A stretch of 64,000 bases of DNA from assembly GCF_026798195.1 (NCBI RefSeq), contig NZ_JAPQEZ010000001.1:370901-434900 (forward strand), in the 5' to 3' direction. Positions within the stretch are counted from its first letter, which is position 1, and each line of letters begins with the position of its first letter. Source of the stretch: Lentilactobacillus senioris (lineage in GTDB: Bacteria > Bacillota > Bacilli > Lactobacillales > Lactobacillaceae). This document shows, in pieces, positions 1-64,000 of this stretch. The position numbers were made by a program, and so were the translations under genes. Below the pieces are notes generated by a model. The model did no database searches. It was given only the letters and a program-made list of their open reading frames with translations, and was not told where the DNA came from.

Positions 1-2
1 TT

Positions 3-185
3 GCCGAAGGTGCTGGTGCACTTCCAACCGCTGCTCTTGAAGCTCACAAGATTGACGACAAGTGGTTGAAAGGCAAGAAGGTTGTTGGCCTTGTATCAGG
101 TGGTAACGTTGACTTGACACGTGTTGAAAAAGTCATTGACCAATTCTTTGTTGAACCAGACACTTCTAAAGGTGTTGTTGGATAA
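3..185 (+). CDS. ilvA: Threonine ammonia-lyase (threonine dehydratase), C-terminal fragment
   Basis: Only the last 60 codons are in the window; the gene begins upstream. The frame reads AEGAGALPTAALE, then a GKKVVGLVSGGNVDLTRVE segment, then a short acidic tail. The glycine-rich pairs match the PLP phosphate-binding region of fold-type II threonine/serine dehydratases, which deaminate threonine to 2-oxobutanoate in the cytosol. The short end after the SGGN motif argues for the short catabolic (TdcB-like) form without a regulatory ACT domain. The next gene is an amino-acid permease, which fits amino-acid use. A serine-specific relative cannot be excluded from this fragment. Confidence 0.75.
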   Translation, partial: AEGAGALPTAALEAHKIDDKWLKGKKVVGLVSGGNVDLTRVEKVIDQFFVEPDTSKGVVG

Positions 186-203
186 TTAGATTTTTAAGTA
201 AGG

Positions 204-257
204 GATGCGTTATCCACTAATTAATTAATAATTGATGGATTTGCGCATCTTTTATTT
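204..257 (+). terminator. Rho-independent terminator after the dehydratase gene
   Basis: GATGCG pairs with CGCATC across a long A/T-rich loop that itself contains TATCCA/TGGAT, and it is followed by TTTTATTTT. It ends the upstream gene. Confidence 0.6.
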
Positions 258-316
258 TGAAAATGATTGTGACTTTTTATACAATGTGTTTAGGGTCGTT
301 TTGTAACCATATTTTT

Positions 317-350
317 AGTACTTTTCAGAAAATAATTTTTGAAAAGTACT
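317..350. promoter_or_regulatory. 11-bp inverted repeat containing a CodY-like box, upstream of the permease
   Basis: AGTACTTTTCA at 317-327 is perfectly repeated in inverted orientation at 340-350 with a 12-nt spacer. Bases 320-334 match the published lactococcal/bacillar CodY consensus (AATTTTCWGAAAATT) at 13 of 15 positions. No T-run follows, so it is not a terminator. It lies about 75 bp before the permease start. CodY control of an amino-acid permease would make sense, but whether this organism has CodY is unknown. Confidence 0.35.
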
Positions 351-423
351 ACTTGCAATTTTAAATTTATTTACGACTCATTCACAAGGTCATGTTTAAG
401 TCTTGTTAAGGAGAAGATTCGTT

Positions 424-1758
424 ATGGAAGAAAAATCAGGACTCAAAAAAACCATTACTTTTTGGCCAGCTCTTTCAATGGTAGTTGGTACCGTTATTGG
501 TGCGGGGGTATTCTTTAAAGCTTCTGCCGTTACCCAATATACGGGGTCTAGTAGTTTATCTATGCTCGCTTGGTTTGTAGGTGGGGTTGTTACGATTTGT
601 GCTGGATTAACAGGGGCTGAATTGGCCGCTGCTATTCCACAAACAGGTGGATTGACTACCTATATTGAACACACTTATGGTTCATTTTGGGGATTTCTAG
701 CTGGTTGGGCACAAGGAATTATTTATTTCCCAGCTAACGTTGCCGCTTTGGCAATTGTTTTTGGGACTCAAACCTGTAACTTATTAGGTTTGTCAAATGG
801 ATTAATTGTGCCAATTGCCATTATTGCTGCAGTTTCTCTAACATTTATTAACTTCGCTGGTGCTAAAGCAGCCGGTTATGTTCAGACTATTGCAACGGTT
901 GTTAAATTAATTCCATTGGCATTAATTGTTGTCTTTGGTTTCTTCCACCAAGGTGGAGGGGACTTCTCATTGTTCCCAGTTGTTGCTGGTCCACATCACA
1001 ATTTCTGGACTGCACTTGGTAATGCTACCTTTGCTACCATGTTTGCTTACGATGGCTGGATTCATGTTGGTAACATTGCTGGGGAAATGAAAAATCCTAA
1101 ACGAGATTTGCCATTGGCTATCTCAATGGGGATTGTTACTATCATGGCAGTTTACTTGCTAGTTAACGCCGTCTTCTTGTACATTTTGCCAATCAACCAT
1201 ATTGCTGGTAACTTGAATGCTGCTTCAGATGTTGCCGGGTTATTGTTTGGTGGTATCGGTGGTAAGTTGGTTACCATTGGAATTTTGATTTCAGTGTATG
1301 GTGGTTTAAATGGCTATACCACTACTGGGATGCGGATTCCAATGAAGATGGGTCAAGAACACAAGTTACCATGGGGTGACAAATTCTCAGAATTAACTAA
1401 GAACACTGCTGTTCCTTGGTTTAGTGGAATTATCCAATTGATCATTGCTTGCTTGATGATGCTTTCTGGTCAATTTGACTCTATCACTAACATGTTAGTA
1501 TTTGTTATTTGGATCTTCTACGTAATGGCATTTATTGCTGTATTTGTATTGCGGAAACGTGAACCTGATTTGGAACGCCCATACAAGGTTCCCCTTTACC
1601 CAATCATCCCAATCATTGCTATTATCGGTGGTATTTTTATCTTAGTAGTAACCCTATTTACTCAATGGTTAACTTCCGCTATCGGAATTGTTTTAACTTT
1701 AATTGGGATTTGCTTCTACTACCCATTGAACAAAAAATATCATTTCTCAGAAAAATAA
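424..1758 (+). CDS. APC-superfamily amino-acid permease
   Basis: A 444-residue integral membrane protein with about 12 hydrophobic segments. Near the N-terminus (residues 22-31) it carries GTVIGAGVFF, the glycine-rich TM1 break of APC transporters that binds the substrate amino and carboxyl groups. It resembles the SteT-like serine/threonine exchanger branch, so transport of a small neutral amino acid is likely, and the neighbouring threonine dehydratase supports this. The ATG at 424 is chosen because AAGGAGA lies ten bases upstream; an in-frame TTG at 403 has no ribosome site and would translate through it. Substrate specificity is inferred, not shown. Confidence 0.85.
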   Translation: MEEKSGLKKTITFWPALSMVVGTVIGAGVFFKASAVTQYTGSSSLSMLAWFVGGVVTICAGLTGAELAAAIPQTGGLTTYIEHTYGSFWGFLAGWAQGIIYFPANVAALAIVFGTQTCNLLGLSNGLIVPIAIIAAVSLTFINFAGAKAAGYVQTIATVVKLIPLALIVVFGFFHQGGGDFSLFPVVAGPHHNFWTALGNATFATMFAYDGWIHVGNIAGEMKNPKRDLPLAISMGIVTIMAVYLLVNAVFLYILPINHIAGNLNAASDVAGLLFGGIGGKLVTIGILISVYGGLNGYTTTGMRIPMKMGQEHKLPWGDKFSELTKNTAVPWFSGIIQLIIACLMMLSGQFDSITNMLVFVIWIFYVMAFIAVFVLRKREPDLERPYKVPLYPIIPIIAIIGGIFILVVTLFTQWLTSAIGIVLTLIGICFYYPLNKKYHFSEK

Positions 1759-1763
1759 ATATT

Positions 1764-1796
1764 AAAAAGCTCGCCAAGCTGGCGGGCTTTTTTTAT
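1764..1796 (+). terminator. Rho-independent terminator after the permease
   Basis: AAGCTCGCC and GGCGGGCTT pair across AAGCT, followed by a seven-T run. Confidence 0.85.
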
Positions 1797-1857
1797 TAGT
1801 TATAAAGGTTGGCTTGGTAAAACTGAATCAGTATAATGAATCCAGGAGGGGATTACA

Positions 1858-2388
1858 ATGAAAATTGAAGCGATTAAAATTGAGGATCATTCAGCAGTTG
1901 AACAATTATTGAGGCAGGCTTTTACTGATACACCTCATGGATACGATGGTGAAGCGGAGTTAGTAACTGCTTTACGTCAAGACCCTAAGTATAATGCTAA
2001 GGCTGAATTGGTGGCTAAGGATGATGATGGCCAAATTATTGGTCAAGTACTGATTACGCCAATTATTGTTGATGGTCCCCAATCAGACAGTCATGGAGCT
2101 GCGTTAGCGCCATTGGCAGTTGATCCTCATTGGCAACATAAAGGAGTTGGTAAAGCTCTCATGCAAGCTATAGAACAGGTTGCTGAGGACTTAGGGATTC
2201 ATTTTATTATTGTGATGGGGTGGCCAGATTATTATCCGCAATTTGGTTACGTTCCAGCTAGTCGATTTAATATCCGAGCACCGTTTGATGTTCCTAACGA
2301 AAACTTTATGGCTAAAGCTATTACCCCTCATGGCTTAGAAAATATTAACGGCACGGTGCGGTATCTGGATGCTTTTGATGGGGTGTAA
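1858..2388 (+). CDS. GNAT-family N-acetyltransferase (YhbS-like)
   Basis: A 176-residue cytosolic protein with the GNAT fold of the COG3153/YhbS type. The acetyl-CoA pyrophosphate loop is visible as a Q-H-K-G-V-G-K stretch at about residues 96-102, preceded by the beta-4 strand LAPLAVDP. The later YPQFGYVPA segment is typical of this subgroup. The acceptor is not predictable. AGGAGGGG lies just before the ATG. The gene runs, with a two-base gap, into the DNA glycosylase gene, so the two are probably co-transcribed. A second YhbS-like paralogue lies at 44.9 kb. Confidence 0.8.
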   Translation: MKIEAIKIEDHSAVEQLLRQAFTDTPHGYDGEAELVTALRQDPKYNAKAELVAKDDDGQIIGQVLITPIIVDGPQSDSHGAALAPLAVDPHWQHKGVGKALMQAIEQVAEDLGIHFIIVMGWPDYYPQFGYVPASRFNIRAPFDVPNENFMAKAITPHGLENINGTVRYLDAFDGV

Positions 2389-2390
2389 TA

Positions 2391-3032
2391 TTGAATTTTG
2401 AATTAAATGGGCAAGTAATAAATCGCGAACCAATGGAGCGCTATATGAAAAATAAATTTCCGTTTGCAGGAGTTAAATCACCAGACAGAAAGCTGCAAGA
2501 ACGGGAATTGTTGAAGCAAAGTCGTAACTGGGATACTGCAAACCTGATTAGCGAAATTCAAGCACTTTACCAGAAACCAGAGCGAGAATATCATTACGTA
2601 GCGATCGATTTGGCACAACGAAATTATCAACGCTTTTCGTTGAAGGAGTTAAAATCTTTATTGCTATTAGTTGACCAAAAAGCATGGTGGGATACGGTAG
2701 ATAGTTGGCGCAAAGTATTTGCTAGTTATGTCATCAAATTTCCAGAATATAAATCCATTATTTTCAACTGGTTCTTTCAAAATGAAAGTATGTGGTTACG
2801 GCGCATTTCCATTATTTTTCAATTGACTGAAAAAGAAACACTGGATACGGAAATGCTTACGGAAGCCATTGAAGTAGATCAATATACTAATGAATTCTTC
2901 TTACAAAAAGCCATTGGCTGGGCGCTTCGCAATTATAGTAAAGTTAAACCAGGTTGGGTGGGCGATTTTATTGCTACTCATGAACTATCAAACTTGGCAC
3001 AACGCGAAGCCAGCAAATATTTAAATAATTAA
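2391..3032 (+). CDS. AlkD-family DNA-7-methylguanine/3-methyladenine glycosylase
   Basis: A 213-residue all-helical HEAT-repeat protein of the AlkD/AlkC DNA alkylation repair family, which excises cationic N3- and N7-alkylpurines without flipping the base. The family active site appears complete: W100 and D104 in WWDTVDSW correspond to the AlkD Trp/Asp pair, R137-R138 sit in MWLRRISI, and W177 sits in KAIGWALR. The start is a TTG two bases after the acetyltransferase stop, and the G-rich end of that gene (GATGGGGTG) serves as ribosome site. With ogt at 20 kb the window carries two alkylation-repair activities. Confidence 0.82.
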   Translation: MNFELNGQVINREPMERYMKNKFPFAGVKSPDRKLQERELLKQSRNWDTANLISEIQALYQKPEREYHYVAIDLAQRNYQRFSLKELKSLLLLVDQKAWWDTVDSWRKVFASYVIKFPEYKSIIFNWFFQNESMWLRRISIIFQLTEKETLDTEMLTEAIEVDQYTNEFFLQKAIGWALRNYSKVKPGWVGDFIATHELSNLAQREASKYLNN

Positions 3033-3059
3033 CCTTGCTAAAAAAATCATTTTCGGCTA

Positions 3060-3093
3060 AACGAAAAAAGGCGCAAAGGCGCCTTTTTTTGTG
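3060..3093 (+). terminator. Rho-independent terminator
   Basis: AAAAAAGGCGC and GCGCCTTTTTTT form a compact symmetrical hairpin after the glycosylase gene. Confidence 0.85.
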
Positions 3094-3157
3094 TCTTAAA
3101 ACCAGCAATCTGCTGAAATAACCCTCAGTCCGCTAAAATATTAGGGGGTCGATTTAC

Positions 3158-4672
3158 ATGGGCATGATTAAAATTACCGACGTGAACTTTCAATATGACG
3201 GGGCCGTGAATCCCGTTTTTAATAACTTAAATATCAACATCGATGAAAAATGGAAATTAGGCTTAATTGGCCGAAATGGGCGTGGAAAAACCACGTTACT
3301 TAAAATTTTGTTAGGGCAGTTGAAGTACCAAGGAGCGGTGCAAACTAACTTAACTTTCCGGTACTTTCCCCAACCAGTTAATGATCCTAAATTAGAAACT
3401 AGCGAAGTAGTCCTGCAACAAGCCCAGTTAGATGACGCTGAAATTTGGCGCATTCAAGCAGAATTACCGGCATTGCAGCTAAGTGACGACGTTTTGTGGC
3501 GGCCGTTTAACACCCTTAGTCCGGTCGAACAAACCAAGGTGCAGTTAGCGGCCTTATTTTGTCAGCCCCAAAGTTTTCAGTTGATTGACGAACCTACCAA
3601 TCATTTGGATCAAGCTGGTCGACAAGTAGTAGCAGACTACCTGAAAAACAAACACGGCTTTATCGTGGTAAGTCATGATCGCCATTTTATTAACCAAATT
3701 ATTGATCACGTTGTAGCAATTGAACGACAACAAGTGCAGCTGCTAAACGGGAATTACGATACTTGGCAGGCTAGTTTTGACCAACAAAACCAATTTGAAG
3801 CTAAGGTCCAGGCGAAGCTGCAACACGAAATTAAGCAGCTACAGGCTAGTGCAACCCAGACTAAACGCTGGGCTGGTAAAGCCGAAGGGCAAAAGCAACA
3901 GAAAAATCAAAAGGAACAACACGCTAATTTGGACAAGGGGTTCTTAGGTCATAAAGCGGCCAAAATTATGAAACGCTCCAAGGCCGCTGAGGATAAGGCT
4001 GAACGCGCTGTTTCCGAAAAACGCGAACTACTAAAAAACGTCGACGAAGTGTCGGCGTTAACAATGGCTTATCAACCGTTAAGAACTAATCAACCGTTAC
4101 TAACGGTGACTGATCTTCAAGTGAAGCATACAAATGATTGGTTGGCTCAACCGGTTAGTTTTCAAATTGAAAAGGGAGAGCGGGTATTTTTAACTGGTAA
4201 TAACGGAAGCGGTAAGTCATCAATTTTAACCGCGTTACAATTTCCGGACCAAATTGAGCACCGTGGAGCAATTACTTGGGCCAGTCAGGTTCGCGCTTCG
4301 TTTTTGGAACAAACCTTTACCGAACTCCGGGGATCGCTGACTAATTATGCTAAGCAGCACCATTTGCAGGTGGAGCAGTTCTTTAATTTACTCCGGAAAT
4401 TAGGTTTTGAACGGGCTAGTTTTCAAACGCCGCTAGAAGAAATGAGCATGGGCCAACAACGCAAAATCGGGTTGGCCAGATCGTTAGGTGAATCTGCTAA
4501 CCTCTACGTTTGGGACGAACCCTTAAATTATTTGGACCTCTTAACCCGCCAGCAAATCGAAGAGGTAATTCTAGCGTCTCAAGCGACCATGTTGATCATC
4601 GATCATGACGTTGATTTTATGAAACGGGTGGCTACTCAACCAGCGGTACCAGTGATTCCGCTAGCAAATTAA
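3158..4672 (+). CDS. ABC-F family ATPase, Lsa-like (ARE type)
   Basis: A 504-residue protein with two ABC domains and no membrane segments, so a ribosome-acting ABC-F protein rather than a transporter. Walker A 1 is GRNGRGKT (residues 38-45) and Walker B 1 is followed by DEPTNHLD near residue 145. The second Walker A is GNNGSGKS near residue 347, and the second Walker B reads VWDEPLNYLD. The first signature is LSPVEQTKVQLA instead of LSGGE. Length, the N-terminal pattern and the NYLD variant resemble Lsa/Vga antibiotic-resistance proteins that clear lincosamides, streptogramin A and pleuromutilins from the ribosome. A housekeeping role is possible. It overlaps tenA tail-to-tail by four bases. 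Confidence 0.8.
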   Translation: MGMIKITDVNFQYDGAVNPVFNNLNINIDEKWKLGLIGRNGRGKTTLLKILLGQLKYQGAVQTNLTFRYFPQPVNDPKLETSEVVLQQAQLDDAEIWRIQAELPALQLSDDVLWRPFNTLSPVEQTKVQLAALFCQPQSFQLIDEPTNHLDQAGRQVVADYLKNKHGFIVVSHDRHFINQIIDHVVAIERQQVQLLNGNYDTWQASFDQQNQFEAKVQAKLQHEIKQLQASATQTKRWAGKAEGQKQQKNQKEQHANLDKGFLGHKAAKIMKRSKAAEDKAERAVSEKRELLKNVDEVSALTMAYQPLRTNQPLLTVTDLQVKHTNDWLAQPVSFQIEKGERVFLTGNNGSGKSSILTALQFPDQIEHRGAITWASQVRASFLEQTFTELRGSLTNYAKQHHLQVEQFFNLLRKLGFERASFQTPLEEMSMGQQRKIGLARSLGESANLYVWDEPLNYLDLLTRQQIEEVILASQATMLIIDHDVDFMKRVATQPAVPVIPLAN

Positions 4673-5328
4673 AAGGGCCAGGTAGTTTCGTCATAGGCAG
4701 TTTGCCAGAAATTAAGTTCAAAATAACTACTTCGAAGAAACGCGGTAATCATTTCTGATTGCACGACGCTAGTGGTTTCTTCACCTAATCGGTCGACAAT
4801 GTCGATCATGGTGTTGGTAGCAACGGTGAATTCTGGACTAGCGTAGGTGTCGATAAACTGCTGATAAATTTTAATTGGTGAAGACTGTTGCACCAGCCGT
4901 TCACCGATTTGGTTATAGAGCCAGTAACAAGGTAATAAGGCCGCAGCTCCCTGAGCAGGATTGGTAGCTAATTCATGTTCCATGTGGGTGACGTAGTTGT
5001 AGGTGTTAGGAGCCATTGGGGTATTGGTTAACTCATCAGTGGTAATTTGTAGTTGTTGAAAAAATTCTTTCCGAACATCTTGTTCGCTGTTGTTAAGACC
5101 GTTAGCTTCGGCTTCTAAGAATTTTACGTCTGCTGGTTCTGCCAACTGCAGTGCTAATAAATGGTGCAGTCTGCTGAATTCTTTTAAGTAGTAAGCATCT
5201 TGTTTTAAGTAAAAACGGAACCGGTCCATGGGGAGGTTACCGGTAGTGAGTTCGGTAATAAACGGGTGATTAAAGCTGGCAGTGAATAGCTCGTCAGCCG
5301 CGGTGCGCATGTTTTCGGTTAAAGTCAT
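4669..5328 (-). CDS. tenA: TenA-family aminopyrimidine aminohydrolase / thiaminase II
   Basis: A 219-residue helical protein. TenA hydrolyses aminopyrimidine breakdown products of thiamine to HMP for salvage. Visible active-site positions, by comparison with Bacillus TenA: D44 and Y47 in KQDAYYLKEF, Y112, the nucleophile C134 in LLPCYWLYN, Y138, and a C-terminal Glu in YFELNFW. The usual Tyr at position 51 is Phe here. The start at 5328 follows AGGAGG; an in-frame extension upstream to 5406 has no ribosome site. It supplies HMP to thiD at 61 kb but is not linked to that operon, and I see no TPP riboswitch in front of it. Confidence 0.85.
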   Translation of the reverse strand: MTLTENMRTAADELFTASFNHPFITELTTGNLPMDRFRFYLKQDAYYLKEFSRLHHLLALQLAEPADVKFLEAEANGLNNSEQDVRKEFFQQLQITTDELTNTPMAPNTYNYVTHMEHELATNPAQGAAALLPCYWLYNQIGERLVQQSSPIKIYQQFIDTYASPEFTVATNTMIDIVDRLGEETTSVVQSEMITAFLRSSYFELNFWQTAYDETTWPF

Positions 5329-5462
5329 AATGGTTATCCTCCTAAATTGGCTTGGCTTAATTGTAATATAAATTAAAGTCGTAAGGCGAAAATAATTACA
5401 GTCCATTAGGAAAATGCTACACTTACATTAAAGTTTAAATAAAATGAAGTGGAGGCATTCTT

Positions 5463-6209
5463 ATGGATCGGTTAAAGGATAAAGTAGCAGTTATTACTGG
5501 CGGGGTAGCCGGGATTGGGTTAGGAATTGCTGAGTGCTATATTGCTGAAGGCGCTAATGTAGTGCTGACAGCTAACCATAACGTTGACGGTGGTAAAAAA
5601 GCCGTAGAACGATTTGGTGAAGACCGCGCTTTGTTCGTTCAACAGGATGTTGCTAACGAAAACGCTTGGGAACGGGTGATGGATGCTGCCGTTGATAAAT
5701 TTGGCAAAGTTGATATTTTGGTTAACAATGCTGGTATCGGCGGCGCCGGAGGTCCTATTCAAGATACCACGTTGGAAGACTGGAATAAGGTAATTGAAAC
5801 TAACCTGACTGGGAACTTCTTGGGCGAAAAATACGCTGTTAAAGTAATGGTAGATTACAACGATGGCAAAGGTTCAATTATTAACATCTCTTCCGTTGCT
5901 GGGTTAGTCGGCTTGCCAATGAGTCCAGCCTATTCAGCTAGCAAGGGTGGGACTCGATTATTAACCCACGCCACTGCGCTGCAACTGGCTCAACAAAAAT
6001 TAAACATTAGAGTTAATTCCGTTCATCCCGGCTGGATCGATACTAATATCATCCCCGAAGACCAAAAGGATGCAATTATTCAAACCATCCCAGTGGGCCA
6101 CTTAGGTGAACCTCAAGACATCGGTGAAATTTGCGTTTACTTGGGTAGTGATGAATCCAAGTTTGCTAATGGGGCTGAATTTGTGATTGATGGTGGCCAA
6201 AGGGCTTAA
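5463..6209 (+). CDS. SDR-family NAD(P)-dependent alcohol dehydrogenase-like oxidoreductase
   Basis: A 248-residue classical short-chain dehydrogenase. The cofactor motif is TGGVAGIG near residues 13-20, NNAG lies near 86, the catalytic Ser is in NISSVAG, and Tyr/Lys are in YSASKGG near residue 159. The C-terminal stretch [15 protein letters not shown] closely resembles the R-specific alcohol dehydrogenase (LbADH/RADH) group of lactobacilli, so reduction of small ketones is likely. The dinucleotide preference is not certain: the residues after beta-2 are TANHN, without the Arg typical of clear NADP enzymes. GGAGG precedes the ATG. Confidence 0.85.
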
Positions 6210-6225
6210 TTAACATGGTAAAATC

Positions 6226-6270
6226 AAAAACCAGAATTTTGACATTCAGTCAGAGTCCTGGTTTTTTATT
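6226..6270 (+). terminator. Rho-independent terminator
   Basis: AAAAACCAG and CTGGTTTTTT pair, extended inside by GAC/GTC. The A-run on one side and T-run on the other could serve both converging genes. Confidence 0.7.
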
Positions 6271-6292
6271 AGGTTAAGTTGGAAACAATTCA

Positions 6293-7099
6293 TTATTTAT
6301 TCATGGCAATTAAGAATAGAATCCCCGAAGAAACGGTGTCCCAAAGATAGTGGGAAATATAAGAAACCCAGAGATTCTTAGTACGAATGTATACCCCAGT
6401 ATCAAAGAGCCGGCTCATCCCGATGACAATAAACATTTGAGCTAAATGCCAGTCGTAGGCTGAAAAATGAGCTAGACCAAAAACAAAAATAGAAACTAGT
6501 AAACCAATCCAAATTGAATTTTTGCGGCTTTGTCCGTAATACCGGTATGCTAAGGTAGCTGCCGCTAACATAGGGATGATGGCTAATAATTCTTCGCAAA
6601 GAAGACTAGGAATATCAGTCAGCACTTCGCGGATGAGGTTAGTGGTTAACTCACTTTTAGGCATGCCAGCCTTAAAGGAACCGGTGGTGATATTAGCGGC
6701 TACTAAGTTTTTAGAAATAGCTGTTAAAGTAAGTGACGTAATAATTGCATATAAATTTCCTAAGACCAGAGCCACCGCTCCGTCACCAATATCATGCCAC
6801 GTTAATTTCTTGAAAAAACTACGTAGCGATCTGCCGGCTAACTCATGAAGCATTAAAATAAAAAGGATTAGTGGCATAACGTCCTGCCACAGGACGATGA
6901 GGGTTTCTTCCACCACTCCCTTGGTGCTCGTATCAATATCTGGCCAAAGAATTTGGGGAATCACCACAATTGCAAAGATGAGGGGTGGTAATACTATTAA
7001 CCACCATAGATTCCGTTTAGCAAGTGGAGTTTCATCATCAAAAATTGGAAAAGTACGGGTATCATTTTTACGTTCTAAGAAAAAGCGATCATTATTCAT
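6293..7099 (-). CDS. CPBP-family intramembrane protease-like protein
   Basis: A 268-residue protein with about seven membrane segments. The CPBP (Abi/Rce1-like) core is recognisable. The Glu-Glu motif reads CEELLAIIP near residue 165, the second motif is FGLAHF near residue 210 and the third is SYISHYLWD near residue 250. The usual EExxxR arginine is absent (EELLAII), so catalysis is uncertain. In lactobacilli such proteins are often linked to bacteriocin immunity or surface-protein processing, but no bacteriocin gene is visible here. AGGGAGG lies upstream of the ATG on the minus strand. Confidence 0.7.
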   Translation of the reverse strand: MNNDRFFLERKNDTRTFPIFDDETPLAKRNLWWLIVLPPLIFAIVVIPQILWPDIDTSTKGVVEETLIVLWQDVMPLILFILMLHELAGRSLRSFFKKLTWHDIGDGAVALVLGNLYAIITSLTLTAISKNLVAANITTGSFKAGMPKSELTTNLIREVLTDIPSLLCEELLAIIPMLAAATLAYRYYGQSRKNSIWIGLLVSIFVFGLAHFSAYDWHLAQMFIVIGMSRLFDTGVYIRTKNLWVSYISHYLWDTVSSGILFLIAMNK

Positions 7100-7288
7100 C
7101 TTTATCCCTCCCTAGTTGATCAGTATAGGATTGTAATGGGATTGGTTCAATGAATTGCACTTGGGGAATAATTAAAATAGGGACGCTAGTTAACGGTTTA
7201 TCCTAACAAATCACTAGTAAATAAATAGTAAAAGTGCTACAATTTGGCTAATGAAACCGCTACCTTGGATTTGATAGGAGGAAGTTAA

Positions 7289-7729
7289 ATGACAGAAAAA
7301 TCGTTATACCATACCTATGTGCATAATCAAGATGGATTAGTGGGTCTTAGTTACGTGGTGGGCCAAGAGGGCCTCTCGTTAGGGGTCAGCAGTTCGTTAG
7401 TTCCTGCACCAGGGGCTAATCCAGAACAGTTTATTGGGTTTGCCCTATCTACCTGTTTCAATGCTACTTTACGAATTGTGCAACGCCGGCTGAAAATGCC
7501 TATTAATTCTGAAGTACGGACTAGGGTGGATGAATTCAAGGATACTCAAGGATATAAATTTACCGTGGAAGCACAGATTTTAATGCCGGATTATAGTGAA
7601 GCAGATGCCAAAAAAGTAGTTAACATCGCATTGGATGAATGCCCAACCGCTAAACTGTTAAAAGATAACGAAGGAGTCACATTTAGGTTGGTTGACAACT
7701 TTGGTGAAGAACCCGTATTAGGTGAATAA
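7289..7729 (+). CDS. OsmC/Ohr-family peroxiredoxin-like protein
   Basis: A 146-residue OsmC-fold protein. Ohr/OsmC enzymes reduce organic hydroperoxides with two reactive cysteines. Both are present, one in ALSTCFNATL (about residue 56) and one in DECPTAKLL (about residue 116). The NPEQFIGFAL segment before the first Cys is the family hallmark. The gene stands alone with AGGAGG before the ATG and a terminator behind it. I see no adjacent MarR-type OhrR regulator, so assignment to Ohr versus OsmC proper is open. Confidence 0.82.
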   Translation: MTEKSLYHTYVHNQDGLVGLSYVVGQEGLSLGVSSSLVPAPGANPEQFIGFALSTCFNATLRIVQRRLKMPINSEVRTRVDEFKDTQGYKFTVEAQILMPDYSEADAKKVVNIALDECPTAKLLKDNEGVTFRLVDNFGEEPVLGE

Positions 7730-7730
7730 A

Positions 7731-7761
7731 TAAAAACCTTCCGTTGAGGAAGGTTTTTATT
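7731..7761 (+). terminator. Rho-independent terminator (probably bidirectional)
   Basis: AAAAACCTTCC and GGAAGGTTTTT pair around GTTGA, between two converging genes. Confidence 0.85.
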
Positions 7762-7768
7762 TTGGTGT

Positions 7769-8599
7769 TTATCCCGCTACTTTCATACTTCTATCAATTA
7801 TAGAACGGCCAGTGGCATAGTCAAATTTGACTTTGGGCTGGACGTTAAAGATGTAGACGTTGAAATTAAGTTGTCCGTTAGTGCTTAAAGCCTGTAGATG
7901 CACCCCGCGGGCCATTAGTTCGTTCCCCCGGAAAATGGGCTGGGCTTCGTAGATCACTTTTTGATTTTGCTTTAAGGCACTTCTAATCATTTCTTCGTAC
8001 TTAGTTTGGAGTTGTTGATTAGAGTAAGCTGATTGGGTGAAGAGATTCTTAGGGTTGTTTTGGTCCCCCGACTGGTCGCTGGGATCGTACTGACCGTTAG
8101 CGCTGATTCCCTTAGAAATCGAGTAAGCCATCAAGTGGCCCCGGTTCAAAATTGGCTCACCGTCCACAAATTTTTGGTGCCAACCGGTGGGTTCGACGTA
8201 CTGACGGACACGCAGGCTACCATTGGCCAAATTTCGTTTTTCGAGGTAGCCGATATTGGCGGAACTGGTCCGGTTTAGGCTGTCTAAGTTTTGGTAGGTG
8301 ACGTGGTTAGTCTTCCAACTGGCAGCTTTCAGAGTCGCTTTGTTGTTATTAACAGCCACTACTGGATCGGAACCGGACTTAAAATCTAATTCAGCTAACT
8401 TGCTTTGAGAAGCCACGTTTTTGCTAGGGGTGTTACTAGAACCGCCAGTTACACTGTTGATAACTGAGCTAATAACGTTACTACTACTTTTAGAAGAATC
8501 ACCGTGTTGATTGTTGGTGTATAAACCACCGATTACCAGTAAAACGGCAACGATGACGGAACTCAACGTGGTTTGGGTACGTTTATTTCTTTTCGGCAT
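7769..8599 (-). CDS. Secreted or anchored DNA/RNA non-specific endonuclease (EndA-like)
   Basis: A 276-residue protein with a positively charged N-terminus (MPKRNKRT), one hydrophobic segment at about residues 12-30, a Ser/Asn-rich linker, then a nuclease domain. The beta-beta-alpha-metal motif NRGHLMAY holds the catalytic His near residue 154, where the first position is Asn rather than the usual Asp of DRGH. The metal-binding Asn is in NNPKNLF. It is probably outside the membrane and degrades DNA for nutrients or uptake. The start at 8599 follows GAAAGGA; an upstream in-frame ATG at 8632 would put eleven residues before the charged start. Confidence 0.82.
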   Translation of the reverse strand: MPKRNKRTQTTLSSVIVAVLLVIGGLYTNNQHGDSSKSSSNVISSVINSVTGGSSNTPSKNVASQSKLAELDFKSGSDPVVAVNNNKATLKAASWKTNHVTYQNLDSLNRTSSANIGYLEKRNLANGSLRVRQYVEPTGWHQKFVDGEPILNRGHLMAYSISKGISANGQYDPSDQSGDQNNPKNLFTQSAYSNQQLQTKYEEMIRSALKQNQKVIYEAQPIFRGNELMARGVHLQALSTNGQLNFNVYIFNVQPKVKFDYATGRSIIDRSMKVAG

Positions 8600-8728
8600 G
8601 GGGAATCCTTTCGTAATGCATATAGTTTTCACGACTCATTATCTTACCATTTTTTAAACTTCTTGACCATGACTCCTAGGAGGCGAAATGATATAATTCA
8701 CTTACTACTAACGAAATGAGGAACTAAC

Positions 8729-9346
8729 TTGGATCAACAGACAATTATCGACTTTATCAATGCCTACGGGTATTTGGGAGTGGCCGGACTAATTGCCATT
8801 GAAACGATTTTTCCACCTATTCCGTCAGAATTAGTTTTAACCTTTACCGGCTACTTAACGACTACCAGTCAACTAAGTATCTGGGGGGCTGTAGTGGCAG
8901 CTACTTTGGGAGCCTACGCAGGAGCCGTGGTGTTATATTGGCTAGGGCGATTATTAAATGCGGAGCAAATTGAACGCTGGCTAGCAGGTCGGTGGGGCAA
9001 AATGTTACATTTAAAAGCTAGTGATGTTGCTAAAGCCGAAGTGTATTTTCGCCGTAAAGGTGGTTGGGCCGTTTTCTTAGGCCGTTTCGTGCCGGTAGTG
9101 AGGAGCTTGATTTCGTTGCCGGCGGGGATGGTGAAGTATCCGTTTGCTAAATTTAGCTGGCTGACCCTTAGTGGCACGTTGATTTGGAATACGGTTTTGA
9201 TTTTGGTGGGCCATTATGCTGGTCAAGCTTGGCCTACTATTTTAGCGATTGTTGAAGATTGGTTGATTGTGATTGTATTAGTGGTGGGAATTGGCTTGTT
9301 AAGTTGGTTAGGGTATAAATATAAAAACAGACAGCGCACTCGGTAG
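8729..9346 (+). CDS. DedA-family membrane protein
   Basis: A 205-residue protein with about five membrane segments. DedA/VTT proteins act as lipid (undecaprenyl-phosphate or phospholipid) flippases linked to proton-motive force. The family motifs are visible: the amphipathic FPPIPSELVL after the first helix, and FLGRFVPVVRSLISLPAG, with the essential Arg residues, near residue 117. The start is TTG with GAGGAA upstream. The terminator stem overlaps the last codons. The exact lipid substrate is not predictable. Confidence 0.85.
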   Translation: MDQQTIIDFINAYGYLGVAGLIAIETIFPPIPSELVLTFTGYLTTTSQLSIWGAVVAATLGAYAGAVVLYWLGRLLNAEQIERWLAGRWGKMLHLKASDVAKAEVYFRRKGGWAVFLGRFVPVVRSLISLPAGMVKYPFAKFSWLTLSGTLIWNTVLILVGHYAGQAWPTILAIVEDWLIVIVLVVGIGLLSWLGYKYKNRQRTR

Positions 9347-9362
9347 AAGGCGCTGTTTTTTA
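9331..9362 (+). terminator. Rho-independent terminator overlapping the dedA stop
   Basis: ACAGCGC and GCGCTGT pair across ACTCGGTAGAAG, followed by TTTTTT. The stop codon TAG lies in the loop. Confidence 0.75.
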
Positions 9363-9830
9363 AGGTAGTTTTACACTTATGATTTTAACCTGATACTTAA
9401 ATTCGGGGGCTTGAACCGTAACGATTTCTCCTACTTGATGATTGCGGATAGCTTTACCGAGTGGTGAAGCAATAGAAATTTTGCCAGCGTCAATATCGAC
9501 TTCGGGAGTTCCTACGAGCTGGTAATCGGCAGTGGTGAGGTCGTCAGTGAATTGAATGGTCACTAAATTACCGATTTCTACGGTAGAATTGGTGGAGGGA
9601 ACCACTACTCTGGCATATTGTTGCTGCTTACGCAAAAAGCGGAGCCGACTTTCTAAATGGCGCAAATCTCGTTTGGCAGCACTATACTCGGCGTTTTCAG
9701 ACAAGTCTCCTAGTGCTCTAGCAGCTTGAAGAATGGCGATTTTATTAGGCCGGTCAGTTTCTAGTTGATTGATTTCAGCTGCTAGTTGATCATAGCCGGC
9801 TTGGGTAATGGGGTTGAATTGGGGATCCAT
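9360..9830 (-). CDS. GreA/GreB-family transcription cleavage factor paralogue
   Basis: A 156-residue protein with the two GreA domains. The N-terminal coiled coil has acidic-tip residues in DLSENAEY (D42, E45), which enter the RNA polymerase channel and promote cleavage of backtracked RNA. The C-terminal FKBP-like domain includes SPLGKAIRNHQVGE. Sequence divergence (PITQAGYDQLAAE rather than the usual T.EG...L..EL start) and its solitary position suggest a second Gre-type factor rather than the main greA. AGAGGAG precedes the ATG. Confidence 0.8.
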   Translation of the reverse strand: MDPQFNPITQAGYDQLAAEINQLETDRPNKIAILQAARALGDLSENAEYSAAKRDLRHLESRLRFLRKQQQYARVVVPSTNSTVEIGNLVTIQFTDDLTTADYQLVGTPEVDIDAGKISIASPLGKAIRNHQVGEIVTVQAPEFKYQVKIISVKLP

Positions 9831-9909
9831 GCTTATTCACTCCTCTGGTTGTATTCTCTTCTATCCTAACCTAAAATTAAAAAGAAAACAGTATGAAGGA
9901 GGTGGAAAT

Positions 9910-10359
9910 ATGCGTTGGTTATTTTCAATTATGGTAATGCTCTTATTGATGCTTTGGTATTATCGAAATCGAGTTAATGTTAGCTTTTGGGCTATTTTTT
10001 ATTTATTGGCGTTAACTTTTATCGTCTTTACCCCGTTGTCCATAAATGATTTTAGTATTTCCGTGATGCCTCCTGGAACTGGTCGAGTATCTTTAATTAT
10101 TGATTTATGGCATTTTTCAGTGTTAGAAAATGTGGTTTTGACGATTCCATTAGGGGTGATTATTAAACGTTACCGTCCTAGTTGGTCATTGTTAGTAGCT
10201 GGATTAGTTACTGGTGGCTTAATCGAAACTACCCAGTACGTTATTTCTCATCTCTGGTTATTGAATCGTAGCTCTGATATTAACGATGTAATAGCAAACG
10301 CTGTGGGGGTAATGTTTGGCGGAGTTATGTATTTTGGTTATGCTAAAATGACAAAATAA
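9910..10359 (+). CDS. VanZ-like membrane protein
   Basis: A 149-residue protein with four to five membrane segments. The VanZ signature is present in the C-terminal half: ENVVLTIPLG, then GGLIETTQYV, then RSSDINDVIANAVGV. VanZ homologues confer low-level glycopeptide or lipoglycopeptide tolerance in enterococci and are common orphan genes in Firmicutes. GGAGGTGG lies six bases before the ATG at 9910; an upstream in-frame start would run through the promoter region of the divergent gre gene. Confidence 0.8.
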   Translation: MRWLFSIMVMLLLMLWYYRNRVNVSFWAIFYLLALTFIVFTPLSINDFSISVMPPGTGRVSLIIDLWHFSVLENVVLTIPLGVIIKRYRPSWSLLVAGLVTGGLIETTQYVISHLWLLNRSSDINDVIANAVGVMFGGVMYFGYAKMTK

Positions 10360-10417
10360 TAGGTGGCCTAATACCAGGATGAGTACTTTCATCAATGATA
10401 TTAAGTCACCTATTTTT
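10358..10417. terminator. Probable bidirectional terminator between vanZ-like and usp genes
   Basis: AATAGGTGGCCTAA and TTAAGTCACCTATT pair at 12 of 14 positions around a 30-nt loop and are followed by TTTTT. Confidence 0.55.
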
Positions 10418-10429
10418 CATTATTAATGT

Positions 10430-10894
10430 TTAACTTTCTTCGGCGTCATCATCTGAAATGATCAAGAGGTTGTGAGTTGCATGGCGAGCAACGTAAGCAG
10501 TAGTGGAACCGATGGTAATTCTAGTAATAGCATCTACCCCGGATTTACCCATCACGATTAAGTCAATATCGTATTCGTCACTTAAATCATTAGCGATCAA
10601 GGTTTTCGGATCGCCTTTAACGATTAGGGTAGTGTATTTTATTCCACGCTGTTTAGCTGCGTCTGCAGCTGATTCTACGTGGCGTTTGGCAGCTTCATGC
10701 ATTGGCTCAACGATTTGATCCATTAAGACGTTAGTATGGGCTTCAATGAATCCGTATTGAGAAATGCGTCGAGTATCAATAGCAGAAATGATCATTACTT
10801 CTGAATCGAATTTTTCGGCCAAAGTTAAGGCGTGATCTAAAGCTAAGTTAGCATTGTGAGAGCCATCGACTGGAACTAAAATTTTATTATACAT
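10430..10894 (-). CDS. Universal stress protein, UspA family
   Basis: A 154-residue single-domain Usp. The ATP-binding signature G-2x-G-9x-G-S/T is intact near the C-terminus (GKSG ... GST), so this is an ATP-binding type rather than a UspA-type non-binder. The N-terminal YNKILVPVDGSHNA is standard. The start at 10894 follows GGAGG at a spacing of eight bases; a longer reading from a TTG at 10909 would use the ribosome site as coding sequence. Its specific stress is unknown. Confidence 0.88.
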   Translation of the reverse strand: MYNKILVPVDGSHNANLALDHALTLAEKFDSEVMIISAIDTRRISQYGFIEAHTNVLMDQIVEPMHEAAKRHVESAADAAKQRGIKYTTLIVKGDPKTLIANDLSDEYDIDLIVMGKSGVDAITRITIGSTTAYVARHATHNLLIISDDDAEES

Positions 10895-10986
10895 AACTAT
10901 TACCTCCAATTTGTGGTTTGAGGATTCCTTAAGATGGTTTAAGTTTACCTGGTAGTAATCATAAAATTCAAAAATAACGCCTGGAC

Positions 10987-11045
10987 TGTAATCTCTTGTA
11001 ATTTTATTTAATACGTTTGTAATTTGACATTAACTTGTCTGTAAA
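10987..11045 (+). promoter_or_regulatory. Phased TGTAAW repeats (WalR-like) upstream of the small Apf-domain gene
   Basis: TGTAAT or TGTAAA begins at 10987, 10997, 11018 and 11040, giving spacings of 10, 21 and 22 bases, close to whole helical turns. The published WalR (YycF) site is a direct repeat TGTWAH-N5-TGTWAH, period 11; here the first pair has N4. A -10-like TATAGT lies at 11056-11061. WalRK controls cell-wall hydrolase and surface genes, which suits the gene behind it. This is inference from pattern. Confidence 0.35.
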
Positions 11046-11098
11046 TCCGATTGGTTATAGTAGACGATGTTGAAAACGAATTGGAGGAAAAAACAGCT

Positions 11099-11467
11099 AT
11101 GAATTTTAAAAAGATGATGATGGTAATTGTTAGCTCAATGGCTTTATTTACCACAATGAATCTGGGTAGTTTGGTTAACGTTGACACTACCGCTACTGAA
11201 GTTGCTAGTGCTAAAACCCGTGTTTATAAGTCAAAACTATCTAAGGCCAATCAAAAAGCCAAAGCTTGGATTGCTTATCGTGAATCTCGTGGTTCATACA
11301 CTGTACGTAATGGTATTTACATTGGCCGTTACCAATTAACTAGATCATACCTTAAGGGTGACTACTCTAAATATAATCAAGAAGTAACCGCAGACCGTTA
11401 TGTTAAAAACCGTTACGGTAGCTGGGTTAATGCTAAGAGACATTGGCAATACTACGGTTGGTACTAA
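11099..11467 (+). CDS. Small secreted protein with Apf-type C-terminal domain, no LysM
   Basis: A 122-residue protein: signal peptide (FKKMMMVIVSSMALF, with a cleavage candidate near ATEVASA), a short linker, then a domain of about 75 residues ending GWY. This domain carries KAWIAYRES, YIGRYQL, GDYS..NQE and NRYGSW. It is the C-terminal domain of lactobacillus aggregation-promoting factors and related lysozyme-like wall proteins. The LysM-bearing paralogue at 47.4 kb shares these blocks. Here the domain is unusually rich in Lys, Arg and Tyr and lacks any wall-binding module. GGAGGA precedes the ATG; an in-frame start at 11051 would precede this ribosome site. Confidence 0.8.
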   Translation: MNFKKMMMVIVSSMALFTTMNLGSLVNVDTTATEVASAKTRVYKSKLSKANQKAKAWIAYRESRGSYTVRNGIYIGRYQLTRSYLKGDYSKYNQEVTADRYVKNRYGSWVNAKRHWQYYGWY

Positions 11468-11484
11468 AAAGCCAGCTAATTATT

Positions 11485-11520
11485 AAAGGCCGAAATAGGA
11501 AACTATTTCAGCCTTTTTTG
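11485..11520 (+). terminator. Rho-independent terminator
   Basis: AAAGGC-GAAATAG pairs with CTATTTC-GCCTTTTTT around a GAAA tetraloop. Confidence 0.88.
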
Positions 11521-11531
11521 TTGTGCAAATC

Positions 11532-11640
11532 TAATTATTCGGTAAGACCCGAATAATTAATTAATAATTAGAAAATTACGGACCTATTTTCGGAATTAAC
11601 CCAAATATTTTTTAAGTTGCCAGCTTATTATTCGGAATTG
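11532..11640 (+). promoter_or_regulatory. PurBox-like array upstream of the purine permease
   Basis: Four CCGAA-type cores occur in about 110 bases. An inverted pair, TAATTATTCGG (11532-11542) and CCGAATAATTA (11549-11559), is a perfect 11-bp repeat. TTTTCGGAATT lies at 11587-11597 and TTATTCGGAATTG at 11628-11640. They resemble PurR boxes of Bacillus and Lactococcus (AWWWCCGAACWWT). A candidate promoter follows directly (TTGAAG at 11645, TAATAT at about 11668). I found no purine-riboswitch core. Confidence 0.5.
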
Positions 11641-11711
11641 GCTGTTGAAGTTCATCATGAGAGATGATAATATAGTTCTAATTTAAAAAAACGAATAAAC
11701 CGGAGGGTATC

Positions 11712-13016
11712 ATGAAAAATGTTTCTGTTTCAGGTGAAAACTCGATTGGCCGCAATGCAATCTTAGGATTGCAACATTTACTGGCAATGTATGCTGGTGA
11801 TATCTTGATACCATTGTTAATTGGTGGCGCCTTGCATTTTAATGCCGTCCAAATGACCTACTTGATTTCCACCGATATTTTCATGTGTGGGGTGGCAACC
11901 TTTCTGCAAATTAAACGGACTCCGTTAACAGGAATTGGGTTACCCGTGGTTTTGGGATGTGCTGTTGAATACGTTGCACCGTTAGAAGCCATTGGTAAAA
12001 ATTATGGGTTAGCCTATATGTACGGCGGTATTATCATGGCAGGAATATTGGTGATGTTGTTAGCAGGACCATTTGCCAAGCTACGACGCTTCTTTCCACC
12101 AGTAGTAACTGGTTCGCTAATCACTTTGATTGGTTTGACTTTAATTCCCGTAGCCTTCCAAAATATGGGTGGTGGTGATCCTACGGCTAAAAACTTTGGT
12201 GATCCCACACAACTAGGGTTGGCTGCTTTCACAGCGGTAGTAATTATCGTAATTAATATTTGGGGACGCGGATTTTTCAAGCAAATTGCGATTTTGGTAG
12301 GAATTTTGGCTGGAATGCTACTAGCAATTGGTTTGGGAACGGTTAATTTTCATTCTGTGGGCACTGCTCAGTGGCTTTCATTACCTCATTTCTTTTATTT
12401 TGCTACTCCCAAATTTGAATGGTCTTCTGCGTTATCACTGGCTTTAGCGGCTATTACTTGTATGATTGAATCTACCGGAGTTTACTTTGCTATGGCTGAC
12501 ATTGTGGGCACTAAGTTAACAGACGATGATTTAAAACGGGGTTATCGTTCAGAAGGATTATCAGCTATTTTGGGTGGCTTGTTTAATACCTTTCCATACT
12601 CTACTTTTTCTCAAAACGTAGGAATTGTGCAGTTATCAGGGATCAAAACGTTGGCACCAGTTTACTATTCTTCCGGGATGTTAATGGTGATTGGTTTAAT
12701 TCCGAAGTTTGGAGCTGTCGCAACGTTGATTCCCACTTCCGTGTTAGGAGGAGCTATGCTGGTTATGTTTGGCATGGTAGGCGCTCAAGGAATTAAGATT
12801 TTGTCTCAAGTGGAATTAAATAATAAAAACCTTCTAGTGATTGCAATTTCGGTGGGGCTAGGAATTGGGGTTACCAGTGTACCCGCATTATTCCAACAAT
12901 TACCAGCTGGCGTTCAAACATTACTTAGCAACGGCATGGTGATTGGTGGGATTACCGCTGTATTACTAAATGCCTTATTAAATGACACCCGAATTAAAGA
13001 ACAAGTTGAAGAATAA
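11712..13016 (+). CDS. NCS2-family xanthine/uracil-type purine permease (PbuX-like)
   Basis: A 434-residue protein with about 12-14 membrane segments of the nucleobase-cation symporter-2 family. Family positions are visible: GLQHLLAMYAGD in TM1 with the Gln-His pair, GLPVVLGCAVEYVAP, the substrate-site Glu in MIESTGVYFAM, and NTFPYSTFSQNVGIVQLSG. These resemble xanthine or urate permeases more than uracil permeases. CGGAGGG precedes the ATG. The upstream PurBox-like elements support a purine. A convergent LysR gene follows. Confidence 0.85.
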   Translation: MKNVSVSGENSIGRNAILGLQHLLAMYAGDILIPLLIGGALHFNAVQMTYLISTDIFMCGVATFLQIKRTPLTGIGLPVVLGCAVEYVAPLEAIGKNYGLAYMYGGIIMAGILVMLLAGPFAKLRRFFPPVVTGSLITLIGLTLIPVAFQNMGGGDPTAKNFGDPTQLGLAAFTAVVIIVINIWGRGFFKQIAILVGILAGMLLAIGLGTVNFHSVGTAQWLSLPHFFYFATPKFEWSSALSLALAAITCMIESTGVYFAMADIVGTKLTDDDLKRGYRSEGLSAILGGLFNTFPYSTFSQNVGIVQLSGIKTLAPVYYSSGMLMVIGLIPKFGAVATLIPTSVLGGAMLVMFGMVGAQGIKILSQVELNNKNLLVIAISVGLGIGVTSVPALFQQLPAGVQTLLSNGMVIGGITAVLLNALLNDTRIKEQVEE

Positions 13017-13053
13017 AAAAAGAAGTCAGAATTAAATTCTGGCTTCTTTTTTT
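13014..13053. terminator. Bidirectional terminator
   Basis: GAAGTCAGAATT and AATTCTGGCTTC pair, flanked by an A-run and a T-run, between converging permease and LysR genes. Confidence 0.85.
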
Positions 13054-13054
13054 A

Positions 13055-13978
13055 TTATTTTAAGTCGTTAACTACGTTAGTAACGATATCCACTAGGTCA
13101 CTCACTGGTTCTGAGTTTTGCTTAGTTTTAACGTAGGAAACACCGAAGTTAGAAGTGAAAGTATCACTTGGAATTTCAATCAAGTTAATATTTTGCTTCG
13201 TTTCTTCATCTAGTTCCTCAATGCTTAAGAGGTGCTTAGGAGTAATGATGGCTCCTAATTGCTTCAATGCTAAGGCAGTTGCCAAGTGAATGTCTGGAAC
13301 TTCAATGCTGTATTCCACTGAAATACCGTGGTCAGTTAAGAAGTTGTTAACCATTCGTTGGTAATTACTATCGTGTGGGATACCAATGAAGGATTCGCCA
13401 CCCATTTCTTCAATCTTTTCATTAGAATAACTAGCCCAAAGGGTGCCTTCTTCAAATTGGCTAGATTGACGTGGAACAATTAAGACTAATGGAAAATCTG
13501 TAATTGGTACGTATTCAATCTTATTATTGTGAAGCGGTTGACCCATGAAGAAGTCTAGGGAACCTGACAAAAGGCGATTTTCAGCATCTCTGCTAGTGAT
13601 TTTAAGGAGTTGGGCGTGAATTTTAGGATACTTGTTATAAAATTGGGTCAAAACAGGTTTGAAAATTCCGTTATCCAAAACTTCGTTAGAAGCGATAGTT
13701 AAATGACCGTACTTAAATTCTGACAAGTGAGTCATTTCTCGATCTAAGTTCGAACGTAAGCGATTTTCTTCTTGCAAGTAACTTAAAAGTCGTTCACCTG
13801 CGTAAGTAAGTTGGATAGGGTGAGAGGAACGGTCAATTAATCGAACCCCAAATTGAGTTTCAGCGTTTTTAATTACCCGGCTGATATAGGGTTGAGTGAC
13901 AAAGAGAATTTCGGCCGCCTTAGACATATTGCCTTGGGCCTTAATTTCTTCTAGGAACGATAACAATTTACGATTCAT
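13055..13978 (-). CDS. LysR-family transcriptional regulator
   Basis: A 307-residue LTTR: winged helix at residues 1-60 (KAAEILFVTQPYISRVIKNAE), then a periplasmic-binding-protein-like effector domain. The effector is unknown. The start at 13978 is chosen because AAAGGAG stands before it; an in-frame ATG at 14005 contains that ribosome site. LTTRs often act on a divergent neighbour, which here is the rpsN paralogue some 270 bp away, but the Zur-like box there makes LysR control of rpsN unlikely. Its target is therefore open. Confidence 0.85.
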   Translation of the reverse strand: MNRKLLSFLEEIKAQGNMSKAAEILFVTQPYISRVIKNAETQFGVRLIDRSSHPIQLTYAGERLLSYLQEENRLRSNLDREMTHLSEFKYGHLTIASNEVLDNGIFKPVLTQFYNKYPKIHAQLLKITSRDAENRLLSGSLDFFMGQPLHNNKIEYVPITDFPLVLIVPRQSSQFEEGTLWASYSNEKIEEMGGESFIGIPHDSNYQRMVNNFLTDHGISVEYSIEVPDIHLATALALKQLGAIITPKHLLSIEELDEETKQNINLIEIPSDTFTSNFGVSYVKTKQNSEPVSDLVDIVTNVVNDLK

Positions 13979-14192
13979 ATGAATATAATCTCCTTTTATA
14001 AACACAATTGTATAGAAAAAATAAGTAAATCGTCGTAGGGTTAGCGTAATGCGTCCCGATTAGCAACGATGATCATTCCTTATAGTAACGATACGATCAG
14101 TGTAACGTAGTCTATAAAATTATAGCAACTAAGTGATACCTAGTAAAGCGCTGTAACCAGAATGAAAACAACTCGCAAAACGGATAAAACCA

Positions 14193-14220
14193 TTGACTTT
14201 CTTTTCCAATATGGTATTCT
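14193..14220 (+). promoter_or_regulatory. Promoter of the rpsN paralogue
   Basis: TTGACT at 14193-14198 and TATTCT at 14215-14220, 16 bases apart. The predicted transcription start near 14227 falls inside the Zur-like box. Confidence 0.6.
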
Positions 14221-14222
14221 TC

Positions 14223-14245
14223 TAAATGGTAATAGTTACTCTTTA
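14223..14245 (+). promoter_or_regulatory. Zur-like operator over the rpsN transcription start
   Basis: The 23-base element has left arm TAAATGGTAAT and right arm GTTACTCTTTA around one central base. It matches the Bacillus Zur palindrome (half-site TAAATCGTAAT) at 18 of 22 specified positions. In Bacillus the zinc-free S14 paralogue is repressed by Zur, so the location is exactly where a functional site should be. A closer match lies at 48405-48427. Confidence 0.7.
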
Positions 14246-14277
14246 AAAATAATAACTTGGAGAAAGAAGGAATAATT

Positions 14278-14547
14278 ATCGCAAAGAAGTCAAAGATCGC
14301 AAAGGAACAAAAAATCGAACAAACGGTTTTAAAATACGCAGCATTAAGAGCGGAACTGAAAGCTAACCACGACTACGTAGCTTTGAGTCGATTGCCTAAA
14401 AATGCGTCCCCCGTTAGACGTCACCGTCGAGACACCCTCGACGGTCGCCCACGTGGCTACATGCGTAAGTTCCAATTATCCAGAATTAACTTTAGAAAAT
14501 TAGCCCACGAAGGCCAATTACCTGGAGTTAAAAAAGCAAGCTGGTAA
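14278..14547 (+). CDS. rpsN: 30S ribosomal protein S14, zinc-independent paralogue; apparent AUC start
   Basis: An 89-residue S14 of the long, C-minus class: it lacks the CxxC...CxxC zinc ribbon of the main S14 and ends [11 protein letters not shown]. It can replace zinc-binding S14 during zinc starvation. The conserved N-terminus [10 protein letters not shown] begins at an ATC codon (14278), with AAGGA six bases upstream and no ATG near. The only conventional in-frame start is TTG at 14257, which has no ribosome site and would add seven residues (MEKEGII) not seen in the family. ATC is therefore the likelier start. Confidence 0.85.
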
Positions 14548-14570
14548 TATCTTTAATATCTAATAATACA

Positions 14571-14604
14571 TGGCTGGGGGCAATGCTCGCAGCCCTTTTT
14601 TTTA
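14571..14604 (+). terminator. Rho-independent terminator after rpsN
   Basis: GGCTG and CAGCC pair around a 13-nt loop, followed by an eight-T run. Confidence 0.75.
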
Positions 14605-14713
14605 ATCTAAGGATAATTTTAACATTTGTGAAACTAATGAGAATATTTTGCTACGAAATGCTGATTTGGTGGTAGGATATGAGTGATATTAACTTAGTGA
14701 AGTAGGTGAAATT

Positions 14714-17008
14714 ATGGCAAGTGATTTAGCATTTCAAATTCATTTACCGGATCTCAAAAAACAAACCCCGGATTTTTTGGAAACTGTTTATAGTATCGGT
14801 AATGGTCACTTAGGAGTCCGTGATTCCAATCCGTTGCAAGGAAATTCGGATTTATATTTAGGTTCTCCCGGTTTGTTTGTAAATGGCTTCTATGATTACT
14901 ATCCGCTTAGTTATGGGGAAAAATACAGTAATTATCCTGAAAATGATCAAGTAATCAACCGGTTATTTGATCCCCGGTACTTACGAATTAAAATAGGGGA
15001 TAGTGACTCTGCTACTATCTTTTTCGACAGTAAAATTCTAGATAAAAATCTGGATATGCAAACCGGTAAATTAACCGAAACTTTTGAAGTAACTACACCA
15101 CTACAAGAACGATTTCATTTAATTGTGGAAAGCTTTGCTAGTTTAGCCGACGATCGGTTATACGGCGTACAGTATACGATCTTGCCGTTGAACTTTGAAG
15201 GCTCAATTATGGTTACCAAAGTGCATCCAGACGTTAATCAACTTTCGCGGACATCAGTAAACGACGTGCGCGTCAAGGAAAGTGAAGGACTACTACATGG
15301 CTGGCCTTTAGCGGATTCAACCAATCCCGCCATGGTGGTCACAACTGCACGGAGTCAACAGACCTTGACCGCTGCTTGGCGGTTAACTCAAAGTGATGAA
15401 ACTATTCAGGTTAAACAATTACCTGCTGAAACTCCCGGCTATCAATTAATTACTACCGCCCAAAAAAACACACCGATTCAATTTAGTTTTATGTACGGTC
15501 TGAGTTCGATCGCTACTAATACTCTGGAGGCGGATCAAAACTTATTAACGGTAGTGGCACAAAGTGAATTTCAAGCAGAATGGCAACGTTCTGCTCAACA
15601 GTGGCAAGTATTTTGGCAACATAGTGACATTGAAATTGATGGAGACCCAGACGTGCAAAATAGTTTGCGATTCAACCTCTTTCAGTTAAATCAATCTGCA
15701 GGTCGTGATGGGCTAACTAACATTCCCGCCAAAGGATTGACTGGCAATGGTTATGGTGGTCAATATTTTTGGGACACGGAAATCTTCATGTTGCCATTTT
15801 TTATTTATACACAACCGCAAACCGCACGCAAACTACTGCAATTTAGAGCGAAAACTTTAGATGTTGCTTTACAACAAGCACGTGATTTAGGCTTTGCTGC
15901 TGGGGCCACCTTTGCTTGGCGGACTATTAACGGTCGGGAAGCTAGTTCGTACTGGCCGGCTGGGTTAGCCCAGTTTCATATTAATGCGGACATTGCCTAC
16001 GCGGTGGATCATTATGTGACGGTGACTGACGATCAGGACTTTTTGCAGGAAAGTGGATTTGAGATTATTTTGCAAACTGCGCGCTTTTGGTTAGAATACG
16101 GCAACTACACAAAAATTGATGGCGTCAATCGGTTTGTAATTAATACGGTGACGGGGCCGGATGAATATAGCGATTTGGTAAATAACAATTACTATACTAA
16201 CGTTATGGTGCAACATAACTTAGCCAGTGCCGTAGAATATGCTCAGCAGTTACAACGTAGTAACCCGGACTTATTAACTAAGTTAGTAGTAACACCAGCT
16301 GAAATTCAAAGTATGGCGGATGCCGCTAAGTTAATGGTATTACCTTATGATCAAGGAATAGAAGTGAAACTACAATTCCAGGGCTTTGAACAATTATCTC
16401 GGTTACCATTAGCAGATATTGATAAGGGCCGTTTTCCGTTGTTGCTACATTCTCACCCGTTGACGTTATACCATTACCAAGTCAACAAGCAGGCCGATAC
16501 TATCATGGCGGATATTTTATATCCGGCTGGTAATTCACTTGCCCAGCAAACGCGAGATTATGAATTTTACGAACCCATTACTACTCATGATTCCAGTTTA
16601 TCGCGCACCATGTTTGCGATTTTAGCCGCTAGAATTGGTCGTGATACCGCTGCTTATGACTTCTTTACTCAATCGGTTCAAACTGATTTACGCGACTTAC
16701 AGGGGAACACAGCTAACGGCGTTCACGCTGGTAACTTAGGTGGATCGTGGATGGACGTGGTTTATGGCTTTGCCGGTTTAGTTAACAATGCTGATCAGTT
16801 TACGCTAAACCCTAATTTACCTAAGCAATGGCAACGCCTAAGCTTTAAACTACAAATCGAAACTAGCGAATACCAATTTGAAATTCAGCCGCAACAAGTT
16901 ACTGTTCAATTATTAACTGGTCCAGGAATGCCAATGGTAATTTGGGATAAACCGGTTGTTTTGAATGCCAAGCAGGATACTCAAATAGTTCAACGACCAG
17001 CCGTTTAG
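14714..17008 (+). CDS. Glycoside hydrolase family 65 disaccharide phosphorylase (maltose phosphorylase-like)
   Basis: A 764-residue cytosolic enzyme close to the length of maltose phosphorylases of heterofermentative lactobacilli. GH65 enzymes cleave maltose, trehalose or kojibiose with phosphate to give beta-glucose 1-phosphate and glucose. The N-terminal beta-sandwich begins with FLETVYSIGNGHLGVRDS. The catalytic domain has the general acid Glu in TVTGPDEYSDLVNN near residue 485 and the phosphate-binding loop HDSSLS near residue 638. Maltose is the likely substrate by length and genus context. Beta-phosphoglucomutase, often adjacent, is absent here. AGGTGA precedes the ATG. Confidence 0.82.
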   Translation: MASDLAFQIHLPDLKKQTPDFLETVYSIGNGHLGVRDSNPLQGNSDLYLGSPGLFVNGFYDYYPLSYGEKYSNYPENDQVINRLFDPRYLRIKIGDSDSATIFFDSKILDKNLDMQTGKLTETFEVTTPLQERFHLIVESFASLADDRLYGVQYTILPLNFEGSIMVTKVHPDVNQLSRTSVNDVRVKESEGLLHGWPLADSTNPAMVVTTARSQQTLTAAWRLTQSDETIQVKQLPAETPGYQLITTAQKNTPIQFSFMYGLSSIATNTLEADQNLLTVVAQSEFQAEWQRSAQQWQVFWQHSDIEIDGDPDVQNSLRFNLFQLNQSAGRDGLTNIPAKGLTGNGYGGQYFWDTEIFMLPFFIYTQPQTARKLLQFRAKTLDVALQQARDLGFAAGATFAWRTINGREASSYWPAGLAQFHINADIAYAVDHYVTVTDDQDFLQESGFEIILQTARFWLEYGNYTKIDGVNRFVINTVTGPDEYSDLVNNNYYTNVMVQHNLASAVEYAQQLQRSNPDLLTKLVVTPAEIQSMADAAKLMVLPYDQGIEVKLQFQGFEQLSRLPLADIDKGRFPLLLHSHPLTLYHYQVNKQADTIMADILYPAGNSLAQQTRDYEFYEPITTHDSSLSRTMFAILAARIGRDTAAYDFFTQSVQTDLRDLQGNTANGVHAGNLGGSWMDVVYGFAGLVNNADQFTLNPNLPKQWQRLSFKLQIETSEYQFEIQPQQVTVQLLTGPGMPMVIWDKPVVLNAKQDTQIVQRPAV

Positions 17009-17098
17009 TTACCAAAATTTGTATGGTATACTTTTAAATATACGAGATAAGACTGGTTAGCGAATTTTTAACCAATTGAGTGCAAAGCGAGGAACAAA

Positions 17099-17557
17099 AT
17101 GAAAAAAGAAGCCCGGCAAGCCCGAATCGAACAAATTATTAACCAAGAATCAGTTGCCACTCAAGAAGAATTGATGGCTAAGTTAAAAGAAGTGGGAATT
17201 GATGTTACTCAAGCGACGCTGTCACGCGATATTCGGGAAATGAAAATTGTTAAACAGCCAGATAGTTTTGGTAACCCGCATTATACAATCTTTAAAAGTG
17301 GTAACCAAAATGAATTAACTAGGTTGCAACGCATGATTAACAGCACCGTAACGGAAGTCACCCAAATCGAATTTGTGAACGTCATTCACACTCAACCTGG
17401 TTATGCTAACGTGTTGGCAGCCATTGTCGACGACGTTAAGTTAGAAACGGTCACGGGCACCTTGGCCGGGCATGATACTATCGTTTTGTTTAGCCCTGGC
17501 GTCGACCAGGCTACCAAGTTAAACCAATTTATCAATGAATATACTACGGAACTATAA
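17099..17557 (+). CDS. argR: ArgR-family arginine repressor/activator
   Basis: A 152-residue protein of typical ArgR length. The N-terminal winged helix contains QATLSRDIREMKIVK (residues 40-54). The C-terminal arginine-binding and hexamerisation domain contains the GTLAGHDTI segment near residue 121, including the acidic arginine-contact site. It sits directly upstream of arcA with its own terminator, an arrangement typical of regulators of arginine deiminase genes. It may act on the ARG-box-like site at 17658. Paralogues usually exist, so whether this is the biosynthetic or catabolic regulator is inferred from position. Confidence 0.87.
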   Translation: MKKEARQARIEQIINQESVATQEELMAKLKEVGIDVTQATLSRDIREMKIVKQPDSFGNPHYTIFKSGNQNELTRLQRMINSTVTEVTQIEFVNVIHTQPGYANVLAAIVDDVKLETVTGTLAGHDTIVLFSPGVDQATKLNQFINEYTTEL

Positions 17558-17563
17558 TTAACA

Positions 17564-17604
17564 ACTCCCGGAATATCTTAATAACTATTCTGGGGCCTTT
17601 TTTT
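17564..17604 (+). terminator. Rho-independent terminator after argR
   Basis: CCCGGAATA and TATTCTGGGG pair, followed by a T-run. Confidence 0.75.
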
Positions 17605-17657
17605 ATAGTTATTCCGTAATTAACAAATATCTAACTTTCTTCAAATATACAGCTCGT

Positions 17658-17671
17658 TGCATAAAAATAAA
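17658..17671 (+). promoter_or_regulatory. ARG-box-like site upstream of arcA
   Basis: TGCATAAAAATAAA fits the ArgR operator core TGNATWWWWATNCA with one mismatch. It lies 165 bp before arcA and 100 bp after argR. Confidence 0.4.
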
Positions 17672-17708
17672 TTAAAATCACTACTTTTAAGCAAAATATT
17701 TTAAACGA

Positions 17709-17723
17709 TGTGAAAATATTCCA
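17709..17723 (+). promoter_or_regulatory. Crp/Fnr-type half site upstream of arcA
   Basis: TGTGAAAATATTCCA has a perfect left half TGTGA and a degraded right half, and resembles the ArcR site described in Bacillus (TGTGAAATATATCACG). A Crp/Fnr gene follows arcA. Confidence 0.35.
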
Positions 17724-17785
17724 AATTTAAGTTAAGCACCTATCTCATTTAGTTTGAAGTGCCAAATTTTTGGCATTTTAAGTTC

Positions 17786-17800
17786 ATAAAAACGGTTACT
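17786..17800 (+). promoter_or_regulatory. cre-like site in the arcA promoter
   Basis: ATAAAAACGGTTACT fits the CcpA consensus WTGNAANCGNWNNCW with one mismatch. It lies between a -35-like TTCATA (17783) and a -10-like TACACT (17806). A short palindrome, TGCCAAA-TT-TTTGGCA, sits just upstream at 17760-17775. Confidence 0.4.
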
Positions 17801-17836
17801 CTAAATACACTAAACTGTACAAGGGAGGACTTTTTT

Positions 17837-19072
17837 ATGACAAATCCAATTCATATTTTTTCAGAAATCGGTAAATTACAAACGGTAATGTTGAAACGAC
17901 CAGCGGATGAAGTTCAAAATTTCACACCGCAGATGATGCAACGGTTATTATTCGACGACATTCCTTATTTGCCAATTGCCCAAAAGGAACATGATCAATT
18001 TGCCCAGGTTCTCCGAGATAACGGCGCTAATGTCTTGTACTTAGAAGAATTAGTAGCCGAAGTGCTTAATGGGCAGCAGCCCGAAGTTAAGCAGCAGTTT
18101 GTTAAAACGATTTTGGCTGAATCGGGGCATACTAGAGGAGCAATTACCGCTGCCTTAAATGAATTTTTGTTGAATATGCCTACCGATTTAATGGTTGCTA
18201 AAATCATGGCTGGAATTAGAAAATCAGAATTAGACGTAGGAGCTTGGAGTTTAGTTCGGGCGGCCGAAGATGAAGACTATCCGTACTATTTGGACCCAAT
18301 GCCTAACCTGTACTTCACTCGTGACCCATCAGCGTTTATTGGTAGTGGATTGACTATTAATAACATGACCTTTGCGGCTCGTAAACGCGAATCGTTGTTC
18401 ACGGAATTAGTGATTAATTATCACCCAATGTTTGCTGGGCAAAGCATCCCGGTCTGGCGGGACAGAAATCAAATTGGGCGCATTGAAGGTGGCGATGAAC
18501 TGATTTTAAACGATCATGTTGTGGCAATCGGCATTTCGGAACGGACCTCTGCTGAGGCTATCGAAGACGTTGCCCGGAGTTTGTTTGCCGCTGGTCAATT
18601 TGATACGGTCTTAGCGATCTCGATTCCTAAGACGCATGCAACAATGCATTTAGATACCGTCTTCACCATGGTAAACCATGATCAATTTACCGTTTATCCT
18701 GGCATTTTAGACGCTAAGGGAGACATTGATACTTGGGTTATGCATCCTGGTGATGGACAGCATGACTTACGGGTGACCCACCGCACAGACTTAAAGAACG
18801 TGTTAAAAGAAGTGCTTAACGTCAGTGAATTGGATATGATTCAAACCGGTGGTGGTGATCCAATTATTGCCGGTAGAGAGCAGTGGAACGATGGTTCAAA
18901 CACGTTGACGATCGCTCCTGGAGTAGTGGTAACTTACGATCGTAACTTCGTCTCTAATCAATTATTAATTGAGCACGGTATTAAAGTGTTAGAAGTAGCA
19001 TCTAGTGAATTGTCTAGGGGACGGGGCGGCCCTCGTTGCATGAGTTGTCCAATTGCGCGAGCTGATTTATAG
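17837..19072 (+). CDS. arcA: Arginine deiminase
   Basis: A 411-residue enzyme that converts arginine to citrulline and ammonia, the first step of the ADI pathway for ATP and acid tolerance. Guanidino-modifying-enzyme motifs are present: MLKRP near the start, [27 protein letters not shown] with the catalytic His, and the C-terminal [11 protein letters not shown] with the nucleophilic Cys. The start follows GGGAGG at a spacing of ten bases; an in-frame extension upstream covers the promoter and cre-like site and is rejected. Ornithine carbamoyltransferase, carbamate kinase and the arginine/ornithine antiporter are not in the window. Confidence 0.93.
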
Positions 19073-19077
19073 AATTA

Positions 19078-19116
19078 AAAAAGGGCTTTAACGGTTATTC
19101 GTTAAAGTCCTTTTGG
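19078..19116 (+). terminator. Rho-independent terminator after arcA
   Basis: AAGGGCTTTAACG and CGTTAAAGTCCTT pair around a six-base loop, ending TTTT. Confidence 0.85.
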
Positions 19117-19178
19117 TTTGGCATCTATTCGTGATTGGGGTACACTTTAATCAAAATAGTAGTTGGGGTGATTCACAA

Positions 19179-19886
19179 TTGAACATGACGCCAAAACAAC
19201 AAATTTTACTAACCAAGTTGCAACAACAACCAGAATTTAGTGCGCTATCGTTGTCGGAGTTAACTCAAATCGCTAATCGAATGCAATTTCAAAACTACCA
19301 ACGAGGAGAACTGTTATTTGAGCAGGGAATGCCGCGGAAGTGGTTTTATTTTGTGATGTCCGGTTTGGTCCGTTTATTTCACAGAAATGTGGATGGCTTA
19401 GAACGTTTTTATGCTTTTCGGCATCGGGGTGGCGTATTGCCGCTGGTAGGGATGTTGACCAATAATGATTATGCTTACGTAGCTGAAGCTAGCACTACGG
19501 TGGAAGTTGCGGCAATTCCCATGAGCTGTTATGAACAAATTGTGCGGGCTAACCCTGCTGGTTTAGCTAATTTGGTGCGGTCGATGGGCGCAGTGATTGA
19601 TCTAACCGAAAATGAACTTCAATTAATGGTTACTAACAATGCTAAAGAGCGCCTACGTCAGGCTATTTGGTTTGTAGCTCAGCAAATTGGCGAACCAGAT
19701 AGTAAACAGCAACGGGTAAGAATTAACTACCCGATTGCCATTACCGAATGGGCCCAAATTAGTGCGACTAGTCGAGAAACTGCTAGTCAGGTTTTGCAAA
19801 AGTTAAAGCAACAGGGACAGATTACATATGAACGTAAATATTTAACCATTTTAGACGCGGATTTAGCTGTTGAATTATCGTCCTAG
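19179..19886 (+). CDS. Crp/Fnr-family regulator (ArcR-like)
   Basis: A 235-residue protein with a cyclic-nucleotide-binding-like beta-barrel (about residues 25-140) and a Crp-type helix-turn-helix whose recognition region reads ISATSRETASQVLQKLKQ near residue 195. No FNR-type cysteine cluster is seen. Position behind arcA matches ArcR, the anaerobic activator of ADI operons. The start is TTG at 19179 with TTGGGGTGA eight bases before it; the ATG two codons later is too far from it. The gene is after arcA's terminator and so has its own promoter. Confidence 0.8.
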   Translation: MNMTPKQQILLTKLQQQPEFSALSLSELTQIANRMQFQNYQRGELLFEQGMPRKWFYFVMSGLVRLFHRNVDGLERFYAFRHRGGVLPLVGMLTNNDYAYVAEASTTVEVAAIPMSCYEQIVRANPAGLANLVRSMGAVIDLTENELQLMVTNNAKERLRQAIWFVAQQIGEPDSKQQRVRINYPIAITEWAQISATSRETASQVLQKLKQQGQITYERKYLTILDADLAVELSS

Positions 19887-19951
19887 CTGATGCAGATCGC
19901 CAAAAATGTTACAATGTTTCTATCGCAGATAGATGAAGTGGAGAACTAAAC

Positions 19952-20527
19952 ATGAAACAACTATATTGGGATAGTGTCGAAGAAGAACAAAAATTCTTCT
20001 TTACGATGACCAAGCGGGGGGTTAACTTTGTTTCCAGTCCCGGCCGCTTTTTATCCGAAATCTATGACTTTTATCCTGGCCAAGAATATGACTTGGAATA
20101 CAAATACGAAGAAGAGCAAACCAAACCAGTTAAGGAACAATTAGAAGAATATTTGACTGGTAAACGAGAAGAATTTGATGTGCCGTTGGATTTGACTGAT
20201 ACCGGAACTGAATTTCAACAACAGGTTTGGCGAGCCATCCAAACCATTCCCTACGGCCAAACAATTACCTATAAACAATTAGCTGAACAAATTGGTAAAT
20301 CTAGTGCCATTCGGGCAGTGGGGAATGCGGTAGCGATGAATCCCTTATTAATTTTGGTACCTTGCCACCGAGTAGTTAAAGCCAATGGTGATTTAGGCAA
20401 GTATCGGGGCGGGGTAGCTGCTAAACAAAAATTACTAGAATTAGAACAAACCGTAATTACAAAAAAAGCGGCCCCTCGTCGGTTACCGCTTCCGCTTCTT
20501 AATCAATTAAATAGACCTGGTCTTTAA
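19952..20527 (+). CDS. ogt: Methylated-DNA-protein-cysteine S-methyltransferase
   Basis: A 191-residue suicide repair protein that moves methyl groups from O6-methylguanine to its own cysteine. The active site PCHRVV is near residue 134, preceded by the DNA-binding TITYKQLAEQIGK helix and the arginine finger in AIRAVGNAVAMNP. The N-terminal part is shorter and diverged. The C-terminal extension after KLLELEQ is basic (KKAAPRRLPLPLL) and overlaps the converging methyltransferase gene by 29 bases. Confidence 0.9.
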   Translation: MKQLYWDSVEEEQKFFFTMTKRGVNFVSSPGRFLSEIYDFYPGQEYDLEYKYEEEQTKPVKEQLEEYLTGKREEFDVPLDLTDTGTEFQQQVWRAIQTIPYGQTITYKQLAEQIGKSSAIRAVGNAVAMNPLLILVPCHRVVKANGDLGKYRGGVAAKQKLLELEQTVITKKAAPRRLPLPLLNQLNRPGL

Positions 20528-21356
20528 TTAAATCAAATGGTTGGTGGTGCCGATTAAGCTTTTGGGTGGCAGCTGGTTCAATGTAGTTAGCTAGTTGCCA
20601 AAATGCAGCTGAATTGGTAGCACCATTTTTTTCACCAATTACAATTAGTTTAAGATCTGGATTAGGTTGTTCGCGAATGGTTTGCAATACTTGCTGATCA
20701 ATATCTAAGCCGTCTGGGGACCAGCTCATAATCACATAATCTACGGTAGCTTGGTACTTCTTAATGGCAGCTAATGCATCTAGTTTTTCGACCGTGGTGA
20801 CTTGGTGGTTTCCGGTTTGGTTTTCGCTAGTCCAAGCTAAGCTATCAGTAGCGATGACTGGTTGCTTGAGGTCTTTAAGGCCTTTGGAAATATAACCATT
20901 TCCAGCCATGATTTCTAGGACGCTGTGTCCGTTGACGTAGTCGGCTAAGTCAGCTACAAATGGCGCAGAAATATACGCCCACATGCCATATTGATCTTCC
21001 AAGTAATCCCTAAACGAACGTAAGTCTTGGTCTAACTTGGGGAGGGCGGCACTTAAAGTGTCCCACATTTGATCACCCTTAGGATCTTTAGGGGCAAATT
21101 GAGCATTGATTTGATTAAAAATTTGATCTTGAATATCATCTGGTAAAATCAATTCTGGTAAGTCTTGAGGTAGTAGTCCCTGAGCGATTAAGCGATCAGC
21201 CTGTAAAACGTTATTCACTAAGAATTTAACTGTCGGATAGTCTGCAAATAGTTGACCATAGCGAGTCATTCGGTCAATATAAGCAGTTTGCGGTTTAGCT
21301 TTAGTGGTCACTTTATGGTTTTTGAGTAATTTTTTACGTTGCTTATTGGAAACCAT
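20499..21356 (-). CDS. Putative SAM-dependent methyltransferase
   Basis: A 285-residue soluble protein. The N-terminal third is basic (NKQRKKLLKNHKVTTKAK) and helical. A Rossmann-type SAM motif, VLEIMAGNGYISKGL, appears near residue 146, followed by VIATDSLAW (acidic motif II) and DYVIMSWSP at motif IV. I recognise the fold but not the substrate. It starts on the stop codon of the XRE regulator (TAATG overlap), so the two form a translationally coupled pair. Its C-terminus overlaps ogt in antisense. Confidence 0.65.
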   Translation of the reverse strand: MVSNKQRKKLLKNHKVTTKAKPQTAYIDRMTRYGQLFADYPTVKFLVNNVLQADRLIAQGLLPQDLPELILPDDIQDQIFNQINAQFAPKDPKGDQMWDTLSAALPKLDQDLRSFRDYLEDQYGMWAYISAPFVADLADYVNGHSVLEIMAGNGYISKGLKDLKQPVIATDSLAWTSENQTGNHQVTTVEKLDALAAIKKYQATVDYVIMSWSPDGLDIDQQVLQTIREQPNPDLKLIVIGEKNGATNSAAFWQLANYIEPAATQKLNRHHQPFDLIKDQVYLID

Positions 21357-21781
21357 TAGTTTTCTCCGTTTCTATCTGCTAGACCTAAATCTAGTTGAAT
21401 ATCTGTATCTTGGGCAATATGTCGTTGCTCTTTTCCGTGAAGGTAACCTTCTATTAATTGGTAAACTTCATAGCGATCTTGGCCAGTTAAAAGTTGTTGG
21501 TTAAAGGTTAATTCCTTCCCAGAAATAAATAATCGGCTTAGATCAGTCTGACTATTCTCGGTTAAACCGGTAATGTAATCCATAGAAACGTTAAAAAAAC
21601 GAGCTAATTTTTGAACTTCTAGGTACGAGGGAGTTCTTACGCCACGTTCCCAGTTACCAATTTGAGAAGACGTGTTTTGGTGTTCTGGGGCTACTGGAAA
21701 TTGTTGGTTTAAAGCGGTAGCCAATTCAGCTAAAGTAATTTTTTGCCCTTTGCGTAGAGCGCGCAGTCGTTCTGGAAACAT
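21356..21781 (-). CDS. XRE-family transcriptional regulator
   Basis: A 141-residue protein with an N-terminal HTH_3 domain (residues 4-72; SSQIGNWERGVRTPS is the recognition helix region) and a C-terminal helical part that may mediate dimerisation (FNQQLLTGQDRYEVYQLIEGYL). Its insertion QQFPVAPEHQNT between helices 2 and 3 is longer than usual. It is coupled to the methyltransferase gene downstream. The target is unknown; autoregulation is common for such pairs. Confidence 0.8.
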   Translation of the reverse strand: MFPERLRALRKGQKITLAELATALNQQFPVAPEHQNTSSQIGNWERGVRTPSYLEVQKLARFFNVSMDYITGLTENSQTDLSRLFISGKELTFNQQLLTGQDRYEVYQLIEGYLHGKEQRHIAQDTDIQLDLGLADRNGEN

Positions 21782-21909
21782 GTGATCACCTTCCTATTCG
21801 TTTCTATTATACTGCTTTTATGGGATTTGAAAAACTATGCGATGCTTGCACCGGGGGAAATTGACGCTTATAATTTAGTAACTGTAAATTAAAGATTAAT
21901 GGTGAATAT

Positions 21910-22857
21910 ATGAAGAAAAAAACAAAACGATGGTTAATTGGTGCAGGTGGCATCTTAGCTTCAGTGGTAGTTGGGATTGTGGGCGCTGGATTATATTTCT
22001 TCCAAGTGGCGGTGGTTCCCAGTCCCAAGGCTTTTTTGAGTAAGGACCAAAAGATTACTAAGGCTAGCACCTTATACCCAGCTCAACAATGGTATCAACA
22101 AGCTGATAAACAACGGTGGTATGAGACTGCTACCAGTGATAACTTGAAATTAGACGCCTACTATATTCCAACTGCTAAGCAGACCAAGAAGACAGCGGTG
22201 ATTGCGCATGGCTTTATGGGCAACAAGGATAAAATGTACCAGTACGCTTATATGTTCCATCAATTAGGGTACAATGTCTTGCTGCCAGATGATCGGGCCC
22301 ATGGTGATAGTCAAGGAAAGTATATCGGTTACGGTTGGCTAGACAAGGGTGATTACGTCAAATGGATTAAACAAGTTGTTGCCAAAAATGGTACTGATTC
22401 TCAAATCGTGATGTTTGGGACCAGTATGGGAGGCGCCACTACCATGATGGTTAGTGGTGAAAATAACGTCCCTAAACAAGTTAAGGCATACATTGAAGAT
22501 TGTGGTTACACTAGTGTTTACGACGAAATTAAGTACGAAGCTCAAGAACTTTATCATTTGCCAGAATGGCCAATGGTACCGGTGGTGAGCGCCATTTCTA
22601 AGGTTAAGGCCGGATATTCATTTGGTCAGGCCAGTGCTTTAAAACAGGTGAAGAAAAACCATAAACCGATGTTATTTATCCATGGTTCAGACGATCATTT
22701 TGTACCTACCCGAATGGTATACCCACTATATCACGCTACGAAGGGACCTAAGGAACTACTGATTGTCAAAGGCGCGGCTCATGCTAAGGCTTATGAAACT
22801 GATCCACAGTTATATACGCGCACCGTTCGCGAATTTTTGGCGCGATACGTGGACTAA
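21910..22857 (+). CDS. Membrane-anchored alpha/beta hydrolase (YqkD/DUF-type)
   Basis: A 315-residue protein with an N-terminal basic/hydrophobic anchor (KKKTKRW then about 25 apolar residues), so the catalytic domain is probably outside the cell. The hydrolase elements are the oxyanion region AHGFMGNKD, nucleophile GTSMGGA near residue 178, acid in GSDDHFVP near residue 259 and His in GAAHAKAY near residue 287. It resembles the common lactobacillus cell-surface hydrolases of unknown ester or peptide substrate. A 73-nt gap separates it from the RNase Y-like gene. Confidence 0.8.
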   Translation: MKKKTKRWLIGAGGILASVVVGIVGAGLYFFQVAVVPSPKAFLSKDQKITKASTLYPAQQWYQQADKQRWYETATSDNLKLDAYYIPTAKQTKKTAVIAHGFMGNKDKMYQYAYMFHQLGYNVLLPDDRAHGDSQGKYIGYGWLDKGDYVKWIKQVVAKNGTDSQIVMFGTSMGGATTMMVSGENNVPKQVKAYIEDCGYTSVYDEIKYEAQELYHLPEWPMVPVVSAISKVKAGYSFGQASALKQVKKNHKPMLFIHGSDDHFVPTRMVYPLYHATKGPKELLIVKGAAHAKAYETDPQLYTRTVREFLARYVD

Positions 22858-22930
22858 TTGCGGTATAATGGTATAGAACTAGACTAAAATTAAAATTTTG
22901 ACATTAATATTAAAGTAAAGGAGGGAAGGA

Positions 22931-24517
22931 ATGCTATATCTAGGTTTATTGATTTTGATAATCTTAAGTGGCACTTTGGGTGCTTACATGCAAACTAAAA
23001 AGCAACGAGCAGAAGTGGCTGCAGCAAAACTGCAGGCTGCTAAAATTAAGCAGGCTGGCGAAATTCAAGGCCAACAAAAAGCACAACAAATTTTAGCTAA
23101 GAACACTAAACAAACTGCTAATTACCAACAAAATATCACTGACGAGCTAGATAGCTTTGCATTGGATAATCAGACTCGCCAAGATCGAATTGATCAACGG
23201 GAAAAGGCCTTGGTTGCTGCTAGAAGTCATTTGGACGAGACCGCAGAACGACTCAACGCGGACCGAGATAAGTTAAACGAAGTGAAGCAACAAATCGAAA
23301 CTACTAAAGTAAGTGCAGACGAGTTGTTAACTAAGCGAACCGATACTTTAGAAACTCAGGCGCAGTTAAAAGTGACTGAAGCTCAACACCAAATCTTAAG
23401 TGAGTTAGATCAACAATTGCAACATGAACAACAAGCTAACTTACGTTTCCAACGAGAAGATGATGAAAGCAACGTCACCAAAATGAGCAAGCTATTGGCT
23501 ACTGATGCTATTCAACGCGGACCAGTTGACTTTCCCAGAGAACATACAGAACATACAGTTTCAATCCCGGAAGCAGATGTGCGCCAAAAATTGTTGGACC
23601 ACGATGAACAAATGTTACGGTACTTAGAGGCTGTCACCGGAACGGATTTGATTTTTGATCCCAATGCAGAAACTGAGCTAGAAATTGTGACTGGTGATCC
23701 GTTGCGTAGAGAAGAGGCTAGAGTAGCCTTGACCAACTTGGTAGTAGGCCACCAATGGAACACTTTGGCAATTGAAAAAGCCATTGATGATGCTCGCCAA
23801 ACGGTAATTAACGAATTGCATCATACCGGTGAATCTGTGGCTGTTAAGTTGCATATTGGCTGGATGCATCCTGATTTGATGAAACTAGTTGGTCGGTTGA
23901 AATTTAGAACTAGTTACGGGCAAAACGTGTTGAACCATTCCATTGAGGTGGCCCAGATTGCGGGTGTTCTAGCGGCTGAATTAGGTATCGATGAGCAATT
24001 AGCTCGGCGGGCCGGCTTGCTGCATGATATTGGTAAAGCAATCGATAGAAATATTGAAGGAACCCACGTAGAATTAGGGGTTCAGTTAACCGAATTATAC
24101 GACGAAGATCCAGCGATTATTAATGCCATCGCCGCGCACCACGGAGATACGGAATCAACTAGTCCGATTGCAGCATTAGTTGAAGCTGGAGATTCGGTTT
24201 CTGGTGGTCGTCAGGGCGCTAGAAGTGAGTCAGCAGAAGAATATATTAACCGCCTACGCAGTTTGGAACAGATTGCTAACAAGCAACCAGGAGTGAAGGA
24301 AAGTTATGCTATTCAAGCTGGTCGAGAAATTCGGATTATCGTAGATCCTAGAAAAATTGATGATCAAGCTAACCAAAGCTTGACTGAAGAGGTTCGTGAT
24401 GAAATCGAATCTGAATTAACTTATCCCGGTAAAATTAAAGTTACCACGGTTAGAGATTTTCGTACCACGGCTTACGTGGGGGCGGAAAAGAAAACCAAAC
24501 AGAAAAAAAGAGCATAA
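22931..24517 (+). CDS. RNase Y-like HD-domain endoribonuclease with degenerate KH domain
   Basis: A 528-residue protein with the architecture of RNase Y: N-terminal membrane helix (residues 2-20), a long Gln/Glu-rich coiled coil to about residue 190, a KH region, and an HD domain with NHSIEVA, LLHDIGKA near residue 365, AAHHGD and EAGDSVSG. RNase Y starts mRNA decay at the membrane. The KH loop, GREGRNIR in canonical RNase Y, reads DHDEQMLR here (about residues 221-228), so the GxxG RNA-gripping loop is lost while the following TGTDLIFD block is kept. This suggests a paralogue. GGAGGGA precedes the ATG. Confidence 0.82.
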   Translation: MLYLGLLILIILSGTLGAYMQTKKQRAEVAAAKLQAAKIKQAGEIQGQQKAQQILAKNTKQTANYQQNITDELDSFALDNQTRQDRIDQREKALVAARSHLDETAERLNADRDKLNEVKQQIETTKVSADELLTKRTDTLETQAQLKVTEAQHQILSELDQQLQHEQQANLRFQREDDESNVTKMSKLLATDAIQRGPVDFPREHTEHTVSIPEADVRQKLLDHDEQMLRYLEAVTGTDLIFDPNAETELEIVTGDPLRREEARVALTNLVVGHQWNTLAIEKAIDDARQTVINELHHTGESVAVKLHIGWMHPDLMKLVGRLKFRTSYGQNVLNHSIEVAQIAGVLAAELGIDEQLARRAGLLHDIGKAIDRNIEGTHVELGVQLTELYDEDPAIINAIAAHHGDTESTSPIAALVEAGDSVSGGRQGARSESAEEYINRLRSLEQIANKQPGVKESYAIQAGREIRIIVDPRKIDDQANQSLTEEVRDEIESELTYPGKIKVTTVRDFRTTAYVGAEKKTKQKKRA

Positions 24518-24546
24518 AAAAAGAATGACGAAAGTCATTCTTTTTG
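24516..24546. terminator. Bidirectional terminator
   Basis: AAAAAAAGAATGAC and GTCATTCTTTTT pair across GAAA, between converging genes. Confidence 0.88.
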
Positions 24547-26100
24547 TTTGCCAATAACTTTGAAATTGTGATTATTGGTTGCCGTTACGACGGGATTAGC
24601 TTTTAAGTATTCAAAAATTAGTTGGCTCATAATAGTGGTGTCACTACGTACAATTTTACTTTCATCGAACATGGGATAATGGCCACCACCGGTAGCTCGA
24701 TATTTATTAAGGGCGATCTCTAAAATCGTATCATCCATTAAATCCGTTCCTTGGTACTTCAACTCTGTAACCCGTTGACCAACGGGCTTAGAAATATCTA
24801 GGATATAGTCCACGCCTTCGTACATATCGTAATTGTAAAAGCGGTGTTTGGGAAAAAGGAAGCGGGGATTAACGATCACTTCTCCGGCATCGTTTAACGA
24901 GAAATACTGAGCGGAGACTTCTAAAGCCGCTCGTAGATCCGCCCCGGTAACTTTAACTGCCGCTAATGAGTTAGGGTAGACATAGTTAGTAATAACATTA
25001 CGCATAGTAATTGGATTTTCAAAGCCATGAGCTTCGTTATTATATAGGGCAGTTGCTGAAATATCAGTATGCATAGCTGCCATTTGCACTTTTTGAATAA
25101 ATTCGATAAAGGCCGTTTCTGACTTGCGAACTGCGTTGGGGTCTGAAAAAGTGAGATCCCCTACGATGTTAGCTAGCGGTTGGTCTAACCACCCCTCTAA
25201 CGTATGCTTTAAAGGTTGAATGCTAGATGCTACGTTTGAATCAATATCAACGTCGGTGCACGGTAGCAATTCGGCAGAATTTTCCAGAATAAACGAAGTT
25301 TGTTTTTCTAGTTCTAACGAAATTTTACCGACAAATTCCCCCCGATGACCAGGTTGAATATATGGTACGCCAAAGAGTTCCCCAGCTAACTTTCTGTGTT
25401 GGTGACCCGTAACTAAAGCGTCGATGCCCGGAACTTGTTCTAATAAGGCATAGCCTTCATTTTCACCAGGAGTAATATCCGTCCAAGTACCAGAAGTGTC
25501 ACGTTCGAACCCGCCATGGTAGACCACTACAACTACATCAGCATGTTTTTGTAGGTAAGGAACGTAACGCTGAGCCGTCTTGACTGCCGATAACAAATGA
25601 AAATTATTTAATTGATTAATGTTTTTCCATTTCCGGGCACTGGTAGTTGTTAAGCCTAAAATACCGATTTTGATGCCAGCCCGTTGGATGATTTGGTATG
25701 GTTCTCCGATTAAAGGATTTTCTTCATCATCAACGATATTAGCACACAAAAATTGCCGGTTTGAATTAGCCATGGCGGTTTCTAAGTAGTCCAAACCAAA
25801 ATCAAATTCGTGGTTACCGATAGTGCCAATATCATAGTTGACTTGATTATAAGCATCAGTAAAAGCCATTCGTTGCAGGGGTTGAGCTCGTTTAGCAGTA
25901 AAGTACGCTAAAGGAGAGCCTTCCAAAAAATCGCCATTATCAACGGTAACGACAATTTCATCGGGATGCTCTGCTTTGTATTGTGAAATTACGCTGCTTG
26001 CTTTTTCCAGCCCATAAGGCTTATTTTCCGCTAACTCCACAAAATTAGTGGGAGGAATAAAACCGTGGGTATCACTGGTTGCCAAAATAGTTAATTTCAT
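24535..26100 (-). CDS. Bifunctional metallophosphatase/5'-nucleotidase (YunD/UshA-like), cytosolic
   Basis: A 521-residue protein with an N-terminal calcineurin-like metallophosphoesterase domain (ATSDTHG at residues 7-13, VDNGDFLEG, GNHEFDFG, YHGGFERD, GHQHRKL) and a C-terminal 5'-nucleotidase domain ending RATGGGHYPMF. No signal peptide or wall anchor is seen, unlike secreted UshA relatives, so an internal nucleotide or nucleotide-sugar phosphatase is likely. The start at 26100 uses AGGTGA four bases upstream; an ATG five codons earlier lacks a ribosome site. Confidence 0.85.
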   Translation of the reverse strand: MKLTILATSDTHGFIPPTNFVELAENKPYGLEKASSVISQYKAEHPDEIVVTVDNGDFLEGSPLAYFTAKRAQPLQRMAFTDAYNQVNYDIGTIGNHEFDFGLDYLETAMANSNRQFLCANIVDDEENPLIGEPYQIIQRAGIKIGILGLTTTSARKWKNINQLNNFHLLSAVKTAQRYVPYLQKHADVVVVVYHGGFERDTSGTWTDITPGENEGYALLEQVPGIDALVTGHQHRKLAGELFGVPYIQPGHRGEFVGKISLELEKQTSFILENSAELLPCTDVDIDSNVASSIQPLKHTLEGWLDQPLANIVGDLTFSDPNAVRKSETAFIEFIQKVQMAAMHTDISATALYNNEAHGFENPITMRNVITNYVYPNSLAAVKVTGADLRAALEVSAQYFSLNDAGEVIVNPRFLFPKHRFYNYDMYEGVDYILDISKPVGQRVTELKYQGTDLMDDTILEIALNKYRATGGGHYPMFDESKIVRSDTTIMSQLIFEYLKANPVVTATNNHNFKVIGKQKE

Positions 26101-26197
26101 ACGCTCACCTGTCATAAGTTTAATGTCTAAATTATAAGCAACTTAGCAAGTAAAGTAAAACTTTTCAACTAGATTAGTCCTGAAAAGTCCTAATAAT

Positions 26198-28210
26198 TTA
26201 GCCTTCTGCGTCACTAATATTTTGCATATAAACTAACTGGTCGGTAGAGATACTTTGGTTGAGCTGATCTGCTTGTTCCTTGGTAATATTTTTTTGAGCG
26301 TATTGGTCAGCCACGTATGAGTATTCGTTTTGTAGTGCTGAAATAAAAAGTTGAATTCGCCGGTCATTATCAGCTTCGGAATTGTTAATTCGTTCGTGTT
26401 GCACATTATAAAATCGGCGAATAAAAGCCACTGCACTGGCATTTTCTTTGGTTTCAATTTGTGCTAACAACTTAGAAACGTTTTTAAACGAAGTATTTTC
26501 TGCTAACTTCATTTGGTTTTGGAAGTCAGCGATGTTTTTCTTACCAGCTTCAGTTTTAGAATATTCTAGTATGGTTTGCTTGCGTTCTCGGAATTTGCGC
26601 CGCGTTTTAAGACTTTTAGGTGAAAAGTGCTTAAGCCAGAACCGTAAATAATTACTAAAATGGCGTTTACTAGACATCGAAGCTCGTTGGGCAATGATGT
26701 TAGCAACTTTGGTATCAATTTGGCCCTGATTACTTAAATCAGTTAGAGTTTGTTGGACAGTCTGAATAGTTTGTTGCATTAATTGCATTACCTGCTTACG
26801 GTCCACCTGTTGGCCTTTTTGACTGATCAGGGTATCAATAACGTAGTCTCTATCATGTGGATTGGCAGTTGTGTTATTTTTAAGCTGTTGAATACTATAA
26901 TCAACCATTTGGTTCCGATAAGTAGCGATGGAGTCTTGGTCTAGTTGGGTTACTTTAGGTAGCAATAGTGGCAATACTAGCGTTGGCATTAATAAACTTA
27001 ATAGAATCACCATTGCGGCTAGAAAAATTAATTCATTACGAAATGGAAACGAGTGACCGCTTAACGTCAAGGGGATAGAAAGAGCCATTGAAAGGGTAAT
27101 CGTTCCGTGAATACCACTAACGGCCATAATAAAGGAATCCTTGCTGCTGGGCCGCATTCGAGAATTACGACCACGGTGATTTCTATTATTAGTATAGTGA
27201 ATCTTACCACCACCTAAGCGCACCCAAACATAACGGATAATAACCATCATGACATATAAAATAATGGCCAAGAAAACAAGTAATCTGATTTGCATGGAAG
27301 AATAGTTAGCTACATTGGCAATCACCGTAGGCAGGGTAACCCCTAATAAAACGAAGACGAAGCCGTTCAAAACGTTAACTAAGATACTCCACGTAGCGTT
27401 ACTAACTACCTGCACGTTAGTGGAAGTTAATCTTAATCGGTTTCTGGCAATTCCAAAAACAATCCCTGCTGCTACATCGGCTAGAATTCCAGAACATCCG
27501 AAAGTTTCAGCCACCAAGTAAATTGCAAAGGGGGTCATAATGCTAAACGGTACGATGACGCTGGTAGTGTCCATAGATTGTTTAATGAACCAGCTTTGGA
27601 CTTCGGTAAAGAAATACCCAAGTAATCCCCCTAACACTAGGCCGCCAATAAAACTGACTGCGAAACTTTTGAGACCGTTAGTTAATGAAAAATTACCGGT
27701 AGAAAAGGCTACGAGGGCCAAATCAAAAATGACGATCCCGGAAGCATCGTTAAAAAGCGATTCATTTTCCAGGGCGGAATTTAAGCCACTAGGAACCTCT
27801 AAATCACTAGTAATCGAACCTAAAGCTACCGAATCCGTAGGCGTAATAATTGCTGCTAATGCAAATGTTAGTGCTAATGGTAAAGTGGGATAGATTAGGT
27901 GAGTTAATATCCCAATTCCAACTGCGGTAACCAGAGCTAATCCTACTGAAAGAGACAGCACTTGATTGACTGAGTGCTGCAAGTTTCTAAAATTGGTCGA
28001 CTGCCCATCGCTAAAAAGCAACGGAGCGATAATGATCAACATAAACATCTCTGGGTATAAGACATAGTGGTGAAATAATGGTAAAAATGATAGTAACAAA
28101 CCTGCTCCGATTTGATAAAACGCCAATGGGATTTGGGGCCATTCTGTATAGATGATATTAGCTGCTACCGCTGCTACCACCAACAAAGAGACCGAGTAAA
28201 AGATTTCCAT
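26198..28210 (-). CDS. CPA1-family Na+(K+)/H+ antiporter
   Basis: A 670-residue protein. Residues 1-430 carry about 12 membrane helices with the CPA1 core: TPTDSVALGS, and ENESLFNDASGIVIFD with the ion-binding Asn-Asp pair near residue 155. A His/Arg-rich loop (NNRNHRGRNSRMRPSSKDS) precedes the last helices. The C-terminal 240 residues are soluble, helical and Gln-rich and may be a regulatory domain. It exports Na+ or K+ for pH and salt homeostasis. It is monocistronic and transcribed toward the nucleotidase gene. Confidence 0.87.
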   Translation of the reverse strand: MEIFYSVSLLVVAAVAANIIYTEWPQIPLAFYQIGAGLLLSFLPLFHHYVLYPEMFMLIIIAPLLFSDGQSTNFRNLQHSVNQVLSLSVGLALVTAVGIGILTHLIYPTLPLALTFALAAIITPTDSVALGSITSDLEVPSGLNSALENESLFNDASGIVIFDLALVAFSTGNFSLTNGLKSFAVSFIGGLVLGGLLGYFFTEVQSWFIKQSMDTTSVIVPFSIMTPFAIYLVAETFGCSGILADVAAGIVFGIARNRLRLTSTNVQVVSNATWSILVNVLNGFVFVLLGVTLPTVIANVANYSSMQIRLLVFLAIILYVMMVIIRYVWVRLGGGKIHYTNNRNHRGRNSRMRPSSKDSFIMAVSGIHGTITLSMALSIPLTLSGHSFPFRNELIFLAAMVILLSLLMPTLVLPLLLPKVTQLDQDSIATYRNQMVDYSIQQLKNNTTANPHDRDYVIDTLISQKGQQVDRKQVMQLMQQTIQTVQQTLTDLSNQGQIDTKVANIIAQRASMSSKRHFSNYLRFWLKHFSPKSLKTRRKFRERKQTILEYSKTEAGKKNIADFQNQMKLAENTSFKNVSKLLAQIETKENASAVAFIRRFYNVQHERINNSEADNDRRIQLFISALQNEYSYVADQYAQKNITKEQADQLNQSISTDQLVYMQNISDAEG

Positions 28211-28323
28211 GCAAAGAACTCCTTATGTAATTACTTCTAAATTTAATTATAGAAATAAAAATTCAAAATAACAAATAAATACATAATTTCTTCATATTTT
28301 TATCGAAAAAATACTAAAGGTGG

Positions 28324-28351
28324 TTGACAATTATAATTGGTATGGTAGGAT
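28324..28351 (+). promoter_or_regulatory. Promoter of the spx paralogue
   Basis: TTGACA at 28324-28329 and TAGGAT at 28346-28351, spacing 16. It leaves a leader of about 95 nt before the start codon. Confidence 0.6.
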
Positions 28352-28450
28352 AAGTTTGTAGATAAATAGAGTAATGCAACGTAATGTTGTTTGGTTGTAT
28401 TTCGGGGAAAGTCTATTAACTACATAGTTCGTGATAAGGGGTGGATTTTT

Positions 28451-28846
28451 ATGCTAAACTTATATGTAGCACCAAGTAGCGCATCAAGTCGGAAGGCACG
28501 GGCATGGTTAACGGAACACAATATTGATTTCAAGGAAAGAAATATTAATTCCAAACCACTAAATACCGATGAGGTAAAACAAATTTTACGATTAACTGAA
28601 AATGGTAGTGAAGATATCATTTCTACACGCTCAAACATTTTCAAAAAATTGAATTTGGATATTGATAACTTATCAGTTTCTCAACTAGTTGATTTAATTG
28701 TTAAATACCCAGATTTAATGAAACGGCCCATCATTTTTGATGATCACCGGTTAGAAGTCGGATTCAATGAAGAAGAAATTCGGCGTTTCTTGCCTCGTGA
28801 AGTTCGCGAATCAGAACTCAAGACATTGGAAGCTAGAATTAGCTAA
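28451..28846 (+). CDS. Spx/MgsR-family regulator lacking the CxxC redox motif
   Basis: A 131-residue protein, exactly the length of Spx, the ArsC-fold protein that binds the RNA polymerase alpha C-terminal domain under disulfide stress. The interaction residues G52 (TENGSED) and R92 (KRPI) are conserved, as is the C-terminal GFNEEEIRRFLPREVR. The N-terminal switch, normally C10-x-x-C13, is S10-A-S-S13 (PSSASSRKAR), so no redox disulfide can form. AAGGGGTGG precedes the ATG at 28451. It could be a constitutively acting or antagonistic paralogue. Confidence 0.85.
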   Translation: MLNLYVAPSSASSRKARAWLTEHNIDFKERNINSKPLNTDEVKQILRLTENGSEDIISTRSNIFKKLNLDIDNLSVSQLVDLIVKYPDLMKRPIIFDDHRLEVGFNEEEIRRFLPREVRESELKTLEARIS

Positions 28847-28865
28847 ACGGTGTTTTATAGTTAGT

Positions 28866-28899
28866 TAAAACCGCAAACGGATAGTTTGCGGTTTTATTT
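28866..28899 (+). terminator. Rho-independent terminator
   Basis: AAACCGCAAAC and GTTTGCGGTTT pair around GGATA, followed by TTATTTTT. Confidence 0.85.
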
Positions 28900-28986
28900 T
28901 TTAACTGGCGCATTTGAATTTAAGGGGTATACTAATGATGGTTTTTAATTTAGTGATTTACTGAACGATAGAGGAGAGTAGAGAGA

Positions 28987-29805
28987 ATGAATAATGAGAT
29001 TAAAATGATTGCCCTAGATTTAGATGGGACTTTGCTGACTAGTGACAAAACGATTAGTGATTATACCCAGCAAGTTTTAAAGAACTTACATAGTGCGGGA
29101 ATTAAAGTAGTTTTGTGTACTGGTCGGCCTATTAACGCGATTTGGCGGTTTATTGAACAGCTGGATTTAGTGGGGAGCGAAGATTATACGATTACGTTTA
29201 ATGGTGCTCTAGTGGTAGAAAACGATAATAAAACGGAACTATTCAAACAAGGACTGAAAAAACACGATTTTGATCGTCTTCATCGCTTTGCTAAACAAGT
29301 CCATGCTCCGTTAGACTTACTAGATTTTGAGCAGGCATACTCATTAACTGATTTGAAACCTTCTAATTATCAAAATCAATTTAAGCCCGGCGTGTTACAC
29401 TTTGAAGCGGAAAACTACGCTAACATTAGTGACCAAGATGAATTTCCTAAGGCGGTAATGTGTGATTCACCTTCGTTATTGGACGAATATTTAGCTCAAT
29501 TGCCTGCTGAAGCTAATAAGCACTACCATATCGTGCGTTCTCAACCTATTATTACCGAATTTTTGGCGATGGATATGGATAAACAAGTGGGCTTGAGTCA
29601 CTTACTAAACCACTTTGGCTGGGACTTTAGCAATCTGATGACCTTTGGCGATGCTGAAAATGATCTAGGGATGATTAAGGCTGCTGGTACCGGAGTCGTA
29701 ATGAAAAATGGTCAACCTCAAATGCTAGAAATTGCGGACGTGGTGACGGATTTTGATAATGATCACGATGGGGTGGCTCATTATCTTGAAACAGCCTTTG
29801 GTTAA
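28987..29805 (+). CDS. Cof-type HAD-IIB sugar-phosphate phosphatase (YidA-like)
   Basis: A 272-residue cytosolic HAD hydrolase. Motif I is ALDLDGTLL with nucleophile D11 and acid D13; motif II is LCTGRP; motif III/IV is FGDAENDLGMI near residue 220. A C2-type cap domain lies between motifs II and III. Family members dephosphorylate hexose phosphates or flavin precursors; the actual substrate is not predictable. A GAGGAGAG tract precedes the ATG. Confidence 0.85.
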   Translation: MNNEIKMIALDLDGTLLTSDKTISDYTQQVLKNLHSAGIKVVLCTGRPINAIWRFIEQLDLVGSEDYTITFNGALVVENDNKTELFKQGLKKHDFDRLHRFAKQVHAPLDLLDFEQAYSLTDLKPSNYQNQFKPGVLHFEAENYANISDQDEFPKAVMCDSPSLLDEYLAQLPAEANKHYHIVRSQPIITEFLAMDMDKQVGLSHLLNHFGWDFSNLMTFGDAENDLGMIKAAGTGVVMKNGQPQMLEIADVVTDFDNDHDGVAHYLETAFG

Positions 29806-29837
29806 ATAGTTAAACAAGTAGAGTCAAAATTAATATC

Positions 29838-29876
29838 AAAAAAGAACTTTGGCATTTGCCAAAGTTCTTTTATTTT
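29838..29876. terminator. Bidirectional terminator
   Basis: AAAAAGAACTTTGGCA and TGCCAAAGTTCTTTT form a long hairpin between converging genes. Confidence 0.9.
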
Positions 29877-30835
29877 TAGTGTTCTTCAAACAAAGTAGTC
29901 AATAACTTCATAAAGGTTGCTAAGTAAGCATCAACATCAGCGTTAACGGCCACCTTAACGTTAGTTTCTGGTTCGTCTAGGCGAGCAGGGTCACCAACTG
30001 TACGACCATAGTATTCTTTGTCGGTAGTGACGTACATGTTAAGGTCCAAGGTAGTCACAAATGATGGATCAATCGCTACGCCGACAGCAAATGGATCATG
30101 GAGGGCACAGCCATGAAGATCAGGGCTGGTAACTTCGTAAGCTTTGATGTAGTAGTCAACAATATCAGCGAAGGCTTTACCAGAATCAGTTCCTAAATCA
30201 CGCCATTGTTGAGTTTCTTTGCGAGTTAAGAGGGTCCGCAAAGTAACGTCCAAGCCGACCATGGTTAGGTGAAGGGAACTAGTGAAGACGTTATTAGCAG
30301 CGCTGGCATCTTGGTTGATGTTGGCTTCTGTAACTTGCGTAACGTTACCAGGAACGGTTAAGGCCCCTCCCATGATGGTAACGTTACCGATTTCGGTAGT
30401 AATTTCAGGAGCTTTTTCAATGGCTGCAGAAAGGTTGGTCAACGGACCGGTTGGTACCAAGATAAGATCCTTACCGTATTGTTTAACAGAATCAATTAAG
30501 AAGTCGATGGCATCGCCAGTTTCTGGCTTGCGAGCTGGCATTGGTAATTCGACTTGCCCGATGCCGTTTTCACCATGAATTTCAGCACTGATTGGCATCC
30601 GGTCAAAGTGATCAGATTCTGAAGAATGAGGTAAGCCGGTATAAACGGGAACGTCAGTAGCCCCTAGTAGTTCGAGAATTTTAAGGGAGTTGATTACCCC
30701 GTCTTCTACGTAAACGTTACCGTACGAACCGATAATCCCAATTAAATCCACTTCAGGATTAGCAACCGCATAGGCAATTGCCATTGCGTCGTCAATCCCA
30801 GTATCCAAGTCAAGAATCATTTTCTTTTGAGCCAT
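29876..30835 (-). CDS. Ribonucleoside hydrolase (IunH/Rih family)
   Basis: A 319-residue enzyme that hydrolyses the N-glycosidic bond of nucleosides for base salvage. The calcium site DLDTGIDDA is at residues 9-17 (D11, D15, D16), and the catalytic/binding GPLTNLSAAIE region and a distal CALHDPFAVG with the His-Asp pair are present. GGAGG lies before the ATG at 30835; a reading from 30925 would add 30 residues across the promoter. A weak cre-like TAAAAGCGCTTTAT lies at 30882-30895, which would fit catabolite control. Base specificity is not predictable. Confidence 0.87.
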   Translation of the reverse strand: MAQKKMILDLDTGIDDAMAIAYAVANPEVDLIGIIGSYGNVYVEDGVINSLKILELLGATDVPVYTGLPHSSESDHFDRMPISAEIHGENGIGQVELPMPARKPETGDAIDFLIDSVKQYGKDLILVPTGPLTNLSAAIEKAPEITTEIGNVTIMGGALTVPGNVTQVTEANINQDASAANNVFTSSLHLTMVGLDVTLRTLLTRKETQQWRDLGTDSGKAFADIVDYYIKAYEVTSPDLHGCALHDPFAVGVAIDPSFVTTLDLNMYVTTDKEYYGRTVGDPARLDEPETNVKVAVNADVDAYLATFMKLLTTLFEEH

Positions 30836-30972
30836 TTTGTAACCTCCAGTAAATGAAATTATGTGTATTTCTATCATAGCGTAAAAGCGCTTTATTCTCA
30901 ATTGGCAATCGTGAATGATTGGCATTTATAACGAGAGTCGCTATAATTAAAACCATAGTTTAGGAGAGTTCA

Positions 30973-32046
30973 ATGAAAAGTAAATGGTATGACGGCGGCT
31001 TTCGGTTCTTGGATTTAGTTTGGACCGGAGTGCGGCGTAATTATGATAATTTAGACGATACGATCGCTAAGCGTTTAGGTGAAAAAGTTGATGAAACCAA
31101 TGAACAAGTCGAGATTCACCTCTCGAAAATGTTTTCTAGTATTTTTAAACGGCATACTAAAGACGAAGCAGACCGTATTTTTATTGCGGGAACCAAGGCC
31201 ACTACGCCGGGATTACGCAAAGTTTCTAGTCGACCAGTGAAACCGTGGTTTTTTACCAGGGTGTTCGTGGTGTTAGCCCTTAGTTTTACGATGCTGATGC
31301 TATTGCTGTATTTATTTGGAAGCGATAAGGCGATTCCCGGAATGATCTTTATTGGTTCGTTAGCGGTGCCGTTTTCTTTGCTAATGATGTTTTTTGAAAT
31401 CAATGTTTACCAAAACGTTTCTTTTTTGCAGGTAATGCAGACCTTCTTGGTGGGGGGCATTTTGTCCCTATTGGTTACCATGTTATTTTATCTACTGTTA
31501 CCCATTCAAACCAACATTAGCATTGAATCCGCCCTGTTAGTAGGGGTAGTGGAAGAACTGGCGAAAACGGTAGTGATTATTTTGTTTATCAACGCCTATA
31601 AATTAAATTATATTTTTAACGGTTTATTGATTGGGGCGGCCGTGGGGGCTGGTTTTTCGGTATTCGAAAGTTCGGGATACGTGAGTGAATATGGGCTGGT
31701 TACCATTTATACCAGAAGTTTTCAGGCCATCGGGACCCATACCATTTGGGCCGCTATCATTGGGGGGGCAATTATCTTAGGAAAAGTGCGCAAAAAGCCG
31801 TTTACGTTAGGAGATTTTGTTACTAAGCCACGCTTTTTTATTTTCTTACTAATTGCTATCGGACTACATACATTATGGGATTGGGACATTCCCGGAACTG
31901 GCTTGCCGGCTTCTATTACCGAAGAATTGATTGTAGTTGTGATTGGCTGGTTCTTAATTTTTGTCATGATCGATGCTGGTTTAAGGGAAGTTCGGACCTT
32001 GCAGGGGCAGTTAATTGTTAAAAAGAAAAAAACGAGGAGGCCATAA
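30973..32046 (+). CDS. PrsW-family intramembrane metalloprotease
   Basis: A 357-residue protein. Residues 1-95 are soluble, and then eight or so membrane helices follow. PrsW motifs are intact: the Glu pair in VEELAKTV near residue 196, FESSGYV near residue 233, and two His motifs, IGTHTIWAA and GLHTLWDWD. In Bacillus PrsW cleaves an anti-sigma factor, but no anti-sigma or ECF sigma gene is near here, so the substrate is unknown. The gene is followed after two bases by the ferredoxin-NADP reductase gene, suggesting one transcript. Confidence 0.82.
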   Translation: MKSKWYDGGFRFLDLVWTGVRRNYDNLDDTIAKRLGEKVDETNEQVEIHLSKMFSSIFKRHTKDEADRIFIAGTKATTPGLRKVSSRPVKPWFFTRVFVVLALSFTMLMLLLYLFGSDKAIPGMIFIGSLAVPFSLLMMFFEINVYQNVSFLQVMQTFLVGGILSLLVTMLFYLLLPIQTNISIESALLVGVVEELAKTVVIILFINAYKLNYIFNGLLIGAAVGAGFSVFESSGYVSEYGLVTIYTRSFQAIGTHTIWAAIIGGAIILGKVRKKPFTLGDFVTKPRFFIFLLIAIGLHTLWDWDIPGTGLPASITEELIVVVIGWFLIFVMIDAGLREVRTLQGQLIVKKKKTRRP

Positions 32047-32048
32047 AG

Positions 32049-33038
32049 TTGGCTGATTATGAAATTACCATTATTGGCGGCGGCCCTAGCGGCATTTTTG
32101 CCGCTTTTTACGCAGGATTACGTAACGCTAAAGTGCAGTTGATTGAAAGCTTGCCTGAATTGGGCGGCCAAGTAACTGCTATTTATCCGGAAAAAACGAT
32201 TTTAGATATTGGTGGTTATCCTCAAATCAAAGGACGGGATTTGATTGAACAACAAGAAGCCCAGTTAGCAGAAATGGATGTAGATGTGAAGTTAGGGACT
32301 ACCGTTACTAACGTTAAGCAAACTGAAACTGCATTTGAAATCATTACTAATCAAGGAATAACGACCAGCCAAACCGTGATCGTGGCTACCGGTGTCGGGG
32401 CCTTTAATCCCCGAAAATTAGCGGTAGATAATGGCGCAGACTTTGAAGGTAGTCACCTCTTTTACAGCGTGCGAGATTTAGAACATTTCCGGGACCGAGA
32501 AGTATTGGTGGCTGGTGGTGGTGATGCCGCGATTGATGAAGCGTTAATGTTGACCGGGGTAGCTAGTCAGGTATATTTATTGCATCGCAGAGATCAATTC
32601 CGAGCGTTAGAAAGTGCAGTAGATCGCTTGAATGCTTCATCAATTAAATTAATTACACCATATTTAATTAAAGGGCTAGAACTGACGGATGATCAACGAG
32701 TAAAGGTTACTGCCAAAAAAATGCGAACGGAAGCCGAAATGACTGACTTAGTGGTGGATGACATTGTGGTTAACTACGGCTTTAGTGCAGAAAATAGTGT
32801 TTTGGATAATTGGGACGTAAAGTTAACGAACGAGCGAGGTCAAATTTTGGCAGATCAAGGTGGTAATACCGAGGTCGCTGGTATTTACGCTATTGGTGAT
32901 GTGGCAACCTTTGCCGATAAGCAAGCACTGATTGCTACCGGGATGGGAGAAGCGCCACTGGCAGTTAACTCGGCCTTTAAATTTATGGATCCCAACGGCC
33001 GCGGGCCAATGCACAGTACCTCCATTCATTTAAAATAA
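32049..33038 (+). CDS. Ferredoxin/flavodoxin-NADP+ reductase, thioredoxin-reductase-like (YumC type)
   Basis: A 329-residue flavoprotein. The FAD motif GGGPSG is at residues 10-15, the NADPH motif AGGGDAAIDEA is near residue 155, and the second FAD motif YAIGDVATF is near residue 279. It lacks the CxxC of thioredoxin reductase, and the HxxRR-like HRRDQFRA segment supports NADPH use. It passes electrons from NADPH to ferredoxin or flavodoxin. The start is TTG with AGGAGG eight bases upstream, inside the end of the PrsW gene. Confidence 0.88.
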   Translation: MADYEITIIGGGPSGIFAAFYAGLRNAKVQLIESLPELGGQVTAIYPEKTILDIGGYPQIKGRDLIEQQEAQLAEMDVDVKLGTTVTNVKQTETAFEIITNQGITTSQTVIVATGVGAFNPRKLAVDNGADFEGSHLFYSVRDLEHFRDREVLVAGGGDAAIDEALMLTGVASQVYLLHRRDQFRALESAVDRLNASSIKLITPYLIKGLELTDDQRVKVTAKKMRTEAEMTDLVVDDIVVNYGFSAENSVLDNWDVKLTNERGQILADQGGNTEVAGIYAIGDVATFADKQALIATGMGEAPLAVNSAFKFMDPNGRGPMHSTSIHLK

Positions 33039-33047
33039 GTAACAAGC

Positions 33048-33070
33048 CTTCCATTTTAGGAAGTTTTTTT
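33048..33070 (+). terminator. Rho-independent terminator
   Basis: CTTCC and GGAAG pair around ATTTTA, followed by TTTTTTT. Confidence 0.7.
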
Positions 33071-33087
33071 ACTAAACTAACAACCGA

Positions 33088-33116
33088 TTGACAACGTGAC
33101 TAGCTTTTAGGATAAT
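33088..33116 (+). promoter_or_regulatory. Strong promoter upstream of the L,D-transpeptidase region
   Basis: TTGACA at 33088-33093 and GATAAT at 33111-33116 with an optimal 17-base spacer. Confidence 0.65.
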
Positions 33117-33140
33117 TTGGTTATAGTTAAATAATAAATT

Positions 33141-33258
33141 ATGCGAAACAAGAGCTTAACCATACTAACTAGTGTGGCTACTAGTAATGGGAATGGCACC
33201 ATTAAAAGCCAATGTTAAATTGGGAAGAGACGTAGTCAGGTACTTAGATAAACATTGA
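33141..33258 (+). pseudogene. Possible frameshifted remnant of a short secreted peptide
   Basis: From ATG 33141 the frame reads MRNKSLTILTSVA and stops soon after. The +1 frame from 33181 continues as LVMGMAPLKANVKLGRDVV and ends at a TGA at 33256-33258. Joined, they give about 39 residues with a typical charged n-region, hydrophobic core and an AxA-like cleavage site. No ribosome site precedes 33141, so this may be a decayed gene or chance. Confidence 0.25.
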
Positions 33259-33299
33259 AGGAGTTTGAGGGATGAAAAAAATAGTTAGTATTAGGATTA

Positions 33300-33794
33300 G
33301 TGTTGGTACTGGGCTGGAGTGAATTAGGCGCGGTAGCTACTGTAGATGCGAGTGCTAGAACCACGGTTAACTGGAAGAAACCCTCTCAAAAAAAGGCGTA
33401 CCCTAAATTTAAAAATGGTGACTGGTTAATTGTTAACATCAAAAAACAACGGGTATACGTTGCTCGTAAAAAGCAAAAACGAGCTTTATACACGATGGTT
33501 TGCTCTACTGGAATTAATAACAGTACGCCGCGGGGAACTTACCACATTCAAAATCGGGGGACATCGTTTTATAATGCTTCTTCTAAAGAAGGGGCTAAGT
33601 ACTGGACTTCGTGGCTATACAATGGAATTTATTTATTCCATACCGTGCCTACTAATAAACGAGATCAATATATTAAATCGGAAGCGGCTAAGTTAGGCAA
33701 GCCAGTCTCTCACGGGTGCATTAGATTAACTATTCCGGATGCTTATTGGATTTATAAAAATGTCCCCAGAGGAACCAAAGTTTATATTCATTAA
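33300..33794 (+). CDS. L,D-transpeptidase (YkuD domain), signal peptide apparently frameshifted
   Basis: The open frame of 164 residues holds a complete YkuD catalytic domain: IVNIKKQRVYVA at its start, TPRGTY, LFHT, and the active-site SHGCIRL near residue 148 with the catalytic Cys. L,D-transpeptidases form 3-3 peptidoglycan cross-links or attach proteins. The frame starts with GTG at 33300 and lacks a charged signal n-region. A good start (ATG 33272 with GAAGGAG eight bases upstream) reads MKKIVS and then hits a stop. One surplus base near 33285-33292 would join the two into a normal signal peptide ending VATVDASA. Mutation, assembly error or programmed shift are all possible. Confidence 0.7.
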   Translation: MLVLGWSELGAVATVDASARTTVNWKKPSQKKAYPKFKNGDWLIVNIKKQRVYVARKKQKRALYTMVCSTGINNSTPRGTYHIQNRGTSFYNASSKEGAKYWTSWLYNGIYLFHTVPTNKRDQYIKSEAAKLGKPVSHGCIRLTIPDAYWIYKNVPRGTKVYIH

Positions 33795-33855
33795 TAATGA
33801 AGAATCTGATGAAATCAATTAGGCGAAGCAACTAATAATGAACAGATTTAAAAAC

Positions 33856-33897
33856 AAAACCTGCTGAACACTTTTAAAGTGCTCAGCAGGTTTTTAT
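33856..33897. terminator. Bidirectional terminator
   Basis: CCTGCTGAACACTTT and AAAGTGCTCAGCAGG form a long hairpin with A- and T-runs on either side. Confidence 0.92.
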
Positions 33898-34652
33898 TTT
33901 TGCTTATTAGGATACTGCTTATTTTTACGAAGTTCAGTTTCTAATTTATCAACCTGTCTGGTAAGCCTAGTAACCTGTTTAGTTAGTTGCTCAATAGCTT
34001 GGACTGCTTCATCTTTTTCATCGTTTTTGGTGAAGTAATCGGTAATCGTAGAAGTTAATAAACCAATAAAGCCAATCCCACCAAACATCAGGATAGCGGC
34101 AACTACCTTGCCACCCTCAGATTTTGGCGTCACATCACCATAACCAACGGTGGTGGCGGTAACCACTGACCACCAAAGTGATTGATCTAATGATCGATGT
34201 TCGAAGATCGAAAACAACAATGAAGCAGAGATTAAAATGACCAAACTAATCGAAAAAAGATAGATAAACCCAGTATCATATAAAAAATTATGGATTTTTT
34301 TACTCCAACCACCTGACCAACCTAATCGCCAAAAGAGATGATAGAACTGAATGATTGAAACGATTCTGCCCAACCGAAAGAATACAAAAATGGGGTGGGA
34401 AGGAATCAAAGCAATTAAATCAAATAAATTTTCAATCAGAAATTTCTTTTTGGAAGTAGCCGTCGCAAACCTAATGACGTAATCAAATAAGAAGATCAGC
34501 CAAATGGCTAGGTAAATTTTATGCCATGGTTCTTGACTTAAGCTAAGCAGATGTTGGTGGCTGGCTAATACCATTCCAATAGACAGCAAGGCCAGATTAA
34601 CAATAATTACTTGATAGGCTAATAAAGCGCGGTTTAATTTGTGCGGGGGCAT
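33894..34652 (-). CDS. Voltage-gated-type potassium channel (Kch-like)
   Basis: A 252-residue membrane protein with about six helices. The K+ selectivity filter TTVGYGD sits in a pore loop near residue 168 between two helices. The preceding helix pair includes FRLGRIVSIIQFYHLF, with few regularly spaced arginines, so voltage sensing is weak or absent. The C-terminal 45 residues (DEAVQAIEQLTKQVTRLTRQVDKLE) form a heptad coiled coil that should tetramerise. There is no RCK domain. It is followed closely by the LTA synthase gene upstream on the same strand (14-nt gap), suggesting co-transcription. Confidence 0.87.
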   Translation of the reverse strand: MPPHKLNRALLAYQVIIVNLALLSIGMVLASHQHLLSLSQEPWHKIYLAIWLIFLFDYVIRFATATSKKKFLIENLFDLIALIPSHPIFVFFRLGRIVSIIQFYHLFWRLGWSGGWSKKIHNFLYDTGFIYLFSISLVILISASLLFSIFEHRSLDQSLWWSVVTATTVGYGDVTPKSEGGKVVAAILMFGGIGFIGLLTSTITDYFTKNDEKDEAVQAIEQLTKQVTRLTRQVDKLETELRKNKQYPNKQK

Positions 34653-34666
34653 GAAATTCGCCTTCT

Positions 34667-36811
34667 TTAATGAGTAGATTCGTTGTTAGCGTCCGGATTG
34701 GTAATCTTAATCCGATTAGAATCCGTAGTTTTATGGCCAACTTCTGGGGCGTTAGTAACGTAGTCGCTTAACGTAGATTTATTACCGTTCTCGGAGAAAA
34801 GGCTGGTAGATTTATTACCCAACTCTTTTTCGATCTTACGTTCTTTGCTTAACCCATTAGCGTAGTTGAAATCGCTTGGATTGATGTTTTTAAATCCTTT
34901 AGGGTGATAGAAACGTAATAGGTTTTTTTCGTTAAGTGAATCAGAAAGACTAAGCTCATTATGAACCTTAGCATCGTTGGCATCAAACAATTTATTTTGC
35001 GCTTTAGTAGGATTAATAATTTCCTTGCCAGTGACGCTATCGTAGACTTTATCATCAATTGAAGTGTATTTTGGTGAAACCCAATCTTGATTTCTAAAAG
35101 CTACTAATTGATCGTGTTGCTTAGAAAAGACGTCAGTTCCGAATTGGATATAACGTTTGCTGCTGATCCCTAAGAGATGCATTAGGGTAGGTAAAGCATC
35201 AATTTCGCCAGCATATTCATCAAAAACTTTCCCGTTGGTTTGGCCAGGCACGTTGATGATGTAAGGAACCCGTTGCATAGAAACGTTATCAAAATCGTTC
35301 CACTTCTCTGGATCCTTACCTAAAGCCTTGGCTAAACTGGTATTTTCAGAGTTAGAAATACCGTAGTGATCACCATAGAGCACAATGACGGAATTTTTAA
35401 GCATGCCGGTTTTTTTCAGGTAACGATAAAATTCACGGACTGATTGATCCAGGTAATGAGCAGTTAAGAAGTAGTTATCCACCGTACTATCACCAGTATT
35501 AGTGGTTCTAAAGTTAGTATCTTCCTTGTCTAAATCATAAGGGAAGTGGTTAGTAACGGTGATGTATTTGGCGTAAAACGGCTGTTGCAAGTTTTCAAAG
35601 TACGGTACCGAATCACGGAATAATAACTTATCCTTGAGACCATAACCTAAGGAACGATCGCCAGTGGTGTCATAGTAGCTGGCATCAAAGAAGTATTGGT
35701 ATCCTAGGTTCTTGTAAACATTGTTTCGATTCCAGAAGCTGGCAATGTTGCCATGGAAGACGGCTGAAGAATAGCCTGCTCGCTGGTTCAAGATAGCAGG
35801 GGCAGCCTGGAAGGTGTTATCACTGCCTAATTGAGCAAATAACGATCCCTGTGGTAAGCCGTAGGTGCTAGTTTCCATCATGTTTTCAGCATCTGAAGTT
35901 TTACCTTGGCCAACTTGGTGGAAGAAGTTTTTAAACGAGTACGAAGATTGGCTCTTATACAGTTTATTTAAGAACGGAGTGACTTCTTGGCCATTAATTT
36001 TTTGACCGATCAAGAATTGTTGGAAACTTTCTAGGTGTAGTACAATTACGTTTTTACCCTTGGCAATGCCGTAGTACTCGGAATTAGGCTTAGCATAGTG
36101 TTTATCGGTAAACTGCTTTACTTTAGCTAGTTCTGACTTGGTAGCCGTTGCCCGTAAATCGTTATTGTGTTGGGACTTGAGACCATCGTAAACGGTAAAA
36201 GCATCTAAGCCTAGATATTTAACGATATAGGTGCGGTCAAAAGTTCTAGTTAATAACTGTGGGCGGTCCATTTCACCCAAGGTAAGGTTAAAGACGAAAA
36301 ACAAAATGGATGCCGAAGTAACGGCTAAGCCGACTCGTTTGTTTAAAGGTCGTTTGTCAATTTTGATTTTACGAGCTAGTAATAACGCAATGATAATGAC
36401 TAAATCTAGCCAGTACAAAACGTCATGGATATTGGTGAGGGCTAAAGAGCTGCCACTCAATCCTTGATTAACCTTAGAGTATCCGGTCATGGTGCTGACC
36501 GTCATAAAATCGGTAAATTCCCGGAAATAAATGACGTTTAAATACAGCAAGACCATATTAGCAATATCCATAATAATTGCAATGGGGTAGAAATAACGGG
36601 CTTTTTTAAAGTACAAGGCAATTCCTAACAATAAAACGGTAGTTGCCAGGGGATTGATTAAGACGATAAAGAATTGAAATGGATTACTAATTCCTAACCG
36701 AAAATCAACGAAGTAAGCCAAGATGGTTTTTAACCAAAAACAAGCAGTTAATAGGCCAATAAAGCCAATGCGCGTACTGCTACGTTTTAAAATATTATTT
36801 AAGTATTTCAC
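34667..36811 (-). CDS. ltaS: Lipoteichoic acid synthase family phosphoglycerol transferase
   Basis: A 714-residue protein with five N-terminal membrane helices and an extracellular sulfatase-fold domain. The nucleophilic Thr lies in QGKTSDAENMM near residue 300, with other metal-site elements HLESFQQF (Glu), YGDHYG and VTNHFPYD. LtaS polymerises glycerol phosphate from phosphatidylglycerol onto the glycolipid anchor. The start is GTG at 36811 with AAGGAG seven bases before it; an in-frame start at 36862 would contain that site. The Asn/Ser-rich tail after about residue 610 exceeds the core domain. Paralogues (primase or stress types) are not distinguishable here. Confidence 0.88.
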   Translation of the reverse strand: MKYLNNILKRSSTRIGFIGLLTACFWLKTILAYFVDFRLGISNPFQFFIVLINPLATTVLLLGIALYFKKARYFYPIAIIMDIANMVLLYLNVIYFREFTDFMTVSTMTGYSKVNQGLSGSSLALTNIHDVLYWLDLVIIIALLLARKIKIDKRPLNKRVGLAVTSASILFFVFNLTLGEMDRPQLLTRTFDRTYIVKYLGLDAFTVYDGLKSQHNNDLRATATKSELAKVKQFTDKHYAKPNSEYYGIAKGKNVIVLHLESFQQFLIGQKINGQEVTPFLNKLYKSQSSYSFKNFFHQVGQGKTSDAENMMETSTYGLPQGSLFAQLGSDNTFQAAPAILNQRAGYSSAVFHGNIASFWNRNNVYKNLGYQYFFDASYYDTTGDRSLGYGLKDKLLFRDSVPYFENLQQPFYAKYITVTNHFPYDLDKEDTNFRTTNTGDSTVDNYFLTAHYLDQSVREFYRYLKKTGMLKNSVIVLYGDHYGISNSENTSLAKALGKDPEKWNDFDNVSMQRVPYIINVPGQTNGKVFDEYAGEIDALPTLMHLLGISSKRYIQFGTDVFSKQHDQLVAFRNQDWVSPKYTSIDDKVYDSVTGKEIINPTKAQNKLFDANDAKVHNELSLSDSLNEKNLLRFYHPKGFKNINPSDFNYANGLSKERKIEKELGNKSTSLFSENGNKSTLSDYVTNAPEVGHKTTDSNRIKITNPDANNESTH

Positions 36812-36957
36812 GGATATACTCCTTAAAATTTTAGCTGCTTCCATCTTATCAGACGCCAGCAATTTCTGTAGAAAAAAAGCAGAAACTTAACTTAATATTG
36901 CTAAATTAAACTGGATTTTAGTTATACTAGAGGTATCTAAGAAGGGAAGTGGGATTA

Positions 36958-37617
36958 ATGGCAGATTTTACACTGTATATGGTCCGACATGGACAAACCT
37001 ATTTCAATATTTACAACAAGTTACAAGGGTGGAGTAATTCACCGTTAACCGATAAGGGGATTCAAAATGCTGTGGATACGGGGAACAAATTAGCTTCCAC
37101 TAAATTTGTGGCGGCTTATTGTTCTGACACCACTCGGGCAATGGACACGGCTAATATGATTTTGGCCAAAAACACCGCCTCTGATTTGGATACGCCGGTA
37201 ACTTCTAAGTTTTTCCGAGAAGAATTTTATGGTTACTTTGAAGGAACGGATATGGATCAAGCTTGGTACTTAGCGGGGGCTCCACACGGGATGCCTACTT
37301 TTCGGTCGATTGTGGAACAGAAGTCCATTGGTAAGGCTAAGGATTTATTAAAGGCCGCAGATCCATTCCACGATGCTGAAGATAATAATGAATATTGGCA
37401 ACGGTTAGATCAAGGATTAGCCTTAATTAAGGCTAATTCAGAGATTCATGACGGTGACAACGTCTTGCTAGTTAGCCATGGTAACACGTTATTGAGCTTA
37501 GTGGAACGGTTTGGTAACGGTCAATTCGACGTTACGGAACGACCTGCTAATGGTAGTATTACTAAACTGCATTTCCATGATGATCAAATTGAGGTAACTG
37601 CGTTTAATGTCCAGTAA
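36958..37617 (+). CDS. Histidine phosphatase (phosphoglycerate-mutase-like) family protein
   Basis: A 219-residue soluble enzyme. The RHG motif MVRHGQTYFN near residues 8-17 holds the phosphorylated His; the second catalytic His is in LVSHGNTLLSL near residue 175; an Arg is in DTTRAMDT. It has no clear assignment to glycolytic GpmA/GpmB, so a broad phosphatase is likelier. The ATG at 36958 is preceded by GGGAAGTGGG. The last codons overlap the following acetyltransferase by 11 bases. Confidence 0.85.
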   Translation: MADFTLYMVRHGQTYFNIYNKLQGWSNSPLTDKGIQNAVDTGNKLASTKFVAAYCSDTTRAMDTANMILAKNTASDLDTPVTSKFFREEFYGYFEGTDMDQAWYLAGAPHGMPTFRSIVEQKSIGKAKDLLKAADPFHDAEDNNEYWQRLDQGLALIKANSEIHDGDNVLLVSHGNTLLSLVERFGNGQFDVTERPANGSITKLHFHDDQIEVTAFNVQ

Positions 37618-38062
37618 ATTACAAATCAAAGCCAGTAAAGATGATTCGCAAATCATCTCTGCTGCTCACCAAATTCGAGACGCCGTTTTCATTAACGAAC
37701 AGGGAATTGATCCGGCATTAGAATATGATGGTAGTGATGAAGGGGCTGTTCATTATGTTGGGTATATAGATGCCATTCCAGTAGTTACTGCCCGAGCAAC
37801 CATTACTGATCAGGGGGTCCATATTCAACGAGTGGCTACGGTTAAATCGGCAAGAACAAACGGCTATGCCAGCCAGTTATTAACTCAGTTGATGACCGAT
37901 TTTGACCCGTTAACTAGTGATTTGGCTGAACCTCAATTCTACTTGGGAGCGCAGTTAATGGCACTCCCATTTTATAAACGCTTGGGATTTCAAGCCACTG
38001 GTCCAGTGTTTATGGAAGCAGGGATTCAACATCAATTGTTAATTTTAAAAATAAAACAATAA
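37607..38062 (+). CDS. GNAT-family N-acetyltransferase (ElaA/YjcF-like)
   Basis: A 151-residue GNAT protein. The N-terminal IRDAVFINEQGIDPALEYDGSDE pattern (Glu-Gln then acidic cluster) is that of ElaA/YjcF acetyltransferases, and the acetyl-CoA loop reads ARTNGYASQLL near residue 84. The acceptor is unknown. The gene starts inside the end of the phosphatase gene, so the two are translationally coupled. Confidence 0.8.
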   Translation: MSSKLQIKASKDDSQIISAAHQIRDAVFINEQGIDPALEYDGSDEGAVHYVGYIDAIPVVTARATITDQGVHIQRVATVKSARTNGYASQLLTQLMTDFDPLTSDLAEPQFYLGAQLMALPFYKRLGFQATGPVFMEAGIQHQLLILKIKQ

Positions 38063-38093
38063 AAAAACAACATCCGATCGGATGTTGTTTTCA
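38061..38093 (+). terminator. Rho-independent terminator
   Basis: AACAACATCCGAT and ATCGGATGTTGTT form a near-perfect palindrome followed by TTCATTTT. Confidence 0.85.
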
Positions 38094-38135
38094 TTTTCTA
38101 TGTCGTTTGGGCTAACTCTAAAAGATAAGTTATGT

Positions 38136-38615
38136 TTACTTCAAATTAGTAACACGAGCTGATCCATAGTAATCCCACCATGGAGCAATAACTTTTTCTT
38201 TAACCACACCGTTGTTTTGAGCATCGATCATTTGACCGTTACCAACGTAAACCCCAACATGGTAAATTGAGTAGGCACTGTAACCAAAGAATACTAAATC
38301 GCCTTTTTTCATATTCTTGTAAGAAACTTTTTTAGCTGCTTGGTATTGAGCAGCAGCAGTCCGTGGAATAGTTACTTTAGCAGCTTTTTTGTAAACATAA
38401 CTGGTAAAACCTGAGCAATCAAAAGCATAAGGACCAGTAGCGCCGTATACGTAAGGCTTGCCAAGGTTTTTCTTAGCCAATTTGTAAATTGATGAATATG
38501 AAGGAGCGTCATCATCGGTAGTAGCAGCTTGACTGTTGTCAGCAGCGATAAAACCACCGGCTAATAAACTAAAGAATGCAACTAAACTAAGTAAAAGATT
38601 TTTATGTAATTTCAT
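38136..38615 (-). CDS. Secreted NlpC/P60 peptidoglycan endopeptidase
   Basis: A 159-residue protein: signal peptide with cleavage after NSQA (residues 1-30) and a single NlpC/P60 domain. Catalytic Cys is in FDCSGFTSYVY near residue 66, His in IYHVGVYVG near residue 119, and the polar third position in MIDAQNNG. It cleaves within peptide stems (usually D-Glu-meso-DAP or Lys). There is no LysM or SH3 wall-binding module, so it is a minimal secreted hydrolase. It is preceded by a WalR-like dyad at 38664. Confidence 0.87.
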   Translation of the reverse strand: MKLHKNLLLSLVAFFSLLAGGFIAADNSQAATTDDDAPSYSSIYKLAKKNLGKPYVYGATGPYAFDCSGFTSYVYKKAAKVTIPRTAAAQYQAAKKVSYKNMKKGDLVFFGYSAYSIYHVGVYVGNGQMIDAQNNGVVKEKVIAPWWDYYGSARVTNLK

Positions 38616-38663
38616 TTTAAAACTAACCCCCGTTTATTTATGCTCTTACTTTAACAAGAGAAT

Positions 38664-38680
38664 ATTGCAAACGTGTAACA
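38664..38680 (-). promoter_or_regulatory. WalR-like dyad upstream of the NlpC/P60 gene
   Basis: On the minus strand TGTTAC-N5-TGCAAT fits the WalR direct repeat TGTWAH-N5-TGTWAH with one mismatch, about 50 bp before the start codon. Confidence 0.4.
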
Positions 38681-38778
38681 AAGAAGTATCAAAGTAATTA
38701 AATACTTTCTTAAGAAATTACAAAAAAACTTAAACTTTATGGCTACCAAGGGTTGAGCGAATTATTTAAGGGGAAATA

Positions 38779-38820
38779 AAAAACGAGAAACAATCCCAAT
38801 TAGGGTTGCTTCTCGTTTTC
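38779..38820 (-). terminator. Terminator of the MMPL transporter gene
   Basis: On the minus strand GAGAAGCAACCCTAA and TTGGGATTGTTTCTC pair, followed by a T-run. Confidence 0.8.
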
Positions 38821-38845
38821 TTAGTAGGAATATAATTAGTAAAAA

Positions 38846-41569
38846 TTATTTGTCATCCGTGTGTTGTTTAAATAATCTGGTTTTATCAGGAGCCGTAACT
38901 GCCATTTTGCCAAGGGAAGAGACGATCATCGGTAAAATTAGGTAGTAAATAACAAAAGTAAATCCAGAAATCATGGCAGTTTCAATCATTACCATGGAAG
39001 ATCCATAGGTTAGGGCCAATGAAATTAAGATGACTACTAGTAAAATGTACCTCAACACTTGGCCGTAACTAGCCATACTTGGTCGAATCCAGTCTAACGG
39101 ATTCAAACGGGTATAGCGCATGGATAAGCCTAACGAGATAATTTGCCAAGCCCCTACGGCGGTGATTACTACCATTGCTAGGATTGGCACCTGCCAATCA
39201 AAGGCCGAAACGTTAGCTACGTAATCTAAAGCCAAGTAGGTTAATTGAGTACCAGTAATTACTGACATGATTAGGGCGATCAACCAGTAGAATGGTTGAA
39301 GAATAGCTCTGCTTAAAATAAAGGCAGCTAAAGCAATCGCCACAATCATAATAGTTGCCATGATCAAGAAACCACGTTGAAGATTATGTTGTTCTAGTGA
39401 TTGATAAACAGGTTCACCAGTAACAGCTACTTGGGCATTCTTTAAGGTGGTACCTTGTAGTTGTGTCTTGATTTGATCTTGTAATAGTTGAACCTGTTTA
39501 GGCGTGTCAGAACTGTTAGGAGCATTGTTAAAGATAACTTGTAAGGAAGTAATCTTTTTGTTTTGACTAGTATAGTTGTACATAGTTTGCAAGAAATCAG
39601 TATCTTCTAATTGAGAATTAGTAATGTAGTAAACATTAGAAGCGGTAGATTTTTGTAAGGCTGCTAAGTAGTCATAAACGTTGTTTAAGCCTTTTTGAAC
39701 GTTTTTAACTTGTAGTTGTAACGACTTCAAATCATTTTTAACTTTTTGCAAAGCCTCATTGTAAGTTTGCATATTGTTATAAATGGTTTGAGAATAGTTT
39801 TGCATGTTATTAGCTTGAGCAATTAAGGCATCCATATCAGTTGAAGTGGTGTCTAATTGGGTATTAAGTTTGTCTAATTGCTTTTCGTAACGTTTAACTT
39901 TTGAGTTGGCACTCCGTTGTTGGTTAACGCTAGCTTTATTTGAAGCATCGCTAACCTGCTTTTGAATATCGGTACTCTTAGAATTAATTTTGTCACTTTT
40001 ATTGGTTAATGTTTTAAGGTAACCAATTTGTTTGTTCAATTGTTCAATATTAATATTACGACGATTAGAAGCAATACCTGTGGAAACTCTAGTTAACTTG
40101 CTAATCGCTGATTTAACGTCAGCTTGAATGTCTCCCAATTGATTAGTGACGTAGTACTTGCTAATTGGCATTCCACTTGGTTGAGTAACTGAGTAAACCG
40201 AGTTCACGCCGGGCATGCTTTGAAGTTTAGTAGTTAAGGCATCAATTTGTTGCAGGTATTTTTCTTTATTAAGGGCCTTATCATTTTCCAAATAAATGGT
40301 TACCGGAGTAGCCTTGCCTTCCGCAAAATGAGTTTGTAATACTTGAGCTCCTTGGACCGCTTGATCACTAGCCGTTAGGGTGGACAACGGAGTGTAACTT
40401 AAGTTAGGACGGAAATTATAGATAAACGGAAAAGTTAAGTAAAGAGCCATTAATAAGCCGGCTAAAGGTTGCCATAATGAAAAGCTAACTAAGCGATTCC
40501 AAAATCCCGGTTGGTGGTGCTTTTCGGGTTTAACGTTGGGCCAGAAAACACTTTCCCCTAATGCGGCAGTAAAAATTGGATTAATGGTCAAAACGGCTAA
40601 CATTAAAATTAAGTACGAAATGCCGACGGCGTAAAGAGAGCTAATGGGAGTGAAATGAATGAAGATTAAAGACCCAAACGCTAACGCTAATAGTAATCCA
40701 GTCATGGTAATTGGGAACCGACTAGCCTTGATGGTTTGTCGGGTAGCAGCTACGCTTTCGGTTTGTAAGATCGAGGTGTTTTTAATTCGTCTGAATAAAT
40801 AAATATTCCAGATGAGTCCCATAACGATAGTAGCGATTGCAATTTCTAACGGTGTATAGACTGAAAACGGAGCGTTTAATCTAGTGGTTAGATTGGTAAT
40901 CGCTCCTAATGAAACGACATAACTACTAAATAACGTAATTAGTGAAACGAAGGCTGCTAAGATTGAACGGAAGTAAACTCCTACAATTAAAACCGCTACG
41001 ATGAATAAAGCAATGGTAATTAAATTATTGATTGTAGCTACTTTTTGAGTTTGAACATTTCTAACAATTTCTGGACTAGTTACGTACGAAGATAGTCCTT
41101 TGATTTTAGTTTGATTAACTAGTTGATTGGTTAAAATAGCTAACGTGTTATTTTGTGGATCTACATCCAATTCAACTAATTCCGTAGACTTATCTTGAGA
41201 AATTAATTGGCCTTTACCAGCCAAATTGGTTTTGATGGTGGTAACTTTTTTAATACTATAATAAGACTTGTTTTTTTGAAGCTTTTTAATTGTTTTATCA
41301 ATTTGAGTTTTTTGATCAGCCTTAATGGCACCATTGGGATTATTATAGACGATGGTTACGCCAGTGGTATTATTAAGTTGATAGCCCCAACGGCTTTTAA
41401 TATCTGCGGCCTTAGCCGGTTGGGATTTAGCTCCGTAGGATATGTTGCTGGCACTTTCGGTTAAGTTGGTGACATTAGGTGTTTGAATAATGGCGACAAA
41501 CACCACGATCAACCAGAGTAGTAGTGAAAAAACTCGATTTTTATGTAATTTATGGATAGCCTCTTTCAT
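38846..41569 (-). CDS. MMPL/RND-family membrane transporter
   Basis: A 907-residue protein with the RND pattern duplicated: a helix at residues 13-30, a large outer loop, helices at about 185-370, a second outer region of about 400 residues containing a long coiled coil (residues about 480-640, Lys/Gln/Asn-rich), then five to six helices near 730-890. MMPL relatives export lipids, glycolipids or siderophores, and in lactobacilli the substrate is unknown. The coiled coil is like that of Firmicutes YdgH/YhgE-type wall-spanning proteins. The start follows GGGGAGAAG. Confidence 0.82.
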   Translation of the reverse strand: MKEAIHKLHKNRVFSLLLWLIVVFVAIIQTPNVTNLTESASNISYGAKSQPAKAADIKSRWGYQLNNTTGVTIVYNNPNGAIKADQKTQIDKTIKKLQKNKSYYSIKKVTTIKTNLAGKGQLISQDKSTELVELDVDPQNNTLAILTNQLVNQTKIKGLSSYVTSPEIVRNVQTQKVATINNLITIALFIVAVLIVGVYFRSILAAFVSLITLFSSYVVSLGAITNLTTRLNAPFSVYTPLEIAIATIVMGLIWNIYLFRRIKNTSILQTESVAATRQTIKASRFPITMTGLLLALAFGSLIFIHFTPISSLYAVGISYLILMLAVLTINPIFTAALGESVFWPNVKPEKHHQPGFWNRLVSFSLWQPLAGLLMALYLTFPFIYNFRPNLSYTPLSTLTASDQAVQGAQVLQTHFAEGKATPVTIYLENDKALNKEKYLQQIDALTTKLQSMPGVNSVYSVTQPSGMPISKYYVTNQLGDIQADVKSAISKLTRVSTGIASNRRNINIEQLNKQIGYLKTLTNKSDKINSKSTDIQKQVSDASNKASVNQQRSANSKVKRYEKQLDKLNTQLDTTSTDMDALIAQANNMQNYSQTIYNNMQTYNEALQKVKNDLKSLQLQVKNVQKGLNNVYDYLAALQKSTASNVYYITNSQLEDTDFLQTMYNYTSQNKKITSLQVIFNNAPNSSDTPKQVQLLQDQIKTQLQGTTLKNAQVAVTGEPVYQSLEQHNLQRGFLIMATIMIVAIALAAFILSRAILQPFYWLIALIMSVITGTQLTYLALDYVANVSAFDWQVPILAMVVITAVGAWQIISLGLSMRYTRLNPLDWIRPSMASYGQVLRYILLVVILISLALTYGSSMVMIETAMISGFTFVIYYLILPMIVSSLGKMAVTAPDKTRLFKQHTDDK

Positions 41570-41706
41570 GGCAAAACTTCTCCCCGTTGTTGTTTTCCGT
41601 TATACTAAGTAATTTTATTTTACAATTTAGTCCAATTAAGTTATTCAATTCTGAGCAAATTTTGGAAAGCTTATAAATATTTTAAATAAAACTGACGATA
41701 TTTTAG

Positions 41707-41734
41707 TTGCAATATAGTTATTAACTACTATATC
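41707..41734 (+). promoter_or_regulatory. Promoter-like region with inverted repeat before the amidase operon
   Basis: TTGCAA (41707) and TATATC (41729) are 16 bases apart. ATATAGT at 41712-41718 and ACTATAT at 41727-41733 are inverted repeats overlapping both elements, so a dimeric repressor site is possible. Confidence 0.3.
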
Positions 41735-41780
41735 ATATCATTTTCAATGGGGAATTAGCGATAAAATTTGGAGGGAAAAT

Positions 41781-42767
41781 ATGTGTACAAGTATATTTCA
41801 AATTAGTACTGATCCACAGCAACCAGCGCATGTGTTAGCGCGTACAATGGATTGGCCCACTTTAGGTGCTGGTCCGGTATTTTGTCCCCGTGATTTTGAG
41901 TGGCAAAGCGTTTATGATCAACAAGCGTATCATACTAAATACGCTTTAATTGGTAGTGGTGGTTATCACGATCACGAATTAGACGTTTCTGATGGGGTAA
42001 ATGAACACGGCCTAGCAGTCCAAAAACTCACTTTTACTAACGGAACCCAATTGGTAGATGAGCCGACGCCGGGGAAAATTCATTTGGCCCCTTATGAACT
42101 CTCGTTTTATTTGTTAGCTAATTTTAAATCTGTTCAAGATATTAGTGAACACTTAGCCGAAATTGAACTAATGACTGATCGTTATAGTCACCAAAAGTAT
42201 GGCAAGGTGGAATTACACTTTACGGCTGCAGATCCTACCGGAAGAGTGGTAGTGATTGAACCAGATCAACATCCCATCAAAATTATTGAAAATCCCTTGG
42301 GAGTATTAACCAATAGTAACCATTTTCAGCGCCAAATTGATAAATTACGGCAATACGTGGAATTCACTCCGGAGTTTGATGCTGGTACGGTTCCCCTCAA
42401 CACCCCGCGGGTAACGACTGGTAATGTTTCGGGCAAAGCGATTCCACCAGGATCGTATACCCCTAATTCCCGGTTTGTTCGAGCAGCTTACTATAAAGAA
42501 CGAATTAACTTGGCGACGGATGAAAATACCGCGGTGGATAACGCTTGGCACCTATTAGATTCGGTCAACGTACCACAAAATACCGACCATCAAGCCACCT
42601 ATTCCGTTTATAGATCGGCAGTAGATTGTGATAGTCGCAATTATTACTACCAACCCTACCACGCCAAACAAGTAGTTAAGATTCAACTAACTGATGAACT
42701 AATTGAGGGTAATCAGCTCCGTTACTTCCCAGTAAATGATAAAATAACTTTCAAAGAAATTAATTAA
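41781..42767 (+). CDS. Choloylglycine hydrolase family protein (bile salt hydrolase / penicillin V acylase)
   Basis: A 328-residue Ntn-hydrolase whose nucleophile is C2 exposed after Met removal (MCTS). Other active-site positions visible: R21 and D24 in ARTMDW, Asn in SDGVNEHGLAV near residue 77, Asn in LTNSNHF near residue 179, and Arg in NSRFVRAAYY near residue 233. It hydrolyses conjugated bile acids, penicillin V or acyl-homoserine-lactone-like amides; sequence alone does not tell which. GGAGGG precedes the ATG. A glucosaminidase gene follows after 14 bases. Confidence 0.87.
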   Translation: MCTSIFQISTDPQQPAHVLARTMDWPTLGAGPVFCPRDFEWQSVYDQQAYHTKYALIGSGGYHDHELDVSDGVNEHGLAVQKLTFTNGTQLVDEPTPGKIHLAPYELSFYLLANFKSVQDISEHLAEIELMTDRYSHQKYGKVELHFTAADPTGRVVVIEPDQHPIKIIENPLGVLTNSNHFQRQIDKLRQYVEFTPEFDAGTVPLNTPRVTTGNVSGKAIPPGSYTPNSRFVRAAYYKERINLATDENTAVDNAWHLLDSVNVPQNTDHQATYSVYRSAVDCDSRNYYYQPYHAKQVVKIQLTDELIEGNQLRYFPVNDKITFKEIN

Positions 42768-42781
42768 GGAGTTTAATTTAT

Positions 42782-43402
42782 TTGAATAAAAAAATTGGGG
42801 CCATTATGACCTGCTTTGTACTGATTGTAATTGTGGTGAGCGGGGCGTTTTACGTTCGAAGTAATCGAATCGCTAGTTCTCAAAGTTATTACGTCAGTGA
42901 AAGCAGTACGACCGTAGTGGATAAAACTAATCAAGAACACGATAGTTTTATTAGTAAAGTTGCTCGTCCGGCAATGAAATTATATGAAAAGAATCAACAA
43001 GTTTTACCTAGTATTGTGGTGGCTCAGGCTATTTTAGAGTCGAGCTGGGGGGATTCAGATTTATACCGCAATGCTAATAATCCGTTTGGAATTATGGGTA
43101 GCTACCATGGTCAGTCAATTCGTTATGATACAGCGGAGGTGATTTCTGGTAAGCGAATTACGGTGAAGGCCGCCTTTCGGAAGTACCCTAGCTTATTAGC
43201 TGCCATTAATGATCATAATCGCTTACTAGCTCAGCAGTTTATTAATCAAAGTAACGTGTTATCATACCGTAAAGTTGCTAAATTACTGCAACAAAATGGG
43301 TACGCAACCGATCCACACTATGCGAAGAAATTGATCCAAATTATTCGTAAGTATAATTTGAGTAAATATGACTTAGCCGCTATTAACGGTAATAGTAATT
43401 AA
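42782..43402 (+). CDS. Membrane-anchored N-acetylglucosaminidase (GH73)
   Basis: A 206-residue protein: N-terminal hydrophobic segment (residues 5-25), a Ser/Thr-rich linker, then a GH73 domain. The catalytic Glu is in AQAILESSWGDS near residue 82, followed by NNPFGIMG and a C-terminal YATDPHYAKKLI motif. It cleaves glycan chains between GlcNAc and MurNAc. The start is TTG with AGGAG ten bases upstream. Being 14 bases behind the amidase gene, it is probably in its operon. Confidence 0.85.
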   Translation: MNKKIGAIMTCFVLIVIVVSGAFYVRSNRIASSQSYYVSESSTTVVDKTNQEHDSFISKVARPAMKLYEKNQQVLPSIVVAQAILESSWGDSDLYRNANNPFGIMGSYHGQSIRYDTAEVISGKRITVKAAFRKYPSLLAAINDHNRLLAQQFINQSNVLSYRKVAKLLQQNGYATDPHYAKKLIQIIRKYNLSKYDLAAINGNSN

Positions 43403-43426
43403 TTTAGGATGAGAGGAACCTAATGT

Positions 43427-44182
43427 ATGAACTGGCTTGTTAATTTATATGCACCGTTTTTTGATTTACACAATTGGGAGACGGTGATTTCGTCTGGACA
43501 AGATTGGTTAATCATTTTGTCTTTGGTATTGATTGAATGTTTGTTATCTGTAGATAACGCGGTAGTGCTAGCGGCGCAAACGCAAGCCTTGCCCACTAAA
43601 AAGCAACAAGAAGAATCCCTTTTTTACGGCTTATGGGGGGCTTATATTTTCCGGTTCTTAATTATTGGGATTGGGACTTATCTGATTCATTTTTGGGAAA
43701 TTAAGGTAATTGGTGGCGGGTATTTACTCTATCTGGTTTACTCATTCTTTCGTAAAACCAAAAAAACCCACACTCGAAAACTCAAAAAGGGAAGTCGCAT
43801 TTCTTTATTTTGGTCGGTAGTGCTGCAAATTGAATTTATGGATATCGTATTTTCGATTGACTCCGTGTTAGCTTCATTGGCGATCTCATCTAATCCAGTC
43901 ATTGTCTTGATTGGGGGAATGATTGGGATTTTAACAATGCGGGGAGTCGCTGAGGTCATTATGAAATTAATGGCTAAGATTCCTGAATTACAACCAATGG
44001 CCTATGTTTTAATTGCCTTTATTGCTGTAAAATTGATCCTATCTATTCCGGCAATCGATATTGAAATCCCATCAACGGTTTTTGGAATTATCGTGGTAGC
44101 AGCAGTAATTGGCACAATTATTTTTCACTATATCAAGGAAGGACGAACTACTAAAAATGGCAGTGACGATCACAAAGGATAA
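43427..44182 (+). CDS. TerC-family membrane protein
   Basis: A 251-residue protein with about seven membrane helices. TerC proteins are linked to metal (Mn2+) export or metallation of secreted proteins. The conserved acidic sites are present: LIECLLSVDNAVVLA near residue 40 and FMDIVFSIDSVLAS near residue 145. A basic cytoplasmic loop (RKTKKTHTRKLKKGSR) separates the halves. No yybP-ykoY riboswitch precedes it; it follows the glucosaminidase gene by 24 bases and overlaps trx by 26. Partnership with the adjacent secreted enzymes is an attractive inference. Confidence 0.85.
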   Translation: MNWLVNLYAPFFDLHNWETVISSGQDWLIILSLVLIECLLSVDNAVVLAAQTQALPTKKQQEESLFYGLWGAYIFRFLIIGIGTYLIHFWEIKVIGGGYLLYLVYSFFRKTKKTHTRKLKKGSRISLFWSVVLQIEFMDIVFSIDSVLASLAISSNPVIVLIGGMIGILTMRGVAEVIMKLMAKIPELQPMAYVLIAFIAVKLILSIPAIDIEIPSTVFGIIVVAAVIGTIIFHYIKEGRTTKNGSDDHKG

Positions 44183-44489
44183 TTTAACGACCGAAGTGGC
44201 TAATAAAATAACGGTAATTGATTTTTGGGCACCATGGTGTGGCCCTTGTAAAATTATGAACCCGGTGTTAGAACAATTAGAAGCGGAAATGGGTGACCAA
44301 ATTCATTTTGCTAAGCTCAACGTGGATGACAACCAAGAATTAGCCGAACAATATCACGTTTTGAGTATTCCGTCGTTGGTAGTATTTGAAAATGGAGTTG
44401 CTAAAGAAAAGGTGACCGGAATTTTTCCTAAGGACAAGCTTAAAACGTACCTTAATAAAAAACTAGCTGAAGCTAGTCAAACGGCTTAA
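44157..44489 (+). CDS. trxA: Thioredoxin
   Basis: A 110-residue thioredoxin with the redox site FWAPWCGPCKIM at residues 22-33, the cis-proline in SIPSLVVFENG near residue 72 and GIFPKDKLKTYL at the end. The N-terminus MAVTITKDNLTTEV indicates the start at 44157, inside the end of the TerC gene; AAGGACG lies about 13 bases upstream. Another thioredoxin probably exists elsewhere; operon position suggests a link with envelope or metal-related genes. Confidence 0.9.
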   Translation: MAVTITKDNLTTEVANKITVIDFWAPWCGPCKIMNPVLEQLEAEMGDQIHFAKLNVDDNQELAEQYHVLSIPSLVVFENGVAKEKVTGIFPKDKLKTYLNKKLAEASQTA

Positions 44490-44862
44490 TACCTTTGGTT
44501 TGAGCTAACTGAGCTAGTTGACGATCTAAAATATTTAAGTTTTGCAATGAAAAGTTAAACACGGGGCTAAGCCAATGCCGTTTTTGGGGATCAGGGACTT
44601 CTTGTCTGCCTGATAATTCTGGTAGCATGGTAACTAAATCGGCTTTGGTAAGGTTCAATTGTTTAGCATAGTACATGGTGCGTTCAAAGATTAAGTTTTT
44701 AAAGCCTAAGTAATAGGCGATCCCTAACGCTGCGATGAGCCAAAAAGCAGTCCAGGGCCAGCTGATTTTGGCCGGATCCAAAAAGCCAAATCCTAGACCA
44801 CAGCCGGCAAATAATAAGTAGGCTAGAATACTTAATAAAATCCATTTAGTTTTAGGTTTCAT
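44473..44862 (-). CDS. Two-helix membrane protein of unknown function
   Basis: A 129-residue protein I do not recognise. It has two membrane helices (about residues 8-27 and 38-55) and a soluble C-terminal part with several short Leu-rich helices (YAKQLNLTKADLVTMLPELSG, FNFSLQNLNILDRQLAQLAQ). The N-terminus faces in by the charge rule (KPKTK). It has AAAGGAG before the ATG and converges on trx with a 17-base overlap. Confidence 0.65.
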   Translation of the reverse strand: MKPKTKWILLSILAYLLFAGCGLGFGFLDPAKISWPWTAFWLIAALGIAYYLGFKNLIFERTMYYAKQLNLTKADLVTMLPELSGRQEVPDPQKRHWLSPVFNFSLQNLNILDRQLAQLAQTKGIKPFD

Positions 44863-44934
44863 ACAAAGCTCCTTTATAATTACAGATGTTAGTAAATATT
44901 AAACCACAAATTTAGAGAGTAAAGAGATGTTATC

Positions 44935-45471
44935 GTGAAATTTTCAATTCGGACAGTTGTGCCAGATGATTTTGAAGTTATTAATAAGTTAGTTACCGCT
45001 AGTTACCCTAAAGGGGCTTCTAGAGCAACAATGATTGAGCGTTTACGCCAATGGGATAATTATAATCCCCAGTTTGAAGTTGTGGCTCAATCTGCTGAGG
45101 ATGGGCAAGTAATTGGACATAGCCTAATGATTCCAGTTCAAGTCAGTGGTATGGGAAATGATTATCAAATCGTTTCGGTGATTAGTATTAGTGTGGATCC
45201 TGCTTACCAACACCATGCGGTAGGACAGGGCATTTTGCACGAATTAGAAAGTCGAGCCCAATTGGCAGGCTATCCCGCTGTTAGTGCGATTGACAGTGGT
45301 GATTTCTTCTTTAATTCTGGCTATGTCGCTGGGGAAAACTTTAATTTGTTATCTACCATGCCAGTTGATATTTACAGTAACTTGGTTAAACAATTACGTG
45401 ATGGTAGTTTGTACAACAAAGGTGGCAAAATTTATTATCCGGATGAATATTTTGGCATCGATCATAGTTAA
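44935..45471 (+). CDS. GNAT-family N-acetyltransferase (YhbS-like)
   Basis: A 178-residue GNAT protein, paralogous in layout to the one at 1.9 kb (VISISVDPAYQHHAVGQGILHELE at about residues 80-105). In the acetyl-CoA loop the first glycine of Q/R-x-x-G-x-G is replaced (YQHHAVGQG). The C-terminal GYVAGENFNLLSTMPVDIY is typical of COG3153 proteins. The start is GTG at 44935. The acceptor is unknown. It precedes the T-box leader and is not part of that transcript by spacing. Confidence 0.75.
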   Translation: MKFSIRTVVPDDFEVINKLVTASYPKGASRATMIERLRQWDNYNPQFEVVAQSAEDGQVIGHSLMIPVQVSGMGNDYQIVSVISISVDPAYQHHAVGQGILHELESRAQLAGYPAVSAIDSGDFFFNSGYVAGENFNLLSTMPVDIYSNLVKQLRDGSLYNKGGKIYYPDEYFGIDHS

Positions 45472-45519
45472 CCTTGACGTCCATCTGGTCAACTGTTAAC
45501 ATGTTAACCATTCAAATTA

Positions 45520-45757
45520 AAAAACGATGATGCTATATCAAGTAGCTGATTATCTGGGTGTCAGAAAGCCGGTGGGTGCTGCGAATCGGTCAGGATAATT
45601 AAAGCCAAATACTGTAGCTAGTGTCTTTATGACCGGAAAATAACTAGAACCGTTACTATCTAGTGAGAAAGACACCCGAAATGGGTAGTCTTTGAAATTG
45701 GGTGGTACCACGGTTATGCGTCCCTACTGTAATTAATTACAGTAGGGACTTTTTTTA
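45520..45757 (+). ncRNA. T-box leader (tRNA-sensing riboswitch) with terminator
   Basis: The T-box sequence TTGGGTGGTACCACG lies at 45699-45713, followed by a perfect terminator stem (GTCCCTACTGTAAT at 45720-45733 with its complement to 45750) and seven Ts. Upstream, stem I is visible: AGAAAG and CCGGTGGGTGCTGCGAATCGG form the distal bulge and apical loop, and GATTATCTG / CAGGATAAT the upper stem. The specifier side reads CCAAATACTGTAGC, where TAC (45610-45612) would be a tyrosine codon. NhaC-type transporters under tyrosine T-boxes are known in lactobacilli, which supports Tyr; the specifier call is tentative. Confidence 0.88.
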
Positions 45758-45792
45758 TGGTCATAAAGTTTTAGGAAAGGAAGCGAACGGTG

Positions 45793-47211
45793 ATGAAGCA
45801 AGAACAGGTCAAGATTCAAGTTAGTTTGACAGAGGGAATTTTAATTTTATTAGGGATGATGTTGATTTTAGGATTGGGAGTGATTAAATTTCAACTCAGT
45901 CCGGAGGTACCAATTTTAGTAGTGATTGGCCTTTTGATGTTGTGGGCGCGAGTGCGTCATTTTAATTGGGATCGTATTAACCAGGGATTGGTCGAAGGCG
46001 TAAGTACTGGAATTATCCCCATCTTTATTTTTATTTTAATCGGGGCGTTAATTAGTACTTGGATTATGAGTGGTGTAATTCCTAGTTTAATGGTGTTTGG
46101 GTTTCAATTAATTACTGCCCGTTGGTTTTTGCCATCAGTTTTTCTAGTGTGTGCGATTGTGGGAAGCGCGATTGGGAGTGCCTTGACCGTGATTTCTACT
46201 GTGGGTATTGCCTTTTTAGGAATGGGAATCACCATGGGAATTAATCCAGCGATGATTGCGGGGGCAATTATTTCCGGAGCGGTGTTTGGGGATAAAACTT
46301 CACCGTTATCTGATTCTACTAACTTAGCCGCTGCGATTGTGGGCGCTGATTTATTTAGTCACATTAAAAACCTAATGTGGTCGACGATTCCGGCATTTTT
46401 TGTGGCCCTAATTGGCTACATGCTAATTGGACCAACCGGTTCACAATTTGATAGCAGTGCGATTACTAAAACGGTGGCAACGTTGAACCAACACTTTTTT
46501 ATCAGTCCTTGGGCGTTGTTACCAATCGTGTTGATGTTTGTCTGTGCTTGGATCAAAATTCCGTCGATTCCGACGTTGTTTATTAATATTGCGGTGGCGG
46601 TAGGGATGATTTTTATGACTCAACCACATACATCCCTAGCTAAAATAGTGGATGTGATTGTGAATGGTTTTGTTGCTAAAACAGGCAATGCTAACGTGGA
46701 TACTTTGCTTAGTCGGGGCGGTATTTTGGCGATGATGAGTACCGTTTCCCTGGTTATCATGGCGTTAGGTTTAGGTGGTATGCTGATGAACTTAGGAATT
46801 ATTGAAGCCGTGATGATACCAGTCTCCAAACGCTTGAAATCCCCTAGTGCATTAGTGACTGCCACGATTTTAAGTGGTATCGGAGTTAATTTATTCGTCG
46901 GCGAACAATACTTGGCCAGCATTTTACCCGGTAACGCCTTTAAAGAAACTTACAAGCGAGCAGGTTTGGCACCAGTCGCCCTTAGTCGGGTGTTAGAAGA
47001 TGGTGGCACTGTGATTAACTACTTGGTTCCCTGGGGCGTAGCAGCCGTGTTTACTGCCAATGCTTTAGGAATTCCTACTTTGCAGTACTTACCATTTGTC
47101 TTTTTCAGCTTAGCTTCACCAATTTTTTCATTACTAAGTGCTTACACGGGGATTGGTTTGAAACATTTAAAACCAAGTGCAAAAGGCGTCCAAAAGCCTG
47201 CTGGTAATTAA
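45793..47211 (+). CDS. NhaC-family antiporter-like transporter, T-box controlled (probable amino-acid/tyrosine transporter)
   Basis: A 472-residue protein with about 11-12 membrane helices of the NhaC/ion-transporter superfamily. Family motifs are GDKTSPLSDSTNLAAAI near residue 170, FVGEQYLASILPG near residue 370 and SRVLEDGGTVINYLVPWG near residue 397. NhaC is formally a Na+/H+ antiporter, but the T-box leader means it responds to an uncharged tRNA, so an amino acid (probably tyrosine) is the likely cargo. An in-frame GTG three bases earlier (45790) is an equally possible start with the AGGAAG site. Confidence 0.82.
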   Translation: MKQEQVKIQVSLTEGILILLGMMLILGLGVIKFQLSPEVPILVVIGLLMLWARVRHFNWDRINQGLVEGVSTGIIPIFIFILIGALISTWIMSGVIPSLMVFGFQLITARWFLPSVFLVCAIVGSAIGSALTVISTVGIAFLGMGITMGINPAMIAGAIISGAVFGDKTSPLSDSTNLAAAIVGADLFSHIKNLMWSTIPAFFVALIGYMLIGPTGSQFDSSAITKTVATLNQHFFISPWALLPIVLMFVCAWIKIPSIPTLFINIAVAVGMIFMTQPHTSLAKIVDVIVNGFVAKTGNANVDTLLSRGGILAMMSTVSLVIMALGLGGMLMNLGIIEAVMIPVSKRLKSPSALVTATILSGIGVNLFVGEQYLASILPGNAFKETYKRAGLAPVALSRVLEDGGTVINYLVPWGVAAVFTANALGIPTLQYLPFVFFSLASPIFSLLSAYTGIGLKHLKPSAKGVQKPAGN

Positions 47212-47248
47212 TCCAGAAGATAACTGTCCGTGAATCAACGTCTCAATT

Positions 47249-47265
47249 ATTACTTATAATTTACA
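47249..47265 (-). promoter_or_regulatory. WalR-like dyad upstream of the LysM-Apf gene
   Basis: Reading the minus strand, TGTAAA-N5-AGTAAT fits TGTWAH-N5-TGTWAH with one mismatch, about 160 bp before the start. A separate 8-bp inverted repeat AATCGGTA/TACCGATT lies at 47344-47376 in the leader. Confidence 0.3.
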
Positions 47266-47422
47266 TTATTACGAAATCCGAATTTGTTTTTAATCTGGTT
47301 GATATTGAGTAGTAATACCTATGCCTTATAGTAAGCCATGTTGAATCGGTAAGAAGTACTCATCGTGCTACCGATTATGAAAAATGGAAATTAAAATTCT
47401 AGAGACTATAGGAGTGAATTCT

Positions 47423-48097
47423 TTGAAAAAACAATTATCATTATTACTTGCTACCGGTGCTGCTGCAGTGGGGTTGTACTTTGCGGGTTACACTTATGCT
47501 GATGCTTCATCTACTGTTACTGTTCAAGCAGGTGACACCGTTGCTAAACTAGCTGCAGAATATAACGATACGGTAAACGGTATTCAACAACGGAATAACT
47601 TGGCCGATGCTAACTTAATTGTGGTGGGCCAACAACTTAAAGTGGGTGCTGATAATAATACCGCTAACACCACCACAAATTACAATTATTCAACCCCAAA
47701 GACTAGCAATGCTAGTTATAACTATTCAGCTCCTCAAAAAGCTACCACTACTAACTATAGCTATGCAACGCCTAAAGCCAATGCTAGTTACAAGACTAGC
47801 GGTAACTATGCAACTACTAGTTCTAACACTAGTGCTAACTCAACTTCTAGCTCTTATACTTCTAGTGCTTCTGGTTCCGATGCTTCTGCTAAAGCTTGGA
47901 TCGCCAATAAAGAATCTGGTGGCTCTTATTCAGCTACCAACGGTCAATACATTGGTAAATATCAGCTTTCCTCATCATACTTAAATGGGGATTACTCAGC
48001 AGCTAACCAAGAAAAAGTCGCTGATAAATATGTTGCTAGCCGTTATGGTTCTTGGAGTGCTGCTAAGGCATTCTGGCAAGCTAATGGTTGGTATTAA
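47423..48097 (+). CDS. Secreted LysM-Apf protein (aggregation-promoting factor type)
   Basis: A 224-residue wall protein: signal peptide (residues 1-28, KKQLSLLLATGAAAVGLYFAGYTYA), one LysM domain (about 30-76: VTVQAGDTVAKLAAEYN...QRNNL...VVGQQL), a Ser/Thr/Asn/Tyr-rich low-complexity linker with repeated NYSxxxP and NASY units, and the C-terminal Apf domain (KAWIANKESGGSY, YIGKYQL, SRYGSW, GWY). Apf proteins bind peptidoglycan and affect cell shape, aggregation and lysis. The start is TTG with GGAG eight bases upstream. Codon use suggests strong expression. Confidence 0.88.
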   Translation: MKKQLSLLLATGAAAVGLYFAGYTYADASSTVTVQAGDTVAKLAAEYNDTVNGIQQRNNLADANLIVVGQQLKVGADNNTANTTTNYNYSTPKTSNASYNYSAPQKATTTNYSYATPKANASYKTSGNYATTSSNTSANSTSSSYTSSASGSDASAKAWIANKESGGSYSATNGQYIGKYQLSSSYLNGDYSAANQEKVADKYVASRYGSWSAAKAFWQANGWY

Positions 48098-48255
48098 GAT
48101 AAAGTGCTAAGACCTTCGGGAATTAGCGATAATTAACCTAAGAAAACGAGATAGTTCGATACTGATTTTTGTATCGCTATCTCGTTTTCTGTAGTTAAGA
48201 GAGCTAATTGAAGGTCGAAGCCGTTTTAGATAAAGTGCTAAGGCCAACATGGTTA
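48097..48255 (+). repeat. 18-base direct repeat in the 3' region of the Apf gene
   Basis: AGATAAAGTGCTAAGRCC occurs at 48097-48114 and 48238-48255 (one difference), each copy about 30-45 bases before a terminator hairpin. It may reflect duplication of a 3' untranslated module. Confidence 0.5.
48142..48192 (+). terminator. First terminator behind the Apf gene
   Basis: GAAAACGAGATAG and CTATCTCGTTTTC pair, with an inner CGATAC/GTATCG pair, giving a long hairpin; the T-run is short. Confidence 0.65.
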
Positions 48256-48285
48256 ATTCCTGAGCACTAAGAAAATAACAGTCAA

Positions 48286-48321
48286 TAGTTCGGCCCGAAA
48301 GGTCGCTATTGGCTTTTTTTG
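48286..48321 (+). terminator. Second terminator behind the Apf gene
   Basis: AGTCAATAG and CTATTGGCT pair, with an inner CGGCC/GGTCG, followed by a T-run. Tandem terminators shield the zinc-regulated gene that follows. Confidence 0.75.
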
Positions 48322-48375
48322 ATTTACTTTAATTAGGCTATTTTTCTTTCATAAATTTATTTTTTGAAAAAAGAT

Positions 48376-48404
48376 TTGCACCCCACTTCATTTTTTGATA
48401 GATT
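48376..48404 (+). promoter_or_regulatory. Promoter of the zinc-type binding lipoprotein
   Basis: TTGCAC (48376-48381) and TAGATT (48399-48404), spacing 17. The -10 abuts the Zur-like box. Confidence 0.5.
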
Positions 48405-48427
48405 TAAATAGTAATTATTACTTTTTA
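48405..48427 (+). promoter_or_regulatory. Zur-like operator
   Basis: The 23-base element has left arm TAAATAGTAAT and right arm ATTACTTTTTA around one base, 19 of 22 matches to the Bacillus Zur palindrome. It covers the predicted transcription start, suited to repression when zinc is plentiful. It shares the design of the element before the zinc-free rpsN at 14223. Confidence 0.75.
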
Positions 48428-48444
48428 AAAACGGGAGAAATTAA

Positions 48445-49338
48445 ATGAGAAAACATTTAGGGGTCTGGATGCTGTTTTTACTGCTGGCAGTAGTAGTGTT
48501 TGTTCTGACTGGTTGCGGCAACAAATCTGCTCAATCTAAGTCAGGCAAAATTAACGTGGTCAGTTCTTTAGATTTTTATGGCGAGGTGGCCAAGGAAGTC
48601 CTAGGAGATCATGGTACAGTAACAAATTTAATTAACAATCCCAGTGTGGATCCTCATGATTTTGAACCGACCACCGGGGATGCCAAAACGGTGGCACAAG
48701 CTAACGTTACTATTGCCAACGGATTAGGTTATGATGACTGGATGCAGCGCCTAACTAGTAACGGTAGTGATGATGCTAAAAACTTATTGGTGGGTGAAAA
48801 CGTGATGCACAAGCAAGATGGCGATAACGAGCATGTGTGGTACAATCCCCAAACGATGGGGAATTTAGCCACTAAGTTAGCTGCTACTTACGGTCAAATT
48901 GATCCTCAGCATAAAAAGGATTACTACGCTAACGCCCGCCAATATCAACAAAAGCTTCAAAAATTAAACCAACTAATTAGTCGGGTAAAAACTCAAGTTA
49001 GTGGTAAAAAAGCAGACGTGAGTGAACCAATTTTTGATTACGGACTAGAAGCGTTAAACGTGAAAATTAATGATCAACATTTTGAAAATGCCATTGATAA
49101 AGGGGTGGACCCTACTCCGGCTGATATCAAAAAAGTTCAAACAGACATTAAGGATCATCGCATTGCCTTTTTTGTGGATAACAAACAGGTTTCCAGTCAC
49201 ACTGTGACGGATTTAGTGAACTTAGCTAAAGAAAATGATGTGCCAGTCTTAAAAGTCACTGAAACTTTGCCGAAGGGCCAAACTTATCTGGAATGGATGA
49301 CTAGTCAATACCAAGAATTAGAACGATTGCTTAAGTAA
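48445..49338 (+). CDS. Metal (zinc) ABC transporter substrate-binding lipoprotein, orphan
   Basis: A 297-residue cluster A-I (ZnuA/AdcA/TroA) solute-binding protein. A lipobox LTGC at residues 21-24 indicates lipid anchoring at the outer membrane face. Metal ligands are expected at the His in SVDPHDFEPT near residue 73, the His in DNEHVWYNP near residue 130, and further acidic/His positions (NDQHFENA). The Zur-like box upstream indicates zinc rather than manganese. There is no long His-rich loop. No permease or ATPase gene is adjacent, so it must use a transporter encoded elsewhere. Confidence 0.87.
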   Translation: MRKHLGVWMLFLLLAVVVFVLTGCGNKSAQSKSGKINVVSSLDFYGEVAKEVLGDHGTVTNLINNPSVDPHDFEPTTGDAKTVAQANVTIANGLGYDDWMQRLTSNGSDDAKNLLVGENVMHKQDGDNEHVWYNPQTMGNLATKLAATYGQIDPQHKKDYYANARQYQQKLQKLNQLISRVKTQVSGKKADVSEPIFDYGLEALNVKINDQHFENAIDKGVDPTPADIKKVQTDIKDHRIAFFVDNKQVSSHTVTDLVNLAKENDVPVLKVTETLPKGQTYLEWMTSQYQELERLLK

Positions 49339-49345
49339 TAAACTA

Positions 49346-49391
49346 GTAAAAAAGTTAACCAACTTAGTTTTAAGTGGTTAACTTTTTTGTT
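49346..49391 (+). terminator. Rho-independent terminator
   Basis: AAAAAAGTTAACCA and TGGTTAACTTTTTT pair around a 16-nt loop. Confidence 0.85.
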
Positions 49392-49477
49392 TATTGAATT
49401 TTTAAAATTGGTACAGACTAATTTTAAAAAATATTCTATACTCAAAGTAGCACGGATTTAAAATTGGAGGTACTAAA

Positions 49478-50437
49478 ATGGTAATGAGTGAACCAATTTT
49501 TTTAAACGCACCACTACACGATAAACTATGGGGCGGAACTCACCTAACTGAGTATGGCTTTGACTTGCCTTCTGATCACGTAGGGGAAGCCTGGATTGTT
49601 TCAGCCCACCAACACGGTCAAAGTACTGTGGAAAACGGTCCTTTTAAGGGACAAACCTTAGGCGAGGTTTGGGAACAACACCCAGAAGTTTTCGGTGGCC
49701 ATCCAGCAGATCAAGCCTTTCCCTTGTTAGTCAAAATTTTAGACGCTAACACCGATTTATCGATCCAGGTGCACCCTGACGATGAATACGCCAACCAACA
49801 TGGTGAAAAATACGGTAAAACTGAAAGCTGGTACATTTTGGCAGCTACGCCGGATGCAAAATTGTATTTCGGCCATACCGCCCAAACTAGAGAAGAATTA
49901 GCACAAGCAGTTAATGAAGGACGCTGGGATGATATTTTGCGGACTGTGCCAGTTAAAGCTGGGGACTTTGTCTATGTCCCATCTGGTACTTTGCATGCCT
50001 TAGGGGCCGGAATTATTGCCTTAGAGACACAACAAAGTTCTGACATCACATACCGGTTCTATGATTTTGATCGTCCAGATAAGCAAACCGGTAAGTTAAG
50101 ACCCCTACAAATCGATCAAGCGATTGAAGTTACGACGGTGCCTCATCAGGATTATCCTACGCAACCAGAAACGATCACAATTCCAGATGGCACTTATACT
50201 AAATTAGTCCACGCCAAGTATTTTGACGTTGCTAAGATTGAAGTTGACGGAACCACCAAATTAGACGCTTTAAAACCCTACCAAATTATGACGGTGATTG
50301 ATGGCGCTGGTAAATTAACGGTTGCTGGTCAAGACTATGACTTAACTAAGGGGCAATCCTTAATTTTGCCAAACGACGTTACTGAATTTGAATTAACGGG
50401 CCAAATGACCTTGATTACCTCTAAGGCGAATAAATAA
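49478..50437 (+). CDS. manA: Mannose-6-phosphate isomerase, class I
   Basis: A 319-residue cupin enzyme interconverting mannose 6-phosphate and fructose 6-phosphate. The zinc site is visible: IQVHPDDEYA (Gln/His) near residue 97, Glu in KTESWY near residue 115 and His in PSGTLHALGAG near residue 173. The active-site Arg is in SSDITYRFYDFDR near residue 193. The C-terminal cupin is present. GGAGG lies eight bases before the ATG at 49478. It is monocistronic with a strong terminator. Confidence 0.92.
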   Translation: MVMSEPIFLNAPLHDKLWGGTHLTEYGFDLPSDHVGEAWIVSAHQHGQSTVENGPFKGQTLGEVWEQHPEVFGGHPADQAFPLLVKILDANTDLSIQVHPDDEYANQHGEKYGKTESWYILAATPDAKLYFGHTAQTREELAQAVNEGRWDDILRTVPVKAGDFVYVPSGTLHALGAGIIALETQQSSDITYRFYDFDRPDKQTGKLRPLQIDQAIEVTTVPHQDYPTQPETITIPDGTYTKLVHAKYFDVAKIEVDGTTKLDALKPYQIMTVIDGAGKLTVAGQDYDLTKGQSLILPNDVTEFELTGQMTLITSKANK

Positions 50438-50446
50438 TTTATAAAA

Positions 50447-50483
50447 TAAAAACCATTCAATTTAATTGAATGGTTTTTATTTT
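50447..50483. terminator. Terminator of manA, shared with the converging small gene
   Basis: AAAAACCATTCAATT and AATTGAATGGTTTTT form a perfect hairpin; the small minus-strand gene stops inside it. Confidence 0.88.
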
Positions 50484-50635
50484 TTAGAATATTTTTGCTG
50501 GCACATAATCCAAATAATAACGAAAAAAATGGTTTGGGTTATCGTATTGCGCCAGTTTTGGTGTAGTAGTTCATAACCAACCATGAAAGTACCGCTGATG
50601 ATAATTAAGAGGCTTTCGAATGTTCTTCTATTCAT
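50477..50635 (-). CDS. Small (52-residue) membrane protein
   Basis: An unrecognised short gene read on the minus strand. The protein begins MNRRTFESLLIIIS, has two hydrophobic stretches (about residues 8-22 and 33-46) separated by ELLHQNWRNTITQ, and ends in basic QQKYSKK. TATGGAGA lies eight bases before the ATG, and the stop falls in the manA terminator hairpin, so the gene is well delimited. Function unknown; two-helix peptides of this size can be membrane regulators. Confidence 0.6.
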   Translation of the reverse strand: MNRRTFESLLIIISGTFMVGYELLHQNWRNTITQTIFFVIIWIMCQQKYSKK

Positions 50636-50686
50636 TGTGGTTTTTCTCCATAACTGAGTTCAATCGGCTAACCGGTTTTAGAGCTC

Positions 50687-50698
50687 TGTACTAGTACA
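50687..50698. promoter_or_regulatory. 12-bp perfect palindrome upstream of the small membrane protein gene
   Basis: TGTACTAGTACA lies about 50 bp upstream of the gene at 50635 on the minus strand and could be an operator. No regulator gene is adjacent. Confidence 0.25.
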
Positions 50699-50727
50699 TA
50701 TTTTATAGGAATCAAGTAATTATGTAT

Positions 50728-50902
50728 AAAAAAAGGAGACAAGCCGCTTGAGGCCGTCTCACTTTACTATTCTAGGGGAAGAATATATGAAAAGTAGTAA
50801 ATCTATCTCATAAATTAAGGGGGAATTTAATTTATTAGAATGTAGGGGAAGAAGAGATTGCCAAATAATTTCGGAAAATTATCTGAGTCCTTCTTATCTA
50901 CA
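50728..50902 (-). ncRNA. Candidate small RNA with three C-rich anti-Shine-Dalgarno motifs
   Basis: On the minus strand a -10 TATATT (50909-50914) with a weak -35 TTGTTT (50931-50936) is followed, without any convincing open frame, by three C-rich motifs: TTCTTCCCCTA (50843-50853), ATTCCCCC in the loop of a 9-bp hairpin (50810-50835), and TTCTTCCCCTA again (50773-50783), with TCCCCT in the loop of a 6-bp hairpin (50768-50785). A strong terminator follows: GAGACGGCC pairs with GGCTTGTCTC (50736-50760), then seven Ts. This is the design of sRNAs such as RsaE/RoxS that block AGGGG-type ribosome sites. No known family is claimed. Confidence 0.5.
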
Positions 50903-50914
50903 ACTAATAATATA

Positions 50915-51193
50915 CATGATTTATTTTATGAAACAAGGATCAAAATGTGATTTTTTTGTGATGCTAATTATTGTAGTTTAAACTCATTTTAATGTAGTTG
51001 ATTTCAAACGACGAAAAAGACGCAATCCGTTGGTATAAAAGTGATTGCGATAGTTTATCGTATACATAATTTTCTAGTAATTTCAATGATTGACGCCCTT
51101 TTTAATACTGTGAAAAAAGTATGAAAGCGAGCTTGATATTAACGGCTCGAGAGATTAAAGTTATTAATAAATAATAACCTAAATGGAGGCGGC
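50915..51193. other. Non-coding stretch before the esterase gene
   Basis: Apart from the candidate sRNA promoter, I see no gene here. It is A/T-rich with no long open frame on either strand. It presumably holds the promoter of the esterase gene, but no convincing -35/-10 pair stood out. Confidence 0.4.
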
Positions 51194-51196
51194 TTG

Positions 51197-52045
51197 ATGA
51201 GTTTAGCAATGATGCGTTTGCGCTCCCAATTAAAAAAACAGGATTACAAAAAATTGGTTAGTAATACCTTTATGCAACCCAATCAAAAATATAATTTATT
51301 TGCGCAACAGCCGGAACTAATTACTAAACAAAGACCGGTAGCCGGTGGGACCCTTAACTGGTTAAATGCTGACTCACATGCTACCGCTACCGTTTTATAT
51401 TTTCACGGTGGGGCGTTAACCGCACCATTAAATATTGATCAAGTACAATTAGTACAGAAAATCACTCGAAATACCATGGTGAATACCGTAGTGGCCGATT
51501 ATACCCTATTAGGAATGGCGACTGGTGAACAAATACTAGATTATGCCGTTGCTGCCTTGACTGAAGTCACGACAACTAAAACTCCAGTGATTTTGTTGGC
51601 CGATTCAGCTGGAGCCTGGTTAGTTAAGTATTTATGGCAGTTACAACCGGAGTCGATTGCTGCTACTATTTTGATCTCGCCGTGGTTAGATTGGCAACTA
51701 ACCGATTCGGCAGTAACTAACTTAGCTGCCAAGGAAGTTTTACTAGAATTAAGTACAATGCAAAAGATTGGCACCCAATTTTGGCAGGGATTAACCCACG
51801 AACAACAGCAGTTATTGCAACAGCCGTTAGGGGTGGTAGGACCGGTACAACTAATTATTGGGGGTCACGAAATGTTGTTGCCAATCGATAAGCAATTAGT
51901 GACGGAACTAACACCGCAAAATCAAGTTCAATTGCTAGAATTTCCTGCTGGTTTCCACGATTTTGTCTTGTGGTTTGATTTACCGGAAACTAAAAAAGCC
52001 GTCCAAAAGATGGCGGCGTTTATCAAAGATCAACATGGTGTTTGA
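51197..52045 (+). CDS. Alpha/beta hydrolase, esterase/lipase (HSL-like)
   Basis: A 282-residue soluble protein. The hormone-sensitive-lipase oxyanion motif HGG is in LYFHGGAL near residue 68, the nucleophile is in LADSAGAWL (variant of GDSAG) near residue 136, and the His is in GFHDFVLW near residue 259. The acid position in GGHEMLLP carries Glu in place of the common Asp. It probably hydrolyses short acyl esters. GGAGG is seven bases before the ATG; a TTG three bases upstream is the alternative. It overlaps the converging membrane gene by 23 bases. Confidence 0.75.
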   Translation: MSLAMMRLRSQLKKQDYKKLVSNTFMQPNQKYNLFAQQPELITKQRPVAGGTLNWLNADSHATATVLYFHGGALTAPLNIDQVQLVQKITRNTMVNTVVADYTLLGMATGEQILDYAVAALTEVTTTKTPVILLADSAGAWLVKYLWQLQPESIAATILISPWLDWQLTDSAVTNLAAKEVLLELSTMQKIGTQFWQGLTHEQQQLLQQPLGVVGPVQLIIGGHEMLLPIDKQLVTELTPQNQVQLLEFPAGFHDFVLWFDLPETKKAVQKMAAFIKDQHGV

Positions 52046-52679
52046 GTTTGGGAAACATATGGTAGTCGGACCATTTCATTACGGCTCCCTGAGTTACTAA
52101 GGCCCAAATGGTCCCAAAACCAATGGCGTAGAGGTGACCAGTAAAAAAGTAAGAGAAGGCAATAATGGTTAGTGGGGGAATGTAACTGAGCCATTGAGAA
52201 ATAATGGCGCTGCCGTTGCCGAACTTAAACCGGATAATGTAGGCCAAATCATCGTTGGGATGCATTATCAAATTAGAACGGGTATACATGGAAACCGCTA
52301 CGGCCACCATAAACAAACCGAAAATATCCAAAATAATTCGAATGATTAGCCCTAATTGAGGAACACCTAAGAAGTTCCAAACATATTCAAAGCCGGCTAC
52401 TAAGTAACTAAATGGGATGGTATACATGATATTAGAGACGAACCGGCGGCGGTCAAAATGACCGAGGAGTAATTGATTCAAAATAGTAATGGCTATGCCG
52501 TATAAAAACATGGCGGTCCCTAATGGAATACCAGTCCAATGGGAAAGGTTAACTCCCGATCCCGTCCAAACGGCACTTCCCAAATTGGTAGAAATGGCTA
52601 AGGCGTTACCGGCCGCATTAATGATAATAGAAAGACACAGGTATTTAAACCGTTGATTGAAGTCTTTAAGCGCGGGCAT
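52023..52679 (-). CDS. YczE/YyaS/YitT-family membrane protein
   Basis: A 218-residue protein with five membrane helices. The first helix region NAAGNALAISTNLGSAVWTG and the following GTAMFLYGIAITILNQLLLG match the YczE-like family, whose members are integral proteins of unknown function (one is linked to antibiotic secretion in Bacillus). There is an ATG with AAGGAG upstream. It converges with the esterase gene. Confidence 0.75.
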   Translation of the reverse strand: MPALKDFNQRFKYLCLSIIINAAGNALAISTNLGSAVWTGSGVNLSHWTGIPLGTAMFLYGIAITILNQLLLGHFDRRRFVSNIMYTIPFSYLVAGFEYVWNFLGVPQLGLIIRIILDIFGLFMVAVAVSMYTRSNLIMHPNDDLAYIIRFKFGNGSAIISQWLSYIPPLTIIAFSYFFTGHLYAIGFGTIWALVTQGAVMKWSDYHMFPKLKHHVDL

Positions 52680-52799
52680 TTCAATCTCCTTTTAAAGTTG
52701 TAATGAGTTTATTATAGCCATAGTTTTGAAAATAAGGCAAAAATAATCTGGGATGGTCAATATCGTGCTATTATAAAGTAAGAGTAGAGGTGATAAGCT

Positions 52800-53423
52800 A
52801 TGACACAAGAATACTTAGAAGAGGTTGCAGAGAGAAATTTTTCTAAAAATCACTACTGGTTTATTCGCTTTCGATCTACCCGCTCATATGCTAAGTTAGA
52901 CCAAGCTCAAAAAGCCAATGCCTTTTATATTACTCAGGCGTTTGTAGGTTTAGCTTATCGGTATCAACTACGATCGCCTAGAAGATGGACGGCAACTTCC
53001 GTAAAGGAAATTTTTAAGGAATATTTTCCTCGTAAAATTGCCGCCGATAAAGTTTTCTTTAATTCAGTTTTTCCAGTGATGCGACGTTATTTTACTTTTT
53101 TAGGAGCACAACATAAAATCAGTAATGCCCAGACCTTAATTAAGGCACTTGATTCTCTTGATCCCCAAAAATTTGTTAGCCACAGTAGTGACGCTAAATA
53201 CTGGGATGATATTAAAAAACAGGGAATGCGCATCATTTTAGGTTGGACAGATGGCTTTACTGAGCAAGATCAACAACGTTTTTCTGAAGATTGCAATATG
53301 TTTGTGCCCTTGTCGGTAGTCAAACAACATCGTAATTTGCCAGACAATATCGTAGTTTTAACGGATAGTCGGCGAAAACAGGCAGCTAAGCGAATTCAAC
53401 AAAGACTTGAACAACAAAAATAA
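52800..53423 (+). CDS. Uncharacterised basic, helical protein
   Basis: A 207-residue soluble protein I do not recognise. It is basic and aromatic at the N-terminus (KNHYWFIRFRSTRSYAKL), helical in the middle (KEIFKEYFPRKIAADKVFFNSVFPVMRRYFTFLG) and ends in QAAKRIQQRLEQQK. The pattern of one compact helical domain with surface Arg/Lys would suit nucleic-acid binding, but no motif proves it. AGAGGTGAT precedes the ATG and a terminator follows, so it is a single-gene unit. Confidence 0.65.
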   Translation: MTQEYLEEVAERNFSKNHYWFIRFRSTRSYAKLDQAQKANAFYITQAFVGLAYRYQLRSPRRWTATSVKEIFKEYFPRKIAADKVFFNSVFPVMRRYFTFLGAQHKISNAQTLIKALDSLDPQKFVSHSSDAKYWDDIKKQGMRIILGWTDGFTEQDQQRFSEDCNMFVPLSVVKQHRNLPDNIVVLTDSRRKQAAKRIQQRLEQQK

Positions 53424-53426
53424 TTA

Positions 53427-53463
53427 AAGCAAACCGTCAGTTTTGAACTGGCGGTTTTTTATA
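53427..53463 (+). terminator. Rho-independent terminator
   Basis: AAACCGTCAGTT and AACTGGCGGTTT pair around a short loop, followed by TTTT. Confidence 0.85.
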
Positions 53464-53472
53464 TAGCAAAAT

Positions 53473-53501
53473 TTGAACCAGCCAGTCAGTTCTGATATTC
53501 T
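53473..53501 (+). promoter_or_regulatory. glpF promoter
   Basis: TTGAAC (53473-53478) and TATTCT (53496-53501), spacing 17. Confidence 0.6.
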
Positions 53502-53510
53502 TAATGAGAA

Positions 53511-53525
53511 TTGAAAGCGTTTAAC
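53511..53525 (+). promoter_or_regulatory. cre-like site upstream of glpF
   Basis: TTGAAAGCGTTTAAC fits the CcpA consensus WTGNAANCGNWNNCW except at its last conserved C and W. It lies just after the predicted transcription start, a position for repression by CcpA. Confidence 0.55.
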
Positions 53526-53545
53526 GACGAAAGGATGAATTATTA

Positions 53546-54253
53546 ATGAATGGATTTATTGGAGAATTTTTAGGGACGTTAGTATTAATCGTCTTTGGAA
53601 CGGCTACGGGAGCGGGAGTTAATTTGAAGAAGACGTACGGAAATAATGCCGGCTGGCTGTTGATTTGTTTGGCTTGGGGCATGGCGGTTACGATGGGAGT
53701 TTACGTTGCGGCTGCTTTTGGGGCGCAGGGGCATTTAAATCCAGCGGTAACCGTTTCTTACGCAGTATTTGGGATGTTTCCTTGGCACGACGTATTGCCA
53801 TATGTTTTGGGCCAATTTTTAGGGGCATTTGTAGGGGCTACGTTAGCTATTTTTCAATTTATTCCCCACTTCAAAGCCACTAAAAATGAAGCAGAAGGTA
53901 ATTCAGTAGGAATCTTTGCGACTAGACCAGCAATTAATTCACCACTCTACAATTTAATTTCAGAAGTAGTTACTACCTTTGTGTTTATTTTCGTGCTACT
54001 TAACTTAGGTGACTTCACTACCGGTTTGAAGCCCTTTATTGTTGGGATGCTGATCATGGTTTTGGGAGTCAGTTTAGGTACTACCACTGGGTTTGCAATC
54101 AACCCAGCTCGAGATTGGGGTCCCCGGTTGGCTTACACTATTTGGCCCATTCCTAACAAATCAGGAGCTGAATGGAACTATGCTTGGGTGCCTATGGTGG
54201 GACCTATGCTAGGTGGTTTTTTGGCTGCTGGATTGGAATTTTTAATTAAGTAA
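53546..54253 (+). CDS. glpF: Glycerol uptake facilitator (MIP family)
   Basis: A 235-residue aquaglyceroporin with six helices and two NPA half-helices: HLNPAVT near residue 68 and AINPARDWGPR near residue 188. The Asp after the second NPA box is characteristic of glycerol facilitators rather than water channels. It admits glycerol, and possibly dihydroxyacetone or lactic acid, for GlpK about 0.5 kb downstream. GAAAGGATG precedes the ATG. A cre-like site lies over its promoter. Confidence 0.9.
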   Translation: MNGFIGEFLGTLVLIVFGTATGAGVNLKKTYGNNAGWLLICLAWGMAVTMGVYVAAAFGAQGHLNPAVTVSYAVFGMFPWHDVLPYVLGQFLGAFVGATLAIFQFIPHFKATKNEAEGNSVGIFATRPAINSPLYNLISEVVTTFVFIFVLLNLGDFTTGLKPFIVGMLIMVLGVSLGTTTGFAINPARDWGPRLAYTIWPIPNKSGAEWNYAWVPMVGPMLGGFLAAGLEFLIK

Positions 54254-54262
54254 GCAAAACTA

Positions 54263-54290
54263 TTGCAATTAACTGCAAAGTAGTTATAAT
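54263..54290 (+). promoter_or_regulatory. Promoter of the His/Cys-rich small gene
   Basis: TTGCAA (54263-54268) and a perfect TATAAT (54285-54290), spacing 16, only 30 bp before the start codon. Confidence 0.6.
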
Positions 54291-54318
54291 ATGTGAAAAA
54301 CTAAGCAAGGTGATAAAA

Positions 54319-54540
54319 ATGGCAACCGAAATAAAAAATTATGCGCAAACCGTTTTGGATCAGGCTAGCGATGGTCACAACTATCACTGGGTTGGGGAGT
54401 ATCAAGGTCGACCATACGAACCAATTTTAATTTCACACGATAATCACTGTGGGGCGGTATTTTTAATCAGTCCCGAAGATTTTGCTAATGGTAAACGGTG
54501 TTACCTGCACCAGCACTGCGGTTGGCACCCTAAAAAATAA
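54319..54540 (+). CDS. Small His/Cys-rich protein of unknown function
   Basis: A 73-residue soluble protein between glpF and glpK. It contains seven His and three Cys: HNYH at 20-23, HDNHC at 40-44, and CYLHQHCGWH at 61-70, a spacing that could bind a metal ion. I recognise no family. The ATG at 54319 has AGGTGAT ahead; an in-frame start at 54310 would overlap the ribosome site. It has its own strong promoter and a strong terminator, so it is an independent unit and its link with glycerol use is only positional. Confidence 0.65.
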   Translation: MATEIKNYAQTVLDQASDGHNYHWVGEYQGRPYEPILISHDNHCGAVFLISPEDFANGKRCYLHQHCGWHPKK

Positions 54541-54590
54541 TTGGTATATATTCATTTAGTGAATTAATGCCCATGATATCAAGACATTTG

Positions 54591-54646
54591 CCCTAATAGC
54601 TTCGTTATGGTATGGTTCATAACGTAAGCTTTAGGGTTTTTTAATT
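54591..54646 (+). terminator. Long rho-independent terminator
   Basis: CCCTAATAGCTTCGTTATG and CATAACGTAAGCTTTAGGG form a stem of about 18 pairs, followed by TTTTTT. Confidence 0.88.
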
Positions 54647-54686
54647 TTTAAACAATCAAATTATGATACGATATTAACTATAAAAA

Positions 54687-54701
54687 ATGAAATCGTTTGC
54701 G
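54687..54701 (+). promoter_or_regulatory. cre-like site upstream of glpK
   Basis: ATGAAATCGTTTGCG fits WTGNAANCGNWNNCW with one mismatch (last base) and sits immediately behind a TATAAA at 54679-54684. Confidence 0.6.
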
Positions 54702-54719
54702 GAAAATTGGAGGTCTAGC

Positions 54720-56240
54720 ATGTTAACGGATCAAAAGAAATATATTTTATCAATCGACCAAGGAACCACTAGTACTCGGGCGATGCTTTTCGATCATTCG
54801 GGACGCAAGGTTATCGAAGGGTATAAGGCGATCGATCAGATTATTCCCCACAGCGGCTGGATTGAAGAAGACGCTAACGAAATTTGGAATTCAGTATTGT
54901 CGGTGATCGCTAGTGCGTTAATTGATGGGGGAATTCATCCTGAAGACGTTGAAGGAATTGGAATCTCTAACCAACGAGAAACCACGATCATTTGGGATAA
55001 AGAAACTGGTGAACCGATTTATAATGCGATTGGCTGGCAATCTAAGCAAACCGCTCAATTGGCTCGGAAATTAGAGGCGGATGGTTATTCTAATTTAATC
55101 CACAAGAAGACCGGCTTGATTGTGGACTCTTACTTCTCTGCCACCAAAATTCGGTGGATCTTAGACCACGTGGCTGGAGCCCAAGAACGAGCTGAAAAAG
55201 GCGAGTTATTGTTTGGGACGGTAGATACCTGGTTAACTTGGAAACTCTCCGGTGGCCGATACCACGTTACTGATTACACCAATGCTAGTCGAACTATGTT
55301 ATTTAACATTCACGCTTTGCGGTGGGATGAAGATATTTTGAAGCTGTTAAACATTCCGGCAGCAATTTTGCCAGAAGTAAAGACTTCCAGTGAAGTGTAT
55401 GGCACGACTCAAAATTACCAATTCTACGGCATCGAAGTTCCAATTGCTGGTATTGCCGGAGACCAACAGGCCGCATTGATTGGCCAGATGGCGTTTGAAC
55501 CGGGAATGATTAAGAATACATACGGCGACGGGGCGTTCTTGATTATGAACACTGGATTAAAGCCAGAATTGGCCGATGACAACTTGTTAACTACCATTGC
55601 TTATAATATCGATGGTACGGTTAATTACGCATTAGAAGGGTCTATTTTTGCTGCTGGGTCTGCAGTTAGTTGGTTGCATGATAATATGCAATTGATTGAT
55701 AACGTCCCAGAATCCAGACAAGCAGCTATGAATTCAACGGATAACGATGAAGTTTACGTGGTACCCGCCTTTAACGGTTTGGGAGCACCATATTGGGATC
55801 AAGACGTACGCGGGGCTGCCTTTGGGATGACACGGGGAACAACTAGAAATGATTTTGTAAAGGCGACCTTACAGTCGATTGCTTATGGGACCAAGGACAT
55901 CATCGAAACGATGGAACGAGATACTCACATTCGGATTCCACAACTGATGGCCGATGGGGGAGCTTCACGAAACCGTTATTTAATGCAATTTCAAGCAGAT
56001 ATCTTAAACATCCCAATTATTCGAGCTAGTGATGAAGATACCACTGCGTTTGGGGCAGCCGTATTGGCCGGCCTAGCAGTGGATTTCTGGAAAAGTCTTG
56101 ACGAAATCAAAGGCTTTGTTGAAACTGGTCGACTCTTTAAACCAGATATGCAAGCTGATCGGCGGTCGAAATTATACCGCGGCTGGAAAGCGGCGGTTGC
56201 CGCTACCCGGACTTTCCGGTTAACTGACTTAGAAGATTAA
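54720..56240 (+). CDS. glpK: Glycerol kinase
   Basis: A 506-residue FGGY kinase that phosphorylates glycerol to glycerol 3-phosphate. The ATP/phosphate motif [13 protein letters not shown] is at residues 13-25 and [12 protein letters not shown] is near residue 246; the C-terminal lobe is complete ([17 protein letters not shown]). In many Firmicutes a His in the motif YHFYG is phosphorylated by HPr and activates the enzyme; here the equivalent is Q234 in NYQFYG. GGAGG precedes the ATG at 54720; a reading from 54687 would cover the cre site and ribosome site. No glpO/glpD is adjacent. Confidence 0.95.
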
Positions 56241-56245
56241 ATTAA

Positions 56246-56279
56246 AAAGGAGTGAACACTAAAGTGTTCACTCCTTATT
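56246..56279. terminator. Bidirectional terminator
   Basis: AAGGAGTGAACACT and AGTGTTCACTCCTT form a perfect hairpin between glpK and the converging gene, whose stop lies just behind it. Confidence 0.85.
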
Positions 56280-56688
56280 TAGTTTCACTGAGGTAACGAT
56301 TTTCGATTAATAATTGTTTGGAACGCTGGTCTGCTGGTTGGTAACCGATGTTAAATAAATGTTTGAAGTACATCATGTTATACAAGCCAGCCCAGATGAA
56401 GCGACAAATGTTGGCGCCAATGTAGTAAGCCGTTTCAAACGTTTCTCCCATGGCCATAGAAATTCCCATCCCCATGATTAGTTGAATACTAATCATGCTT
56501 AAGAAATTGTACCAATCAGAGCGAAAAATTGACGGTAGCATCCCAAAAATCAAGCTGGTCCAAGAAAAGCCTACCTTGGCAATTCTCATTTGGCCATCGG
56601 CGCGTTTGACTACCGCAAAGTTGGGTGGAATTGGGATCATATTATTATTGTTTTGATCATCATTACCGTTACCAAACGGATTTTGCAT
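56275..56688 (-). CDS. Small membrane protein (DUF2628-like)
   Basis: A 137-residue protein. An Asn/Asp/Pro-rich soluble N-terminus (NPFGNGNDDQNNNN, then IPIPPNFAVVKR) is followed by VGFSWTSLIFGMLPSIFRSDW, the pattern of DUF2628-type proteins, and two or three membrane helices. The C-terminus NIGYQPADQRSKQLL is soluble. Function unknown. It lies 21 bases behind the RlmD-like gene on the same strand and may share its transcript. Confidence 0.65.
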   Translation of the reverse strand: MQNPFGNGNDDQNNNNMIPIPPNFAVVKRADGQMRIAKVGFSWTSLIFGMLPSIFRSDWYNFLSMISIQLIMGMGISMAMGETFETAYYIGANICRFIWAGLYNMMYFKHLFNIGYQPADQRSKQLLIENRYLSETK

Positions 56689-56709
56689 AGCAGGGCCTGC
56701 TTTCTGGAA

Positions 56710-58116
56710 TTATTTTTTGGTGAACTTAACAACTGCTTCACAACGAGCAGTTTGGGGCATCATGTCGATAGATTGAATCAGATCAACTCGATACTTGTCT
56801 GTTAACTTGACTAGATCACGGGCCAAAGTTGATGGATTACATGAAATGTAAACGAATTGGCTGGGAGCACTAGTTAAAATAGCGTCGATTAATGAATCAG
56901 CTAAACCGGTACGGGGAGGATCCACGATGATAATATCGGGGTCGAAGCCATCTTCTAACCAAGCTGGCAAGAGTTCTTCAGCTTCACCCACTTCATAAAA
57001 GGCGTTAGTGATATGGTTTTTTAAGGCATTGTGATTGGCATCATCTACCGCTTCTTCAATGGTATCCATGCCCCGGACTTCACGAACTTGATCCGCAGCC
57101 AAGAGGCCGATGGTTCCGACACCAGCGTAGGCATCTACTAGTTTTTCTTTACCGGTTAGTTTCAATGACTTAAAAGCTTCGTGGTAAAGGGTAGGGGTCA
57201 TAAATGAGTTTAACTGTAAGAAGGCTCGTGGTGATAAATCAAATTCGAGACCATCGAGGATTTCGGTAATTACCTTTTTACCAGCTAAATGAATAGTTTG
57301 TTCGCCCCAGACTAGTGAAGTTTTGCCAGGATTGACGTTTTGGTTAACGGACACTACTTCTGGTAATTCAGTAGCAATCCGTTCCAAGAGTTGGCGTTTT
57401 TTCAGTAATTTAGGACTTTGGGTCACAAAAGTAACCTGAACTTCGTTAGTGGCAACGGCGGCTCTAACCACCACCGTTTTAATGATGCCGGAGTTCTTTT
57501 CTTCGTCATATACTGGAATGTCGAGGTCGGCGATCATAGCGACAACGGCATTCATGACCTTCATTACTAGTGGATATTGTAAGGCACTAGTTTTGAGATC
57601 TACCACGTTGTGACTACGTGCTTCATACAAACCGGCAACTACTTGACCATCTTGTTCGCGAACTTGGAATTGCGCTTTGTTCCGGTAAGCTACCGGATTA
57701 TCCATCCCGATGGTTTGCGGAATTTTGTAGTGTTTATAACCGGCTGGCTTGAATTTTTCGAGGGCACTAATAATCATGTCCCGTTTAAATTGTAGCTGAG
57801 CTGGGTAGGCTAAGTTTTCGAGCTCAAAGCCACCTACTTCGTTAGCGTACGCATCTATTGGTTCAACCCGGTCTGCTGAAGTTTGTAAAATTTCAGTGAG
57901 ATCTGCCCGAATAAAGCGGGGAAGATCTTCTCGAACGGTGACCCGGACCACTTCATTAGGTAAAGCACCAGGAACGAAAACCAGTTTGCGTTGGTAGTAA
58001 CCGATTCCTTCCCCGTTGATGCCCAGGCGCTTGATAGTAATTTTAAATTGTTCGCCAGGTGTTACGGAAACACCGTCGCGATCGTAGTTATTGTAATTTT
58101 TTTCGTATTTAGTCAT
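56710..58116 (-). CDS. 23S rRNA (uracil-5-)-methyltransferase, RlmD/RlmCD type
   Basis: A 468-residue protein with an N-terminal TRAM domain (residues 18-80, FKITIKRLGINGEGIGYY) and a C-terminal SAM methyltransferase domain: VDAYAGVGTIGL near residue 323, IIIVDPPRTGL near residue 397 and the catalytic Cys in YISCNPSTLARD near residue 425. It methylates C5 of uracil in 23S rRNA (U747/U1939). The [4Fe-4S] cluster cysteines usual after the TRAM domain (CGGCQLQ) are missing, the site reading VGGFELE, so this is a cluster-less form. Confidence 0.85.
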   Translation of the reverse strand: MTKYEKNYNNYDRDGVSVTPGEQFKITIKRLGINGEGIGYYQRKLVFVPGALPNEVVRVTVREDLPRFIRADLTEILQTSADRVEPIDAYANEVGGFELENLAYPAQLQFKRDMIISALEKFKPAGYKHYKIPQTIGMDNPVAYRNKAQFQVREQDGQVVAGLYEARSHNVVDLKTSALQYPLVMKVMNAVVAMIADLDIPVYDEEKNSGIIKTVVVRAAVATNEVQVTFVTQSPKLLKKRQLLERIATELPEVVSVNQNVNPGKTSLVWGEQTIHLAGKKVITEILDGLEFDLSPRAFLQLNSFMTPTLYHEAFKSLKLTGKEKLVDAYAGVGTIGLLAADQVREVRGMDTIEEAVDDANHNALKNHITNAFYEVGEAEELLPAWLEDGFDPDIIIVDPPRTGLADSLIDAILTSAPSQFVYISCNPSTLARDLVKLTDKYRVDLIQSIDMMPQTARCEAVVKFTKK

Positions 58117-58199
58117 GGGAACTTCCTTACTGCTTAGTATTCGCTCATTATAACAGAGATGGTCAATGTTTGTCAGATTAGCCTAATATTTTAATAAAA

Positions 58200-58237
58200 T
58201 AAAAACCGCTTGGTAAGGGTGACTAACCAAGCGGATA
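58200..58237 (-). terminator. Terminator of the aldo/keto reductase gene
   Basis: CCGCTTGGT and ACCAAGCGG pair around a 14-nt loop; on the minus strand TTTTTAT follows. Confidence 0.85.
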
Positions 58238-58254
58238 AGTTAACTTAAATTTGC

Positions 58255-59103
58255 TTAAAAATCTGCGGTATCTGGATCCGTAACCAATTCAGCTTGACCA
58301 TGGAAACCATCAATAGTTTTCATATCCGCTGGTTCTAGTTCGAAGTCAAAAATATCGGCGTTGGACTTGATATATTCTTCGTGAACGGACTTAGGTAATG
58401 GTAAGAAACCGTGTTGTAATGACCAACGAAGGACTACTTGAGCGGCTGATTTGTTGTATTTAGCGGCAATGTCATTAAGGGCTGGGATCTTAAGAACTGA
58501 ACCAGTACCTAATGGACTGTAAGCTTCGGATAAAATGTCGTGATCGTCATTGTATTCCACTACCCCAGGTTGTAAATCACTAGGGTTTAGGAAAATTTGG
58601 TTAACCATTGGAGTGATTTCTGCGGTTTCCAGTAGGGCATCTAAATGATGAGGTCTGAAATTAGAAACCCCGATTGCCTTGGCTTGGCCAGATTTATAAA
58701 ATTCTTCCATGGCTTTCCAGGATTGGGCGTTAACTTCTTTCCAGTTAGAACGGAAGTTGACTGGGTTAGGCCAGTGAATTAGATATAAATCAACGTACTC
58801 CAAGCCTAATTTACTTAATGAGTCAGCAAAAGCTAGCTTTGTTGCTTCATAACCGTGATCGTTGTTCCAAAGTTTAGTGGTAACAAAGATATCTTTGCGA
58901 TCCACGCCACTATCCTTAATGGCTTGACCTACAAATTCTTCGTTACCATAGCCAGCAGCGGTATCAATGTGACGATAACCCGCTTTTAACGCTGCCAATA
59001 CTGAGTCATAAGCTTCGTCGCCATCAGCTTGCCAAGTACCAAGGCCCACTACCGGAATTTTATTTCCGTTAGAAAGGGTATATGTATCAGTTAATCCTGC
59101 CAA
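58255..59103 (-). CDS. Aldo/keto reductase (2,5-diketo-gluconate reductase-like)
   Basis: A 282-residue TIM-barrel oxidoreductase. The tetrad is intact: Asp in HIDTAAGYGNE, Tyr in the same motif near residue 51, Lys in VTTKLWN near residue 76 and His in LIHWPNPV near residue 109. The NADPH-binding LPKSVHEEYIKSN is near residue 242. It reduces aldehydes or ketones. The start is TTG at 59103 with GGAGGG seven bases upstream; an in-frame ATG at 59136 would put that ribosome site in the coding sequence. Confidence 0.88.
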   Translation of the reverse strand: MAGLTDTYTLSNGNKIPVVGLGTWQADGDEAYDSVLAALKAGYRHIDTAAGYGNEEFVGQAIKDSGVDRKDIFVTTKLWNNDHGYEATKLAFADSLSKLGLEYVDLYLIHWPNPVNFRSNWKEVNAQSWKAMEEFYKSGQAKAIGVSNFRPHHLDALLETAEITPMVNQIFLNPSDLQPGVVEYNDDHDILSEAYSPLGTGSVLKIPALNDIAAKYNKSAAQVVLRWSLQHGFLPLPKSVHEEYIKSNADIFDFELEPADMKTIDGFHGQAELVTDPDTADF

Positions 59104-59328
59104 AGTGATCCCTCCAAATTCTTTTAGTAAATACATTCTAAATAAAAATCAAATTTAGTCAAATTTAATGTAAAAAAGAATATATAGCAGTTTAATTTCT
59201 GAAAACATGATAATATATTCAGTAACCGATGGCATGTTAACAACAATGGTAACGCTATCTGGTTACGGTTAATTTAAAGAATTATACCGAAAAAATTGTG
59301 GTAAACACCACCCCGAGGAGGATATAGT

Positions 59329-60186
59329 ATGGAACGAAATGTAGCAATTGTGACGGGTGCTTCATCTGGAATTGGAATGCAAATTGCCAAGAACCTAAAG
59401 CGAAATGGCTTCAACGTTTTTGGCTTGGCTCGGCGAGTAGACAAAATGAACGCGCTAGATAACTTGGGGATTAATACCATGTATCTAGACGTAGCTGATG
59501 AAGACAGTGTTGATGCTGCAATTAAGCAAATTGTAGCTCAAACTGGTCGAATTGACGTTTTAGTTAATAACGCTGGCTATGGTTCTTTTGGGGCGGTGGA
59601 AGAAGTACCGTTAGAAGAAGGCGAATACCAATTCAAGGTTAACGTTTTTGGTACTATGAAAATGATCCAAGCGGTCTTACCAACTATGCGGGCTCAACAC
59701 AGCGGCCGGATTATTAACATTTCATCAGTAGACGGTAAAATTGCCCAATTAATGGGCAGTTGGTACGTTGGGTCTAAGTTTGCCATTGAAGGGATCAGTG
59801 ACGCATTAAGATTAGAACTCAAACCATTTGGTATTGACGTTATCGTAGTTGAACCAGGGGTAGTGGCCTCAGAATGGTCAGCAGTAGCAATGGATAAGTT
59901 GGTGGATAGTTCTGCTAATGGTCCTTACGCTGGGATGGCTCGGCAAGCTCAAAACTTCATGACTGCTACTAGTCAATTTGCTTCTCAACCTCGGGTAGTG
60001 GCTCGACTAGTTGATATGGCAGCTATTAGTCGCCGGCCTAAGACTCGTTACGCTGGTGGTGCTGGCGCTAAGCTAGGATTGTGTGCTCGCAAAGTCCTTT
60101 CTGATCGAGCTATGGATGCATTAATGACGGCAATGTACCGTTATACTTCTAAGATGGTGAACCACGAAATCGCGATTAACCGTTAA
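59329..60186 (+). CDS. SDR-family oxidoreductase (classical, 3-oxoacyl/short-chain type)
   Basis: A 285-residue short-chain dehydrogenase: TGASSGIG at residues 9-16, an NADP-type ARR at the end of beta-2 (GLARRVDKM), NNAGYGSFG near residue 85, Ser in NISSVDG and the Tyr/Lys pair in WYVGSKFAIEG near residue 148. The C-terminal extension is longer than a minimal SDR. It probably acts on a lipophilic or ketone substrate. GAGGAGG precedes the ATG. It stands alone just before the TPP riboswitch. Confidence 0.85.
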   Translation: MERNVAIVTGASSGIGMQIAKNLKRNGFNVFGLARRVDKMNALDNLGINTMYLDVADEDSVDAAIKQIVAQTGRIDVLVNNAGYGSFGAVEEVPLEEGEYQFKVNVFGTMKMIQAVLPTMRAQHSGRIINISSVDGKIAQLMGSWYVGSKFAIEGISDALRLELKPFGIDVIVVEPGVVASEWSAVAMDKLVDSSANGPYAGMARQAQNFMTATSQFASQPRVVARLVDMAAISRRPKTRYAGGAGAKLGLCARKVLSDRAMDALMTAMYRYTSKMVNHEIAINR

Positions 60187-60203
60187 TTAAATACTAAGAA
60201 AAA

Positions 60204-60290
60204 ACACTGGGGGTGCCATTGTGGCTGAGATGGAATTTTCCAATCCCTTGGAACCTGTAAGTTAATACTTGCGTAGGGAATGTGTGCTGT
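60204..60290 (+). promoter_or_regulatory. TPP (THI-box) riboswitch aptamer
   Basis: Conserved core elements are in order: ACTGGGGGTGCC, GGCTGAGATG, CCCTTGGAACCTG and GTTAATACTTGCGTAGGGAA. It senses thiamine pyrophosphate and controls thiMDE. The 3' strand ACTTGCG (60267-60273) is complementary to CGCAAGT (60312-60318) in the following terminator loop, giving the antiterminator pairing. Confidence 0.95.
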
Positions 60291-60295
60291 TTTAC

Positions 60296-60337
60296 TGAGC
60301 CGTTACCCGCAAGTAATTAGGTAGCGGCTTTTTTGCT
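60296..60337 (+). terminator. Attenuator terminator of the thi operon
   Basis: GCCGTTACC and GGTAGCGGC pair, followed by TTTTTT. It forms when TPP is bound. Confidence 0.88.
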
Positions 60338-60363
60338 GCCTCAATTATGAGGAGGAAACTATA

Positions 60364-61158
60364 ATGAAATTTGAATTATTAGATCAAGTGAGAGACCAAA
60401 ATCCCATTGCGTTTAACATTTCTAACTTTGTGACTGTTCAAGATGTAGCTAACGGGATTAACGCTATTGGTGGTTCACCAATCATGTCTGAAGAAATTAA
60501 CGAAGCTAATGCCATGGTGCAAATGAGTAATTCGGTGACGATTAACCTAGGGGCCTTTACCGAAGCTCAACTCGATCAAATTAAAGCGGTGGGCTTGGCA
60601 GCCCAGGATAATTTTAAGCCGGTAGTCTTAGATCCAGTGGCCGTGGGTGCGGTTGCTTACCGTTTGGAACGGTGCAACCAACTACTAGACGAATTTCCAG
60701 TGACGGTCATTCGCGGTAATGCAGGAGAAGTAGCGGCCTTAGCGGACGTAGAATGGCAAAGCAAAGGCATTGATGCTGGGGACGGTAACGCTGATGTAGT
60801 AGCAATGGCTAAAGTACTCGCTAATAAACGAAACTGTGTAGTGGTGTTGAGTGGCAAAACCGATGTGATCACTGATGGTACTAAGGTAACACGGGTCTAT
60901 AATCAAACTGATTTGTTCAAATTGCACGTGGGTTCAGGTGATATGCTTTCTAGTACCATTGGGGTCTTCTTAGGAACTGGCGTCGATCCATACGAAGCGG
61001 CGCAAATGGCTAGCTTGACGTTTGCAGTGGCCGGTCAAGTGGTAGCGGAGAAGATGGAACAACCATTGGCTGGTAGTTTTGGCCCTCGGTTAATAGATGA
61101 GTTATACTTAATTAATAAGAGCACCGTCGAAGCCGTCGGTGATTTCAAGGAGGAGTAA
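60364..61158 (+). CDS. thiM: Hydroxyethylthiazole kinase
   Basis: A 264-residue kinase that phosphorylates 4-methyl-5-hydroxyethylthiazole for thiamine salvage. The substrate loop FNISNFVTVQDVANGINAIGGSPIMSEE (positions about 18-45) is characteristic, as are VLDPVAVGA near residue 89, RGNAGEVAAL near residue 119 and the catalytic HVGSGDMLSSTI near residue 188. GAGGAGG precedes the ATG. It is the first gene of the riboswitch-controlled operon, five bases before thiD. Confidence 0.94.
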   Translation: MKFELLDQVRDQNPIAFNISNFVTVQDVANGINAIGGSPIMSEEINEANAMVQMSNSVTINLGAFTEAQLDQIKAVGLAAQDNFKPVVLDPVAVGAVAYRLERCNQLLDEFPVTVIRGNAGEVAALADVEWQSKGIDAGDGNADVVAMAKVLANKRNCVVVLSGKTDVITDGTKVTRVYNQTDLFKLHVGSGDMLSSTIGVFLGTGVDPYEAAQMASLTFAVAGQVVAEKMEQPLAGSFGPRLIDELYLINKSTVEAVGDFKEE

Positions 61159-61163
61159 CTGGG

Positions 61164-61982
61164 ATGGTGAATGATTTTCCACAAGCACTAACGATTGCTG
61201 GAACGGACAGTGGTGGTGGCGCTGGTGTTATGGCTGATATTAAAACAATGCAAGAAAATCACGTCTTCGCTGCGGCAGTTGTCGTGGCAGTAACGGCGCA
61301 AAACACGCTTGGAGTTACTGATTTTATGGCGATGCCTACCAAGCTAATCGATGAACAATTCAAGGCAGTGGCCGAAGATTTACAGATTAGAGCGGTGAAA
61401 ACGGGCATGTTGGCTGATAGCCAAAGCGTGAAAACGGTAGTGGCTAATTTGCAAAAGTATGATTTAGGTCCCTTGACGGTTGATCCCGTGATGATTGCTA
61501 AGGGTGGGGCTAGATTATTGGCCGAAGACGCAATTGCTACTGTCAGAGACGAATTATTGCCGTTAGCTACCATTTTGACACCGAACTTACCAGAAGCCGA
61601 AGTGTTAGCGGAAATGCATATTCGCGATGAAGCAACTATGCAACTGGCTGGTCATCGTCTCCAGGAATTAGGCGCTAAAAATGTGATTGTTAAGGGTGGT
61701 CACGAAACAAGCGATACTGCTAGTGACTTTGTGTTATTAGAAAACGGAGAATCTTTCTGGGTATCAGCGCCTAGAGTAGAAACTAAGCGAACCCACGGAA
61801 CGGGTGATACCTTATCTTCAGCGATTACTGCTGAGTTGGCCAAGGGGGCTGACATTAAAACTGCGATCCAAAGAGCGAAACGGTATGTTTCGGCTACGAT
61901 CGCCAACGGAATTGAAGTGGGGCACGGCCATGGTCCATTGAACCACTGGGCTGGCCGGCAGCTTAAGGAGGAAAAGGATTAA
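61164..61982 (+). CDS. thiD: Hydroxymethylpyrimidine/phosphomethylpyrimidine kinase
   Basis: A 272-residue ribokinase-fold enzyme phosphorylating HMP twice. Motifs: AGTDSGGGAGVMADIKTM near residue 13, VKTGMLAD near residue 76, VDPVMIAKGG near residue 106, TPNLPEAEVL near residue 138 and the anion-hole motif THGTGDTLSSAI near residue 213. AAGGAGGAG overlaps the end of thiM. It would use HMP from TenA or uptake. Confidence 0.94.
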   Translation: MVNDFPQALTIAGTDSGGGAGVMADIKTMQENHVFAAAVVVAVTAQNTLGVTDFMAMPTKLIDEQFKAVAEDLQIRAVKTGMLADSQSVKTVVANLQKYDLGPLTVDPVMIAKGGARLLAEDAIATVRDELLPLATILTPNLPEAEVLAEMHIRDEATMQLAGHRLQELGAKNVIVKGGHETSDTASDFVLLENGESFWVSAPRVETKRTHGTGDTLSSAITAELAKGADIKTAIQRAKRYVSATIANGIEVGHGHGPLNHWAGRQLKEEKD

Positions 61983-62632
61983 TGAGTGTGACTTTTGAAC
62001 CGGGGCTACTTAATGCGTACTTTGTAGCGGGAACCCAAGATTTGGCGGGGATGCGTGATTTACCCAGCTTGTTGGATGAAGCCATTGAAGCTGGAATTAC
62101 TGCGTTTCAATTTCGGGAAAAAGGCCCTAAGGCGTTAACCGGGGTGGCCAAACGAGAATTAGCCGTTATTTTGCAAAAACGCTGCTTAAAAGCTAATATT
62201 CCGTTCATCATTGATGATGATCTGGATTTAGCGCTAGAGCTTAACTCCGACGGAATTCACGTGGGCCAAAAGGACGATAAAATTGAAACGGTAGTGGAGC
62301 GCATTTCCGTTCGTAAAATGTTTGTGGGCCTTTCTGCTAACACAGTAGAACAGGTAAACGCTGCTAATCAATTGGACCGAGTGGCCTATATCGGTTCTGG
62401 TCCAATCTTTCCTACCCAGTCCAAAGCCGATGCAGATCCTGCAATTGGAGTGGCTGGCTTAACCACATTAGTTGAAGCTAGTGACAAACCGGTAGTAGCC
62501 ATTGGGGGAATTACCGAAAATAATGTCGCTCAACTACGAGGATCTGGTGCTGCCGGAGCCGCCGTAATCTCAATGATTTCTAAGAGTGATCATGTTGATG
62601 AAGCGGTGGCGGCAATTAAGGAAGTATTTTAA
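61982..62632 (+). CDS. thiE: Thiamine-phosphate synthase
   Basis: A 216-residue TIM-barrel enzyme joining HMP pyrophosphate and thiazole phosphate. Characteristic elements are QFREKG near residue 42, PFIIDDDLDLALE near residue 75, GIHVGQKD near residue 93, IGSGPIFPTQSK near residue 138 and VAIGGITENNV near residue 174. The ATG overlaps the thiD stop by one base (TAATG). With thiM and thiD it completes salvage; thiC, thiG and thiH are not seen, so the strain probably depends on precursors. Confidence 0.94.
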   Translation: MSVTFEPGLLNAYFVAGTQDLAGMRDLPSLLDEAIEAGITAFQFREKGPKALTGVAKRELAVILQKRCLKANIPFIIDDDLDLALELNSDGIHVGQKDDKIETVVERISVRKMFVGLSANTVEQVNAANQLDRVAYIGSGPIFPTQSKADADPAIGVAGLTTLVEASDKPVVAIGGITENNVAQLRGSGAAGAAVISMISKSDHVDEAVAAIKEVF

Positions 62633-62669
62633 TATAGAGTTACAAAATGATTACTAAAGTTTCATTTTC

Positions 62670-62710
62670 GATAAATTCGGGCGGAATGTTTTCCAAACCG
62701 AATTTTTTTA
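62670..62710 (+). terminator. Terminator of the thi operon
   Basis: AAATTCGG and CCGAATTT pair, with inner GGAA/TTCC, followed by TTTTTT. Confidence 0.8.
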
Positions 62711-62760
62711 GTTAAAGTAGTCTTGGGATATAAATATAAGGTTTAGAAAGGAATAAGCCA

Positions 62761-64000
62761 TGAAAACAAAATATAAGTTAATGTTAGCTGGCGCTTTCTT
62801 AGGGGTTGGACTAAGTGCCGCACCGCTAAGTAGTTTTGCTGCAGAAGTGATTGATGCTCCTGACAAAGCTGACAAGGTTAAGGTAATTGACGCGGGTAAC
62901 GTAATGAGTACATATAACGATGATGATTTAACCACCGTTAACAATACGTCTCCTCAAGGAAATACCAGTAAGAAGTATGACAAGTACACGTTACATCCTA
63001 CTGATATTACCGAACCCAATAAGTACGACACCATCAGTGGTAGTTCTCAAAAAAATTCATTTTCTACTCAATGGTTCTTACCAGAAGGGTTTAACATTGC
63101 TGGCTACCAACATGGTAACTTCCAAAGTGTGGCCTTCGATGATGAAGACAACATCTACTTCCTTGAATCTGCTGGGACGGGAACTAACCAAGGCGCCATC
63201 GTTAAGTTTAACGTCGATAAATTAAAGGAATTGGGAGTAGGAACCAAGGATACTACAGCAATGTGGTTGGCTTTTGATTACTTCAACCCATTCACAACTG
63301 AAGGGGCTCAGCACAACAAGGAATACAATGAAGCCTACAAGAAGGCACCGTTTGCTAAAAAAGAAGCCCTAGTTGAAACCATTAACAAGAACAAATCTTG
63401 GCGTAATAACCAAGTTAACTACCGAAATAATGCCAAGAAGTATTACCAAGGTTGGAAGACTAAAAAAGCCAAGTACGCTAAATACACGACTGCTAGATAT
63501 AGTTACAAGACCCGTACGAAATACAAGAAGTTAGTAGCTACTGCTACCAAGAAGATGGCAACTTGGATGAAGAGTTACCAAGGTCACAAGACTAAGATTG
63601 CTGCTTATGATAAGAAGTTAGCTGGCTATAACAAGACGTTAGCTGGTTACCAAACTCAAATCGATAAGGTTAAGGCTGATAATCCAGAAATGTTTGCAAA
63701 TGCGGATATCGCCCAAACTGCTCAATTAAGCCCAATCATCAACATTGGTCACGGCCAAACTTTGAGCTTCAACCCAGAAAACAAACACCTTTACTTAGCT
63801 GAAGATGAAAGTTTATCTGACTTGAGCGTTAGTGAAAATAACCAAGTCTTGGAAATGGACACTAACACCTTGCAACCAATTCGTGAATATCGCTTCAAGA
63901 TGCTTCATGACGGCTCTAACTTCCAATTGCACACTTTAGGCTTTGATAAGTCTGGGAATGCGTACTGGGGCCGTAAGAAGGGTTCTGGTTACATGTACTT
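62761..64000 (+). CDS. Large secreted surface protein, 5' part only
   Basis: The frame stays open from the ATG to the window end (413 codons). GAAAGGAAT precedes the ATG. The signal peptide MKTKYKLMLAGAFLGVGLSAAPLSSFA is followed by an acidic region. A segment with repeat-like blocks then follows (FQSVAFDDEDNIYFLESAGTG, and later LHTLGFDKSGNAYWG), suggesting a beta-propeller-type fold. A helical insert very rich in Lys, Tyr, Thr and Gln (about residues 185-305) interrupts it. AAC, AAG, TAC and GGT codons dominate, unlike neighbouring genes, as in highly expressed proteins. I do not recognise the family; such extracellular proteins are common in lactobacilli. Confidence 0.7.

Follow-up and report, generated by a model that had tools for sequence, protein, structure and literature searches.

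To our knowledge, few base-pairing small RNAs (sRNAs) have been described for lactobacilli. Among C-rich sRNAs, RsaE/RoxS and FsrA are encoded by single-copy genes, and two other families, the csRNAs and LhrC, occur in several copies. The csRNAs of streptococci form sets of two to six paralogues per species, depend on CiaR and carry an anti-Shine-Dalgarno (anti-SD) stretch (PMC4438229). According to the same source, their promoters contain two response-regulator-bound hexamers 5 nt apart (TTTAAG-N5-TTTAAG). The LhrC1-5 RNAs of Listeria (RF00616) are likewise multicopy and depend on LisRK; according to PMC4132741, each has three redundant CU-rich (UCCC) sites, located in a loop, a single-stranded stretch and the terminator loop, that pair with the ribosome site. 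For RoxS, PMC8216469 describes C-rich regions that pair with target mRNAs, at a ribosome site. From lactic acid bacteria, a long noncoding RNA of L. salivarius (PMC5643018) and 6S RNA (PMC8414754) are on record.

The locus considered here lies within a 64,000-nt stretch (the window) of a Lentilactobacillus senioris genome of 1.8 Mb, whose ManA shares 97% identity with that of L. senioris DSM 24302. In the window, the initial annotation had proposed an undescribed minus-strand sRNA. It had reported a -10 element, two identical 11-mers, a third C-run in the loop of a 9-bp hairpin, one of the 11-mers partly in the loop of a 6-bp hairpin and a U-tailed terminator, and all of these are found where it had placed them (Table 1). 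The 5' end of the RNA is UUGUAGAU, the same as in units from other genera. In the predicted fold the first TTCTTCCCCTA is mostly paired, with CUUCUU and CUACA in stems and CCC looped out. The minus-strand fold has a z-score of -3.85, with none of 200 shuffled sequences equally stable, and the plus-strand fold one of -2.60, with 3 of 200 equally stable; across nine units, folding z-scores ranged from -4.9 to -8.2. A simple consensus scan of the window listed neither the sRNA promoter pair nor its terminator, which we attribute to the weak -35 element and the bulged stem; it returned eight other promoter-like sites where 4.3 were expected. The surroundings contain a 52-aa open reading frame (ORF) downstream on the same strand (50635-50477), which among loci L002-L137 has no counterpart outside the window genome except in G019, and, at about 50675-50692, GTTTTAGAGCTCTGTAC, which we take to resemble the beginning of a type II CRISPR repeat.

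Table 1. Features of the sRNA locus in the window.
Feature	Position	Strand	Remarks
Degenerate second box, TTCATA-N5-TTCACA	51100..51125	minus	No -10 at the conserved distance
Response-regulator-type box, ATCACA-N5-ATCACA-N5-ATCC	50937..50962	minus	11-bp repeats; from position counts and distance to the -10
-10 element, TATATT	50914-50909	minus	Read from sequence
sRNA gene, ~175 nt	50728..50905	minus	Start inferred a few nt downstream of the -10
C-rich motif 1, TTCTTCCCCTA	50853-50843	minus	On the 3' side of the 5' hairpin
Hairpin 2, 9 bp	50835-50810	minus	Loop CCCCC at 50823-50819 (C-rich motif 2); covarying stem
Hairpin 3, 6 bp	50786-50769	minus	C-rich motif 3, the second TTCTTCCCCTA (50783-50773), in and around the loop
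Intrinsic terminator and T-tail	50728..50760	minus	Stem GAGAC...GTCTC at 50760-50736; seven T at 50734-50728

A blastn search with the region matched 23 of the 24 Lentilactobacillus genomes, missing G016; in G003 and G018 the best match fell inside an ABC gene and the second match was the sRNA. Many loci consist of two or three consecutive units, each with its own box, -10 element, C-rich RNA and terminator, and three types of unit were distinguished: A (core CUUCCCCUAG), B (UAUCUCCCCCUC) and C (core UUCCCCUCAG). Forty-three A and C units were found, and 42 of them were aligned, the second unit of L064 being omitted because its 5' hairpin is deleted; boundaries were set by hand at the starts of the L062 and L068 units and at the end of the L069 unit. 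Nine type B rows, one of which is a repeat of a type A unit, stand outside the alignment. A covariance model built from the 42 related units of 23 genomes (R1) matched all 24 genomes of the genus one to three times each, with only G016 held out (E = 1.1e-25), as the other 23 matched genomes had supplied training units. Two or three matches were obtained in 20 genomes (in two of these partly on different contigs) and a single match in G000, G019, G011 and G012. Plasmids gave no match to three queries.

The neighborhood of the array was compared across 23 loci, those of 22 other genomes and the window. In 22 of them the array begins beside the same 280-aa alpha/beta hydrolase gene (Pfam Abhydrolase_3), which reads away from the sRNA; the G012 locus (L071) lacks this neighbor, and in L062 a 132-aa ORF sits between the two. 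The flank opposite the hydrolase varies between species. The degenerate second box of the window, which occupies the place of the first array unit of other species, is probably a relic.

Runs of at least four C number three in 27 of the aligned units and four in the remaining 15, whereas shuffled units have 0.22 on average; no G-run of that length occurs in any of the 42. The TTCCCCT of the hairpin 3 loop is kept in every one of them, and a C-run in the terminator loop in 40; the window copy and its G019 counterpart have a terminator loop without one. The initial annotation had asked whether the C-runs and terminator are kept in related genomes, and both proved to be conserved. Several species have a further C-rich stretch, TTTTGTCTCTCCCCCAATA, beyond the terminator; it is seen in L025 and L015 and, in L080 and L081, follows the second type A unit.

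RNAalifold predicted three helices with 23 pairs from the 42 units, 12 of the 23 pairs being changed on both sides. Pairing was retained in 97.4% of cells, as opposed to 39-47% (at most 47.2%) after sliding the partner by one to three columns, and changes on both sides were counted in 64 cells versus 5-12 after the same sliding, figures that are favored by the derivation of the structure from the same alignment. Helix 3 is the terminator; helix 2 is invariant and therefore uninformative on covariation. Over the paired positions, G-U combinations outnumber A-C combinations by 67 cells to 13, and because the G-U cells are pairs only in the minus-strand RNA, this argues that the minus strand is the one under selection. 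The proposal of an sRNA gene is well supported by conservation, covariation, strand asymmetry, a fixed promoter geometry and tandem copies.

The genus box has the consensus TTCACA-N5-TTCACA-N5-TTC, and its end lies exactly 22 nt ahead of the -10 element in 41 of 43 A and C units, a count in which the distance alone was free, the box being the best upstream match and the -10 the first match to an imposed pattern 17-40 nt further on. The two exceptions are L062, whose box reads partly as N, and L068, whose box carries an indel. The window box, built on ATCACA variants, departs from the consensus at four positions and keeps the distance. Across 41 units, position 3 of the first hexamer is always C and its positions 4 and 6 are always A; position 3 of the second hexamer is likewise C in every unit. 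The C of the third repeat is present in all 41, its two T positions being looser (27 and 37). An A is further kept at position 36 (41/41) and at position 38 (40/41), resembling a fourth A(C/T)A half-site. Response regulators of the OmpR/PhoB family usually bind direct-repeat hexamers at 11-bp spacing.

When six Lentilactobacillus genomes were searched with up to one mismatch, 17 box sites were found, compared with four for the reversed pattern; the window genome has no TTCACA box site at that threshold. Eight of the 17 are sRNA units, five adjoin genes for large secreted S-layer-like proteins, and four, three of which were opened, lie elsewhere. The S-layer-like proteins were unmatched in Pfam and are so named from reading their sequences. 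TTCACA-N5-TTCACA is seen near such genes in L099 and L094 (around 1500-1650), L091, L089 and L086, in varying orientation; in L099 and L094 a hairpin with ACCCCA comes after the box and could be another short RNA. Upstream of six OmpR-family regulator operons no clear box was found, the best site there, ahead of L104, being a reverse-oriented pair with two mismatches. By eye, L104 resembles LisR/ArlR, and its upstream region is without a clear box. L106 looks CiaR-like by eye and received no NCBIfam name above the cut-off among the matches listed; among the best 25 matches per protein, only the first of the six regulators was named above the cut-off, as YycF. A separate repeat, TTTACA-N5-TTTACA, stands roughly 80 nt upstream of the pstS start codon of the window genome (L100, near 1331) and is likely a PhoP- or WalR-type site; this pst-operon repeat is related to the sRNA box TTCACA, yet different from it.

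The same plan recurs in other genera. Over 397 Lactobacillaceae genomes, R1 matched all 24 of Lentilactobacillus and 7 of the 373 from other genera. The match in one of these seven (G368, L131) is without a box and was taken as false; with this one and G173 set aside, the five genomes that were opened have phased repeats together with C-runs and a terminator, arranged in tandem in G310 and G364. Among these loci, L133 has only two repeats, and L134 has three imperfect repeats and weaker C-runs. A second model (R2), built from five units of G310, G364 and G195, matched 36 of the 397 genomes, three of them its training sources, with up to eight matches per genome. By genus these are 25 genomes of g4 (eight matches in G385, five in G310), seven of g9 and two of g35, with one weak match in a single genome each of g22 (E = 5.5e-4) and g26 (E = 9.5e-4). 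Thirty loci were fetched, three of them from training genomes: perfect TTCA(C/T)A hexamers stand at 0, 11 and 33 in 24, and the box lies exactly 57 nt ahead of the R2 match in 29. Random windows of the same loci reached a box score of at least 16/18 in 17 of 1365 cases, probably neighboring copies. UUGUA(A/G) occurs near the 5' end of 29 of the 30 RNAs, and the window RNA is alike in this respect; of all copies, that of the window may be the nearest to the ancestral form. At E = 0.001, R2 matched no Lentilactobacillus genome, so the link between R1 and R2 rests on six genomes that both models match and on the 5' end and promoter plan common to the two sets. In G364 and G310 (L168 and L169) sRNA copies adjoin genes for small secreted proteins, two of which have G-rich ribosome sites (AAGGGGGAA and AAAAGGGGATG) and are possible local targets.

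Searches with Rfam 15 (4227 families) over the window and 20 related loci matched only TPP and T-box elements, with no family covering the sRNA, and at E values up to 10 nothing came near a gathering score. The sole Rfam match in the window is a TPP riboswitch at 60199-60297 on the plus strand. In the open-licence literature on sRNAs and boxes of Lactobacillus, Lentilactobacillus and lactic acid bacteria, no such family appeared among the matches listed. The description of the sRNA as undescribed therefore stands as far as these two kinds of search reach.

By design, the sRNA resembles the csRNAs and LhrC, and by the features tested it belongs to neither. With the csRNAs it shares paralogous copies, paired hexamers with a 5-nt gap and a predicted anti-SD stretch. 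Unlike there, the box is TTCACA, NTTAAG-N5-TTTAAG being present in 0 of 43 Lentilactobacillus and 0 of 30 other-genus promoters, the nonamer [A/C]UCCUAAA[A/C] is found in 0 of 42 and 0 of 30 units, and the copies are arranged in tandem. The csRNAs have two stem-loops around 40 unpaired nt, whereas the units here have three or four hairpins with C-runs in their loops. Redundant UCCC sites are shared with LhrC, each unit having one to four and 34 of the 42 at least three. The terminator-loop site of LhrC has a parallel in the 40 units with a C-run there and is lacking in the window copy and its G019 counterpart. The C-runs are longer than those of LhrC and lie in hairpins of different sequence, and the RF00616 gathering score was reached by neither the window, the 20 related loci nor the window genome. 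No RF00616 match above the cut-off was obtained in 398 Bacilli genomes; a single match below it (L137), behind a chaperonin-like gene, is probably due to chance. The parallel with RsaE/RoxS drawn in the initial annotation holds as a loose analogy, the csRNAs and LhrC being nearer in design: RsaE/RoxS and FsrA likewise have C-rich regions suited to pairing with mRNAs, whereas they differ in sequence and promoter, and Rfam gave no match to them here. We propose a box-driven, C-rich sRNA family of Lactobacillaceae characterized by TTCA(C/T)A-like repeats with 11-bp spacing and a constant distance to the -10 element; the window copy, with its ATCACA variants, is placed in it.

The initial annotation had further suggested that the C-rich motifs act on ribosome sites, and had pointed to genes of the window with G-rich sites. 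GGGG lies within 18 nt of the start in 5 of 65 window genes. Duplex energies were calculated over all 65 starts and for 20 shuffled sRNAs, ignoring intramolecular structure, and the mean pairing of the sRNA, -15.9 kcal/mol versus -15.7 for the shuffled sequences, gave no advantage. The strongest duplex of the 65 is that with an MMPL-family transporter gene 9 kb from the sRNA (start about 41569, leader GGGGAGAAG), at -23.3 kcal/mol versus -15.4 (sd 2.3, 20 shuffles). Second is Spx, and the three remaining GGGG genes take places 18, 27 and 30; of the genes that had been named, MMPL and Spx come first and second, NlpC/P60 18th and the Lsa-like ABC-F gene 30th. The gene at 42782 exceeds MMPL relative to its own shuffles (-20.1 versus -10.8, sd 2.3), through an A/U stem and not a C-run. 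Among genes related to MMPL (52-90% identity), those of G019 and G011 are preceded by GGGGAGA and that of G012 is not. On predicted energies, the MMPL-family membrane transporter is the best local candidate target.

Across 22 of the 24 Lentilactobacillus genomes, AGGGGAAG was found before ATG at 147 sites, compared with 99 for the reversed pattern (35 versus 23 in six genomes, 112 versus 76 in the other 16). Twenty-four of the 147 sites are the sRNA genes read in antisense, so that 123 remain. When 120 loci among the 147 sites were read, 122 matches were obtained, and in 69 an ORF of 60 aa or more was present; many of these ORFs encode secreted or membrane proteins, in a mixed set that includes in-gene matches and for which no enrichment is claimed. 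The only clearly recurrent gene was nrdH, which was rejected as a conserved target since AGGGGAAG precedes it in only 9 of 23 genomes, the other 14 having other ribosome sites. Anti-SD action is plausible, but the sRNA has no mean pairing advantage over the 65 starts and no conserved target was found.

Several other readings of the locus were weighed. That the plus strand codes for short peptides behind AGGGGA sites, with the minus strand silent, had been raised in the initial annotation, and it could appeal to AGGGGAAGAATATG, antisense in most type A units, and to MNTKVIN or MNIKVIN, encoded in 20 of 43 units. The predicted peptides, however, have 4-32 residues and are unlike between units, the G-U excess points to the minus strand, and box, -10 element and terminator are all oriented the other way, which makes coding hardly credible. 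Almost as improbable is a cis-acting leader or attenuator of a downstream gene: such an element is suggested in the window by the same-strand 52-aa ORF, but that ORF has only the one counterpart mentioned above, the array persists across species whose downstream genes differ in identity and strand, and the units end in terminators. We consider it improbable, to a lesser degree, that the main partner of the sRNA is a protein or a different RNA and not ribosome sites, for instance through sponging or titration of a CU-binding protein. The UUCCCCU loop on a stem invariant in 41 distinct rows is what a protein site would also look like, and the search for a conserved mRNA target found none. Against this, the C-runs occur at three or four separate places on changing stems, which points to plain base pairing, and known Gram-positive C-rich sRNAs use such motifs on ribosome sites (PMC4132741, PMC8216469).

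The preferred reading, to which we assign a probability of about 0.7 from comparative sequence data, is that of a multicopy Lactobacillaceae sRNA family driven by a response regulator, whose C-rich loops would pair with G-rich ribosome sites. Within it, the gene, its strand, the promoter geometry, the loops and the tandem copies are supported by sequence comparison, and we infer the activation by a regulator and the pairing with ribosome sites. A special case of this reading, in which the regulator is PhoP and the signal phosphate, is doubtful. PhoP boxes of B. subtilis are repeats of TT(A/T/C)ACA, and the repeat before pstS is a near relative of TTCACA-N5-TTCACA; the sRNA boxes, on the other hand, hold C at position 3 of both hexamers in 41 of 41 units (and read TTCA(C/T)A in other genera), and among the few best other box sites opened none precedes a phosphate gene.

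In the response-regulator reading, an OmpR/PhoB-family protein would bind the phased hexamers and offset the poor -35 element, so that one signal could switch on all copies together. The C-rich loops would then pair with the G-rich ribosome sites of several mRNAs and block their translation, with several copies, and several loops per copy, adding dose and redundancy. It is conceivable, as a tentative extension, that one OmpR-family two-component system acts largely via RNA, its best-matched sites being mostly sRNA-array promoters, and that a kinase signal is turned into a burst of related anti-ribosome-site RNAs, up to eight in number, by which the set of surface proteins is reshaped. With a multicopy family marked by a recognizable box, the sRNA layer of these food and gut bacteria can be tested in dozens of species at once. 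If the preferred reading is true, it would add a third case, beside the csRNAs and LhrC, of a response regulator working through repeated C-rich sRNAs.
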